A stretch of 42,020 bases of DNA, taken from positions 1 to 42,020 of the IMG/VR virus record IMGVR_UViG_3300010403_000014. The stretch is one strand, 5' to 3'. The notes under the pieces were generated by a model. It did no database searches. It had not been told where the DNA came from and saw only the letters and a program-made list of their open reading frames with translations. The stretch is from a virus. Below are positions 1 to 42,020 of this stretch, one piece after another; position 1 is the stretch's first letter; each line of letters starts with the position of its first letter. Both the position numbers and the translations under genes were made by a program.

Positions 1-123
1 AGTTTGGTATTAGAGTTGGTGATGAATGGTATGGAGTAAATGAACCTCTTGAACCTTCTGATTTTGTTGGTGGTAAAACTTACGATGTGCTTGTTAAACG
101 TGGTAAGCCGAGTGAGAAGTATC
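1..123. repeat. Terminal direct repeat, left copy
   Basis: These 123 bases are identical to the last 123 of the window. The repeat starts and ends inside one continuous coding frame, which points to overlap of a circular or circularly permuted assembly and not to a functional terminal repeat. A true short terminal repeat cannot be excluded from sequence alone. Confidence 0.95.
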
Positions 124-380
124 CGCAAGGTAAGAAATATATTGCTCAAGTTGTGGGAGAGAATACACCAACAACGGCCTCGAAAATCGCTACATCGGCG
201 GCACCTTCAAGTCAAAGTAATAATGTGAATGATGCTAAAGGTACTCGTATCCTTCGCCAAGGTGTTTATCAAGCAACGCTTCAAAGTCCTGCACTCGCGG
301 GTTTTGCGGCAACGCCTGATGAATATTTGGCACTTGTTAAAACAACCGCAGAAAAGGTCATTACTTTTATTGAGGGCTAA
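1..380 (+). CDS. Hypothetical replication-associated protein, C-terminal part (5' cut by window)
   Basis: This is the downstream part of a gene that begins with ATG at 41843. The frames match across the repeat, giving a 144-residue protein after closure. It has three parts: a beta-rich N-terminal region (GDEWYGV, then GGKTYDVLVK, then KKYIAQVV) that could be a small OB-like fold; a Ser/Thr/Ala/Asn-rich linker; and a C-terminal segment (RILRQGVYQATLQSPALAGF followed by an amphipathic helix). It precedes the PD-(D/E)XK nuclease and prim-pol, so a role in DNA metabolism such as single-strand binding is possible. That role is inference from fold impression and position only. Confidence 0.85.
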   Translation, partial: FGIRVGDEWYGVNEPLEPSDFVGGKTYDVLVKRGKPSEKYPQGKKYIAQVVGENTPTTASKIATSAAPSSQSNNVNDAKGTRILRQGVYQATLQSPALAGFAATPDEYLALVKTTAEKVITFIEG

Positions 381-503
381 ATGAAACGTTCTAAGAAACT
401 AAAACGTAAATTGGAGACTCGTATCCGCGATTGGGAAAACACAACCCAAAACGCTAAAGGTAAAGATTCTAAAGCGTATCGCAAACCAGGATCAAACAAA
501 TAA
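381..503 (+). CDS. Small basic hypothetical protein (40 aa)
   Basis: The ATG directly follows the previous stop codon and sits behind a GAGGG ribosome binding site. The product is very rich in Lys and Arg (starts MKRSKKLKRKLETRIRDWEN) with a disordered tail. It lies between the junction gene and the nuclease and is probably co-transcribed with both. It may bind nucleic acid, but no domain is recognised. Confidence 0.6.
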   Translation: MKRSKKLKRKLETRIRDWENTTQNAKGKDSKAYRKPGSNK

Positions 504-504
504 A

Positions 505-1329
505 ATGGCTCTTATACAGTCTAAAAAAGATGAACACCAATTAACTTTCGATGATATAAAGCATAGATATATCCTCGATGGTAACGGAGTACCAGGAGTT
601 ACTACTTTTATTAAAGGTGGTTTTCCTGTTTCTTTTCAATTAGTTAATTGGATGATTGGTCAAGGTGCTGATTATACTTATGAAACTCTTATTAAGGAAT
701 CTACTCATGAAGGAAACTTTATAGAGTGGCCTGACAACGACGGTAAAAAAGAAATCATTAAAAGTGCTAAAGTTGCGTATAAGAAAGCGGCAGAAGAGGC
801 AGCGGGAATTGGTACTGTTGTTCATGCCTATGCTTATTTAATAGAAACTGGTAAACAACGAGAAGCATTATTGTTGTTAGCTGAGTATAAAGATACGAGT
901 CAATGGGATAGAATTAATAGTGCAGTTAAAAAGTTTGATGAATGGAAGAAACAAAATGAAAGTCAAATACTTGCTCTTGAAGAAATTGTTGCCTCACCTA
1001 CTTACCAATTTGGTGGGAAGTTTGATCGCCTTGACAATCGTAATGGTCGGGTTATTCTTCCTGACTATAAAACTTCTAATGGATTCTATATTGATCAGTT
1101 TATCCAATTGGCTGCATACGCGATAGCTATAGAAGAGTGGAAAGGGATTAAAGTAGAGGGATTGGAGATACTCAGATTTGGTAAAGAGAATGGAGAGTTT
1201 GAAACTTTATTAATAGATAAAGAATCAGAGATTGATTATTTAAAAGAACAAGCTATTATATGTCGAAAAACATTTGAGTTTAGTAAAAGTTGGGGAAAAG
1301 ATAAACGTTTTGCTTTTGGAGGAAAATAG
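505..1329 (+). CDS. RecB/Cas4-like PD-(D/E)XK nuclease
   Basis: The 274-residue product carries the core of a RecB-type exonuclease. It has a GTVVHAYA helix with the conserved His near residue 107, then ASPTYQFGGKFDRL with the metal-binding Asp, then ILPDYKTS (PD...D-x-K), and finally the QLAAYA helix matching the QxxxY motif. Phage proteins of this family process DNA ends for recombination or replication. Its stop overlaps the GTG start of the prim-pol gene, so the two are probably translationally coupled. No four-Cys iron-sulfur cluster typical of true Cas4 is evident. The start ATG is preceded only by a weak AGGA. Confidence 0.85.
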   Translation: MALIQSKKDEHQLTFDDIKHRYILDGNGVPGVTTFIKGGFPVSFQLVNWMIGQGADYTYETLIKESTHEGNFIEWPDNDGKKEIIKSAKVAYKKAAEEAAGIGTVVHAYAYLIETGKQREALLLLAEYKDTSQWDRINSAVKKFDEWKKQNESQILALEEIVASPTYQFGGKFDRLDNRNGRVILPDYKTSNGFYIDQFIQLAAYAIAIEEWKGIKVEGLEILRFGKENGEFETLLIDKESEIDYLKEQAIICRKTFEFSKSWGKDKRFAFGGK

Positions 1330-2792
1330 TGGTACCAGCTTATTTCAGTATATTTCCTGTTAAAGATAAGAAACCACTAGTTAAATGGGAAGATTATCAG
1401 AATCGTTTAGCTACTTCCGAAGAAAAACTTCAATGGGAAAAGTCTTATCCTAACAGTCAACGAGGAATTGTATGCGGTAAAATATCACGCATATTTGTCC
1501 TTGATGATGACGGAGGATTAGATTCAAAAGAATATAAAATTCCTTCAACATGGACTACTAAAACTCCTAAAGGTGGTAGACATTATTATTTTAAATGGAT
1601 TCCTGAACTTGAAAATAAAGTGACTACTAAAACTGGTATATTCGATAAAGTCGATGTAAGAGGAGAGGGCGGTTTTGTGGTTGCTTATCCATGGGAAAAG
1701 CCCATTGCCGCGATACCATTAGCCAATCCGCCTCAATGGTTAATCACCATGCTACCATTAGCGCATGGTGCAAAAAATATAGAAGATAAAGCAAAAGCAG
1801 GAGTAGCATCTGCCTCATGGTTATCAGATGCTTTAGACGATATTAAGGAGGGCAATAGAAATGCAAGTTTTACTCGTATCGCCGGATCATTACGTGCTAG
1901 AGGATACTCCGTGGAGGACATCTTTAGCTTACTTAAGTCTCGCGCTTCAGAAGTTGACTTTGACGGAAACGAACTTAAAACCATTTGTGAAAGTGTGGGA
2001 AGATACGAACGAGGTTCGGTCAGTGAAAATGCTAGTTCTATTGAATCTTTCCTAGAAGATATTGAACAGGTAGAATGGATTTGTGAGCCCATTATAGCCA
2101 AGAAAACAATTGGTTTTACTGCAGGGTTACCAGAAACAATGAAAACATGGATTCTTATTGACCTTGCTGTCGAGAGTGCTAAAGGCGGTGGGATGTGGTT
2201 AAATAGATTTCTTTGTAGACCAGCGAAAGTATTATTTATAGATCAAGAACGTTTCAAAGGTGAAACTCAACGCAGATTTAAAGCCGTAATCGCAGCCAAA
2301 AACTTACAACCAAAAGACCTTCGAGGAAGTCTTTTTATAAGATGTGGCACCACGACACGGCTTAATTTACCTCAATCATTTGATGCTTTTAGGAAAGAGC
2401 TATCCGAAATTAGACCTGACTTGGTAATTATTGACTCATTCGCTGCTTTTCATACAGCCGAAGAGAATAATAGACAGAGTATTCAAGAAGTTCTTGAACG
2501 AGTTAAACAATTAAGAAATGAATTTGGTTGTGCGTTTGTATTTATTCATCATGAAAACAAGTTTGCTTTTAGAGGAAAGGAGGAAGATCGTGAACCATCA
2601 ATTGCGGAGATGTCAGGTAGTGTTGCAATCCCTGCCGTCGCTGAATTTGTACTTACTGTTCGGAGGCAGAACTCCGAATCGAGTTTCGTTTATCACACTA
2701 AATCTACCTTGGCCTCCACAATCTCTCCGTTCCTCGTTAAAGTTGTGGACTTGGATGAAAAGAAATCGGCAATTAAAGTTGAAGCGTACTAA
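1329..2792 (+). CDS. Bifunctional primase-polymerase / RecA-like helicase
   Basis: The 487-residue product has an N-terminal archaeo-eukaryotic primase (prim-pol) domain: a DDD cluster at residues 59-61 (FVLDDDGG), GGRHYYFK with His 85, and VRGEGGFVVAYP at 110-121. The C-terminal half is a RepA/AAA_25-type RecA ATPase with Walker A near 265-273 (AGLPETMKT), Walker B at 366-370 (VIIDS), FIHH at 405-408, and SGSVAIPAVAEFVLTVRR near 429-446. It should prime and unwind DNA at the fork for the PolA polymerase downstream. The GTG start overlaps the nuclease stop codon, and its own stop overlaps the next ATG. Confidence 0.9.
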   Translation: MVPAYFSIFPVKDKKPLVKWEDYQNRLATSEEKLQWEKSYPNSQRGIVCGKISRIFVLDDDGGLDSKEYKIPSTWTTKTPKGGRHYYFKWIPELENKVTTKTGIFDKVDVRGEGGFVVAYPWEKPIAAIPLANPPQWLITMLPLAHGAKNIEDKAKAGVASASWLSDALDDIKEGNRNASFTRIAGSLRARGYSVEDIFSLLKSRASEVDFDGNELKTICESVGRYERGSVSENASSIESFLEDIEQVEWICEPIIAKKTIGFTAGLPETMKTWILIDLAVESAKGGGMWLNRFLCRPAKVLFIDQERFKGETQRRFKAVIAAKNLQPKDLRGSLFIRCGTTTRLNLPQSFDAFRKELSEIRPDLVIIDSFAAFHTAEENNRQSIQEVLERVKQLRNEFGCAFVFIHHENKFAFRGKEEDREPSIAEMSGSVAIPAVAEFVLTVRRQNSESSFVYHTKSTLASTISPFLVKVVDLDEKKSAIKVEAY

Positions 2793-3094
2793 TGTATATT
2801 AAGCATTTAGCCACTAAAAATCGAGTAAAAAATCCAACGTATAAAACATGGGATAACATGAAAACTCGCTGTTATAATAAAAGTCATAATAAATGGACTT
2901 GGTATGGAGGCAAAGGAATTACTATTTGTAACCGATGGTTAGGATCGAAAGGTTATATTAATTTTCTTGCTGATATGGGAGAAAAACCCTCTTCAAAACA
3001 TTCTATTGATCGAATTAATCCTAAACTTGGATATAAACCGAATAATTGTCGATGGCTTTTACTAAGTATTAATAGAAAATGGGGAAATAAATGA
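2792..3094 (+). CDS. Putative HNH-like endonuclease-associated protein (100 aa)
   Basis: The sequence follows a pattern common in phage and mobile DNA: a W..M..RCYN block, YGGKGITICNRW near residue 38, FLADMGEKP, then SIDRINPKLGYKPNNCRW near 70-88. Relatives are often annotated as HNH or homing-type nucleases or AP2-associated proteins. The D-R-I-(N)-x-x-x-x-Y-x-P-x-N-C-R-W block is well preserved, but no full zinc-bound HNH site is seen. It may be a small mobile gene inserted in the replication operon. It starts inside the prim-pol stop (TAATG) and its stop overlaps the next ATG. Confidence 0.7.
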   Translation: MYIKHLATKNRVKNPTYKTWDNMKTRCYNKSHNKWTWYGGKGITICNRWLGSKGYINFLADMGEKPSSKHSIDRINPKLGYKPNNCRWLLLSINRKWGNK

Positions 3095-3603
3095 AGATTT
3101 ATGTGGCCCGCGCCATGAGTGGTCGGACTAAAGAAGAAGTAGTTAAAGAAGCAATCTACGATAAACGACATCTTGAACTTGCTGGATTTATTGTCCTTGA
3201 TCCTGTTACATCAGAAGGAATTGAACCAAAAAAAGAAACTTTACAAGCATCATATGAGCAAATGCTTGAGTTTTGGAAACGTGATAAACAAATGATTAGG
3301 GAAGCACATTTAGTATTTGATATGACTCCGCATATGAAATCAGAAGGTGTAGCTCATGAAATTGGATATGCTAGATATCATTTATGGAAAAAAGTAATTC
3401 GAGTTTATCCATTAGGTCAATTACCTAATCCCGCAAGTGTGGCTTATTTTGAAGATGACTATTTAACTGACTCAATAATTGACGCAATTGGCGAGGCGTA
3501 TAGAACACATGGTACATTGTGGAATAGAATTAAATGGCGATTTAATCTCTATAAACGATGTTGGTTAAAATCAATTTGGACTAGATTAAAGGAATGGAAA
3601 TGA
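3091..3603 (+). CDS. Nucleoside 2-deoxyribosyltransferase-like protein
   Basis: The N-terminus (MKIYVARAMSGR) and the later block FWKRDKQMIREAHLVFDMTPHMKSEGVAHEIGYA fit the DUF4406 / nucleoside 2-deoxyribosyltransferase-like Rossmann fold. The strand-loop LVFDMTP followed by SEGVAHEIGYA supplies the expected acidic active-site region. Such enzymes exchange bases on deoxynucleosides or hydrolyse nucleotides. Together with the dNTP-hydrolase-like gene at 4435 it suggests nucleotide-pool editing. The C-terminal 40 residues are rich in Trp, Arg and Lys and extend beyond the family core. The substrate is unknown. Confidence 0.75.
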   Translation: MKIYVARAMSGRTKEEVVKEAIYDKRHLELAGFIVLDPVTSEGIEPKKETLQASYEQMLEFWKRDKQMIREAHLVFDMTPHMKSEGVAHEIGYARYHLWKKVIRVYPLGQLPNPASVAYFEDDYLTDSIIDAIGEAYRTHGTLWNRIKWRFNLYKRCWLKSIWTRLKEWK

Positions 3604-3761
3604 TATTTTATAGAAAGCCAGAAAGATTAATTATTGATGTACTTCCAGAGTATAAAAATGAAGAGTATGAACATACTTTTGAAGTTACTTTTCTAGTTCC
3701 AGAAAAACATATTGAAAAATTAAGACAAGCAATAATGAAACTTATTGAAAAGGAAAAATAA
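3600..3761 (+). CDS. Hypothetical protein (53 aa)
   Basis: The ATG overlaps the previous stop (AATGA) and follows AAAGGA by 7 nt. The product starts MIFYRKPERLIIDVLPEY and ends in a charged amphipathic helix. There is no recognised domain. Stop/start overlaps on both sides support expression as part of the operon. Confidence 0.6.
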   Translation: MIFYRKPERLIIDVLPEYKNEEYEHTFEVTFLVPEKHIEKLRQAIMKLIEKEK

Positions 3762-3955
3762 TGTTTAATTTACTAAGACATCTTAGATTAGCAGGATGTG
3801 TTGCGGTATTTATAGGTTTATTTTTAAGTAATTGGACTTTAATAATCTGTGGAAATTTAGTTATTGTGACAGGTTATATGCTTTCAATTACTAAAATAGA
3901 ACGTTATATTGAAGAAAAGGAGAAAGAACTTGCCATACATTCAAAGGGAGAATAG
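3761..3955 (+). CDS. Small membrane protein (64 aa)
   Basis: Two hydrophobic segments (about residues 10-24 and 26-42, GCVAVFIGLFLSNW and TLIICGNLVIVTGYML) are followed by a charged helix rich in Glu and Lys. The arrangement fits a small two-pass inner-membrane protein. The ATG overlaps the previous stop. Its 3' end overlaps the next gene by 26 nt. Function is unknown. Confidence 0.65.
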   Translation: MFNLLRHLRLAGCVAVFIGLFLSNWTLIICGNLVIVTGYMLSITKIERYIEEKEKELAIHSKGE

Positions 3956-4301
3956 AGCTGAATTAGAAGAGAATCCGCTTAAAGCTAAAGTACCAGGAGA
4001 GTTAGCGTACATATTTGCTAGATTCTTTTATAAAGAATGGAATTTAAACCCATCTTGGACCACATACCATAATTTTCGTAAGGTAATTAGAGAACCAAGT
4101 AGTAATAGTAAGTACGAGACACTTATAAGTCAATTAAGTAAATCTATTTACTTTCGTCATCTTGATCTACAGATTGCCGCAGAATTAGCTCTTGATGAGT
4201 TTGCATGGCGAGTAATTCGCAATTATGAGAATGGTAAGAAAGTCGCTAATGGAGATGTTTTTATTGATCAAGATAAATTCATTGAAGAGAAAACGAAATG
4301 A
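3930..4301 (+). CDS. PYI...NGDV family hypothetical protein, divergent copy (123 aa)
   Basis: I choose the TTG at 3930, not an upstream TTG at 3909, because AGGAG lies 7 nt before it and the protein then begins LPYIQRENRAELEEN. This matches the start of the paralogue at 41542 (MPYIKQEDRPELD). Both share a GEL/GLLxY helix, a C-terminal helix ending in Tyr-Glu, and a terminal NGDV[F/Y] box. This copy has about 29 extra residues in the middle and continues past NGDVF to a charged tail. The family is frequent in phages but its function is not known to me. Confidence 0.65.
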   Translation: MPYIQRENRAELEENPLKAKVPGELAYIFARFFYKEWNLNPSWTTYHNFRKVIREPSSNSKYETLISQLSKSIYFRHLDLQIAAELALDEFAWRVIRNYENGKKVANGDVFIDQDKFIEEKTK

Positions 4302-4438
4302 CCATTCACATAGGAGTTTTTATTGGTTACATCTTGTCTTTGACAATGGCCTATAAGATGTGGGGTTTGATGGGATTTTGGTTTACTTTTGGATTGTTGT
4401 TAACTAATGAATTACCAGGAATTACTTATACAAAATGA
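4298..4438 (+). CDS. Small membrane protein (46 aa)
   Basis: Start (ATGA) and stop (ATGA) overlap both neighbours. Nearly all of the sequence is hydrophobic: IGVFIGYILSLTMAY and then WGLMGFWFTFGLLL, suggesting one or two membrane passes. There is no recognised family. Confidence 0.55.
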   Translation: MTIHIGVFIGYILSLTMAYKMWGLMGFWFTFGLLLTNELPGITYTK

Positions 4439-4860
4439 ATACATATAAATGTGGATGTATTACATATACTGAAGGATTCACTATTTGTGCTATACATTTA
4501 CAGGAGAAAATTCTAATGGACGGACAAGAGCTAAAAACAGGGGTTAAAAAAGATGAAGGAAAACCACGCTTTGAATTACTGGCTTATGAAGTTTTATTGG
4601 CAGTGGCCAGGATACTTACTGCAGGAGCCAAGAAATACGAAGATCGCAATTGGGAAAAGGGTATCAGTTATGGACGGTGTTTTGGCGCAGTTCAACGTCA
4701 TCTTACGGAGTGGTGGAACGCTCGATTGGAAGGAAGAGATGGTATCAATCACGCTGATGGAAATGAGTCGCATATTGATCACGCCATCACCGAATTAATG
4801 TTTTTAAGTGCTTATGAAAAGAGAGGAAAACTTGACTTCGACGACCGCCCTACAAAATAA
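4435..4860 (+). CDS. dATP/dGTP diphosphohydrolase-N-terminal-like protein (DUF5664 type)
   Basis: From about residue 38 the product reads KKDEGKPRFELL, then AKKYEDRNWEKG, RHLTEWW and SHIDHAITELMFL. This is the pattern of the phage family named dATP/dGTP diphosphohydrolase N-terminal domain (DUF5664), thought to act on dNTP pools. An internal ATG at 4516 lies 9 nt after AGGAG and would give just the domain. The upstream 27 residues contain a Cys-rich segment (CGCITY...CAIHL), which may be a small metal-binding extension or a separate short peptide read in the same frame. No PurZ gene is present, so there is no case for 2-aminoadenine DNA. Confidence 0.75.
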   Translation: MNTYKCGCITYTEGFTICAIHLQEKILMDGQELKTGVKKDEGKPRFELLAYEVLLAVARILTAGAKKYEDRNWEKGISYGRCFGAVQRHLTEWWNARLEGRDGINHADGNESHIDHAITELMFLSAYEKRGKLDFDDRPTK

Positions 4861-6616
4861 CGAATCAGTTAATCCTACATTTGGTCCAAGTATGTATGGA
4901 TCAGAAGTATTTATTAATTCTTCATTTCATCCACTGACTTATTCTATTCCCACAGTTGTTGATGTAGAAACAGATGAAAAGGATAATTTTGTAGGATTGG
5001 CAGTTTGTCAAGATGCAAGAGATATATTTTATTTTACTAATTTAGAGCTAGTTAAAAAGTTACTTGAAAGATGTCCTTTAATTGGTCATAATGTCAAATT
5101 CGATTTAAAACTTCTTAAGAAATGGGGATTGAATATAAAACCTGAACAATTACATTTTGATACTTGTTTAGCTTCTTATGTGGTAAATACAACAAAGGAA
5201 TCTCATCATTTAAAAGACTTAGGAAAAGAAATTCTAGGAATGACTTGGCCTACATACCGTGAAATGGTTGGATCAGGCAGAAAGAAACAAACTTTAGATA
5301 AGCAAGAAGTTGGTCGGGTGTCCGCTTATTGTGGAATGGATTGCTTAGCCACATTTAAACTTTATCAATATTTTATGCGAATAATGAACCCAACGCAACG
5401 ACATCTATTGAATCATGTTGAGTTGCCCATTTCTAGAATTTTAATGGAAATGGAGCTTAATGGGATTACGATTGACACAGACTACTTGATGAAACTTAAT
5501 TTAGAGTTTAGCGGAAAAATGTTAGACATAGAAGCTGAGTTAAATAAACAATGGTACTCCATTGGTAAAGAAGAAAAATTAAATCCAAATTCTAATCGTC
5601 AAATCGCGGAGTTACTAGAAGCTCAAGGTGCAGTTCTGCCGATGACACAGAAGGGAAATAAAAAAGTTGATAAAGGAACTCTTGAACAATGGAAACAACT
5701 TCCAAGTGTCGCTTTGCTCCTTGAATATAATAAACTTGAAAAATTAGTTTCTACATATACAACCGGATTATTGGAGAAACAACAAAATGGCAAGATATAT
5801 GCGTCGTTCAACCAAATCACGAAAAACGAAAAAGGTTATGAGAGTGGTATATCCACTGGTAGACTCTCTTCTTCGGCCCCGAACCTACAAAACATTCCAG
5901 TTAGGTCTAAAGAAGGTGGTCTTATCCGCAGAGCCTTTATACCGTCTGATGGAAAAGTATTCATTGACGCAGATTATTCTCAAATCGAATACAGATTACT
6001 CGCACACTTTTCTAAAGAACCTAGACTAATTCAAGCATTTATGGAGGAAAAAGATGTTCATGAAGAAACAGGAAGACTTCTTGGCTGCTCGCGTGACGTG
6101 GGGAAAACACTTAATTTCGCCTCCATTTACGGAGCACAAGCTACTAAGATTGCGAAAACTGCTAAAGTCTCTGAACAAGAAGCAGAGAAATTTCTTGGGA
6201 CTTACTGGAAAGTTTTGCCAAGAGTTACTGCTTGGATCAATCGCGTTAAATTTGAAGCGAGGGCCAAGAAGGGCATCTTTACACTTTTACGAAGATGGAT
6301 ACCATTACCAGGTATATCCTCTCAAAACCGATTTGAAAGGATGCACTGGGAGAGAGCCGCAGTAAATTACTGCATCCAAGGATCAGCGGCGGAGCTGATG
6401 AAGCTCGCGTTAATTAAGTTAAAAGAAAGTGGATATGTGCCTGTTTTAACTTGCCACGATGAGTTTTTAATTGAAATCACAAATAATGGTCTTGGTTTAG
6501 AAACAAGTCATGTAAATTTAATTAAAAATATTATGGAATCAGTTGTTAAGCTCGATGTGCCGTTAATTGCCGATATTGGAATTGGTGATAATTGGGCATC
6601 AGCTAAAGGAGACTAG
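4832..6616 (+). CDS. PolA-family DNA polymerase with 3'-5' exonuclease
   Basis: I choose TTG 4832 because GAGAGG precedes it by 5 nt; ATG 4814 and GTG 4808 are in frame and possible. Numbering from this start, the exonuclease motifs are VDVETD (D44, E46), HNVKFD (N87, D91) and YCGMD (Y166, D170). Polymerase motifs are TGRLSSSAPNLQNIP near 342, motif A DADYSQIEYR (D381), motif B R421-K425-F429-Y433 in RDVGKTLNFASIYG, and motif C CHDE (H542-E544). There is no 5' nuclease domain, and the size resembles T7-type replicative polymerases. Phe in motif B is the Pol I-like residue. It is the replicative polymerase partner of the prim-pol/helicase. Confidence 0.93.
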   Translation: MTSTTALQNNESVNPTFGPSMYGSEVFINSSFHPLTYSIPTVVDVETDEKDNFVGLAVCQDARDIFYFTNLELVKKLLERCPLIGHNVKFDLKLLKKWGLNIKPEQLHFDTCLASYVVNTTKESHHLKDLGKEILGMTWPTYREMVGSGRKKQTLDKQEVGRVSAYCGMDCLATFKLYQYFMRIMNPTQRHLLNHVELPISRILMEMELNGITIDTDYLMKLNLEFSGKMLDIEAELNKQWYSIGKEEKLNPNSNRQIAELLEAQGAVLPMTQKGNKKVDKGTLEQWKQLPSVALLLEYNKLEKLVSTYTTGLLEKQQNGKIYASFNQITKNEKGYESGISTGRLSSSAPNLQNIPVRSKEGGLIRRAFIPSDGKVFIDADYSQIEYRLLAHFSKEPRLIQAFMEEKDVHEETGRLLGCSRDVGKTLNFASIYGAQATKIAKTAKVSEQEAEKFLGTYWKVLPRVTAWINRVKFEARAKKGIFTLLRRWIPLPGISSQNRFERMHWERAAVNYCIQGSAAELMKLALIKLKESGYVPVLTCHDEFLIEITNNGLGLETSHVNLIKNIMESVVKLDVPLIADIGIGDNWASAKGD

Positions 6617-6617
6617 T

Positions 6618-6824
6618 ATGGCACTTACACCACTCGTTCCTAGAAGTGATAAAAGATACTGCTATATCTGTGGATCACAAGTTGAGAGGATTGAATTTAC
6701 TGTAAACTATGATGAGTATACAGGAAGTGCTGTAAAATCTGAAATACGTAAATGTCCTAAAGTTAGATTTTTTACTCTTGGTCATCCCGTTACAGAAGCA
6801 GAATGTTACTCTTTACAAGCATAA
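6618..6824 (+). CDS. Small zinc-ribbon-like protein (68 aa)
   Basis: ATG 6618 follows GGAG by 7 nt. The reading frame extends further upstream, but only inside the polymerase gene. The protein has CYIC near residues 15-18 and further Cys residues around 44 and 63, suggesting a single metal knuckle. It lies directly after the polymerase. No family is recognised. Confidence 0.6.
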   Translation: MALTPLVPRSDKRYCYICGSQVERIEFTVNYDEYTGSAVKSEIRKCPKVRFFTLGHPVTEAECYSLQA

Positions 6825-6839
6825 AGGAGATTAAATAAA

Positions 6840-7124
6840 ATGAGCGATGAACAACCAGTAACACCGGAAATTCTTGAAAAGAAGATTCCTAAAATTCAGT
6901 ATGTGTCAATTACACTACACGATGGTCGAAAAGGAATATTTGCTGGACCAGAGTTAATCTCTAATGCAGAACTTACTCTTTCTCCACCACGTTTGGTTTC
7001 TATTGATTTTAGTCAACCTAGAGAGTACCCTAGTCAGCCACAGCCTGAAATCAAGGTTTCTGAGGAGCCGAAGATAGAGGAGGCTAAAAATGATTCTACA
7101 GAATCTCCGACACAACCTAGCTAA
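6840..7124 (+). CDS. Hypothetical protein with acidic/proline-rich tail (94 aa)
   Basis: The start follows AAAGGAG. The N-terminal 60 residues look like a small beta-rich domain (YVSITLHDGRKGIFAGPEL). The C-terminus is low-complexity, rich in Pro, Glu, Gln and Ser. An acidic or proline-rich tail beside replication genes is reminiscent of single-strand-binding or accessory proteins, but this is only a resemblance. It overlaps the next gene by 35 nt. Confidence 0.55.
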   Translation: MSDEQPVTPEILEKKIPKIQYVSITLHDGRKGIFAGPELISNAELTLSPPRLVSIDFSQPREYPSQPQPEIKVSEEPKIEEAKNDSTESPTQPS

Positions 7125-7299
7125 ACTAATTGCTCCTGAGTTAGTAGAACGTTTTAGAATGGCTACTCTAAGTGCTCTTGAAATTTCTAAACTTAGGCAG
7201 TTAAAAAATGAAATAACCACAGTTAAAGAATGTGGATGTATTTGTCAGAAGAAAAAATGTCTAAATAAGCTTACTCTAGAAAAAACATGGCTAAAATAA
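7090..7299 (+). CDS. Hypothetical protein (69 aa)
   Basis: A strong GAGGAGG lies just before the ATG, inside the tail of the previous gene. The product is mainly helical (AKLIAPELVERFRMATLSAL) and ends with a CGCICQKKKC cluster that could bind metal. Some phage proteins with an N-terminal LxxLIAPEL helix are membrane- or replication-associated, but I assign no function. Confidence 0.55.
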   Translation: MILQNLRHNLAKLIAPELVERFRMATLSALEISKLRQLKNEITTVKECGCICQKKKCLNKLTLEKTWLK

Positions 7300-7649
7300 A
7301 GAAAGATTGGAGGAAGAAACTTGATGGCTACTTTATTGCATTTTGTCGCAAAGTTTTTCGATGGAGCACCGCCTATAGAAGTGCAGTTCAGAGCGCGGAA
7401 GAAAAGACTGCCAATGGACTACGATACAGGTGTAAGGCTTGTGGAAATCTTGTTGAACGATCCGAAAAACAGGTCGATCATATTATCCCAGTGGTGGAAC
7501 CAGGAAAAAAATGGTCAGGTTCCTGGGATGACTATAGAGACAGATTGTTTGTGTCTACGGAGAAGTTGCAAGTCTTGTGTAGAGGGTGCCATAAAAGTAA
7601 AACCGCTGAAGAAAACAAAAGGAGAAAATTATGCAAAAAGAATGCATAG
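7287..7649 (+). CDS. HNH endonuclease
   Basis: The 120-residue product has CKAC near residue 50, the HNH core VDHIIPV near 63-69, RLFVSTEKLQVLC, and the second Cys pair with the terminal His-Asn region (CRGCHKSKTAEEN). This is a complete small HNH nuclease of the kind found beside phage replication or packaging genes. It sits far from the terminases here, so a role as a free-standing homing or host-DNA nuclease is as likely as packaging. The ribosome binding site is weak, and the gene overlaps the previous one by 13 nt. Confidence 0.85.
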   Translation: MAKIKKDWRKKLDGYFIAFCRKVFRWSTAYRSAVQSAEEKTANGLRYRCKACGNLVERSEKQVDHIIPVVEPGKKWSGSWDDYRDRLFVSTEKLQVLCRGCHKSKTAEENKRRKLCKKNA

Positions 7650-7762
7650 CACCAGGAATCGAGCATAAACTTCAATTTGTTATTGCGGCGCATGGATACC
7701 AATGTTTTTCTTGTATACTATGTGATTATACTGAAGATGTTATGGAGGATTCTTTACCGTGA
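7631..7762 (+). CDS. Small Cys-rich hypothetical protein (43 aa)
   Basis: The ATG follows GGAG. The product contains CFSCILC around residues 25-31 plus an early Cys and His, suggesting a metal-binding knuckle. The stop overlaps the next GTG start. No family is recognised. Confidence 0.5.
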   Translation: MQKECIAPGIEHKLQFVIAAHGYQCFSCILCDYTEDVMEDSLP

Positions 7763-8007
7763 ATGAAATAAATATACCAATTAGACAAGATGTGGAAATT
7801 CCTCAAATTAATAGTCAAATTTTATTTGAGTATCAATTTGATAGGTTTAGCCCTAAGATAACTTTTCAATTAGATCCATCATCCACACTTTCTGAGGTTT
7901 TGGAGAGTTTCGAATCTTTTTTACGAGCTTCTGGATACGTATTTGATGGAATGATAGATATCATTGAGAATGAACAAATAAAAGGAGCTACAAATGAGTC
8001 AGCTTAA
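7759..8007 (+). CDS. Hypothetical protein (82 aa)
   Basis: The GTG start overlaps the preceding stop and follows GGAGG. The sequence (FEYQFDRFSPKITFQLDPSS and then a helix TLSEVLESFESFLRASGY) looks like a small alpha/beta fold. It overlaps the exonuclease gene by 14 nt, and together they probably form one translational unit. Similar short proteins occur in phage replication blocks, with unknown role. Confidence 0.6.
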   Translation: MNEINIPIRQDVEIPQINSQILFEYQFDRFSPKITFQLDPSSTLSEVLESFESFLRASGYVFDGMIDIIENEQIKGATNESA

Positions 8008-8674
8008 GGTGTTGTTCTTGGACATAGAAGCATCCAACCTTTCAGCATCAGTTGGATACACATTAGCAATCGGCTACAAATGGGCGCATGAAAAAACTGC
8101 GAAAGTGCTAGATTTGAGTACCCATCCAGGGTCAAAAACAACTGATGATCGAAACTTACTTCGGGCCTTTGAGCCAATCTTTAGTGAAGCTGATATTGTG
8201 GTTCATCATTTTGGTCAATATTATGATATTCCGTTTCTTCAAACTCGTCGATTAATTCATGGTATGAAACCTATGCCAGTTGTACAACAAGTCGATACGT
8301 GGCGTATTGCTAAGAAACGTCTTAAATTTCACTCTAATCGACTCGATGCTATTTTAAAGGCATTACATTGTCCTTATGAGAAAACCGCGATTGACTTCAA
8401 TTTATGGATTGACGCAAGTGCAGGAGATAGGAAAGCATTAAAATATATTGCTCATCATTGTAAAATGGATGTTTTGGTTCTTGAATGGGTATATAATCAT
8501 ATTAAGGCTGTTTGGGATCAACATCCTCGTAGTATTGTGAGTCGCGATGAATCAGTATGCAGAGTTTGCGGAGGTCGTGCTAATTCTAAAGGACTTAGAG
8601 CTACTGCACAAAATCAATATAGACGCATGGTTTGTACTAAATGTGGGTTTAATTGGAAAGGGGGTAAACTATAA
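7994..8674 (+). CDS. DnaQ-like DEDDh 3'-5' exonuclease with zinc ribbon
   Basis: RNase H-like fold: FLDIEAS supplies D10 and E12, VVHHFGQYYDIPFL supplies D78, a DTW block follows near 101, and AHHCKMD gives H154 and D159 (DEDDh spacing). The C-terminus adds CRVCGG and CTKCGFNW (C189, C192, C214, C217), a zinc ribbon probably used to bind nucleic acid. As the polymerase already has its own proofreading domain, this free exonuclease may work in recombination, repair or RNA/primer removal. It follows AAAGGAG with an overlapping start. Confidence 0.85.
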   Translation: MSQLKVLFLDIEASNLSASVGYTLAIGYKWAHEKTAKVLDLSTHPGSKTTDDRNLLRAFEPIFSEADIVVHHFGQYYDIPFLQTRRLIHGMKPMPVVQQVDTWRIAKKRLKFHSNRLDAILKALHCPYEKTAIDFNLWIDASAGDRKALKYIAHHCKMDVLVLEWVYNHIKAVWDQHPRSIVSRDESVCRVCGGRANSKGLRATAQNQYRRMVCTKCGFNWKGGKL

Positions 8675-8907
8675 TGAGTATTGATCCACGTCCTGTATTT
8701 GAGTATGATCAAGTTCTTACGGTTCATGATTTATTGGCCATTCGTAATGGGTACTGGTACCAATTTGATTCAACTCCACGCTGGAGAGTTTGGAAACGTT
8801 TACAATTCTATATCGCCATTGGAGTTTTAAATAGTTTACTAGTCTGGATTAAAAATAGAAAGTTAGTGAGAAAAGGAGAAGATAATGACACCTATAACAC
8901 GATTTAA
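8674..8907 (+). CDS. Hypothetical protein with one membrane segment (77 aa)
   Basis: The ATG overlaps the exonuclease stop (TAATG) behind GGGGG. The N-terminal half is soluble and rich in aromatic residues. Residues 45-61 (FYIAIGVLNSLLVWI) form one likely transmembrane helix, followed by a basic tail. It overlaps the protease gene by 23 nt, so it may be translated together with it. Confidence 0.55.
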   Translation: MSIDPRPVFEYDQVLTVHDLLAIRNGYWYQFDSTPRWRVWKRLQFYIAIGVLNSLLVWIKNRKLVRKGEDNDTYNTI

Positions 8908-9637
8908 AGTATTAATACTAAGTTTTTTTGCTGTTGGCATTTTAGGTGGTTGTGCATCAACCGAGCGTTTTGTAAAAGTTGCTGATAAGTCTGTACAAAA
9001 AACTACAATTGTTCAAGTTACAGCAGTTGTTGAAGAACTTCAATTCACAATTACTAAAAAAGGATTTGATATTAAAAAATCCACCGCCACAGTTAGGTAT
9101 CTTGGTGCTGGAGTATTTATTAGTCCAAATGGTCATATTCTTACTTGTGCTCATCTTTTTAATCATGGAATTGTAAAATCCATTACTGTTAATAGTTATG
9201 ATGGATATTCTTATGGTGCTGAATTACTTTTTTCAGAAAAAAATAGAGATTTAGCTTTACTTTATATTAATGAAAAGACTCCTGATTATGCTAAACTTGC
9301 TGATCCAAGGTATCTTAAAGTTGGGCAGGAAGTTATAGCGGTAGGTAATCCATTGGGATTAGAGTTTTCAGTAACACATGGCATTATTAGTGCATTAAAT
9401 CGCGATTTTAAAGATGGATATAATGTAACACAAAGTGACGCATTTATTAATCCTGGTAATAGTGGTGGACCGCTTTTTAATCTTAAAGGTGAGCTTGTTG
9501 GAATTAACAGCTTTATAATTCCTCCTGTTAATGCACCCATTTTTACAGGTGCGGGATTCAGTGTTCAATCAGGACAAATTATAGAATTTTTAACTAGATA
9601 CCGCGGATTAAATAAAGCATTTCCTAAATGGAGGTAA
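8885..9637 (+). CDS. HtrA/DegP-like trypsin-fold serine protease, lipoprotein
   Basis: The 250-residue protein starts with a lipoprotein signal: a basic start, a hydrophobic stretch and the lipobox LGGC with Cys 23. The mature part is an S1C/HtrA-type protease with catalytic His 90 (TCAHLF), Asp 122 (NRDLALL) and Ser 193 (NPGNSGGPL), each in its family context. Also present are GVFISPNGHILT and VGNPLGLEFSVTHGIIS. There is no room for a PDZ domain. It should be anchored in the cell envelope, probably facing the periplasm. AAGGAG precedes the ATG. It lies upstream of the endolysin. Roles in lysis, superinfection exclusion or degradation of envelope proteins are all inference. Confidence 0.9.
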   Translation: MTPITRFKVLILSFFAVGILGGCASTERFVKVADKSVQKTTIVQVTAVVEELQFTITKKGFDIKKSTATVRYLGAGVFISPNGHILTCAHLFNHGIVKSITVNSYDGYSYGAELLFSEKNRDLALLYINEKTPDYAKLADPRYLKVGQEVIAVGNPLGLEFSVTHGIISALNRDFKDGYNVTQSDAFINPGNSGGPLFNLKGELVGINSFIIPPVNAPIFTGAGFSVQSGQIIEFLTRYRGLNKAFPKWR

Positions 9638-9639
9638 GT

Positions 9640-9840
9640 ATGGCAGATAAACTTGATTTTAATGAAGCAGTTTTAATTAATCAAATAAAAACAGCAGAAG
9701 ACGTTATTAAACAATCACAAGAGCAAGTAGCCAAAGCTCAGTCTCAAATTCAACAACAATTAGGAGTTTTAGCACTTGCCAAACATTTGTTACAAAACTA
9801 TAAATTTTCTGGGGTTGTAAGTGAATCAAAAGAAAGCTAA
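9640..9840 (+). CDS. Coiled-coil hypothetical protein (66 aa)
   Basis: ATG 9640 lies 5 nt after GGAGG; an in-frame ATG at 9628 has no such site. The product is almost entirely helical, with a Gln/Ala-rich stretch (EQVAKAQSQIQQQLGVLALA) that predicts a coiled coil. It resembles short proteins often found near lysis genes, but no function is assigned. Confidence 0.6.
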   Translation: MADKLDFNEAVLINQIKTAEDVIKQSQEQVAKAQSQIQQQLGVLALAKHLLQNYKFSGVVSESKES

Positions 9841-10036
9841 ACAAATTAGAAGGGTTATGAGAAAAGAAGCAAAAGCAGAACGAACTTATCGTTTTGTAAC
9901 TCACCCTAAACCCATGAAAAATTTGTTTGGAGAGCCTCTTTTACGCTATACTTTTCAGTATATTTGTGATGAAGGAAAGACACTACTAAAGTTTGCTAAA
10001 AAAGTTCATGACCAGACGGGGGTATTACCACAATGA
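9821..10036 (+). CDS. Small basic hypothetical protein (71 aa)
   Basis: The GTG start lies inside the previous gene. The N-terminus is strongly basic (KKAKQIRRVMRKEAKAERTY), followed by a phage-typical sequence beginning TYRFVTHPKPM. It ends overlapping the next ATG. The family is common in phages but has no known function that I recall. Confidence 0.6.
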   Translation: MNQKKAKQIRRVMRKEAKAERTYRFVTHPKPMKNLFGEPLLRYTFQYICDEGKTLLKFAKKVHDQTGVLPQ

Positions 10037-10221
10037 TGATAGACGATGATAGTTATGGTATAGGGTATGCTGCTGGATATGATGATGGACGCCATGCAGG
10101 ATACTCCGATGGATGGGAAGATGCAAGCCGCGATTATGAAGAAAGAATTGGACGATTAATGGCTGAAGTTAGGCTTATGGAAGCAAGAGTAAATGTGCTT
10201 TCTAAGAAAATGGACTCATAG
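10033..10221 (+). CDS. Hypothetical protein, Gly/Asp/Tyr-rich then coiled coil (62 aa)
   Basis: GGGGG precedes the ATG. Residues 8-30 show a repeating G-Y-x-x-G-x-x-x-G pattern (GIGYAAGYDDGRHAGYSDGW), typical of small phage proteins with Gly-Tyr repeats. A helical coiled-coil tail follows (EERIGRLMAEVRLMEARV). Function is unknown. Confidence 0.55.
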   Translation: MMIDDDSYGIGYAAGYDDGRHAGYSDGWEDASRDYEERIGRLMAEVRLMEARVNVLSKKMDS

Positions 10222-10316
10222 TGGTTTGTCCAGTTCACTGGGGTAGGGCACTAATGCAAGTTTTATGGGAGGACTTTAAAAAATGGGTTTATCATTTGAT
10301 GACGAAGCCACTTTAG
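10221..10316 (+). CDS. Possible short protein (31 aa)
   Basis: GTG overlaps the previous stop (TAGTG), and the short frame MVCPVHWGRALMQVLWEDFK continues into the next gene. It could be translated by reinitiation, but it lacks a ribosome binding site. The segment may simply be the leader that carries the GGGAGG for the gene at 10283. Confidence 0.25.
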   Translation: MVCPVHWGRALMQVLWEDFKKWVYHLMTKPL

Positions 10317-10438
10317 AAGGCCAATGGGTTGTAAATTCCGAGACTGGAGAAGAATACATGCTTGATTTGAGAACAGGTAATATTTTAGCTAAAAAGACTC
10401 AATTAGGTGAATGGATCAATCCGGAGATTGAAAAATGA
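10283..10438 (+). CDS. Hypothetical protein (51 aa)
   Basis: ATG 10283 follows GGGAGG by 10 nt. The product (WVVNSETGEEYMLDLRTGNI) looks like a small beta protein. Its stop overlaps the next ATG (ATGA). No family is recognised. Confidence 0.5.
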   Translation: MGLSFDDEATLEGQWVVNSETGEEYMLDLRTGNILAKKTQLGEWINPEIEK

Positions 10439-10629
10439 ATACCGAAAGTATAAAACCAAGTTTACATATTGTTTTTAATTCAAATGGTGGATATCAAATT
10501 GTTTTAGAAGGTTCTTTATTCGAATTAGAGAATTGTATCAGAGGTTTAATGATTGACAGTGAAATTGGAAGACTAGTTAAAACTATAGCTCAATGTGCAA
10601 CTGCTGAGGCCGACATTTATGGCAAGTAA
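10435..10629 (+). CDS. Hypothetical protein (64 aa)
   Basis: It starts inside the previous stop codon. The sequence reads as a beta hairpin (LHIVFNSNGGYQIVLEG) and then a helix with two Cys residues. It overlaps the endolysin start by 11 nt, so the two are probably translationally coupled. Function is unknown. Confidence 0.55.
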   Translation: MNTESIKPSLHIVFNSNGGYQIVLEGSLFELENCIRGLMIDSEIGRLVKTIAQCATAEADIYGK

Positions 10630-11062
10630 AGAGATAGAAGACACATGCACATATATAAGAGACAAGTGGGAGGAGATAAAACGTGATTTTATTGAGGCGA
10701 GTCCTGGAAAGTATCTCGCGCTTACTACCACGCACCGAACGCCCAGAGAACAGTTTGAGCTATATAAGCAAGGCCGAACAATGGGTGTGGATGGAAAATG
10801 GTATGTCCAAGATAAAGCGAAAATTGTTACTAATGTTGATGGTACTGATGTGGTCGGGGCTCATAATTACTATCCTAGTCGGGCTATCGATGTAGCCGTC
10901 GTAGATAATCAAACCGGAAAATATCTTTGGGATGAAAAATGGTACGCACCGTTAGGAGCTATAGCAAAATATTATAATTTAACATGGGGTGGTGATTGGA
11001 AATCAATTAAAGATTTTCCTCACTTAGAAGTTCCAAATTATAGAGAGTATCAAGAGGTATAA
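10619..11062 (+). CDS. Endolysin, M15-type peptidase (L-alanyl-D-glutamate / D-Ala-D-Ala class)
   Basis: ATG 10619 (MASKEIEDTC) has GAGG about 10 nt upstream; the in-frame ATG at 10595 has none. The 147-residue product shows the M15 fold: LALTTTHRTPREQFELYKQGR at 33-53, the zinc ligands in AHNYYPSRAIDV (H82, D91), and WGGDW...DFPHLEV with H135 as the third ligand. The HNxxPSxAxD spacing is the variant with two extra residues between His and Asp. It cleaves peptidoglycan stem peptides. There is no signal peptide, so a holin is needed; the 3TM holin is elsewhere, at 41102. Confidence 0.87.
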   Translation: MASKEIEDTCTYIRDKWEEIKRDFIEASPGKYLALTTTHRTPREQFELYKQGRTMGVDGKWYVQDKAKIVTNVDGTDVVGAHNYYPSRAIDVAVVDNQTGKYLWDEKWYAPLGAIAKYYNLTWGGDWKSIKDFPHLEVPNYREYQEV

Positions 11063-11063
11063 A

Positions 11064-11222
11064 ATGGACTATCAAAATGAGGCAGAATTTAAAGTCAACA
11101 CAATTAATATGTATAGGCACGGAGGTGTTGGAAATGTGCTTGATTGTTTAATTGCCATGTTAGAATCGCAGTTAATTATTACTAGAAAATTAAAAGAACT
11201 TATAGAACATACAGGAGATTAA
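11064..11222 (+). CDS. Hypothetical protein (52 aa)
   Basis: AGAGG lies 5-9 nt before the ATG, just after the endolysin. The product is a mainly helical small protein (NVLDCLIAMLESQLIITRKL). No domain is recognised. Confidence 0.5.
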   Translation: MDYQNEAEFKVNTINMYRHGGVGNVLDCLIAMLESQLIITRKLKELIEHTGD

Positions 11223-11241
11223 AATTTCTGAGGAGATGAAG

Positions 11242-11361
11242 ATGGGAAGACAAGATCGAACGATAAGTATAGGTGGAATACTTTTAATGTGTTTAGGAAT
11301 TGGCCTATTTTTAGGTTATGGCCTTAAATGGACTTTAGATACTATTCTTAGACTATCATAG
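11242..11361 (+). CDS. Small single-pass membrane protein (39 aa)
   Basis: AGGAG lies 6 nt before ATG 11242; a second in-frame ATG is at 11236. After a basic start the sequence is hydrophobic (ISIGGILLMCLGIGLFLGYG), giving one clear transmembrane helix. Its position between the endolysin and other small genes makes it a possible lysis accessory protein. Confidence 0.55.
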   Translation: MGRQDRTISIGGILLMCLGIGLFLGYGLKWTLDTILRLS

Positions 11362-11370
11362 GAGACTAAA

Positions 11371-11574
11371 ATGAATGAAAGAGACGATGAAGGATATTTG
11401 ATTGGATCTAAAGCGTATGAAATTAAAACGATTAGAACGGCATTAGAACGTATCGCTGACGCACAAGAAAAGCTCCTTTCAATTGCTGAAGCATCTCAGA
11501 AAGAACGTAATGAACTTAGCGATAAGATGAAACAAGCATTTAGAGTTCAAGGAATGAGTAATGAGGCTAAATAA
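11371..11574 (+). CDS. Coiled-coil hypothetical protein (67 aa)
   Basis: GGAG precedes the ATG. The product is charged and mostly helical (IRTALERIADAQEKLLSIAE), predicting a coiled coil. No function is assigned. Confidence 0.55.
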   Translation: MNERDDEGYLIGSKAYEIKTIRTALERIADAQEKLLSIAEASQKERNELSDKMKQAFRVQGMSNEAK

Positions 11575-11788
11575 AAAACACATTGGACAGCTCTTTGATG
11601 TTCGCGGTAGCGATGGTAGTTGGTTTTACCAATTAGTAGATGTTAAAGGTTCTGATCTTTTATTTTATTGTGATGGAAACTACGAAATTGATACCAATAA
11701 ATATGCAGATTGGCGTCCATTTGGATGTAAAGAACACACTAAAAAAGAAATAGTCTATGGTTGGAAAACTGCTAGAAGGGCTTACTAA
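11561..11788 (+). CDS. Hypothetical protein (75 aa)
   Basis: It overlaps the previous gene by 14 nt. The product is rich in aromatic residues (GSWFYQLVDVKGSDLLFYCD), suggesting a small SH3- or Tudor-like beta barrel, as seen in many short phage proteins. Its stop overlaps the next ATG. Confidence 0.55.
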   Translation: MRLNKKHIGQLFDVRGSDGSWFYQLVDVKGSDLLFYCDGNYEIDTNKYADWRPFGCKEHTKKEIVYGWKTARRAY

Positions 11789-12183
11789 TGCATTGCTACG
11801 GTGATGAAGACTTTTCTGATGAGATGTTTTCACAAGTAGATGCTGCAGCTTGGTATATTGGTGAAAGAATGGCTAATTGGTTTCGTATTCCTGTTAGACA
11901 AATGAAAGAGAAATTTGGTACAGTTCGAGTTTACTGTGGTTTTGGATTTAGTTCAGTTTACTCTATTTGGCGTCCTCAACATATGTGGGTACCTAAATGG
12001 TGGCCTTGGAGCCTTGATTTAAAAGTGTCTAAATATGTAATGTCTTTAATTAATCGTATGATAGTTCCTATACAAATATCCGGATACCGATATTTCTATA
12101 AGAAAGCAATTAAAAAATGGCCTTATCTAAAAGCAGAAATTCTTTGTTGTGCTGATTATCCTGAATACTTAAAGGAGATTTAA
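11788..12183 (+). CDS. Hypothetical phage protein with KEKFGTVRVY motif (131 aa)
   Basis: The block VRQMKEKFGTVRVYCGFG near residues 36-53 occurs in a widespread but uncharacterised phage family. The rest is rich in Trp and Tyr (WRPQHMWVPKWWPW) and ends with two vicinal Cys. There is no catalytic motif. It starts in the stop codon of its neighbour. Confidence 0.6.
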   Translation: MHCYGDEDFSDEMFSQVDAAAWYIGERMANWFRIPVRQMKEKFGTVRVYCGFGFSSVYSIWRPQHMWVPKWWPWSLDLKVSKYVMSLINRMIVPIQISGYRYFYKKAIKKWPYLKAEILCCADYPEYLKEI

Positions 12184-12330
12184 ATGAAAAAATATTGCGT
12201 AGTTTACTCAATTACTATATCAACTGACACTGTTATTGAAGCCACAACTAGAATTGAAGCTGGAAATAAACTTAAAGAAGTTATTCCCGATGCCGCAATT
12301 GAAGACATGTGGGAAATTAAAGATAAATGA
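12184..12330 (+). CDS. Hypothetical protein (48 aa)
   Basis: AAAGGAG lies before the ATG, which follows the previous stop directly. The sequence (YCVVYSITISTDTVIEATTR then a helix) resembles the small DUF-type proteins with a beta-alpha-beta layout in phages. Its stop overlaps the next ATG. Confidence 0.5.
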   Translation: MKKYCVVYSITISTDTVIEATTRIEAGNKLKEVIPDAAIEDMWEIKDK

Positions 12331-12392
12331 AGCCTTTTTTAATCATATTTGGTGCAATTATTGGAATGGCTGTTTGGCTAGGAATTTGCTAA
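12327..12392 (+). CDS. Very small membrane peptide (21 aa)
   Basis: The ATG overlaps the previous stop (ATGA). The whole product (MKPFLIIFGAIIGMAVWLGI plus a final Cys) is one hydrophobic helix. It may be a lysis or membrane micropeptide, but such a short frame needs expression evidence. Confidence 0.35.
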   Translation: MKPFLIIFGAIIGMAVWLGIC

Positions 12393-12428
12393 TTGATAAG
12401 CTATTTAGTTGGTTACAAAGGAGATAAT

Positions 12429-12569
12429 ATGCTAGGTCTATTTTTAGAAGCTGCAATATTATTAGCAGTTGTATTTGAGGCTTATATAAGCTGGAAAGCC
12501 TACCAACTTATGAAATATGAAGCAGATAGACAACGAATCTCTAGAATACTACGAAAAGTACGTCGATGA
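12429..12569 (+). CDS. Small membrane protein, N-terminal anchor (46 aa)
   Basis: AAGGAG lies before the ATG. One N-terminal transmembrane helix (FLEAAILLAVVFEAYI) is followed by a basic helical tail (YEADRQRISRILRKVRR). This topology is like that of an inner-membrane spanin or a small holin; the lipoprotein at 13200 could be its outer partner, which is inference. It ends overlapping the next ATG. Confidence 0.5.
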   Translation: MLGLFLEAAILLAVVFEAYISWKAYQLMKYEADRQRISRILRKVRR

Positions 12570-12865
12570 AAGAAACTAAATGGCTTTCTATTATTTGGAA
12601 AGGTAAGATGGCTGAAATAAATTCAAAAGGAAAACTAAGAAGCATGGCGCAGCCAAGAAAAAGCAAGAAAATTCAGTGGTGTTTTCATGATGACCCATCA
12701 TGGTGTACACCTAAATGCCCTAAAAAAACCCGTACATTTACATCGAATCCAGTTACTTTTACTATCACACGGAGGTACACATCATGGTACGACGTAAGGC
12801 ATGCAGGAAAGTGGTTTTTGATGACCACATGGCACTTTCTTATGAGGAAGTCCTTGGAGTATTAA
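12566..12865 (+). CDS. Hypothetical protein with Cys pair (99 aa)
   Basis: It begins in the stop codon of the previous gene. Residues 1-65 look like a real small protein (basic, with WCFHDDPSWCTPKCPKKTR, which could bind metal). The last 27 residues lie in a different frame over the start of the better-supported gene at 12784 and look like run-on translation. Either the genes overlap by 82 nt or a stop has been lost by mutation. Confidence 0.45.
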   Translation: MKETKWLSIIWKGKMAEINSKGKLRSMAQPRKSKKIQWCFHDDPSWCTPKCPKKTRTFTSNPVTFTITRRYTSWYDVRHAGKWFLMTTWHFLMRKSLEY

Positions 12866-13014
12866 AGTATTTTCGACTCCCCAAACAAGATTTCGATAAC
12901 TGGATGGTAGGTCAGACTTGCCCCTTGACAAATGGAAAAATCGGAGTATACTGGTATGACCTTAATCGGTATGTTCAATGGAAGCTCCAAGGAAAATTGC
13001 CGATATTCGATTGA
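12784..13014 (+). CDS. Hypothetical protein (76 aa)
   Basis: GGAGG lies 8-9 nt before ATG. The sequence YEEVLGVLKYFRLPKQDFDNWMVGQTC and VYWYDLNRYVQWKLQG looks like a small helical domain, perhaps a DNA-binding winged helix as in excisionase-like proteins (W-Y-D-L-x-R-Y). That similarity is weak. A strong sigma-70-like promoter lies within its 3' end. Confidence 0.55.
   Translation: MVRRKACRKVVFDDHMALSYEEVLGVLKYFRLPKQDFDNWMVGQTCPLTNGKIGVYWYDLNRYVQWKLQGKLPIFD
12925..12952 (+). promoter_or_regulatory. Sigma-70-type promoter, rightward
   Basis: TTGACA at 12925-12930 and TATACT at 12947-12952 are separated by 16 nt. It lies in the 3' part of the gene at 12784 and would drive the small genes from 13066 to 13739, including the lipoprotein. 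The TATACT box matches the promoters at 36096 and 37469. Confidence 0.6.
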
Positions 13015-13076
13015 TGAGTATCAATGGTTTTCATTTGGCAAAATTGTTTTCTAGGCGGGTAAAAGATGAAATATGA
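13014..13076 (+). CDS. Possible micro-protein (20 aa)
   Basis: The ATG overlaps the previous stop (TGATG). The frame encodes MSINGFHLAKLFSRRVKDEI and overlaps the next start by 11 nt. No ribosome binding site is evident. It is listed because the junction allows reinitiation. Confidence 0.25.
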   Translation: MSINGFHLAKLFSRRVKDEI

Positions 13077-13203
13077 ACCAAGGGACGTTAAAGAGTCAAA
13101 ACCGTGTAAAAACGACCATAAGTACCAATTTGTTGAAGTTGACAAAAAAGGTATTAAATGGCAATATTGTAAAGATTGTGATCGGAGGCTTTTAGTCGGA
13201 TGA
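13066..13203 (+). CDS. Small zinc-ribbon-like protein (45 aa)
   Basis: Cys 14 and His 18 (PCKNDHKY) are followed by YCKDC near 34-38, a C/H-x-C-x-x-C arrangement typical of phage micro zinc ribbons. Its start is preceded by AGGCGGG, and its stop overlaps the lipoprotein start. It is probably transcribed from the promoter at 12925. Confidence 0.55.
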   Translation: MKYEPRDVKESKPCKNDHKYQFVEVDKKGIKWQYCKDCDRRLLVG

Positions 13204-13469
13204 AACTTATTATTTTTAGCTTACTTTTAGTAACTCTTTCAGGCTGTGTAGGTTTCCAAGGTCCAACTCCTGCTGATCGAAACTTCACAAAACAAACCTG
13301 GACCTATGATTGTTGTAATCCAGGACTTAGTGAAGGTACTAAAGATATGTGTAAGATGGCCGCAACAGCTCGTAACCATGTTTTAATTGATAACTATGGC
13401 AATCGGTATAAGTTTATTTGGAGTGATTGTAAAATAGGAGATGAACCGTGGCAGAAATGGGAAAAGTAA
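13200..13469 (+). CDS. Small lipoprotein, Cys-rich (89 aa)
   Basis: The N-terminus MKLIIFSLLLVTLSGC is a clear lipoprotein signal with lipobox LSGC (Cys 16). The mature part carries five further Cys (CC, CK, DC positions), consistent with a disulfide-bonded periplasmic protein. In a Gram-negative host it would sit in the outer or inner membrane, and a spanin-like role with a nearby membrane protein (12429 or 13448) is possible but unproven. It starts within the previous stop. Confidence 0.65.
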   Translation: MKLIIFSLLLVTLSGCVGFQGPTPADRNFTKQTWTYDCCNPGLSEGTKDMCKMAATARNHVLIDNYGNRYKFIWSDCKIGDEPWQKWEK

Positions 13470-13579
13470 GCTTAATTTTAATGTCTAGTTTATTGGGTTG
13501 GGTCTTATTTCAGGTAGCGACTTACATTTATGATCTTTTTGAGGCTAATTTAATTGATTGGGAGAATGAGGATGAATAA
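13448..13579 (+). CDS. Small membrane protein (43 aa)
   Basis: GTG 13448 follows GGAG and overlaps the lipoprotein gene. One transmembrane helix (VSLILMSSLLGWVLFQVATYI) is followed by an acidic tail (DWENEDE). Its overlap with the lipoprotein gene makes it a candidate partner of that protein. Confidence 0.5.
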   Translation: MAEMGKVSLILMSSLLGWVLFQVATYIYDLFEANLIDWENEDE

Positions 13580-13739
13580 AGAAATTGTGATTAAAGAGGT
13601 AGAGAATGGGTACCAAGTAATGGTTCATGATACTACAAGAAATGGTATTTATGTGTTTAAATCGGGTGAGATCTTTTTGATGCTTGAAACGGTGGGAAAG
13701 TGGATAAATGGGAAACCAGTTAAGGTTAAGGAAAATTAA
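13572..13739 (+). CDS. Hypothetical protein (55 aa)
   Basis: ATG 13572 is preferred because GAGG lies immediately upstream and it overlaps the previous stop. The sequence (IVIKEVENGYQVMVHD ... GIYVFKSGE) is a small beta domain with the same E-x-x-N-G-Y-x-[VI] start as the gene at 38932. It is the last rightward gene, and its stop overlaps the stop of the converging gene. Confidence 0.55.
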   Translation: MNKEIVIKEVENGYQVMVHDTTRNGIYVFKSGEIFLMLETVGKWINGKPVKVKEN

Positions 13740-13972
13740 CTAGTTCGTCTCTTTTCGCAACTATCACAACCACATCTTTTACGTTCTTCGTCTTTATCTA
13801 AGGTTGCTTTAGGTTCCACTTTCCAAGGGAACCAAATGAATGTAGCCCTACACTCATAACAATGGGCTTTGTATACTACTGCCAAATCACGCCTACCAAA
13901 CGCAGTTTTACAAACAGGACAATGCGCCTGTTCTATATTGTTTAAATCTTTGTCCTCATTGGAGTACCACAC
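13736..13972 (-). CDS. Zinc-ribbon protein (78 aa), last gene of the late arm
   Basis: Two Cys pairs form a zinc ribbon (CPVC near residues 18-21 and CYEC near 38-41), and the C-terminus holds RCGCDSC. The GTG start has AGGA 9 nt upstream. It lies after the holin-like gene and collides tail-to-tail with the last rightward gene, with stop codons overlapping by 4 nt and no strong hairpin between the arms. Confidence 0.6.
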   Translation of the reverse strand: MWYSNEDKDLNNIEQAHCPVCKTAFGRRDLAVVYKAHCYECRATFIWFPWKVEPKATLDKDEERKRCGCDSCEKRRTS

Positions 13973-13983
13973 GGATTCATATC

Positions 13984-14217
13984 CTAATGTCTAAAATACG
14001 CTACTGCTACGCCTGTAATAGAAACGAGTAACGTAATTCCTCCCCATATCATAGATCTAATCGTAATTGCTGCATTAGCTTCATCTTTTGTTGTTTGGTT
14101 TAAAGTTGCCACTTGAACTAATAAAGCTGGAATCTTATCTGAAGTCAACAGATCCACCTTTCTTTCGAGTTGTAAAATCTTCTCTAAAATTAATCCTTCC
14201 ACTGTTTGTCTAGCCAC
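13984..14217 (-). CDS. Holin candidate, XhlA-like (77 aa)
   Basis: An N-terminal coiled coil (EGLILEKILQLERKVDLL) and a C-terminal transmembrane helix (MIWGGITLLVSITGVAVAYF) form the layout of XhlA/hemolysin-type phage holins. It lies at the far end of the virion operon, where such genes often sit. The genome also has a 3TM holin at 41102, so this could be an antiholin or a second holin. The family match is by topology only. Confidence 0.6.
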   Translation of the reverse strand: MARQTVEGLILEKILQLERKVDLLTSDKIPALLVQVATLNQTTKDEANAAITIRSMIWGGITLLVSITGVAVAYFRH

Positions 14218-14227
14218 AGTACGTCTC

Positions 14228-15454
14228 CTATTTTATCAACTTATGAATCCCACCAAGACCAGCACCAATTGTGCCATATCTCAATGCAGTTCCAATCAGG
14301 TTTCTAACTTTACCAACCGTACTACCCTTAGCCTCAGTTTTTAATCTCTGAATCAGACTCATTAGGACTTCTTTCTTAGCTTTTGTTTCTTCCGGTAAAG
14401 ATTTGAGGGCATCTTGAATTTCATTAAATTTTTCAAGTTCTTCACCAATTGGCACACGTTTTGGTGTTGATTTTAGCTTATTAATTAAACTGATAAGTCT
14501 TTCTTTCTCAGCTTTAGCTTCTTTTGGAAGTGCTGTTTTTACATCTTGAATTTCTCTGAATTTACTTAATTCTTCTGCTACTTTTGGGTGTGCTCTAGTT
14601 ATTGCCTCATCAATTTTAGCAACACCTTTATTAATAAAAGCCTCTTCTTCTGGAAGTAAATTTCCACGCTTTGTGACTTGAGCAATTTTTTTGAGGTTTT
14701 GAAGTCCACTGGTCTCCATTGAAGCTAAGAGTTCATCTGGTGATTTTTCAGAAATAGCCTTCATTGTGTTAGCAAAATCAGTAGTATCTTTAGCAGCCTC
14801 AGGAATTTTATTCATTGCTAATCCTGCTTCAGATTCGGCTTTTCCTATTTCAGGTCTAATTGCTTTATCGAGTTCTTCAATAATTGATTGTTTTTGCTTA
14901 TACTTTAAAGGCAAGTCTTTAATTTTTTGTTGGGCCGCCGCAATTTCTGGCTCAAATGTTTCAAATCCTTTTTTGGCGACAGTATTTAATTCTTCTAAAC
15001 TACTTCTTATTTGACGTTCTTTAATAGGTAAATTTTTAATGGTTTGTTGGGCTGCTTCAATTTCTTCTGCATTTGGGCCTTTAAGTAAACTTTTCCCTAA
15101 TTTTTTTACTAAGGAACCACCTTTTTTAACTAAAGATCCTGCTCCTCTAACTCCTGCGGCCATTTCAGGTACAGCTTTTAATCCTGTCGCTGCGCTGATA
15201 AATTCTTCAGGCATAGAAACTGGTGTCGCGGCGAGAGCAGTTAAATGAGGATTCTTTTGACCAAATTTAGATTCAGCCATTATATCTGCTTGTTGTTCAA
15301 AACCTGCTTTAGTAACAGGAGTTAAACTCACATCCTGTAAGCCAGGTTCATTAACAATACTAGGATCAAGAGGAAACTTAGTTTGTGGACCCGTTGGCTC
15401 TTCTGTTTCTATTTCGTAAGTGCCGTTTTCGGTATCAACTTGATATTTAGCCAT
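14228..15454 (-). CDS. Internal virion / ejection-type protein with helical repeats (408 aa)
   Basis: A short N-terminal segment (MAKYQVDTENGTYEIET) of the kind seen in phage internal proteins is followed by long amphipathic helices. Two internal duplications are visible: AAQQ-x-IK-x-LP at about 129-157 and 168-196, and EIQD...LP...KE-x-L-x-SLI at about 295-327 and 338-371. A Gly-rich hydrophobic end (GTIGAGLGGIHKLI) suggests membrane interaction. Its place after the tail protein, with two similar genes, fits podoviral ejection proteins. No lytic domain is seen. Confidence 0.6.
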   Translation of the reverse strand: MAKYQVDTENGTYEIETEEPTGPQTKFPLDPSIVNEPGLQDVSLTPVTKAGFEQQADIMAESKFGQKNPHLTALAATPVSMPEEFISAATGLKAVPEMAAGVRGAGSLVKKGGSLVKKLGKSLLKGPNAEEIEAAQQTIKNLPIKERQIRSSLEELNTVAKKGFETFEPEIAAAQQKIKDLPLKYKQKQSIIEELDKAIRPEIGKAESEAGLAMNKIPEAAKDTTDFANTMKAISEKSPDELLASMETSGLQNLKKIAQVTKRGNLLPEEEAFINKGVAKIDEAITRAHPKVAEELSKFREIQDVKTALPKEAKAEKERLISLINKLKSTPKRVPIGEELEKFNEIQDALKSLPEETKAKKEVLMSLIQRLKTEAKGSTVGKVRNLIGTALRYGTIGAGLGGIHKLIK

Positions 15455-15455
15455 T

Positions 15456-16496
15456 TTATTGAATCCTTCTTATACTTTTAACTTTAGACCCTTGAAATAC
15501 ATCGCCGACTTGGGGAAGTCCTGCAGGAGCTTCTGGTTGACCTTCTGGAACTCCTGAGTATCCTTTAGAAAATGCTGCTCGTTTATTAGATTTGATTATA
15601 TTAAAGACATTCTCAAAATTACCAAGTTTAGCATCAAAATCAACATCTGAAGAATCCTCATTTGGTAACTCAGCTTTTAAACGTTCATATTCATTTTCAT
15701 TAATCTGTTTACCAGATCGAAGATAAATAAGAGCATTTCGGATACTATTAAGATTACCTAAGAATAAGGCTCGTTTAGAAGTAGCCCCAACTCCCGTTTT
15801 TTGTTTGAGTTTACCAAGTGGCCCTTGAATTGGTCCAGTTGATCCAGGTTCTTTATTAGCTTTTACTAATTCAAGTTGTTTACTAATTGTATCAAAATCA
15901 CCAAGTTTTTCTGATTCAGCGGCAGGAAGAGTTGGTTTAACAAATGGTTCAGCTTTTCCAGGAACATTAAATGGTTCAATTGTACCACTATATTTGAGCA
16001 TATAAGGTTGGCCATTAACTTCAAATACACTTTTAACATTATCTGCTCTTCCAGGTTGATCTTTCTTCATAGAAGCACGTTCAGTTTTACCTTCTTCTGA
16101 CTGAGCCAATAATTTAGACTTAAGTAAGGACTCAGCAGTTTCTTTAGGAAATGCCTTAGCAAGAGTTCCACCTGTAGCAAATTCAGGAGCAAGAGCTTGT
16201 GTTTCAGCGGCTCGAACTTCTTGACCACCAGGAGTAGCAACAACTGGACCTTGTAAAGTCTGAGCAAACTGTTGTTCTTTATCCTTTTGAGCTTTTTCTT
16301 CTTTAGCTTTAGCGATCTCTGCTTGAATTACTTGCAAAGCCCGTTGTCTAGCAACTTGTTTATCCGCAATAGTTTCTTCAAGTGTTCTTTGGTTGTTATA
16401 AGCATTTAAACCAGTGGTTATTGCTCCACCAATATCAGGACCAGTAATAGATTTTTGAATATCTTCTATTGAAAATTGAGGAACTCGTCTAGCCAT
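15456..16496 (-). CDS. Probable internal virion protein (346 aa)
   Basis: ATG 16496 (MARRVPQF) is chosen because AGGAG lies 6 nt upstream; an upstream in-frame start at 16526 lacks this. The N-terminal third is a coiled coil rich in Ala, Lys, Glu and Gln. The rest is helical with Gly/Pro linkers. Position between the 263- and 408-residue proteins points to an ejection or internal-core role. There is no enzymatic motif. Confidence 0.55.
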   Translation of the reverse strand: MARRVPQFSIEDIQKSITGPDIGGAITTGLNAYNNQRTLEETIADKQVARQRALQVIQAEIAKAKEEKAQKDKEQQFAQTLQGPVVATPGGQEVRAAETQALAPEFATGGTLAKAFPKETAESLLKSKLLAQSEEGKTERASMKKDQPGRADNVKSVFEVNGQPYMLKYSGTIEPFNVPGKAEPFVKPTLPAAESEKLGDFDTISKQLELVKANKEPGSTGPIQGPLGKLKQKTGVGATSKRALFLGNLNSIRNALIYLRSGKQINENEYERLKAELPNEDSSDVDFDAKLGNFENVFNIIKSNKRAAFSKGYSGVPEGQPEAPAGLPQVGDVFQGSKVKSIRRIQ

Positions 16497-16529
16497 TTGA
16501 GACTCCTTCGTGTCTATGAATATCACTCA

Positions 16530-17321
16530 TTAGGAAACTCCTTTACCAATTAATGAACCACTAAGACCTGCTAAAGCTTGCATAAGTTGATTTTTTCTAT
16601 CATTTTCCGCCCCAGCATTTGCAAATTGACCTGTTAAAGCTAGTTGCTGTATTCCAAATAAATCATCAGCAAGTTGATCTTCAACTCCAAGTAACTGTGC
16701 TGCTTGATTTAGAATATCAGACCGACCTGTTTCAAGAAGAGTATTGGCTGTATCTTTATCAATTCCAACTTTGCTTAATTGAGCACCTGTATTGGTTTGA
16801 TAAACTCGATCAAGAGCTTGTCCTCGTCTTTCAGCTCCACCAATTGCTAATTCTTTGGTTAGGTCCGAAAGACTTTGGGCTGCTTGTAAAGGAGCTTTTG
16901 CCAGTTCTGTGGCTGCATATCCGCGCCCTAAACCACCCGTACCTGCTAAAGACTCTCTAATTGCTTGTTGCACTTGTGGAAGATTTCTAAAGGTTTGTTC
17001 TTGAGCTAAATTAAAACGCGCTGTATCCGCAGCTTTTCCTGTATCTTCAACATCTTTAAGATATTGTTGACCTTGGCCTTCGACATTTTTTACGAGTCCC
17101 TCACCTAATCCAGTGGTGGACTGTTTAAATTGTTCTGTTAGTGGGTTTAGCTGCGGATTTAACCCTTGAATAATTCCACGTTTTTGAGCAGCGGCACTTT
17201 GAGCCATTCTATTCAGACCTAAAACATCAACTTCTGGTTTTTTAGGCTTTTTGCTTCCTAAGAGTCCAGCTGCGCCTCCAAGTGCGCCGCCAATTAAAAG
17301 TGGTGCTAGTTGTACTGCCAT
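16530..17321 (-). CDS. Probable internal virion protein with glycine-zipper anchor (263 aa)
   Basis: The N-terminus (LLIGGALGGAAGLLGSKKPKK) is a Gly-zipper hydrophobic helix followed by a Lys/Pro stretch, a pattern common in podoviral proteins that enter the envelope during DNA injection. The remainder is helical and Gln/Ala-rich. It follows the tail protein, as expected for ejection proteins. Function is inferred from layout. Confidence 0.6.
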   Translation of the reverse strand: MAVQLAPLLIGGALGGAAGLLGSKKPKKPEVDVLGLNRMAQSAAAQKRGIIQGLNPQLNPLTEQFKQSTTGLGEGLVKNVEGQGQQYLKDVEDTGKAADTARFNLAQEQTFRNLPQVQQAIRESLAGTGGLGRGYAATELAKAPLQAAQSLSDLTKELAIGGAERRGQALDRVYQTNTGAQLSKVGIDKDTANTLLETGRSDILNQAAQLLGVEDQLADDLFGIQQLALTGQFANAGAENDRKNQLMQALAGLSGSLIGKGVS

Positions 17322-17331
17322 AGTAATCTCC

Positions 17332-17559
17332 TCATGTTAGTAAAATACTTTTCCATCCTAAAGATGGAAACTTAATATATAAGTATGCTGCTCCAGCCAA
17401 CTCAACTGGAATAATATCCCAAACCGCCCCTTCTGAAATTGTTGGTGCAGTAGTACGTCCAGTATGTAAATGTCCTGACTCAAATAACTGCCGTAAATTT
17501 TCCTGAATAACTTCTGGTTTATTCGATGTACCAATTGGGTTTTTTTGAGTAATTGGCAT
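17332..17559 (-). CDS. Hypothetical virion-associated protein (75 aa)
   Basis: It is encoded directly after the 1288-residue tail gene. The sequence (EVIQENLRQLFESGHLHTGR, then WDIIPVELAGAAYLYIKFPSLGW) looks like a small alpha/beta protein. No family is recognised; position implies a minor tail or internal component. Confidence 0.5.
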   Translation of the reverse strand: MPITQKNPIGTSNKPEVIQENLRQLFESGHLHTGRTTAPTISEGAVWDIIPVELAGAAYLYIKFPSLGWKSILLT

Positions 17560-17560
17560 A

Positions 17561-20500
17561 TTATCCTGTTATAATTGGCATTTGAGTACGAACTAATGAA
17601 GAAACTTTAATGGAATGAACTTCCACGGCATTATCGTCATCTGATGTAATTTTATACATAACCGTTCTTCCTTGTCCTTCATCACTTGCGGCTCTAAAAT
17701 AAACATAAAAATTAGTATTAGCAATAGAAGAGGTAAAAGTAGTTGCTCCACTATTAAGGTACAAAGGCAAAAATGTTTGACCCTCATCAACTGAATAACT
17801 TGCTTCAAAGGCCGCCCCAGTGTTTTTACCTTGAAGTAAAAGATCTATTGGCACCTTAACCATTTCTGAATTATCTTTATATCCTGTACTATAATCAAAA
17901 GCTTTAGTTCTAATATCTAATGCAATACTTGTACCATTATCATTGGCCCCTTCTAGAAATCTAAATACACTTCCCTCTAAGGCCGATCCCCAATATGGCA
18001 GATTTAAAAAGTAAGAAAAAGTAGCAATATTTAATTCTCTATAAACTCGCCATTTTTCATCTAAATCTAATACAAATATAAGATTATTAGTATCCTCATT
18101 AAATTCAGCTGCAGATAAGTAATACCGTCCGTTATAAAATAAAGAAGCAACTCTAATTGAGTTAATTAATTCAATAAACCAACTAACTGTAACATCATCA
18201 ATTTTAGGGGTATTATCAGCATTTGCTGTAATTATTACTTTCCATTGAACAAATTGAAAAACTGGTACTGAAGTAGGAAAAGTACCAGAAGTAACATTAA
18301 AAAATGTGGAGTTTGAGAGTGAATCAACTCCACCAGTTAGTGTTGGTCCTGATACTGGTAAATTAGTTGCATCACTTGTAACTAACGTAATTGAGTTTCC
18401 ACCTGAACCCGCGACTGCAGCAACAATAGTAATTACATTAGATGGTGGATTAGCTGCATTTACTGAACTTAGTGCATTTATGGCACTCGCTAAGCTATCT
18501 GCTGTTACATCATTAGAAACAGCAGCTGTCCAATCAATGCCTTCAGTTAAAGGTATACCATCTACTGTTAAAATAGCTCCTGTTAACATTGTATAATCAA
18601 AAACTGTTACTTCACCTGTTGCGGCAATATCCGTTAAACTACTTGATGCTCTCATTTGAAATTGTACAGTTCCACCATTCAAAAAGAAAGTAGCTTGAAA
18701 TATATCCCAACCTGCAGGCGGAGCAACGCCAGTATCAATTACTGACGAGACTAAATTTGAAGTGAGTTCCCACTCTAAAGTTAAGGATGTTAAGATTGCT
18801 GTAACTGCATTATCTATATCTGAAGTTAAAGTTGCTCTAATTTTAATATATTGTCTCGTAACTTCTGTACCAAACGGTACAAATCCATCGGGATAAGTTA
18901 TATCATCGTTTGAAGTAGCAACTTCTAGTATTAAAGTAGTACCGACTGGAATAGTAGAAATACTATTTAAAGCCGAAAAATCAGTTACATCAGTAGTTGC
19001 ATCAATAGTTGGACTTATCCATATAGAAGTAGTTTCAAATCTTAAAGTTGGAGTTCCAACAACCGGTGTGCCGCGATCATCATTTGTATTTAGTGTTATT
19101 CTAATACGCCAATATCTTTTACCAAAAATAGTATAGTTTGATAATCCATTGATATTAGCAATACTTTCAGTAACAGGAGAAGGATCTTCTAAAATATTAA
19201 AAGTTGAACTATCACTACCTTCAAGAGTTGTACTTGCTGAAGTAGTGGTTGATCCACTGCATTTTACAGTATTTGGGTAACTTCCAGTATGTTCTATAGA
19301 AAGAGTTGCTGTTATTGAGTCAGAAAAAGTATCGTGGATTGGAGATGTCCATTGTCCTATTGCTGCAACAGGATTTGTGCAAAATGAATAAGAAGGAGCT
19401 AGGTTATTCCCTGACGCAACTGGCACTCCACTTGGAAATAGCCAAGAGCCAGAAGCAGCTTTAATTTTAACTCCAGTTACACCACTAAAAAAGGGAAACT
19501 CTTCAGTGGCTCTAAAATTAGTACTCCCAGTATGATTTGTAACACTTACTATTTGAACTCCAAACCAATATTGCTGTCCACTAGTAGTATTTGCACTTAC
19601 TGGAAACTGGAGATCTTGAATAGCCACATTAAATGAATTACTAGACATAGTAACTAAATTAGTAGAAGCAAATAATTCAGTTCCAGGTGATCCTGCTAAG
19701 TCATTCCAAACTTTAATCTTATAGGTACAAGTGTTAGTTCCAGAACTAATGAATCCAGCAAAAGACCATGCAACTGATACTCTAGTAATTGTTCCTGATC
19801 GAGGCGGTTTAAATGGCCATGCAATAGCGCATCCAACTGCTGAACCACCAACAGATTGGGTTGGATAAAGACGTACTGGATCTAAAATTCCATCCGAATC
19901 CCAACCTTCCCCTTTAAACTCTGTAACTAAAGGAAGTTTTAAAGTTGATCCATCAATTAATGTATTATTAAGTGTTCCTGATGCTAATGTTGGAGCAAAT
20001 TTAGTAGGAACTTTTACTGTATTAGATCCATCAAAAATAGAAGTATTAGTATTAACTCCACTGTCCCAGTCTCCCTCATCATCAAAAGTAGCTCTAGGAT
20101 TAATAGTAGTGATAGAACCAGGAATAGAAACAAGATCTATACCATCTGAAGCTGTTCCAGCTTGAAAATCAGATTGAGTAGATTGCACATTTTTATTCTT
20201 TTTCTGTGTTGATTGCTGAATATTAAATGTTACTTGATCTTCAATTGGATCACTAAGATAATTAATGCTATTTCCATCATAAGCATAAAAACCACGGTCA
20301 CTTAACCAAACTATAACAGGTACTCCATTAACAACTCTAATTTGAATAGATCGATTATCAACACAACCAACTGAACCTTGAATATCAGCATATCTAAAAG
20401 TATCTTTAGTGTTGCCAATTATCTGACCCATACTTTTCTTATTAAAGACAACTAGTCGGTCAAAATAAACAATAGTAGCTTCAATTGGATCTTGTTGGTT

Positions 20501-21427
20501 ACAAATAATAAAATTGGTATCAGGATAGATGTCAGGAAAGCCAGGATCAGAGAAAAAGAGAGTATAAGGATCTCCTGAAACCCTAGAAACCCAAAGACGA
20601 TCTAACCAAAGAGTAATCATTGAAAAATTAGGTGGAGTAAAATGATCAACAGGAATTGGGAAAGTTCCTGCTGCAGATGTATCTGAAAATATAGTTGCTG
20701 TATTATTTAACAGTGATCCGATTCTCACGTAATTACCATCATTATCATCACGATAAATATGACGAGCCGTAACTCCATATCCTCCAGTTGGAATAGAAGT
20801 TAAATTCACAGTATTATTTGGATTAGAAACGGTATGAACACCCGATGCAGGTCCACCATTACTTTCTGCGGAATCGTAATAAAGAAATGTTATTTTATAT
20901 GTATGAGCACCAGCAGGTACAGAACCACCTGCCGTATCTGCTCCAAATGTAGGTGCTGATCCAGGAGGTTGTGCTCCCATTACTTTAGTTTGTGGCGCAG
21001 TATAAGTTATACCCCCATAAACTGTAGTACGATCATAAACTTGTGGTGAATCAATTCCATTACCAAAGTAAATTCGGTTTTGGGTTGTTGCAAATTCAAA
21101 ATTACCAAATGGGGCGTACCCTGCTGTAACAAGAGTAAAAGTATTGTCACCTGTTGAAAAACTAAGACGCCCTCCTTCTACAACTAAAAGATGTCTAGTT
21201 CCATCCGTAAAAATAGCTTCATATTGATCTTTAATTGGGGCAGCTAATGGAGTTGGATTATAAAGAACTGATCCTTTTCGCTTTGTAATAACTCCTTTAA
21301 CATCTGTATCAATATTTTTAGTTCCTGCTGTAAAGTCACCTATTTTAAGCTTTTTAGCATAAGCAGGATATTTAGTAACTAAGTTACCCCAATCTTCAGG
21401 AGCTATGGTAATTTTAACTGAATCCAT
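17561..21427 (-). CDS. Giant tail protein, nozzle-like N-terminus with beta-rich extension (1288 aa)
   Basis: The N-terminal 430 residues show repeated short beta blocks (DGTRHLLVVEGGRLSFSTGDN, RIYFGNG, RLWVSRV, YDGNSINYLSD), resembling the beta-propeller of podoviral tail-nozzle or stabilisation proteins. The remaining 850 residues are Thr/Ser/Asn-rich, with several beta-sandwich-like stretches separated by linkers. Such nozzle proteins are usually 400-800 residues, so this looks like a fusion of nozzle and fibre-type modules. It lies between the adaptor group and the ejection genes. Predicted role: distal tail tube and host contact. The domain call is from sequence texture and position. Confidence 0.65.
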   Translation of the reverse strand: MDSVKITIAPEDWGNLVTKYPAYAKKLKIGDFTAGTKNIDTDVKGVITKRKGSVLYNPTPLAAPIKDQYEAIFTDGTRHLLVVEGGRLSFSTGDNTFTLVTAGYAPFGNFEFATTQNRIYFGNGIDSPQVYDRTTVYGGITYTAPQTKVMGAQPPGSAPTFGADTAGGSVPAGAHTYKITFLYYDSAESNGGPASGVHTVSNPNNTVNLTSIPTGGYGVTARHIYRDDNDGNYVRIGSLLNNTATIFSDTSAAGTFPIPVDHFTPPNFSMITLWLDRLWVSRVSGDPYTLFFSDPGFPDIYPDTNFIICNQQDPIEATIVYFDRLVVFNKKSMGQIIGNTKDTFRYADIQGSVGCVDNRSIQIRVVNGVPVIVWLSDRGFYAYDGNSINYLSDPIEDQVTFNIQQSTQKKNKNVQSTQSDFQAGTASDGIDLVSIPGSITTINPRATFDDEGDWDSGVNTNTSIFDGSNTVKVPTKFAPTLASGTLNNTLIDGSTLKLPLVTEFKGEGWDSDGILDPVRLYPTQSVGGSAVGCAIAWPFKPPRSGTITRVSVAWSFAGFISSGTNTCTYKIKVWNDLAGSPGTELFASTNLVTMSSNSFNVAIQDLQFPVSANTTSGQQYWFGVQIVSVTNHTGSTNFRATEEFPFFSGVTGVKIKAASGSWLFPSGVPVASGNNLAPSYSFCTNPVAAIGQWTSPIHDTFSDSITATLSIEHTGSYPNTVKCSGSTTTSASTTLEGSDSSTFNILEDPSPVTESIANINGLSNYTIFGKRYWRIRITLNTNDDRGTPVVGTPTLRFETTSIWISPTIDATTDVTDFSALNSISTIPVGTTLILEVATSNDDITYPDGFVPFGTEVTRQYIKIRATLTSDIDNAVTAILTSLTLEWELTSNLVSSVIDTGVAPPAGWDIFQATFFLNGGTVQFQMRASSSLTDIAATGEVTVFDYTMLTGAILTVDGIPLTEGIDWTAAVSNDVTADSLASAINALSSVNAANPPSNVITIVAAVAGSGGNSITLVTSDATNLPVSGPTLTGGVDSLSNSTFFNVTSGTFPTSVPVFQFVQWKVIITANADNTPKIDDVTVSWFIELINSIRVASLFYNGRYYLSAAEFNEDTNNLIFVLDLDEKWRVYRELNIATFSYFLNLPYWGSALEGSVFRFLEGANDNGTSIALDIRTKAFDYSTGYKDNSEMVKVPIDLLLQGKNTGAAFEASYSVDEGQTFLPLYLNSGATTFTSSIANTNFYVYFRAASDEGQGRTVMYKITSDDDNAVEVHSIKVSSLVRTQMPIITG

Positions 21428-21429
21428 TG

Positions 21430-21693
21430 TTAGTCAAACCACCTATTTTGATTTGTGTCTCTTTTAATTGTAAGCCAATCAGCTAATCGAATAACATCAG
21501 CTAAACCTTTTATAGAAATTCTACCGTGTAAATCATCATTTAAAATGATAGTCTCAGTTAAAACCTTATTAGGAACATTTACTTGATCATCGGTTGAAGA
21601 AATAGACTCAAAGAGTAAAATTACAAGTAAATTTCCAATTAGTTCTTCGTCATTAAACAATGACGTATTAAATTGTTGTGTATTAAATTGCAT
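21430..21693 (-). CDS. Hypothetical protein (87 aa)
   Basis: It is tightly packed between the fibre gene and the giant tail gene. It begins MQFNTQQFNTSLFNDEELIG and ends TIKRDTNQNRWFD. The repeated FNT motif with a W near the end occurs in short phage tail-associated proteins. Function is unknown. Confidence 0.5.
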   Translation of the reverse strand: MQFNTQQFNTSLFNDEELIGNLLVILLFESISSTDDQVNVPNKVLTETIILNDDLHGRISIKGLADVIRLADWLTIKRDTNQNRWFD

Positions 21694-22421
21694 TATCTAA
21701 AACTTGCACCTAAAGCAATTGTATTTATTCCATATGTTCCTGTACTCATAGTTAAATCAATACCAGTTCCAATAGAATAAGTTCGAGTTGCTGGACTTCC
21801 ACTAACTGTATGACTATTTATAACTGCAACAGTTCCACCTATTAAACTCGCAAAAATTAAATCACAAAATGTATTACCACCAGATATACCAGTAACTAAA
21901 ATAAAACAACACTGACCTCCGGAGTTGAAAATTGTTTTTGCAGATGTTGATACATTATTAGTTGATTGGCTTTGGATAGTTGCAGCAGCTTGTAAGCCTT
22001 GATAATATAGAATAGTATTAGTATTATCATCATTACTGGCAACAGTAGAAAAAGTTAATGGCGCACCTAAAAGTCCAATCCTAGTTTCAATAAATTGCTC
22101 TATTGCAATAATTTCATCTCTAATATCATTATGAAATTCCGCACCATAAGTAAACTCAACAGGGCGGGATATTAAGTGTGAAACAGCAGAAGTATTACCA
22201 AAACCTCTAGTGCAACCAAGGAAATTAGTTCCATCTGTTGAAGTATAACTAATTCGTTCAGTATCAATAGTGATAGCACCAACTACAGGAAAATCAGAAG
22301 TATCCGAAACTGGAATAGTAGTTACAATTGCATTAATTGCGGATGTTAATGAGGTCGCTAAATTATTAACCCCAGTGTGTAATTGATCAGTTGTTGAAAC
22401 TGATGTAGGAAAATTAGCCAT
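21693..22421 (-). CDS. Tail fibre-like structural protein with 'CTRG' domain (242 aa)
   Basis: Residues 25-95 read INAIVTTIPVSDTSDFP, GAITIDTERISYT, FLGCTRGFGNTSAVSH: a small beta domain also found at the start of the fibre at 26767. A short helix follows, then a Ser/Thr/Gly-rich beta region. This is typical of podovirus tail appendage or decoration proteins. Its stop overlaps the next gene. Confidence 0.6.
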   Translation of the reverse strand: MANFPTSVSTTDQLHTGVNNLATSLTSAINAIVTTIPVSDTSDFPVVGAITIDTERISYTSTDGTNFLGCTRGFGNTSAVSHLISRPVEFTYGAEFHNDIRDEIIAIEQFIETRIGLLGAPLTFSTVASNDDNTNTILYYQGLQAAATIQSQSTNNVSTSAKTIFNSGGQCCFILVTGISGGNTFCDLIFASLIGGTVAVINSHTVSGSPATRTYSIGTGIDLTMSTGTYGINTIALGASFR

Positions 22422-22438
22422 ATTATACCTCTAGTAAT

Positions 22439-22882
22439 TTATGCGAATGTAATTTGCCAAGTAACTTCAAGAGTATCTAAAGAATTTTTAGGGATTCCTG
22501 TAAAAGTTTGTCTTGCAAGCATTGTTCCGAGAGTTGAATCTGAAAAAATTCCTGACTCCGTAATTGTACCAGTATTAATACCAGGTCCGAAACTAACTTG
22601 ATTTTGCCAAACAGTGCCTATACTTGAAAGTGTACCTTGAAGCCTAGTAGGAAGAGAAGTTTCAAGATCAGTATCTGCTGAAGTGGCGGATGTTGACCCA
22701 GTTCCTAAACCAATAAATGACATAAATGGATCGGTTTGGGTTAGTTGTGTCAACCAATCAGCAAGAAATTCTTTACCCACTGTTACAACTACATTTTTAA
22801 TACTTCTTTCTTCTTTAAGATTTCTAGCCTCATCAAATAGTTTAAAATTGATATGACCAGATAATTTGATTGCATCTTTCAT
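22439..22882 (-). CDS. Phage tail/structural protein (147 aa)
   Basis: The segment FLADWLTQLTQ...FMSFIGLGTGSTSATSADTDLETSL is a familiar signature of phage structural proteins (IGLGTG...D..L). It is followed by an ESGIFSDSTLGTMLARQTF beta block. It was probably a baseplate- or fibre-type accessory. RBS GGAG is present. Confidence 0.6.
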   Translation of the reverse strand: MKDAIKLSGHINFKLFDEARNLKEERSIKNVVVTVGKEFLADWLTQLTQTDPFMSFIGLGTGSTSATSADTDLETSLPTRLQGTLSSIGTVWQNQVSFGPGINTGTITESGIFSDSTLGTMLARQTFTGIPKNSLDTLEVTWQITFA

Positions 22883-22896
22883 TATTAATCTCCTTA

Positions 22897-23598
22897 TTAA
22901 CCTGCCAACGGATCGAACATACTTGGTGCTGACTCGATAGCTATCGGCGAATCAATATCAATTCTATTGCGTTGATCACCGCTTTGTTTTTTAACCCATT
23001 TACGTCCTTCTGAGACATATTGAGTATAAATTTGTCTTTGCTCTTCAGCCAAATCAGTTTCTTTCTCTTTTTTCCATGCTTTCCAAAGAATATAAGCATT
23101 AAGAGCTTCACTAAGTGAATCGTGAATATTAATAGATTGGTTTGTATTTACAATTGGAATTGGTGTTGATTTATAAAAAAGATAAAGAGTAGTTGCATAG
23201 GTAGCATCAGGAGCACGATCTAGCCATAATGATTTACCCCAAATCCAATATCTAACTGGTCTACCTTTATTTGGTCCTTCCACGTTTAAGAAGTTAGGTC
23301 GTTGCTGAGCCATTTTCTCTAAATTAGATGGATAGATACGTTTCCATGAGAAGGTATTATCTGCATTTAGAATTTTATGAAATACGGCTCTAGCAGATAG
23401 CCAGTTTTGAGGAAGTGGATAATCTAAACGACCTTCAACTAATGACAATTGGGCTGTATCTTCTAAAATACGAGTTTTATTAACAAAATCTAATTCACCA
23501 CGATTTAAATGACGTAAAAGTTCCGCATCAGACCAAAAAATTGGTGAGGTTTCTAAAAGTTCTCTACGAACATCAGTTAAAATTTGACTTGCTTGCAT
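22897..23598 (-). CDS. Head-tail adaptor / tubular connector protein (233 aa)
   Basis: The sequence opens with ILTDVRRELLETSPIFWSDAELLRHLNRGELDFVNKT, the helical start typical of podoviral adaptor proteins (gp4/gp11 or DUF6682 type). A LPQNWLSARAVFHK and RYWIWGKSLWLDRAP beta section and a final helical bundle (YILWKAWKKEKETDLAEE) follow. Such proteins bind beneath the portal and carry the nozzle. In this phage it is separated from the portal by fibre genes, which is a little unusual. Confidence 0.75.
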   Translation of the reverse strand: MQASQILTDVRRELLETSPIFWSDAELLRHLNRGELDFVNKTRILEDTAQLSLVEGRLDYPLPQNWLSARAVFHKILNADNTFSWKRIYPSNLEKMAQQRPNFLNVEGPNKGRPVRYWIWGKSLWLDRAPDATYATTLYLFYKSTPIPIVNTNQSINIHDSLSEALNAYILWKAWKKEKETDLAEEQRQIYTQYVSEGRKWVKKQSGDQRNRIDIDSPIAIESAPSMFDPLAG

Positions 23599-23609
23599 AA
23601 TTTATCCTA

Positions 23610-23786
23610 TTAAGGTTTAGAAGTTTGTTTCACTATTCCTAATATATTTTCTGTTGCTTTTGGTGGTGAGTTCTTAATTACTCCAACTTCTCCAGTTTTT
23701 ACTTGAACTAATTCTAAAGCTTGTTCTGCAGAATCCACTTCAACATTAAATATAAATTTTGTAGTTTCAACGATATACAGACCCAT
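23610..23786 (-). CDS. Hypothetical protein (58 aa)
   Basis: The short frame starts at 23786 (MGLYIVETTKFIFNVEVDSA) after AGGAAA and fills the gap between two structural genes. It looks like a small alpha/beta protein with a long tail. No family is recognised. Confidence 0.5.
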   Translation of the reverse strand: MGLYIVETTKFIFNVEVDSAEQALELVQVKTGEVGVIKNSPPKATENILGIVKQTSKP

Positions 23787-23801
23787 AATATTTTTCCTAG
23801 G

Positions 23802-24821
23802 TTATTCTTCTAACCACGTAATTTCTGCTGTTACTGTTAATCCTGCAGGTAATGCAGCACCATTAAAATTTAATGCCATTACTTCGCCTGTTCCTCTAAG
23901 TACAATCCCTTGACCAAAAGCAGAATGTGTAAAATCAAATATATAGCTTGTATCTAGTAATCCGGCTGCTGCTGGAGTAGTGATCCGAGCACCTCGTATA
24001 TTTCCTAACGAATTTCCTAGTGTCGGATTTGCTGAATATTGTCGCATAACTGCAGTTGCTGCTGCATTATTCGAATCATGTGGTACAATAGTTGGAGTAG
24101 TAGATGTTCCTGCACTATTGGCTGTAGATCTTTTTACAATATAAAATGTATTAGTACCAGCTGCAGTTTGTGTTGTAAAAAGTGTTAATGCAAGTATTTT
24201 AATAGTTTTACTTGCACTTCCAGTTAGTGTTACCATATCAGTTGGTGTCGCAGGAGGCGTAAAATTAGTTGTTACTGCTGAATAAACAGTTTTTGTATTT
24301 AACCAATTTTCACTTGCTAAAGCTCCAGCGGTTGACCCTCGAAGTGGAACTGGACCATTATTTATATCTTTTCCATACATCCACAACTGTCGGTCAATTG
24401 ATTGAGAAGAGCTTAAAAGTGCATTTGCAGATCCACTAGTATAAGCAGAAACTCTTGCCCGAACATGAGTAACACCAGGGAATGTTACAATACGAGTAAC
24501 TAATACTGAATTGGGATTAGTAAAAATAGCATTATTAAAAGAGTTCCCTGATCCAGCACCTTGTGAAAAAGCAGCTGTCCAATTAACACCACTATCACAA
24601 CTAAGTTCATAACTAACAGTAGCAGCTAATGTTCCAGCTGAAATAGTTAATGCAACTCCACTTCCGCCTTTTATTTGTAATGTAACAGCGGCATTTAAAG
24701 CATTTAAAGAACCTGAAACTGTTTCTAATATTACAGCCTGTGTACTTAGTCCATCAACTATTTGAACTGGGATTACTTGGATTTCTTCTCCATCTGCATA
24801 ATATTTAAAATTTGGTGCCAT
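23802..24821 (-). CDS. Probable virion fibre/decoration protein (339 aa)
   Basis: The product is beta-rich, with abundant Thr, Ser, Ala, Asn and Gly and almost no long helices. N-terminal VQIVDGLSTQAVILETVSG and later NNGPVPLRGSTAGALASENW blocks resemble phage appendage proteins. It starts in the stop of the gene at 24821. It probably forms a trimeric spike or a decoration, but no receptor-binding motif is identifiable. Confidence 0.55.
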   Translation of the reverse strand: MAPNFKYYADGEEIQVIPVQIVDGLSTQAVILETVSGSLNALNAAVTLQIKGGSGVALTISAGTLAATVSYELSCDSGVNWTAAFSQGAGSGNSFNNAIFTNPNSVLVTRIVTFPGVTHVRARVSAYTSGSANALLSSSQSIDRQLWMYGKDINNGPVPLRGSTAGALASENWLNTKTVYSAVTTNFTPPATPTDMVTLTGSASKTIKILALTLFTTQTAAGTNTFYIVKRSTANSAGTSTTPTIVPHDSNNAAATAVMRQYSANPTLGNSLGNIRGARITTPAAAGLLDTSYIFDFTHSAFGQGIVLRGTGEVMALNFNGAALPAGLTVTAEITWLEE

Positions 24822-25399
24822 TAAATTTCTGCCCAGTGTAAAGTATAAGCCGATATCCGATTATTTGATTGTGGTTCTGCAGAAATTAACAACGAGTTAT
24901 TTGGATTTACTGCAATTATACCTTTAGTAGTTAATTCTACTTGATTTCCATTCTGACTCATTACTTTTGCTACAATCATAGTTCCAGATGAAGATACAGT
25001 AGGTAAAGTATTTATTAATGCAATTGCTGCACTAGCTCCCCCACCAATATTCAAAGAAGCAGGAGTTTGAGCTGTTCCATTTGCTGTTACGGTTGGATTT
25101 GCAAAAACTTTATACGTAACAAACACATTGTTTATCTCAACACCTGCTGAAATCATAAAAAAATATAGAATTTTTCCACTTCCATTTGGATTTCTTATTA
25201 GTATTTGAGTATTATCTGCACCACCAGTTGCCGCATTTATTTCAAATGCATTAGTGTATGTTTTATTATTTATAGTAAATAATCGTGATACATCTGCAAC
25301 TGCTAAATTTCCAAGTGGCTCAACTTGAAGCTGATTTCCAGTAGAGTCATTAAATATTGAGACTGGATCAGCACTTTGTGTAAATGTTAAATCTGCCAT
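24821..25399 (-). CDS. Probable virion structural protein (192 aa)
   Basis: The product is beta-rich and starts MADLTFTQSADPVSIFNDST. A helix-poor core (ILIRNPNGSGKILYFFMISA) and Ala/Asn-rich loops follow. It lies in a run of five similar-texture genes (26226 to 23802) and is likely an appendage or decoration component. Confidence 0.55.
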   Translation of the reverse strand: MADLTFTQSADPVSIFNDSTGNQLQVEPLGNLAVADVSRLFTINNKTYTNAFEINAATGGADNTQILIRNPNGSGKILYFFMISAGVEINNVFVTYKVFANPTVTANGTAQTPASLNIGGGASAAIALINTLPTVSSSGTMIVAKVMSQNGNQVELTTKGIIAVNPNNSLLISAEPQSNNRISAYTLHWAEI

Positions 25400-25401
25400 T
25401 A

Positions 25402-26034
25402 TTAGGCATCAACACCTTGGATTGAACTATAAACATCCATGGCTTGATTATCTAAATTTGTACGAATAACTTTAACAGAGTCTGTAGTTGGAACTGCTAA
25501 TTCATCAGTTAACTGCCATCGTGCTATAAGATTACCTTTACTAGTAAAAAGAACAACTTTTGTTGTTTCTGCTCCAGTAGTTCCTGTTTGTATTTCAATT
25601 TTCATTTGACCTGAAGAAGAAGCGTAAACATCATGAAGAATAAAATTAACACCAGGAGTAAAAGTATGGGTATTCGAGGCTCCCGCAGCTAAAGCTGCAG
25701 AAGTATTATAACTAATCCTATTGGCTCTAGTAGATGGAGTAAAACTAACTGGAATTGCAGATTGATCTGATGCAATAACAACAGGCACACTATTAGCCAT
25801 TGTTTTTTGACCAAGTGAATTAAGTTTTCCATTAATAGCACTTAATGTAACTTCAGACGCACGAGTAGATAATGCAACATCAATATCTGTATCAATAGAA
25901 GTTAAATGACCATTTGCAGTTACTAGAGTTCCTTCAGTGGCGGGATCAATTGTAGTTCCTGTTGAATTGGCCACTTCTGTTGTAAATTGGGTTGCTATTG
26001 CACGAACTGGTAGCTGGGAATCAAAATCTGCCAT
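25402..26034 (-). CDS. Probable virion structural protein (210 aa)
   Basis: It contains LSAINGKLNSLGQKTMANSV and PVVIASDQSAIPVS, a stretch that is very common in phage virion proteins of unknown detailed function, followed by a beta-rich C-terminal domain (IKVEIQTG-like blocks, VIRTNLDNQAMDVYSSIQG). It belongs to the appendage cluster. Confidence 0.6.
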   Translation of the reverse strand: MADFDSQLPVRAIATQFTTEVANSTGTTIDPATEGTLVTANGHLTSIDTDIDVALSTRASEVTLSAINGKLNSLGQKTMANSVPVVIASDQSAIPVSFTPSTRANRISYNTSAALAAGASNTHTFTPGVNFILHDVYASSSGQMKIEIQTGTTGAETTKVVLFTSKGNLIARWQLTDELAVPTTDSVKVIRTNLDNQAMDVYSSIQGVDA

Positions 26035-26035
26035 T

Positions 26036-26224
26036 TTATTCTCCTATTTCTTTAATTAGTTCTAAAACTGCTTTATTTGTTGCTTCTAAATTCTCATTAA
26101 TCTTTTTCTTTTCTTCATCTAATTCATCTTTACGAAGATTCATACGCTCAATATTTAATTCTAGTTCAAGTTTTCTAACTTTTATTTGCTTTTTTCGTAA
26201 CTCTAAATTAGGTTTAATATCCAT
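26036..26224 (-). CDS. Small coiled-coil protein (62 aa)
   Basis: Almost every residue fits a continuous helix, with Leu/Ile/Lys/Glu heptads (LRKKQIKVRKLELELNIERM). It may oligomerise the neighbouring virion proteins. No family is recognised. Confidence 0.55.
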   Translation of the reverse strand: MDIKPNLELRKKQIKVRKLELELNIERMNLRKDELDEEKKKINENLEATNKAVLELIKEIGE

Positions 26225-26225
26225 A

Positions 26226-26741
26226 TTAGACTATTCCAGCAAGTAAATTAGCTTTCATAGTTTTAGCAGATGGATTAAAGTGTTCTGCTACGATAGTAAC
26301 AGTATCTCCTGCCATTGCTATGATTGGAGCAGAAATATAGTCTCCTGCAAAATTAGGGGTGGCGGCTGTGGTACGACCACCTCCTTTGGTAATTCCATTA
26401 ACTTTAATAAGAAATTCTCCATTGGTATCACCCCATCCTATTGCTTCAGTTATATAAAGTGTCTGTCCACCCGGAACTAAATATGTCAATATAGTTGTTG
26501 GAGTTGCAAAAGCAACTAAGGTCTCTGAATAAGAATTAACTGTACTTGTAAATACAGGTATTCCAGAAGTTCCACCACCAATTCGGACATAGAGATTATT
26601 AAGAGAATCTGTTTCTAATCTCTTGGTCCTTTGTGAACCACGTTCAGCAGCTAATAAAGAATTTTGAGACTTATTAGGTGAGTGTGTAGGTTCATCACCA
26701 TTAACTGTGTCACTTGGATAATTGGGCCATGTATTGGCCAT
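26226..26741 (-). CDS. Probable virion structural protein (171 aa)
   Basis: The N-terminus (NTWPNYPSDTVNGDEPTHSP) and the ETDSLNNLYVRIGGG linker are of the type seen in phage appendage proteins. The C-terminal 110 residues form a beta sandwich-like domain (FLIKVNGITKGGGRTTAATP). It is part of the fibre/decoration run. Confidence 0.55.
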   Translation of the reverse strand: MANTWPNYPSDTVNGDEPTHSPNKSQNSLLAAERGSQRTKRLETDSLNNLYVRIGGGTSGIPVFTSTVNSYSETLVAFATPTTILTYLVPGGQTLYITEAIGWGDTNGEFLIKVNGITKGGGRTTAATPNFAGDYISAPIIAMAGDTVTIVAEHFNPSAKTMKANLLAGIV

Positions 26742-26766
26742 TTAAATAGCTCCTTAATTTGGCTAG

Positions 26767-27912
26767 TTAGATATTGTCAAGATATAATGCTCTACCCGCT
26801 CCACCTGGTCCAGTATTATCAGCACCAACTTTAACACGACGTATAGATGCTGAATCCACATCATACATTAAAAATCGAGTATTTCCAGCTGTATTATCCA
26901 TATCAAATTTTGCACTATCAAAAAATCCAGGGGCAAAAATAATCTCACTTGCTGTATCATCGATTCGAATTTCTGAGGTTGTGGTATATAGATCTAAAGC
27001 AAATGGATCACCACCACCAGTAAGAAATACTCCCATATCATTTGTGGCACCAATAGATAATGATACTTCTACTTCCGATTTAATCTGTATTCGTTTAGTA
27101 TCATCTAAAGGTTCAATTATAGTATTTCCTCCGGAAAAATCCCTTAGATTAATACCTACATCTTGTGAAGTTTGTAGACTTAATTCAAGACCATTTAAAA
27201 ACATTCCAGAGGCTGGAGTTGAAGTAAAAGAATATGAAGGTGCCGCATTAGTTCCATCTGGAGCTAATTGAGGAAATGAAGTTCCACCAGAACCATTTGC
27301 AGCTGCAGTAATGCGTCCTTTTGAGTCAACTGTGATATCAGCAGTAGTATAACTTCCAGGAGTCACAGCAGTATTGGCTAATGTTGCCGCTTGGGATCCA
27401 CTTCCAGGTCCAGCAGTTACATCACCAGTTAATTGAGTAATTCCACTTGTTCCAGTAGCATCTGTTTCAACTACCCAACTACTTGCATCCCATGTAAATT
27501 CTTTAGCTTCTCCAGGATTTATAGTTACTGTATTTACAACAAGAGTTCCAGAGCTTGATGCAGAATGACAAACAGTTAGTACAATAGATCTATTTGGATT
27601 ATCTGGTGTTTCAAGTGTATAGTCAATAGTTTCTAATGCAGCTGTAGTAAAAACTTTAATATTAGTTACTCTTACATCCGAATCAGCAACTTCTTTAATT
27701 TCAACATCAGTACCTTTAGTATGCGTTGCAGCTGAAGTTCCAGAATAACCGCGCGTGCAGTTTAAAAAAGTATGTAATGTACGATTTGTATACTTAATAA
27801 CTTCACTATCAATTTGAAGTAATCCAGTTTCTGGAGCTATATCACCTGTAATTATTTCACTAACTTTAATTTCTGTTTCTGAGTCTGTAATTGCTTCTAG
27901 TAATTTATACAT
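26767..27912 (-). CDS. Tail fibre-like protein with 'CTRG' N-terminal domain (381 aa)
   Basis: Residues 5-70 share the pattern GLLQIDSEVIKYT, FLNCTRGYSGTSAATH with the gene at 21693. Next comes ITQLTGDVTAGPGSGSQAAT and ITVDSKGRITAAANG, a fibre-repeat signature widely seen in phage tail fibres and spikes. The C-terminus is beta-rich and ends GGAGRALYLDNI. It is likely a receptor-contact fibre or its base. RBS AAGGAG precedes the start. Confidence 0.7.
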   Translation of the reverse strand: MYKLLEAITDSETEIKVSEIITGDIAPETGLLQIDSEVIKYTNRTLHTFLNCTRGYSGTSAATHTKGTDVEIKEVADSDVRVTNIKVFTTAALETIDYTLETPDNPNRSIVLTVCHSASSSGTLVVNTVTINPGEAKEFTWDASSWVVETDATGTSGITQLTGDVTAGPGSGSQAATLANTAVTPGSYTTADITVDSKGRITAAANGSGGTSFPQLAPDGTNAAPSYSFTSTPASGMFLNGLELSLQTSQDVGINLRDFSGGNTIIEPLDDTKRIQIKSEVEVSLSIGATNDMGVFLTGGGDPFALDLYTTTSEIRIDDTASEIIFAPGFFDSAKFDMDNTAGNTRFLMYDVDSASIRRVKVGADNTGPGGAGRALYLDNI

Positions 27913-28194
27913 TTATTTTTCCTCTCTTGGATTTTCATATTCTTCTACAACTCCGATTTTATCTCGAAGTTGGTTTGACGACATTTCTTTAAAATCTTCT
28001 GTAGTTCTAGCCTTACCATATTTACGAAGAGTCACAGAATCTTTTCCAATACTAACTACTTCAACTGGAATAGATACTTCTCCACAATCTCCGACATCTA
28101 ATGAGGCATCTAGTTCATTTTTTGGTAAACTAAATTCAAAAACTGGTTCAGTAGCTTCTTTATTATTAATGTTATCCATATTTGTAGATGGCAT
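27913..28194 (-). CDS. Hypothetical structural-cluster protein (93 aa)
   Basis: The product is acidic with an SVTLRKYGKAR segment and a disordered C-terminus. ATG 28194 has GGGAG upstream. Similar short acidic proteins often lie downstream of phage capsid genes. No domain is recognised. Confidence 0.5.
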   Translation of the reverse strand: MPSTNMDNINNKEATEPVFEFSLPKNELDASLDVGDCGEVSIPVEVVSIGKDSVTLRKYGKARTTEDFKEMSSNQLRDKIGVVEEYENPREEK

Positions 28195-28197
28195 TTA

Positions 28198-28599
28198 TTA
28201 ACTCCCTAAACTTTCAAGCAAATCTATTGCTTTTCTTATTTTCTTAAACTGTTTTAAATCTTTTGGTACAGGAATTGCCTTTAAATGGACTAAAGCTAAA
28301 CTTAATGAGTCCATCGATCTATCTTTATTTAAAGTTTGTTGAACTTCTACAACATCAGCAACTTCTGAGTGTGATAATACCGGTTTTCCTGGAAGTTCAG
28401 GTTTTCCGCCTTTTGGAAGTGTAATACCAGAATTGCTAAGAACTTTTTTTAGTCCTTCCTCACCTGGATCTTCAACCATATTAATTCTTTTAGACTCTTT
28501 AGGTTTTGGGGCATCACAACGAAGACACTTAATTTCGTCACCGGCTTGAACTTTCAATTGGTTGCACTTTTGACAAACTCCGATTGTTTGTGGATACAC
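28198..28599 (-). CDS. Hypothetical protein with N-terminal zinc ribbon (133 aa)
   Basis: The GTG start follows AGGGAGG by 5 nt. CQKC near residues 9-12 and CLRC near 25-28 form a zinc ribbon. A Pro/Lys-rich linker and a helical C-terminal region follow (LSLALVHLKAIPVPKDLKQF). It overlaps the preceding gene by 62 nt. It may be a small head-associated factor, but no function is assigned. Confidence 0.6.
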   Translation of the reverse strand: MYPQTIGVCQKCNQLKVQAGDEIKCLRCDAPKPKESKRINMVEDPGEEGLKKVLSNSGITLPKGGKPELPGKPVLSHSEVADVVEVQQTLNKDRSMDSLSLALVHLKAIPVPKDLKQFKKIRKAIDLLESLGS

Positions 28600-28897
28600 G
28601 TTTCCTCCCTAAGTTACCTAAATAACATCCAAATACTTTTTCAGCTTTCCAACGATCAATATAACCTTGTTTTAAAAGAATCTTTAGTGGTCTTAACCAT
28701 CCACTTCTTTCAATTGAACCGTCTGTTTTCCAAGTTATCTCTTTTCTAAGTTGATTTTTATCAACTCCACAGATTTCATGATACTCACCATTTTTAATGG
28801 TAAATATTCCGGCTGGTTTAGAACTATCATTTCCACAGAATATTCGCAATTTGCGATTAGTTATTCGTAACTTCCGTTCAAAATCACCTGAAAGCAT
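28538..28897 (-). CDS. Hypothetical protein, capsid-linked phage family (119 aa)
   Basis: The start MLSGDFERKLRITNRKLRIF with FCGNDSSKPAG and EYHEICGVDK matches a recurring phage protein found beside capsid genes. The last 20 residues lie in the region that overlaps the zinc-ribbon gene. AAGGAT precedes the ATG. It lies after the capsid gene and the large hairpin. Confidence 0.6.
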   Translation of the reverse strand: MLSGDFERKLRITNRKLRIFCGNDSSKPAGIFTIKNGEYHEICGVDKNQLRKEITWKTDGSIERSGWLRPLKILLKQGYIDRWKAEKVFGCYLGNLGRKRVSTNNRSLSKVQPIESSSR

Positions 28898-28930
28898 ATT
28901 ATCCTTTATATTTTACTATTAAATATAAAC

Positions 28931-28988
28931 TATAGTCTTAGCCCTGCCCCCGTCCGCTATACGCAGCTAGGAGCAGAGTAAAACTATA
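28931..28988 (-). terminator. Long two-part hairpin after the capsid gene
   Basis: On the minus strand, 5 nt after the capsid stop, 10 bases at 28988-28979 pair perfectly or by G-U with 28940-28931 (outer stem). Inside it AGGAGCAG/CTGCCCCC (28969-28976 with 28944-28951) forms a second 8-bp stem. A GCTGC/GCGG mini-stem lies in the loop. The region is GC-rich in an AT-rich genome and is followed by TTTATATTT. It could terminate or attenuate transcription below the capsid gene, or protect the capsid mRNA 3' end. Confidence 0.65.
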
Positions 28989-28992
28989 AGGC

Positions 28993-29931
28993 TTAGTTAT
29001 CAGCAGCCGAACCAGTGTAAATTTCGATAGCGCGTTCCGCTTGGAGCGCAACAGCAGCCATCATAAATTTCCAACCGATTGTGCTATACATCACTAATGG
29101 ATTCTCTGTGTTTCCTTCATTGAATCGGAAAGTTTTAACGCCATTTCCGCTCAATTCAGTCACACCGAAAGCCTGACGACCGAACACGAATGCACGATAA
29201 GTCGTATCAGTTGCGCCTGTACCTGTTTGCAGGTTAGGAGAAACTAGGAAACGAACTCCGTACATTTGTCCGATTTCACCTTTCATCAAGGGATCAGGAG
29301 TGGTGTACTTCAAGATATCAAGCCAGCTACCAACAGCAGAATCAGACATAAGATCGAACTGTTGAGCAGGATGGATGACAGCTTTATAAAGGTTCCCTTC
29401 AAAGCCAGGAACGCTGGCATTTCTAAGTGAGAACACAGCTTTACGGATTTCAGAAGCATTCAAGACAGACGTATCTGCCACTGTGATTTCTGAAGCCGCA
29501 CCACCAGCGAATTGATCCGTGAAGTTACCATGAATAGCGTTAAAAATAACGGTATCATAGGTAAGAGCAGCTTGATCAGCTTGCTCATCTTGGATTTCTT
29601 CGACGATGGGATTAATAGACTTAAGATTAAGTTCCGTAGAAACTTTAACCCAAGATCCATAAGTGAGAGGCTCAACTGAAACTGGTGTGGTACCAACAGT
29701 CGTTTCGGAAGGATTCGTATTTTCCGTAAGAGGTGTGGTAGCCGCAACAAGTTTATTCAGCCGATGCCATTTGATTAACGTACCAGAGCGAGTAGGAAGA
29801 GGTTTCATATCACCGCACTGTTTAAGATAGAGCTGCGGTGTGAGACGCTCTAAGAATCGCCTGTCATAATAAATACCTGGGTCTGCGTATGTATTCCCAG
29901 GTACTGCATTGGTTCCTATTGTATTAGCCAT
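28993..29931 (-). CDS. Major capsid protein, N4-gp56 family
   Basis: The 312-residue product opens with a short Gly/Ala/Asn-rich tail and then LYLKQCGDMKPLPTRSGTLIKWHRLNKL, with PLTENTNPSETT and YGSWVKVSTEL. This is the layout of the N4-gp56-type HK97-fold capsid family. A conserved VIHPAQQFDLMSD and VLVSPNL-like region follows, and it ends ERAIEIYTGSAADN. Its base composition is slightly more GC-rich than that of its neighbours, as expected for a highly expressed gene. It follows the scaffold gene and precedes a large hairpin. Confidence 0.88.
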   Translation of the reverse strand: MANTIGTNAVPGNTYADPGIYYDRRFLERLTPQLYLKQCGDMKPLPTRSGTLIKWHRLNKLVAATTPLTENTNPSETTVGTTPVSVEPLTYGSWVKVSTELNLKSINPIVEEIQDEQADQAALTYDTVIFNAIHGNFTDQFAGGAASEITVADTSVLNASEIRKAVFSLRNASVPGFEGNLYKAVIHPAQQFDLMSDSAVGSWLDILKYTTPDPLMKGEIGQMYGVRFLVSPNLQTGTGATDTTYRAFVFGRQAFGVTELSGNGVKTFRFNEGNTENPLVMYSTIGWKFMMAAVALQAERAIEIYTGSAADN

Positions 29932-29964
29932 TGTAATTTGTGTCCTTAGTTTGGATTACTGGTC

Positions 29965-30771
29965 TTAATCAGCTTCTCCCAACTGAGATACATAGTATTC
30001 TCGTAACTTCTTGAGATCTTTGATATCAGCAGGATTGCCCATAGATCCAGCTTTCCCACCAGTCGCAACTGCAGTTCCTGCTTCTTTTGCGACTCTTGCC
30101 TCAGCATCTTTAATACCTCGGCTATGTGCTTCTTTGACAGATTGCTCTGCGCTGACAGTCTTAGCTAGCTTATACAAGGCATCGTAAATTATACCTATTG
30201 GTTGGTTAAAGTCTACGGGGCAATTCTCACTATTCGCAAGCTCATTCATAATTGGTTTTAGTTTAGCAAAGTCTGGATAATTTGTAGCATCCAATTCTCT
30301 TCGCATAACTTCAAACTGTGTTTGAATTTGAGTTATTTGCGTATCTCGTTCTTCTAATGCCTTTTCGTATTCACTTTTAACTTCACTGGTCCATTGCTGA
30401 CGCAACGGATCAAAGGCTTTTACTCCTTGTGACTGTAAAGACTTCATGAAATCTTCGGGGCTAACTTCTTCTTTTGTTGCTTCACTAAGAGCCTTAACCA
30501 TCTGATCCATTTGTTTCTTTAGATCAGAGTAACCTTGTGTTGACTGCGTGTAGGCACGCCGTATTTCACTATAGCTTTTATTAAGGTTCTCGAATTGCGA
30601 CTTCAAGCCATCATAGCTTGTCCGAGGATCAAAAGCTGAGTCAGTATTTACACCATTGTCGGTGGGACTTTGAGATGTACTTGCTGAACTAGCTGCACTA
30701 CTTGTATTTGGGACGGTCTTATCTGCATTATCCGCTATTGCTGCGGGTGCTACTTGATTATCGTCGGCCAT
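29965..30771 (-). CDS. Scaffolding protein
   Basis: The 268-residue product is acidic to mixed-charge, with a disordered Ala/Ser/Thr N-terminus and a long coiled-coil centre (FENLNKSYSEIRRAYTQ ... EVMRRELDATNYPDF). Helical segments and a short C-terminal helix (LKKLREYYVSQLGEAD) follow. The position between portal and capsid is the standard place of the scaffold. No protease domain is seen. Confidence 0.75.
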   Translation of the reverse strand: MADDNQVAPAAIADNADKTVPNTSSAASSASTSQSPTDNGVNTDSAFDPRTSYDGLKSQFENLNKSYSEIRRAYTQSTQGYSDLKKQMDQMVKALSEATKEEVSPEDFMKSLQSQGVKAFDPLRQQWTSEVKSEYEKALEERDTQITQIQTQFEVMRRELDATNYPDFAKLKPIMNELANSENCPVDFNQPIGIIYDALYKLAKTVSAEQSVKEAHSRGIKDAEARVAKEAGTAVATGGKAGSMGNPADIKDLKKLREYYVSQLGEAD

Positions 30772-30795
30772 TGTTTTACTTCCTATTTGACTTGT

Positions 30796-30812
30796 CCTGG
30801 CTCTGGTCCAGG
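30796..30812 (-). other. Small hairpin between 94-aa gene and scaffold gene
   Basis: CCTGG and CCAGG flank a 7-nt loop in the 45-nt gap between the two genes. A run of T follows on neither strand. It may modulate translation of the scaffold gene or mark an mRNA processing site. Confidence 0.3.
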
Positions 30813-30816
30813 GGTC

Positions 30817-31101
30817 TTATTTTAAATTAATGTTATCGAGCATCTTATGAGCCCGATCACCAGAGATAATAAATTTTTTAAGTTCAGTTATGGCTAGTTC
30901 AAGTCCTTGAGCTTGTAATCTAGCTTCGCGGGCTTCTTGTTCTGTACCTTGAAGCCATGCTTTTTCTTTCTTTGCTTTAATTTCTTCTAGAGTTTTAAGA
31001 TAAAGTTTAAAACCAGGATGCTGACAAAGATCACGGACCATTCCACCTTGTGCAGCAGCTCTTTCTAAACTAGCAATTTGTTCATCAGTTAAATCACTCA
31101 T
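30817..31101 (-). CDS. Hypothetical protein between portal and scaffold (94 aa)
   Basis: ATG 31101 (MSDLTDEQIA) is chosen because AGAGG lies just upstream. The product is a compact helical protein with HPGFKLYLKTLEEIKAKKEK and a second helix. Such short helical proteins often accompany podoviral portals; exact role is unknown. Confidence 0.6.
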   Translation of the reverse strand: MSDLTDEQIASLERAAAQGGMVRDLCQHPGFKLYLKTLEEIKAKKEKAWLQGTEQEAREARLQAQGLELAITELKKFIISGDRAHKMLDNINLK

Positions 31102-31102
31102 A

Positions 31103-32971
31103 CTACCTCTTTGGTGTTTTAGGAGCAGACGGTCCATTTTGTGTATTTTGATTGATAATTGCACCTTGTTCAGGATTAATTGGATTATTTGTTAAAGCTC
31201 CTAAAGCATTAGGAACTGCGACAATATTAATTTCTTCTGGATTAAACCCTGATAACTTTACAATTTTATCAAGTATACTTTCAATACTTTCTGGTGCAAG
31301 ATATGGAGCAAATGTTCCAAATATAGTAGTAAGTTGTTGAATTTTTCCTTCAGTTCCTACCATATCACTAATTCCAACCATTTTAAATTTAATATCAGCT
31401 CTCAACTCTTCTACTTTAACTACTTTAGGAAAAATAACTCCGTATATTGAATTAAGCATATCATCATCATCAATAAATTGAAGATTTAAAGCATGAACTA
31501 ATTTAAGAACTCTTTTAATACCAAGTTCTTCAACTAATTTAGTTCCAACAGCAAATTTTTCTAGTGCCTGACCAATAATTAATTGAGCACCTTTAGCTGT
31601 TCTTCCTAATTTACCGTTTTCGGGTGAGCCTTGAATAGATCTTGGAGCAGTTGCATTTTCTATATCTGTTTGAACAATAGCAGCTTCTGTATAAGCATTT
31701 CCTGTCACATCAGGAGTTATAAGAGCTTCAACTCCATCCATTTGATCTGTAAGGACAATTCCATTAGGAGTTGAGATTAAAGTATCTAAATCTACATCAG
31801 CAAGACTATTCACTTTCCACATTCTATTAATTACTAAGTTGATATTATCTAATCTCTGACGCCGAAGAGTCCATAATTCATGCACATTAGAAATAACTGG
31901 TTCAACTAATCCAAGTCCGTACCACTCTAATGGGACAGGAAAGAATACGCATCGGATAACAGGGCATTGCTGATGGTGAAAAGGATTTTGACGAGCAACA
32001 AACAAGACATTACGATTACCAATAACAATTTGAACTTTCTCTTTAATTCCATCCCCATCCAAGTCATAATAACCCCAATAAGTAATAACTTCTACTATCT
32101 CCTTATCCCCAGAAGATATATTTGTTACACCACGTATTGTACTTCTAAGTTGTCGTGAGGCTGCATAGTTATGATCATCTGAAAGAAGTGCTTGTGAGTC
32201 AGTATTTGCAAAAATTGGAAATTGACCTTTGCCCATCTCTTTTACATCAGATAAAGGAATCCACGATCTAACAAATAAACCTCGTGCTTCTTTCTCATTC
32301 CGTGATTCAGGATCAGGAAAGACATCAAGAATATCTAATACATCAATTTCGGGTCTGCGTTCTACAACTTTGTAGACTCGTTTCTCTTCCCATCTAATCT
32401 GTTCTCCTAAACTAAATCCATTAATGGTGGGGTTTTCTCTAATAGGTTCTCTTGTAAAAACCCATTCTCTTTTTGTTTTCCAATAGACATAAAAATAAGA
32501 AGTCCCATAAAGTAATAGTTGTTTGCAGAAATCAACAAATTTAATCATGAAATCAGCATTACCTAATTGATAAGTTAATAGCATTTTAATCTGTGCAGCA
32601 AACACATCATCATTAGGATCAGTAGCTATAACATCGAAGAACTCTTCACCTGATCCAAAGATTGTATTAACAATTTTAGGGACAGCCGCTTCAATAACCT
32701 GAAATACTATAGGAACAGTAATGGTTGAACGAGTTGATGTTTTAAATTTATCTTGACTAGAAAAGTAAAGTCTGTAGATCTCTTCCCAGATTCGCTCATA
32801 AGATTGTCTCCAATTCTGCCATTTTTCAAACATTGGCACAATTGTTTCTATAATCTTCTTTTGAGCTTCAAATCCCTCTATACCTTCTGTAGCAATTAAT
32901 TGAATTGGAGAAAAGTCGGACTGCATCTTTTGATCTTGTGTAGTTCCAACTGATGTTTGTTCATCGGCCAT
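31103..32971 (-). CDS. Portal (head-tail connector) protein
   Basis: The 622-residue size and helical start (FEKWQNWRQSYERIWEEIYR), the segment TITVPIVFQVIEAAVPKIVN near 75-105, LLLYGTSYFYVYWKTKREW, and a later PVIRCVFFPVPLEWYGLGLVEPV block fit podoviral portals. It lies directly after the large terminase (3 nt), the canonical order. It forms the ring through which DNA is packaged and ejected. Confidence 0.85.
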   Translation of the reverse strand: MADEQTSVGTTQDQKMQSDFSPIQLIATEGIEGFEAQKKIIETIVPMFEKWQNWRQSYERIWEEIYRLYFSSQDKFKTSTRSTITVPIVFQVIEAAVPKIVNTIFGSGEEFFDVIATDPNDDVFAAQIKMLLTYQLGNADFMIKFVDFCKQLLLYGTSYFYVYWKTKREWVFTREPIRENPTINGFSLGEQIRWEEKRVYKVVERRPEIDVLDILDVFPDPESRNEKEARGLFVRSWIPLSDVKEMGKGQFPIFANTDSQALLSDDHNYAASRQLRSTIRGVTNISSGDKEIVEVITYWGYYDLDGDGIKEKVQIVIGNRNVLFVARQNPFHHQQCPVIRCVFFPVPLEWYGLGLVEPVISNVHELWTLRRQRLDNINLVINRMWKVNSLADVDLDTLISTPNGIVLTDQMDGVEALITPDVTGNAYTEAAIVQTDIENATAPRSIQGSPENGKLGRTAKGAQLIIGQALEKFAVGTKLVEELGIKRVLKLVHALNLQFIDDDDMLNSIYGVIFPKVVKVEELRADIKFKMVGISDMVGTEGKIQQLTTIFGTFAPYLAPESIESILDKIVKLSGFNPEEINIVAVPNALGALTNNPINPEQGAIINQNTQNGPSAPKTPKR

Positions 32972-32973
32972 TT

Positions 32974-34257
32974 TTAATATCCTGTGTGTGAATCTAAAAT
33001 ATAAGCTCGTTTGCTATACTGCTTTCGTTGCTTGCCTCTTGCGGCTCCTACGTGATTTAGATATAGTCCTGAGATTGGACGGCTAAAGGCATATCTAAGT
33101 GCATCCATAGCATGATTATTTTTATCCACTGTTTTATCATTATTAAATCCGTCTGAGTCTGGAGCAGCATAATGATATTCCAAGATCTCGTCTACTGTTC
33201 TTGGAGTCATGCCTTTAAAAAATTTAATTCTGTTTTCAGCTAATAGAGTCCGTATTCTAGGAATACCAGTATCTTTAGATTTATCAGCTGGCCTAACATT
33301 CCTATTACCATAGAATCTATTAAGTTCCATAATAAGTTGAGCTGCCTGTGTATCAGCAAATACATATGCTAAATCTTGGTTATGTAAGAACTGAGAAATT
33401 GTTTTAAGAAGAGTTTCACTTTGATAAAACTCTCGATAAACATAAAAAATCTTTGTATCTGGATCTTCTGCAATACAGAGGATCGCATTAGGATTTGATT
33501 TACCAAAGTCAAGTCCACCAAATCTAACCCAGTTTGCTGGAATATCAAATGGATCAACTACATGCTCAGTTTCATCAAACTCAGGATATACCAATCCTTC
33601 AAGTCTGGTGAATTGGCCAAGATACCGCCTTTCAAATATAGCTTTAGGCAGAGTCCGCTTCGCTCGATCAAATTCTTCTTGAGGAAACGCCGGATTATCT
33701 GCCGATGCCCATGTAATAAGTTCATAGTCCTTATCGCCATGGTTAGCTCTAATTACAATATCCTTATAGAACCAGTTAACTGCATATGGTGTAGTTGTAA
33801 GGATAGCGCGGCCTTGGGTAACAGATAACCGCCCTTGGACGTTAATCCATCCTTGTTGCTTAATCTTTCCGCACTCATCAACCCAAGCAGCCCGACACTC
33901 CATACCTTCAATTGCATCAGGTTCATCTAAAGATCGAACAAAGATTCGACACGGCTCTTGTGAGCCAGGTCGCTTCCATGCTAATTCAAAATAAGACTTT
34001 TGCTCTTTCCAAATACCCCAGTCAGTAGGAAAATACTCTTTAAACTTCGGCAATGTTGACTGATCTAAAATTTTGTTTGTGGGGGCGCATATTAAATAGT
34101 CGCCGAACCTACTAGTTTGATAATCAGCCTGAATTTGTTGCAGGAGCCAAATAGCTCCTATCGTGGTTTTGCCTCCACGAATACCGGATACAACACCGAT
34201 AAATCTTGCTTTTGAGTCTAAAACTTTATCTTGGGACTTATGAAGGGTAATTTCCAT
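32974..34257 (-). CDS. terL: Terminase large subunit
   Basis: The ATPase has Walker A SGIRGGKTT (residues 24-32) and Walker B AAWVDE (D127, E128). The RNase H-like nuclease has FGGLDFGKSN (D250), FADTQ (D302) and NNHAMDALRYA (H382, D385). At 427 residues it is complete. It drives DNA into the capsid and cuts the concatemer. The start follows AAGGA. A small hairpin precedes it, and the portal gene follows immediately. Confidence 0.95.
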   Translation of the reverse strand: MEITLHKSQDKVLDSKARFIGVVSGIRGGKTTIGAIWLLQQIQADYQTSRFGDYLICAPTNKILDQSTLPKFKEYFPTDWGIWKEQKSYFELAWKRPGSQEPCRIFVRSLDEPDAIEGMECRAAWVDECGKIKQQGWINVQGRLSVTQGRAILTTTPYAVNWFYKDIVIRANHGDKDYELITWASADNPAFPQEEFDRAKRTLPKAIFERRYLGQFTRLEGLVYPEFDETEHVVDPFDIPANWVRFGGLDFGKSNPNAILCIAEDPDTKIFYVYREFYQSETLLKTISQFLHNQDLAYVFADTQAAQLIMELNRFYGNRNVRPADKSKDTGIPRIRTLLAENRIKFFKGMTPRTVDEILEYHYAAPDSDGFNNDKTVDKNNHAMDALRYAFSRPISGLYLNHVGAARGKQRKQYSKRAYILDSHTGY

Positions 34258-34281
34258 TTTATTCCTTCGCTCAGAAATTGT

Positions 34282-34300
34282 GGGGAGTTTTTACTTCCCC
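34282..34300 (-). other. Small hairpin in the terminase-large 5' leader
   Basis: GGGGA and TCCCC flank an AT-rich loop about 25 nt before the terminase start codon. It could affect mRNA processing or translation of the terminase. Stem length is modest. Confidence 0.35.
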
Positions 34301-34312
34301 ATCAAGGGTGAG

Positions 34313-34567
34313 TTAAGCCCGAACCTCAGACTCATAAAAATAAATTCGTTTCAACAGTCTTTCAGCCAATGAATTTCTATCATTAACAAAAATCCCTGGT
34401 TTATTAAATCTTTCGTTTAGGTCCGTGGGTAGGTCGCCATGTTGAGAAATGTATAGCGTTTCTAACCCGTGCCGCTGCTTTGGCTTTTTCCACTGTTTTG
34501 GAATGACCAATAACTTTTCCTGTGGCTTTTTCAATGATTTCCTTCCCTCTCGCCGCGACTGGCACAA
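34313..34567 (-). CDS. Hypothetical protein in conflicting-frame region (up to 84 aa)
   Basis: The C-terminal half (HGDLPTDLNERFNKPGIFVN then AERLLKRIYFYESEVRA) reads as genuine coding sequence with no competing frame. The N-terminal half overlaps the frame at 34404. Possible starts are TTG 34567 or a TTG about 33 nt further, which has AAGGA upstream. It ends 55 nt before the terminase start. The true start is uncertain and part of the overlap may be non-coding in this frame. Confidence 0.5.
   Translation of the reverse strand: MCQSRREGRKSLKKPQEKLLVIPKQWKKPKQRHGLETLYISQHGDLPTDLNERFNKPGIFVNDRNSLAERLLKRIYFYESEVRA
34404..34565 (-). CDS. Small GKVIGHS-type hypothetical protein, frame-shifted from its N-terminus (53 aa)
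   Basis: GTG 34565 lies just after the stop of the 20-codon frame at 34568. The product (ARGKEIIEKATGKVIGHSKT ... RVRNAIHFSTWRP) resembles small phage proteins that read as one continuous domain. The same frame continues upstream without a stop for 18 further sensible codons (SNGLLIV) but has no usable start. This suggests it once joined, or still joins by -1 frameshift, to the basic peptide at 34630. It overlaps the frame at 34313. Confidence 0.45.
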   Translation of the reverse strand: MPVAARGKEIIEKATGKVIGHSKTVEKAKAAARVRNAIHFSTWRPTHGPKRKI

Positions 34568-34630
34568 TTAATAACCCATTAGAGACTTGATTACTAATGC
34601 CTTTCTCTTTTTCCCTTTCTTACTAGCCAC
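34568..34630 (-). CDS. Short basic peptide (20 aa), possible N-terminus of the next frame
   Basis: GTG 34630 directly follows the stop of the upstream gene (TAAGTG). The peptide MASKKGKKRKALVIKSLMGY ends at 34568. The stretch GGGAAAAAG within it would, by a -1 shift, lead into the frame at 34404. It may be a separate peptide or the start of a frameshifted gene. Confidence 0.4.
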   Translation of the reverse strand: MASKKGKKRKALVIKSLMGY

Positions 34631-34807
34631 TTACTTATCCTGTTTAAAATAGAATTTTGGATTAACTAAAGGCTGAGACCGCAGCTGAGAACCTTTCTTA
34701 GAATCCTCTTCTGTTAGCTGGTCATCTGAAAATAGCTCTCCATTGGCTAGAAGCTTGGAATGACTTCCTAGTTCATTGCCTTCATCTTCTTTGCGTTTTT
34801 TTGCCAT
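34631..34807 (-). CDS. Hypothetical protein (58 aa)
   Basis: AGGAG lies 8 nt before the ATG. The product is highly charged (MAKKRKEDEGNELGSHSKLL), probably disordered, and ends in NPKFYFKQDK. It lies between the terminases. No family is recognised. Confidence 0.55.
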   Translation of the reverse strand: MAKKRKEDEGNELGSHSKLLANGELFSDDQLTEEDSKKGSQLRSQPLVNPKFYFKQDK

Positions 34808-34812
34808 TTGAG

Positions 34813-34926
34813 TTACTCCTTAGTGTAGGAGAGTGATAAGGACAACCCTCCTAGGGTTAGTGTGATGGACTTGAGGTTCTTTGTCCATGTTAAATTGATT
34901 AATTTTACATCTTTTAGTTTTGGCAC
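34813..34926 (-). CDS. Hypothetical small protein (37 aa)
   Basis: The GTG start has AGGAGG about 8 nt upstream. The product (MPKLKDVKLINLTWTKNLKS then a beta strand) has a repeated Ile/Leu/Thr pattern. Its stop region carries the ribosome binding site of the next gene, so they are coupled. Confidence 0.5.
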   Translation of the reverse strand: MPKLKDVKLINLTWTKNLKSITLTLGGLSLSLSYTKE

Positions 34927-35015
34927 TCGTATGCCTCCTGTAAATAAGTTAAATACTCACGTGTTGTTCGTGAATCTATAGGCTCAGTGTAATAGACCAT
35001 TCCACAATTCCCCAT
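34914..35015 (-). CDS. Hypothetical small protein (33 aa)
   Basis: Starts are ATG 35015 or ATG 35000, both in frame. The product contains MVYYTEPIDSRTTREYLTYL, with an EAYECQN end. It overlaps the next gene by 13 nt. The codon pattern and packing suggest a real gene, but the length is short. Confidence 0.45.
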   Translation of the reverse strand: MGNCGMVYYTEPIDSRTTREYLTYLQEAYECQN

Positions 35016-35056
35016 ACCCTCTGTTCCTACCCCTGGGGTGTCTATCTTGCAACAGA

Positions 35057-35605
35057 TTAACCTTCTGGTAATATAGTTGCATCAATAATGGTGGGATTAA
35101 CATCTTTATCGGGTGATTGATAGGTGGGTTTATTATCCAAACCACCATTAGCTTTGTCCACTTCATCCTGTGTAGCGAATCTGTTAACCACCAATACACT
35201 TAAAGATTGCTTATTCTCTTGCATCTCTGGAACCAATGAACTAGCAAACTTGCGTAGTCTTAACCACTCACTAACAGTGAGATGCTCTTTATCTACCAAA
35301 GGAATAGATAATGCTTTATTTAAATCCTTATTAAACTTTAGCTTGGAAGTTAATTCAGTGTTTACAATTTCTTCTATATAAGGCTTTAAACGACGAAATA
35401 ATTCATAAGGAGCCGACTTCGTCGTTCCATCATAACCCGCTTTATTATAAGCCAATTGTAAGTCACTAGTTTCTAGGAAATGCTTGATAAATAACCAATT
35501 CTTATCAGTTAATTCAGCTAAGGAAGTAGTGTTGCTAGATTGAGGTTTAGTTGGTTCAGGTAAAGAAGAGTTACCAATATTAGGTAAGTTTGTTGCTTCA
35601 CTCAT
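35057..35605 (-). CDS. terS: Terminase small subunit
   Basis: Residues 33-75 (TDKNWLFIKHFLETSDLQLA, then YNKAGYDGTTKSAPYELFRR) form the helix-turn-helix of a Terminase_2-type small subunit. Charged helices that would oligomerise follow, and a disordered acidic tail. It lies first in the leftward arm and upstream of the large subunit. It should recognise the packaging site. A start at 35605 (MSEATNLPNI) is the longest form. Confidence 0.8.
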   Translation of the reverse strand: MSEATNLPNIGNSSLPEPTKPQSSNTTSLAELTDKNWLFIKHFLETSDLQLAYNKAGYDGTTKSAPYELFRRLKPYIEEIVNTELTSKLKFNKDLNKALSIPLVDKEHLTVSEWLRLRKFASSLVPEMQENKQSLSVLVVNRFATQDEVDKANGGLDNKPTYQSPDKDVNPTIIDATILPEG

Positions 35606-35654
35606 GATTTAGATATAACCTCAATGTACGATTAATGTTAGTAACGTTTACATT

Positions 35655-35682
35655 CGCTGAGCGCGTTTCGCTACGCTCGGCG
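35655..35682. other. GC-rich hairpin in the divergent region
   Basis: CGCTGAGCG and CGCTCGGCG form a 9-bp stem with one G-T pair and a 10-nt loop, followed by TCAGCTCACGG. It is a sharp GC island in an AT-rich intergenic region. It may separate the divergent transcripts or bind a protein. No U-run follows, so it is not a typical intrinsic terminator. Confidence 0.55.
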
Positions 35683-35842
35683 TCAGCTCACGGTTTACTA
35701 ATAGCGTTCGGCTTAATCCATCGCCTCACTTATATACTATATACCCATGCTTATACTATAACGTAAGACAAGCTATTTTTAACTATTTTGTTAAATATTG
35801 TTAATCAATGAGTTTAGAGTGAAAATAATTTATAATTAACCC

Positions 35843-35871
35843 TTGACAAAGTGCAGTATTACCATTATCCT
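35843..35871 (+). promoter_or_regulatory. Sigma-70-type promoter at the start of the rightward arm
   Basis: TTGACA (35843-35848), a 17-nt spacer and TATCCT (35866-35871). The first rightward gene follows 37 nt later behind AAAGGAGG. It probably starts early transcription. Confidence 0.7.
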
Positions 35872-35907
35872 AAGGTTAGGAAGAAGGTAGTTAAAGGAGG
35901 CTCAATT

Positions 35908-36036
35908 ATGAAATTCATACGCGAAATACCAATGGAGAAGATAACTAACGAAGTGATGGCCTTGGAACAGTTCGGTTTCACCTTGGTCTACAAAGAGGAC
36001 AGCGTGGAAGTGTGGGCTCAGGTAGTGGCATTCTAA
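35908..36036 (+). CDS. Hypothetical early protein (42 aa)
   Basis: ATG 35908 has AAAGGAGG 7 nt upstream, a near-perfect site. The product (MKFIREIPMEKITNEVMALE then QFGFTLVYKEDSVEVWAQVV) is a compact alpha/beta protein. It is the first gene of the early arm, where host-takeover proteins are common. Its stop overlaps the next ATG. Confidence 0.6.
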   Translation: MKFIREIPMEKITNEVMALEQFGFTLVYKEDSVEVWAQVVAF

Positions 36037-36164
36037 TGGAAACCGTATTATATAACAATGTGTTTGTTGTTCTTAAAGTAATAGCTAATTTAGCCTTGAC
36101 AATTGATGTAACACTGATTATACTTATGATTGTAAGAGAAGTTTACAGAGTAGAAATTAATTAA
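36036..36164 (+). CDS. Small membrane protein (42 aa)
   Basis: The ATG lies in the previous stop. Most of the sequence is hydrophobic (VFVVLKVIANLALTIDVTLI), giving one or two membrane segments, with a basic tail (VREVYRVEIN). A promoter lies inside its coding sequence. Confidence 0.5.
   Translation: METVLYNNVFVVLKVIANLALTIDVTLIILMIVREVYRVEIN
36096..36124 (+). promoter_or_regulatory. Sigma-70-type promoter, rightward
   Basis: TTGACA (36096-36101), a 17-nt spacer and TATACT (36119-36124). It lies inside the gene at 36036 and would transcribe from the gene at 36178 onward. Confidence 0.75.
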
Positions 36165-36177
36165 AGGAGATAACACA

Positions 36178-36438
36178 ATGAACCTTAAACCATTAGGAAC
36201 GAATAAAACGGAATTAGAATTTAATGATGTAAATGGAGTTAGAATAAGAGTATTGTTCAGTTACCAAACACCAGTTGCATATTCAGCACTAAAAGAAGAT
36301 GGACAACATTACTATCGAACCTCACAGTATTATTCCAGAACAACTAACAAGCATATTAAATCATGGCTGCCTTTTGAAGATGCACTTGAAGTTGAGCAAA
36401 GCCAAATTGATGACGTAGTTAATACTGAGGTGAAATAA
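36178..36438 (+). CDS. Hypothetical early protein with FSYQTPVAY motif (86 aa)
   Basis: The sequence IRVLFSYQTPVAYSALKEDG followed by YRTSQYYSRTTNKHIKSWL fits a small phage family (DUF8033-like) seen in early regions. AAAGGAG precedes the ATG. It has no known catalytic residues. Confidence 0.65.
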   Translation: MNLKPLGTNKTELEFNDVNGVRIRVLFSYQTPVAYSALKEDGQHYYRTSQYYSRTTNKHIKSWLPFEDALEVEQSQIDDVVNTEVK

Positions 36439-36439
36439 T

Positions 36440-37063
36440 ATGAAAACTAAAGCCAAACTATCAAAAGTTAGTACATGGCTCCCAATATTCTCTGGTTTTT
36501 ATCAGACTATTTGGGATGATGATAACCTAGAAGAAATGGAGATTGAATATATTAATGAACAAAGAAAGGAAAAAGGATTAGAAGCTATTGGTTATGATGA
36601 TATTGATTGGAATTATAAGCAATACTCAAAAGACGTTGTTAATGGTGTGACTGAATATGTCGGAGATGAACTTAAAAAGATGGGTTTAATATCAAGTTAT
36701 AAACTAGAGAAGCTATCAAGTCCTAGAGAATATAACTTTGCTAATGATTCAATTCATGTGCAATTTAGCTTAACTGAAGCTAATAAAGAACAAATTAGTA
36801 AATATTTAATCGACAATAAAGAAGCATTTACTAAATATATTGAAGATAAATATACGTCATATGATGGGTTCTACTCATCATATTCTAACAATGTGGAAGT
36901 GTGGTTAGTAGATTTAAAATATGTGTTAGAACATACTCATAAACTAGGCTCTGTATTACAGTTTATTCTCGAAAATGAAGGGGAATTAACTGAGCTAGAT
37001 ATCTATGAGGATATGAGATGTAACGGACTTACTATAGAAGCTATATTAAAGGAGGCTAAATAA
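36440..37063 (+). CDS. Hypothetical early protein (207 aa)
   Basis: The product is acidic, with WLPIFSGFYQTIWDDDNLEE at the start, then FANDSIHVQFSL and a SYDGFYSSYSNN segment and helical C-terminus. The W-x-P-I-x-x-G-F-Y-x-T motif occurs in phage and plasmid proteins annotated as hypothetical. Acidic early proteins may mimic DNA (for example anti-restriction), but this is a guess from composition. Confidence 0.6.
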   Translation: MKTKAKLSKVSTWLPIFSGFYQTIWDDDNLEEMEIEYINEQRKEKGLEAIGYDDIDWNYKQYSKDVVNGVTEYVGDELKKMGLISSYKLEKLSSPREYNFANDSIHVQFSLTEANKEQISKYLIDNKEAFTKYIEDKYTSYDGFYSSYSNNVEVWLVDLKYVLEHTHKLGSVLQFILENEGELTELDIYEDMRCNGLTIEAILKEAK

Positions 37064-37064
37064 T

Positions 37065-37214
37065 ATGGGAATTATACTAATAGGATTATATGCACTTGGT
37101 ATTGCAATTGTAGGACTTAAAGTAGATCATCAAGAACGTGCTAAACAAGCCGAGGCAACAAGAGAGAATCTAGAATGTGTTCAAATGGAGGCTGAATATG
37201 CAAAAGACAAATAA
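37065..37214 (+). CDS. Small membrane protein (49 aa)
   Basis: GGAGG lies 9-13 nt before ATG. A hydrophobic helix (IILIGLYALGIAIVGL) precedes a charged helix rich in Glu/Gln/Lys. It overlaps the next gene by 17 nt. Confidence 0.5.
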   Translation: MGIILIGLYALGIAIVGLKVDHQERAKQAEATRENLECVQMEAEYAKDK

Positions 37215-37284
37215 ACCACGACATGGATGGGAGATTGTAAAGTTACCGACAGGTGAATATATTTGGATGATTAGGAGAAAATAA
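37198..37284 (+). CDS. Hypothetical small protein (28 aa)
   Basis: The ATG has GGAGG upstream within the previous gene. The product is basic (MQKTNKPRHGWEIVKLPTGE then YIWMIRRK). The strong ribosome binding site supports expression. No family is recognised. Confidence 0.4.
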   Translation: MQKTNKPRHGWEIVKLPTGEYIWMIRRK

Positions 37285-37285
37285 T

Positions 37286-37465
37286 ATGAGAATTAGAAAT
37301 CAAAAAGATGTTATGAATATATTAATAAAATTAACAGATCAAATAGATAAGCATTTTTACTCTTTACCAGAGGATAACGAGAATGATGGCAAATACTGGA
37401 AACGGTTATATGACAGGGCATGTGAAGTTATTGAAAATGAACTTAATTTTAATAAAGTAAAATAA
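37286..37465 (+). CDS. Hypothetical early protein (59 aa)
   Basis: AGGAG precedes the ATG. The product is a charged helical protein (YWKRLYDRACEVIENELNF). It ends 3 nt before a promoter. Confidence 0.5.
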   Translation: MRIRNQKDVMNILIKLTDQIDKHFYSLPEDNENDGKYWKRLYDRACEVIENELNFNKVK

Positions 37466-37468
37466 CTC

Positions 37469-37497
37469 TTGACAAAAGGAGAAACTTATGATATACT
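37469..37497 (+). promoter_or_regulatory. Sigma-70-type promoter, rightward
   Basis: TTGACA (37469-37474), a 17-nt spacer, and TATACT (37492-37497). It lies in the 96-nt gap before the gene at 37562. It has the same boxes and spacing as the promoter at 36096. Confidence 0.75.
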
Positions 37498-37561
37498 TAT
37501 TTGGTACGTTATTAACAATGATGTTTATAGTGATTCATGTTGCGTTTTTGGAGGCAATATC

Positions 37562-37789
37562 ATGAAACTGAGTCCACTAACCCCAACACCTTGGATGAGT
37601 AAACTAGAGAAATTGGCACATACAGTTAATTCAGAAGCAGAGTTCTTTGAGGCAGTCAACAGATCTTATTGGTGGTACTTGGATGAGCCTCGCATGAAAA
37701 CATGGTCGCGGTATACATTAAGTAATCTATATAAAAAATGTAGACCTGAGATTGAGGTTGGTAAAATAGAAATATTAAGGGGCTTTTAA
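37562..37789 (+). CDS. Hypothetical early protein (75 aa)
   Basis: ATG 37562 is chosen because GGAGG lies upstream and the longer frame would start in the -35 box of a promoter. The product (WMSKLEKLAHTVNSEAEFFE, then WWYLDEPRMKTWSRYTLSNL) is helical. No domain is recognised. Confidence 0.55.
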   Translation: MKLSPLTPTPWMSKLEKLAHTVNSEAEFFEAVNRSYWWYLDEPRMKTWSRYTLSNLYKKCRPEIEVGKIEILRGF

Positions 37790-37790
37790 T

Positions 37791-37973
37791 ATGGAAATAT
37801 TTAAAAAGATGCTATTTGGCAAAGAAAAGAAAGTAATGTTCAACTTAGATCCAAGAGAAGTTGGAAATATACTTAAAGCGTTACCAGAAATGAAGTATTT
37901 TTATTATAATACAGATAGAGAAAAAGTATTTTATAAATCACCTGAGACGGCTTTAGAAGAATGGGTAGATTAA
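37791..37973 (+). CDS. Hypothetical early protein (60 aa)
   Basis: The product is basic at the start (MEIFKKMLFGKEKK) and then has a small alpha/beta pattern ending in EEWVD. AAGG lies upstream. Unknown function. Confidence 0.5.
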   Translation: MEIFKKMLFGKEKKVMFNLDPREVGNILKALPEMKYFYYNTDREKVFYKSPETALEEWVD

Positions 37974-37987
37974 TAAAGGAGAAATAA

Positions 37988-38686
37988 ATGAATAAAGTAA
38001 TATTCACAATTAGTGTATTGGCTAGCTTTATTAGTTTAAGCTATGCTAATAATGTAACAGATGACTTAACACCAGGAGACTCACCAGAAGTTGGATCAAT
38101 CTTGTATTATGGAACACCAAGTGGAAATAGTCAGGGAACATGGGCTTTGCCTGAGACAATTCCAGGGCTTCAAGGGCCGCAAGGCGAGCAAGGAATCCAA
38201 GGAGAACAAGGGATTCAAGGTGAAAAAGGTGATCAAGGAGAGCAAGGTGTAGCAGGGCAAGATGGTATCGATGGTTTAAATGGTATTGATGGAGTTAAAG
38301 GAGATCGCGGTGATAACGGAGCAGATGTTGATCCAGCAACCGTCAATAACCTTCAAACTCAGATAACCAATAATACTAATGCAACAGACATCTTAAATCA
38401 AAACCTCCAAGCTACTAACAGTCGTGTAGATGGTTTGGAGTCTAGAGTCGGTGATTTAGAGAAAACCAAAGTAATTCTTGATGGATCATTAAGACTTGCG
38501 GATAGTAAATACATGACAGTTTATATGTTCAATAGTTATAATTGGTTTAGAAGGCACAATGACAGTTTCGGTGTACGGTTTGTGATTAAATGTGGACAAT
38601 CGTATGAAGAAACTTTGATTGAAAAACAAAATAAGCAACTAGATCAAATGCGGCAACTACTTAGAGAAGTTTATAGAAAACTATAA
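37988..38686 (+). CDS. Exported collagen-like protein (232 aa)
   Basis: Residues 1-20 form a Sec signal peptide (KVIFTISVLASFISLSYA). A short Asn/Thr/Pro-rich region follows, then a collagen-like G-x-y block at about 60-111 (GLQGPQGEQGIQGEQGIQGE and onward; Gly every third residue, 18 times). A heptad coiled coil (QTQITNNTNATDILNQNLQA) and a C-terminal domain with W and YRKL end follow. AAAGGAG precedes the ATG. Collagen-like fibres in phages normally lack signal peptides; this one should be exported by the host. Role unknown. Confidence 0.75.
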   Translation: MNKVIFTISVLASFISLSYANNVTDDLTPGDSPEVGSILYYGTPSGNSQGTWALPETIPGLQGPQGEQGIQGEQGIQGEKGDQGEQGVAGQDGIDGLNGIDGVKGDRGDNGADVDPATVNNLQTQITNNTNATDILNQNLQATNSRVDGLESRVGDLEKTKVILDGSLRLADSKYMTVYMFNSYNWFRRHNDSFGVRFVIKCGQSYEETLIEKQNKQLDQMRQLLREVYRKL

Positions 38687-38695
38687 TTGACTTTA

Positions 38696-38753
38696 GAGAG
38701 TGCATTGAGGGCGGTAATCCACCATGTGGTGGCCGAGCGACCTGGACACTCTC
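38696..38753 (+). ncRNA. Structured RNA candidate between collagen and zinc-ribbon genes
   Basis: GAGAGTG (38696-38702) pairs with CACTCTC (38747-38753) as a 7-bp outer stem. Inside, CCACC-ATGT-GGTGG makes a hairpin, and the rest (GGGCGGTAAT, CCGAGCGACCTGG) is GC-rich in an AT-rich region. It lies in an intergenic gap and does not match any ribozyme or riboswitch consensus that I know. Transcript on the plus strand is assumed. It could be a terminator-like or regulatory element. Confidence 0.4.
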
Positions 38754-38772
38754 AAACTTTAGGAGAAATCAA

Positions 38773-38931
38773 ATGGCTTGCATGGAACATATATGTCAAA
38801 CTTGTGGATGGCACGAAATGGATAATTTAAGTTATAAGGTATGTCCTATATGTAAAGGTTCTGATGTTAGTAATTGGTTTGATGAAGAAACACTACCTCA
38901 AGAAGATTATGAATACATGGAGGATGAGTAA
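38773..38931 (+). CDS. Small zinc-ribbon protein (52 aa)
   Basis: CQTC at 8-11 and CPIC at 24-27 with an intervening His form a classic zinc ribbon. The tail is acidic. TAGGAG precedes the ATG, just after the RNA element. Probably a nucleic-acid or protein adaptor. Confidence 0.6.
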   Translation: MACMEHICQTCGWHEMDNLSYKVCPICKGSDVSNWFDEETLPQEDYEYMEDE

Positions 38932-39135
38932 ATGGAATTTACAGATATAACTCTAAGAGAAGCAGATAATGGTTATGCAATTCGAGGATATAATGGTCTT
39001 ATCAAGTACTTTGATGAAGTACATGAACAACGATTAGAATCCTTAAGAGCTATTGAAAGATGGGTTAAATATGAAATTCTATCGGAATTAGAAAGGCAGA
39101 ATTATAAAGGAGTCTTTAATGCGACTGCGTTGTAA
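38932..39135 (+). CDS. Hypothetical protein (67 aa)
   Basis: It begins immediately after the previous stop with GGAGG upstream. It has the E-x-D-N-G-Y-x-[IV] opening also seen in the gene at 13572 and then a helical part rich in Glu/Arg/Leu. It overlaps the next gene by 17 nt. Confidence 0.5.
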   Translation: MEFTDITLREADNGYAIRGYNGLIKYFDEVHEQRLESLRAIERWVKYEILSELERQNYKGVFNATAL

Positions 39136-39274
39136 TAAATGTGTAAGTGAAAAAAGAGATGAAGCCGGAAGAAAAACAGACTTGTTATGGTTACTAACTA
39201 TTAAAGGTAGAGATTATCTTGTTTGTCGTTATCACTTAAAAAAAGAAACGCGGAGAAACTATGCAAAAAGCTAA
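39119..39274 (+). CDS. Small Cys/basic protein (51 aa)
   Basis: AAGGAG precedes the ATG. CNKC at residues 5-8 and CRYH near 37-40 give a possible zinc site (Cys-Cys/Cys-His). The rest is basic, suggesting nucleic-acid binding. Confidence 0.5.
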   Translation: MRLRCNKCVSEKRDEAGRKTDLLWLLTIKGRDYLVCRYHLKKETRRNYAKS

Positions 39275-39455
39275 TGATTTATTTACTGAATATCAAAATA
39301 GAGCACAAAGAGAAGTTAATAGCTATTGTGTTTTGAGGGATAAACATCCTTATCATGAGTTTAAAGAAATTAGAGATACCGCTCAAAAATACTTGATATT
39401 GGCCCATTTATGGAAGTCTATAATTAGAAAGAATAATTATAATCATGAAGCTTGA
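39261..39455 (+). CDS. Hypothetical helical protein (64 aa)
   Basis: The product is charged and mostly helical (NRAQREVNSYCVLRDKHPYH). It overlaps both neighbours. No domain is recognised. Confidence 0.5.
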   Translation: MQKANDLFTEYQNRAQREVNSYCVLRDKHPYHEFKEIRDTAQKYLILAHLWKSIIRKNNYNHEA

Positions 39456-39609
39456 TTCATTATTAAATCAATTAGAGCTATTTAGGATTCGTTGTGAAGA
39501 AAACACAAATGATTTTGATAGCACTTTGAAAGTAGAATTAATCAATATGTTAGTAGAATATATAGGGAATGATAAAATTAAAAACAAAATTGAGGAGATT
39601 CCATTTTGA
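39445..39609 (+). CDS. Hypothetical helical protein (54 aa)
   Basis: The ATG lies inside the previous gene. The sequence (LDSLLNQLELFRIRCEENTN) is helical. The stop overlaps the next ATG (TTGATG). Confidence 0.45.
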   Translation: MKLDSLLNQLELFRIRCEENTNDFDSTLKVELINMLVEYIGNDKIKNKIEEIPF

Positions 39610-39884
39610 TGAATCTTAAAGTAAAATTAGTAGCTAAATGTCCTAAGAATAGACGCGGTGAGTTTATAATTAAATCAAAAAATGAATCGGAAATTCGTAT
39701 ATCTAGAAAATTAAATATAAATGTTGCTGAGTTTGCTGAAACTTTATTGCATGAGCTACTACATTTTTGGTGTGCAATATTACAAACACACGGATTAGCC
39801 GAACCAAAACGAAAAGAGCATCAGTTTATTTATAGAGCAGTTCAAAAAGTAATAAATATATATAATTTAATTTTTAGGAAATAA
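39609..39884 (+). CDS. Mini SprT-like zinc metallopeptidase candidate (91 aa)
   Basis: Residues 45-54 contain HELLHFW, an HExxH zinc motif (H48, E49, H52) with the hydrophobic pattern of SprT-like or related gluzincin proteins. A later His (EHQFIYRAV) may be the third ligand. The protein is much shorter than SprT. It could be a small protease or a zinc-only scaffold. ATG 39609 overlaps the previous stop behind GAGGAG. Confidence 0.55.
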   Translation: MNLKVKLVAKCPKNRRGEFIIKSKNESEIRISRKLNINVAEFAETLLHELLHFWCAILQTHGLAEPKRKEHQFIYRAVQKVINIYNLIFRK

Positions 39885-39885
39885 T

Positions 39886-40071
39886 ATGGTCAATATAACT
39901 TTTAATCTAACTTATAAATATCAAACAATAAGTATCGATATAGATGATTTAACTTTGAATAAATTGGAGTTAATATATAAAGCGATAAGAGAACTTCAAA
40001 AGGAGGCTGTTAAATATGAATCTAATATTAACCATCGTTCTTATTGGAACAATGAACATCACAGCTTATAG
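39886..40071 (+). CDS. Hypothetical protein (61 aa)
   Basis: The N-terminal part forms two beta strands (ITFNLTYKYQTISIDIDDLT), then a helix. The last 18 codons overlap the gene at 40016. No domain is recognised. Confidence 0.45.
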   Translation: MVNITFNLTYKYQTISIDIDDLTLNKLELIYKAIRELQKEAVKYESNINHRSYWNNEHHSL

Positions 40072-40414
40072 GTCTGTTCCAAATCAAACTGACGATAGTC
40101 CTTTTACTACTTCAATTGGTGAAAGAGTACATCCACACGGAATCGCGGTTAGTCGTAACCTTCTTAAAAGATGGGGCGGTCCTTTAAATTATGGAGATTT
40201 TGTTTATATTCAAGGAATAGGATTTAAAGTTATCAATGATACAATGCATGAAAGATACCGCGATCATATAGATGTTTGGGTTCGAAATTATGAAGAAGAA
40301 AAAGAATTTGATAAACAATTTAGAAATAAGAAAGTTGTAATGTGGCTTTTAATGCCTAAAATAGAGGTAAATTTAAATGGCAAAAGAACGAAAAGATATA
40401 CATCAAGAGATTAA
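40016..40414 (+). CDS. Secreted 3D-domain protein (double-psi beta-barrel)
   Basis: AAAGGAGG lies 8 nt before the ATG. The N-terminus (LILTIVLIGTMNITAYRS) is a signal peptide or anchor. The body carries the 3D-domain pattern: ITAYRS...DDSP, HGIAVSRNLL, LNYGDFVYI, VINDTMHERYRDHIDVW with the conserved Asp residues (D75, D86). 3D domains occur in peptidoglycan-processing lytic transglycosylase-type enzymes. It may act on the wall during infection or lysis. The overlap with the previous gene is 56 nt. Confidence 0.7.
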   Translation: MNLILTIVLIGTMNITAYRSVPNQTDDSPFTTSIGERVHPHGIAVSRNLLKRWGGPLNYGDFVYIQGIGFKVINDTMHERYRDHIDVWVRNYEEEKEFDKQFRNKKVVMWLLMPKIEVNLNGKRTKRYTSRD

Positions 40415-40754
40415 AGAAAAGTTTGGAAAAAATAAACTTGATGATGAAGTATTTAGTCATCAAAAATATGCTAACTGGGTAGACATAAATGGAAATGCAT
40501 TTGAGATAGAAAGAGTAGCAGAACAACCAGAAAATATCTATAAAGAAGAAAATAAACATAAAATAGAAGTTATTAAAAATAATTTATATAAACTTTCTAA
40601 TAAAGAAAGAATTATTTTACAACTAATATATCAAGGATTAAGTTTTATGGCTATCTCTGAAAAACTTGGAATTAAAAAAGGATCTGTGCAGATATACTTA
40701 CAAAGAATTAAGAAAAAAATGTTAAAAGCATGGAATGAAGAAAATGATAACTAG
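40377..40754 (+). CDS. Sigma-70 region 4-like transcription factor (125 aa)
   Basis: Residues 72-116 (LSNKERIILQLIYQGLSFMA, then ISEKLGIKKGSVQIYLQRIK) match the region 4.2 helix-turn-helix of sigma factors. Regions 2 and 3 are absent, so this is a stand-alone -35-box or anti-sigma-type factor. It could redirect host RNA polymerase to the leftward late operon. It overlaps the neighbours at both ends. The role is inference. Confidence 0.65.
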   Translation: MAKERKDIHQEIKEKFGKNKLDDEVFSHQKYANWVDINGNAFEIERVAEQPENIYKEENKHKIEVIKNNLYKLSNKERIILQLIYQGLSFMAISEKLGIKKGSVQIYLQRIKKKMLKAWNEENDN

Positions 40755-41085
40755 AGATGAAATATCATATTATTTATATAGAATTATTCCAAACGGAAGA
40801 AAAAATCAAATAAAAAATAAGTATCAATTACCTTTTGAACAGTTAATAGATTATGTTTTTAAACAGCAAGGTAAGTGTGCTATATGTGAAGTGCAGCTAA
40901 ATTTTGAAAGTAGAAAATGGCATGTTGATCATGACCACACAACAGGAAAAGCCAGAGGTGTTTTGTGTCATCATTGTAACACTAATTTAGTGCCTGTTTT
41001 TGATACTTATTTTCAGTACGTTCCAAAAATATTAAAGTATCTTGGAAAGTCGTTGTCTTACGATATAGTTAAGAAGAAGGTATAA
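40735..41085 (+). CDS. Recombination endonuclease VII
   Basis: The zinc-bound core is clear: CAIC near 48-51, HVDHDHTTGKARGVLCHHCN near 63-82. This is the T4 gp49-like family that resolves Holliday junctions and branched DNA. It starts at ATG 40735 (a second in-frame ATG is at 40744), inside the sigma-like gene. Branched DNA debranching before packaging is the likely task. Confidence 0.88.
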   Translation: MKKMITRDEISYYLYRIIPNGRKNQIKNKYQLPFEQLIDYVFKQQGKCAICEVQLNFESRKWHVDHDHTTGKARGVLCHHCNTNLVPVFDTYFQYVPKILKYLGKSLSYDIVKKKV

Positions 41086-41101
41086 GTAGGAGGACTTAAT
41101 T

Positions 41102-41527
41102 ATGATTCCACTAGTCACAACATTATTACCAATACTCGGAAATGTTCTTGATAAAATTATTCCAAATACCGCAGAACGAGAGAGAGCTAAAGCGGAGTTA
41201 GCTTTAAAGTTAGCGGAGAATGAAACAGAATTACTTAAACTTTTTACACAGATTGATCAGAGTCAAATTGAAGTAAACAAAGAAGAAGCGAAGTCATCTA
41301 GCTTGTTTGTGTCAGGTTGGCGACCTTTTATAGGTTGGACTTGCGGAGCTGGTGTGTCATGGGCTTTTGTTCTTAAGCCAATTGCAGATTGGGGTATCGC
41401 GGCGTCAGGTCATGTAGTGACTACCCCTATATTACAGACAGGGGAACTCATGAGCTTACTTTTGGGTTTACTTGGTATGGGTGCGTTAAGATCATTTGAG
41501 AAAGTTAAAGGTGTAGCAAATAAATAA
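41102..41527 (+). CDS. Holin, 3TM gene-transfer-release type
   Basis: The 141-residue product begins with a helix (TLLPILGNVLDKIIPNTAER) and then a coiled-coil region (AELALKLAENETELLKLFTQ). IEVNKEEAKSSSLFVSGWRPF follows, then hydrophobic helices and LLLGLLGMGALRSFEKVKG. This is the holin_3TMs pattern common in phages of Gram-negative bacteria. AGGAGG precedes the ATG. It probably works with the M15 endolysin at 10619, which is 10.8 kb downstream across the junction in the same arm. Confidence 0.85.
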   Translation: MIPLVTTLLPILGNVLDKIIPNTAERERAKAELALKLAENETELLKLFTQIDQSQIEVNKEEAKSSSLFVSGWRPFIGWTCGAGVSWAFVLKPIADWGIAASGHVVTTPILQTGELMSLLLGLLGMGALRSFEKVKGVANK

Positions 41528-41541
41528 AGGAGAATTAATTA

Positions 41542-41826
41542 ATGCCATATATTAAACAAGAAGATAGGCCAGAATTAGATACAGAAATTGATGCTTTAGC
41601 AGGTAAAATAACAGCCGTATCCAAGAAGTATGGATATGATGGAGCATTTGCGGGGTTATTAAATTACTCAGTTACTAGATTAGCTCTAAAAATTAATCCA
41701 GCACGACGCTACTGGACAATTGCGTTACTTACAGGCGTATTTAAAAATATTGCAGATGAGTTTTATCGTAAGTACGGAGTTCCATACGAAGAAGAACAGA
41801 TAAAAAATAACGGAGATGTTTACTAA
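41542..41826 (+). CDS. PYI...NGDV family hypothetical protein (94 aa)
   Basis: It begins MPYIKQEDRPELDTEIDAL and ends with YEEEQIKNNGDVY, matching a recurring phage family. The gene at 3930 is a divergent paralogue. AAAGGAG precedes the start. It lies directly before the gene that spans the junction and is probably co-transcribed with the replication block. Function unknown. Confidence 0.65.
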   Translation: MPYIKQEDRPELDTEIDALAGKITAVSKKYGYDGAFAGLLNYSVTRLALKINPARRYWTIALLTGVFKNIADEFYRKYGVPYEEEQIKNNGDVY

Positions 41827-41842
41827 AAAGGAGATATTTAAA

Positions 41843-42020
41843 ATGGCGAAAACAGTTGAATTAGAAAAGGAAACGTTGTCGATTGCACAAGTTGGAGAGT
41901 TTGGTATTAGAGTTGGTGATGAATGGTATGGAGTAAATGAACCTCTTGAACCTTCTGATTTTGTTGGTGGTAAAACTTACGATGTGCTTGTTAAACGTGG
42001 TAAGCCGAGTGAGAAGTATC
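41843..42020 (+). CDS. Hypothetical replication-associated protein, N-terminal part (3' cut by window)
   Basis: AAAGGAG precedes ATG 41843. The product begins MAKTVELEKETLSIAQVGEF and continues in frame, through the terminal repeat, into the partial gene at 1-380. Closing the circle gives 144 residues. See that entry for the domain description. Confidence 0.85.
   Translation, partial: MAKTVELEKETLSIAQVGEFGIRVGDEWYGVNEPLEPSDFVGGKTYDVLVKRGKPSEKY
41898..42020. repeat. Terminal direct repeat, right copy
   Basis: It is identical to bases 1-123. It shows that the sequence closes on itself, and that the gene spanning it is intact after closure. Confidence 0.95.

Follow-up and report, generated by a model that had tools for sequence, protein, structure and literature searches.

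A predicted PDZ-less HtrA-like serine protease with a putative lipid anchor is encoded in a conserved gene slot of an uncultured group of ~42-kb phages

Bacterial proteases of the HtrA/Do type (MEROPS S1C), such as DegP, DegQ, DegS, and MucD, are exported to the cell envelope and combine a trypsin-type domain, a His-Asp-Ser triad and the motif NPGNSGGPL with typical C-terminal PDZ domains. The PDZ domain of DegS mainly inhibits this protease, whereas DegP requires its PDZ domain for activation (PMC6686036). Natural DegS is further characterized by an N-terminal transmembrane (TM) helix as its anchor and by the cutting of RseA-like substrates. Hyperactive or over-activated DegP kills E. coli, and death on over-activation is mainly due to the degradation of exported proteins that have just been synthesised (PMC7529758). 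Phages with an annotated HtrA-like protease are already on record, namely 16-3 (p036), RL2RES (gp259), the RHph phages, and AF3, and a trypsin-like serine protease has been reported as common to a cluster of alphaproteobacterial phages (PMC10783043). A functional study of a phage HtrA protease was not found in the open-access literature, which need not be exhaustive.

The window analysed here, i.e. the whole stretch of DNA, is a virus record of 42,020 bases. Terminase, portal, major capsid protein, and tail genes are located on the minus strand, and a DNA polymerase, a primase/helicase, exonucleases, and an HNH nuclease are encoded on the plus strand. The presence of TerL, portal, major capsid protein, and DNA polymerase confirms the phage context that an earlier note on this DNA had assumed for a protease gene on the plus strand (Table 1). 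Compared with isolated phages, the terminase reaches at most 30% identity and the major capsid protein about 32%. tRNA genes, which were sought in the window as a clue to the host, were not found. A collagen-like tail-fibre-type protein is encoded on the plus strand (37988-38686), apart from the minus-strand structural module.

The protease gene is an intact open reading frame with an ATG start and a GGAG ribosome-binding site 6 nt upstream. Sequence and structural model indicate that its product is a single HtrA-like (S1C-type) serine protease domain, which belongs to the HtrA/Do family by its trypsin-type domain and triad and lacks the typical C-terminal PDZ domain. In a Pfam profile search, residues 74-207 matched Trypsin_2 (PF13365; E=9.4e-30) with 104.7 bits, well above the cut-off of 27.6 bits, which supports the HtrA/DegP-like domain proposed in the earlier note. 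The Do family profile TIGR02037 (NCBIfam) was matched with E=1.8e-47, but only at profile positions 16-223 of 434, and the score of 162 bits lies under the curated cut-off of 416, as is expected because the PDZ domains are absent. The best PHROG matches were 11383 (function unknown; E=1.3e-45) and 9683 (protease; E=1.1e-21). The former is a family of longer proteins, as the match spans positions 148-349 of 462. A PDB search with the sequence retrieved solved structures of HtrA, MucD, and DegQ, and the sequence was no closer to DegS than to DegQ/DegP/MucD. The matches of the profile search, which had been suggested as a check, are thus proteases and not structural phage proteins.

When 39 HtrA-type sequences from phages and bacteria were aligned, His90, Asp122, and Ser193 fell in invariant columns, so that the triad had been read correctly as intact; the serine is located in the GNSGG core of the NPGNSGGPL motif. 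An AlphaFold2 model built from these 39 aligned sequences reached a mean pLDDT of 87.9 and a pTM of 0.82. Foldseek searches with this model gave DegQ (for example 3stj, E=4.7e-18), DegP, plant Deg1, and human HtrA1 as top matches, and the engineered DegS-deltaPDZ was also in the list. The query-normalised TM-scores of the structural matches were about 0.65-0.7 because the N-terminal 30 residues are modelled at low confidence. Structure prediction, set beforehand as a check, accordingly yielded a trypsin/HtrA fold, and the objection that such a fold might be missing fails. The absence of a PDZ domain was also confirmed, as no profile match was obtained and the chain stops about 15 residues past the protease domain, at about residue 250. 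Like the engineered DegS-deltaPDZ, the phage protein is therefore a PDZ-less, single HtrA protease domain that is predicted to be membrane-tethered. In bacterial DegP-type proteases the LA-loop region is longer, whereas the phage protease has a helix and a compact hairpin at this position in the model.

The first 23 residues, with a charged N-terminus and a hydrophobic stretch, are predicted to be a signal peptide ending in ILGGC. The lipobox recognized in the earlier note fits a broad PROSITE-type lipoprotein pattern at Cys23. Only two of the 110 window reading frames of at least 60 aa match this pattern, the protease and 13200-13469. A strict lipobox ([LVI][ASTVI][GAS]C) is not fitted by the LGGC of the window, but it is fitted by L099 and by the sister phage L002 (LSGC), whose protease is 86% identical to that of the window. 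Between these two phages, the signal peptide has diverged with a dN of 0.39 and a dS of 0.78 (dN/dS ~0.5) while the cysteine is kept, and the retention of LSGC in the sister phage despite this divergence supports the lipobox. For the mature protease, dN is 0.06-0.08 and dS 0.73-0.76, with a dN/dS of ~0.08-0.10 both for residues 23-70 and from residue 71 to the end; the mature protease is under strong purifying selection.

An N-terminus resembling an export signal was present in every relative examined, but its type varies. The broad pattern was matched in L002, L096, L099, L146, and L147, although for L146 an ordinary signal peptide would explain the N-terminus just as well. In L097 (QTGC) and L098 (FPSC), the cysteine is correctly placed in a poorer context and the broad pattern was not matched. 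L100 and L148 have no cysteine and a TM-anchor-like N-terminus, and L149 is a more divergent trypsin-like protein with a Sec-type signal. Thus, the membrane-anchored lipoprotein postulated previously is backed by the lipobox in the window, but a lipid anchor is not universal among the relatives; export appears to be conserved and the type of anchor appears to vary. In E. coli, sorting of lipoproteins to the inner or outer membrane is decided by the '+2 rule'. By this rule, Ala24 would route the protease to the outer membrane, but it may not be the rule of the host, and a periplasmic location would presuppose a diderm host. The second predicted lipoprotein (13200-13469, plus strand, 89 aa) has a lipobox LSGC followed by a YDCC motif and is kept in L002 and L097; it is possibly an o-spanin or an exclusion protein.

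The closest described phage-encoded counterparts, the Rhizobium and Sinorhizobium phage proteases of 16-3 (p036), RHph_TM3_3_14B, RHph_X2_25, RL2RES (gp259), and AF3, are also short, PDZ-less, and HtrA-like with an N-terminal export-type segment. They differ from the window protease by an identity of only 25-30%, by GQSGG or GMSGG in place of GNSGG, and by their gene neighbourhood, and a lipobox was not seen in the four of them that were aligned. In a first tree with 36 bacterial sequences, seven phage proteases including that of the window grouped in a clade of their own (100/98), and 16-3 p036 and its relatives formed a separate clade (100/96). When three more phage sequences were included, nine of ten grouped together (97/84), and all ten did so at weak support (63/80). 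Among the matches listed, the best bacterial sequences showed a core identity of 38-49% (35-48% in the comparison with bacterial HtrA/Do proteases) and came from many phyla, and none was a close bacterial donor. An old acquisition from bacteria would fit these sequence data. Three features are new compared with the annotated phage proteases: a lipid tether is predicted, the gene is near-core in a group of uncultured phages, and its slot is kept while the neighbours change.

A search for TerL relatives yielded 33 contigs, each of which was then searched for Trypsin_2. Among the contigs of at least 35 kb with a terminase identity of at least 43%, the window included, eight of nine encode the protease (window, G001, G002, G003, G004, G011, G025, and G035) and G037 lacks it. 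Shorter contigs are fragments and uninformative on absence; one of them, G033 (31 kb), contains a divergent trypsin-like protein. In G037, the exonuclease is present and followed by an unrelated gene, so that the absence is real and the protease is not indispensable. The protease is a near-core gene of this ~42-kb phage group rather than a one-off acquisition. In G011 (L147), the usual small genes flank a protease that has a lipobox-like N-terminus, is only about 38% identical to that of the window, and is of unsure position in the tree. This protease may have changed very fast, or a different HtrA-type protease may have replaced the original one; in both cases an enzyme of this kind still occupies the slot. 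Searches of viral contigs with one or two sequences had retrieved only the sister phage and one distant match, as their patterns lay in the N-terminus, which is variable, and an alignment of the core recovered the relatives.

Among 50,697 isolated phage records searched, about eight convincing HtrA-type records were found, mostly from Rhizobium and Sinorhizobium phages. The earlier statement that such proteases are unusual in phages is therefore true for isolated phages but not for the group to which the window belongs. Several candidates were rejected as bacterial sequence: in MW462191.1 cytochrome c maturation genes adjoin, MT835589.1 contains a full PDZ-type HtrA of high-GC type, and 'phage' records of Salmonella, Acinetobacter, Staphylococcus, Listeria, and Enterococcus were judged bacterial by annotation or by a full bacterial-type match. 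Owing to bacterial HtrA genes in records filed as phages, public counts of 'phage HtrA' are inflated.

Comparison of seven phage loci revealed that the protease follows an RNase H-like exonuclease in all seven neighbourhoods, which makes the exonuclease a conserved landmark. A small protein is usually encoded between the two, its frame overlapping or abutting the protease; in the window, the frame of the 77-aa protein overlaps the protease start by 23 bases, and this neighbour retrieved the sister phage as sole match when used as a query. Downstream, the coiled-coil-like and basic small-protein families follow in five of the seven neighbourhoods. At least eight other phages likewise encode a protease in this slot. 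The genes around it are less constant. The DNA polymerases are of two very different types (22-24% vs 34-40% identity to that of the window), and the exonuclease, by eye, is also of two types. In the lysis slot, the window, L002, and L096 have an M15 peptidase, L097 and L099 an M23-like peptidase (by motif), and L098 a different enzyme. Polymerase, exonuclease, and endolysin genes thus appear to be swapped between phages while the protease stays. In two of the seven loci, G005 and G006, terminase and capsid have no detectable relation to those of the window, which indicates that the protease travels with the exonuclease neighbourhood and not with the virion genes.

Table 1. Features of the protease locus in the 42,020-base window.
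Feature	Position	Strand	Evidence
RNase H-like exonuclease (DNA polymerase exonuclease subunit type)	7994..8674	+	PF13482 2.3e-12, phrog_403 5.9e-38
77-aa protein, function unassigned	8674..8907	+	Synteny clustering, family in 5/7 neighbourhoods
PDZ-less HtrA-like protease, 250 aa, predicted lipoprotein	8885..9637	+	Pfam, NCBIfam, PHROG, PDB, AF2/Foldseek, purifying selection
Predicted signal peptide and lipobox I-L-G-G-C, Cys23 predicted lipidation site, +2 = Ala	8885..8953	+	Pattern; LSGC in sister phage
Helix plus long beta hairpin near the N-terminus (strands 40-57 and 60-78 of the model)	8954..9100	+	AF2 secondary structure, alignment
Catalytic His90	9152..9154	+	Invariant in 39-sequence alignment
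Catalytic Asp122	9248..9250	+	Invariant in 39-sequence alignment
Catalytic Ser193, motif NPGNSGGPL	9461..9463	+	Invariant in 39-sequence alignment
~70-aa coiled-coil-like small protein (coiled-coil by eye)	9628..9840	+	Family common to 5/7, directly 3' of protease
71-aa basic small protein	9821..10036	+	Family common to 5/7
Endolysin, M15-type peptidase	10595..11062	+	PF13539 5.9e-9, phrog_2649 1.1e-16

As stated in the earlier note, the protease gene precedes that of the endolysin and has the same direction. The distance is about 0.96 kb, several small reading frames lie in between, and the true start of the endolysin is probably near 10625. Co-expression of the protease with the replication block was argued from the overlap of the upstream gene with the protease start. 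Scans of positions 4000-14500 gave no excess of promoters (39 sites vs 36.7 in shuffled sequence) or of terminators (6 vs 5.1). Downstream of the endolysin, a 58-aa protein with one likely transmembrane stretch, conserved in L002, is encoded at 12393-12569 (plus strand); it is possibly the holin, as no holin was otherwise identified.

The preferred reading, with a probability of roughly 0.6, is that of an envelope-acting protease used in infection, the benefit of which would be a loss of receptor supply or a weakening of the envelope. The protease would be expressed from the strand that also carries the phage replication genes. It would then cross the inner membrane, receive a lipid at Cys23, and stay bound to a membrane on the side facing away from the cytoplasm. 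Beyond this predicted export and anchoring, the constitutive activity, the timing, the target, and the benefit are steps that we infer. Without a PDZ domain, the enzyme would have no obvious switch and would presumably be active on folding, and absence of the domain probably entails constitutive activity; since the activation of DegP requires its PDZ domain, loss of this domain alone is no proof of it. During infection, the protease would most likely cut host envelope proteins, especially those that are unfolded or have just been exported, and the host would lose envelope biogenesis to the phage. The phage could profit from a loss of receptor supply, resulting in superinfection exclusion, or from an envelope weakened at lysis.

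A more far-reaching proposal is tentative: the phages of the ~42-kb clade would seize the host envelope by means of an indispensable HtrA protease, tethered and without a switch, that degrades newly exported host proteins or receptors. If true, it would represent an undescribed host-takeover strategy that is kept amid swapped replication and lysis genes. Known phage attack on the envelope is mainly directed at peptidoglycan and membranes at lysis, and an exported, tethered, near-core protease would amount to proteolytic control of the envelope during infection. A natural PDZ-free HtrA would also allow testing how much regulation prevents cell killing.

Alternatively, the protease might help in lysis by clearing an envelope obstacle, such as outer-membrane-to-peptidoglycan tethers or a lysis inhibitor, together with the endolysin and thereby replace or join a spanin. 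In the window and in L002, the endolysin gene follows the protease gene in the same orientation at about 1 kb, and in most relatives a lysis-type gene (M15, M23-like, or other enzyme) is near the protease. Both arrangements agree with such a function, and an outer-membrane anchor, as Ala at +2 would specify by the E. coli rule, would position the protease like an o-spanin. This is nevertheless regarded as unlikely, as the overlap joins the protease to replication-side genes rather than to the endolysin, which is swapped among the relatives and lies beyond several small reading frames, and the anchor is of the TM type in L100 and L148. Given the replication-side placement and the variable endolysin slot, position by itself does not speak for a role in lysis. 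A signalling role as in DegS, in which cleavage of an anti-sigma factor or other envelope sensor would switch on or disable the host envelope stress response, is distinctly unlikely. DegS is also a membrane-anchored HtrA with a mainly inhibitory PDZ domain (PMC6686036), Foldseek matched the model to DegS-deltaPDZ structures as well, and the relatives L100 and L148 look TM-anchored. However, the sequence is no nearer to DegS than to DegQ/DegP/MucD.

Even more doubtful is a function in quality control, by which misfolded exported proteins would be removed in infection or the folding of phage-encoded exported proteins would be aided. The protease domain does belong to a quality-control family and the phage encodes the second predicted lipoprotein at 13200-13469, but the PDZ domains that serve DegP/DegQ in substrate capture and cage assembly are missing and HtrA proteases are already present in hosts. 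Phages also need maturation proteases for virions or proheads. An enzyme of this kind would not be expected to have an export signal or to be encoded apart from the structural module and on the other strand. The protease is moreover common to G005 and G006, in which capsid and terminase have no detectable relation to those of the window, which makes this explanation very improbable. Bacterial contamination or an assembly artefact, of which the many bacterial sequences among the 'phage' database matches to the protease are a reminder, is hardly credible for the window: phage genes flank the protease on both sides, the same arrangement is found in independent records from different metagenomes, and the protease clusters with other phage proteases.

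Further differences between the relatives were observed in the vicinity of the slot. DNA polymerase A genes of two very different types are found at one position in neighbourhoods that otherwise closely resemble each other (4808-6616 in the window and the counterparts in L096-L100), and the endolysin slot is located at 9378-9797 in L097, 9231-9629 in L098, and 8897-9328 in L099. A gene with a CSAGLLRSP motif, by eye resembling low-molecular-weight phosphotyrosine phosphatases, is present in L002 (5409-5792) and L014 (8691-9098), and none was seen in the window. An RNA-ligase-like gene (EKIDG, by eye) is encoded near the protease and exonuclease in L002 (407-997), L096, L146 (785-1405), and L149 (2018-2614), and in the window its place is taken by a different gene, encoding 82 aa, at 7759-8007.
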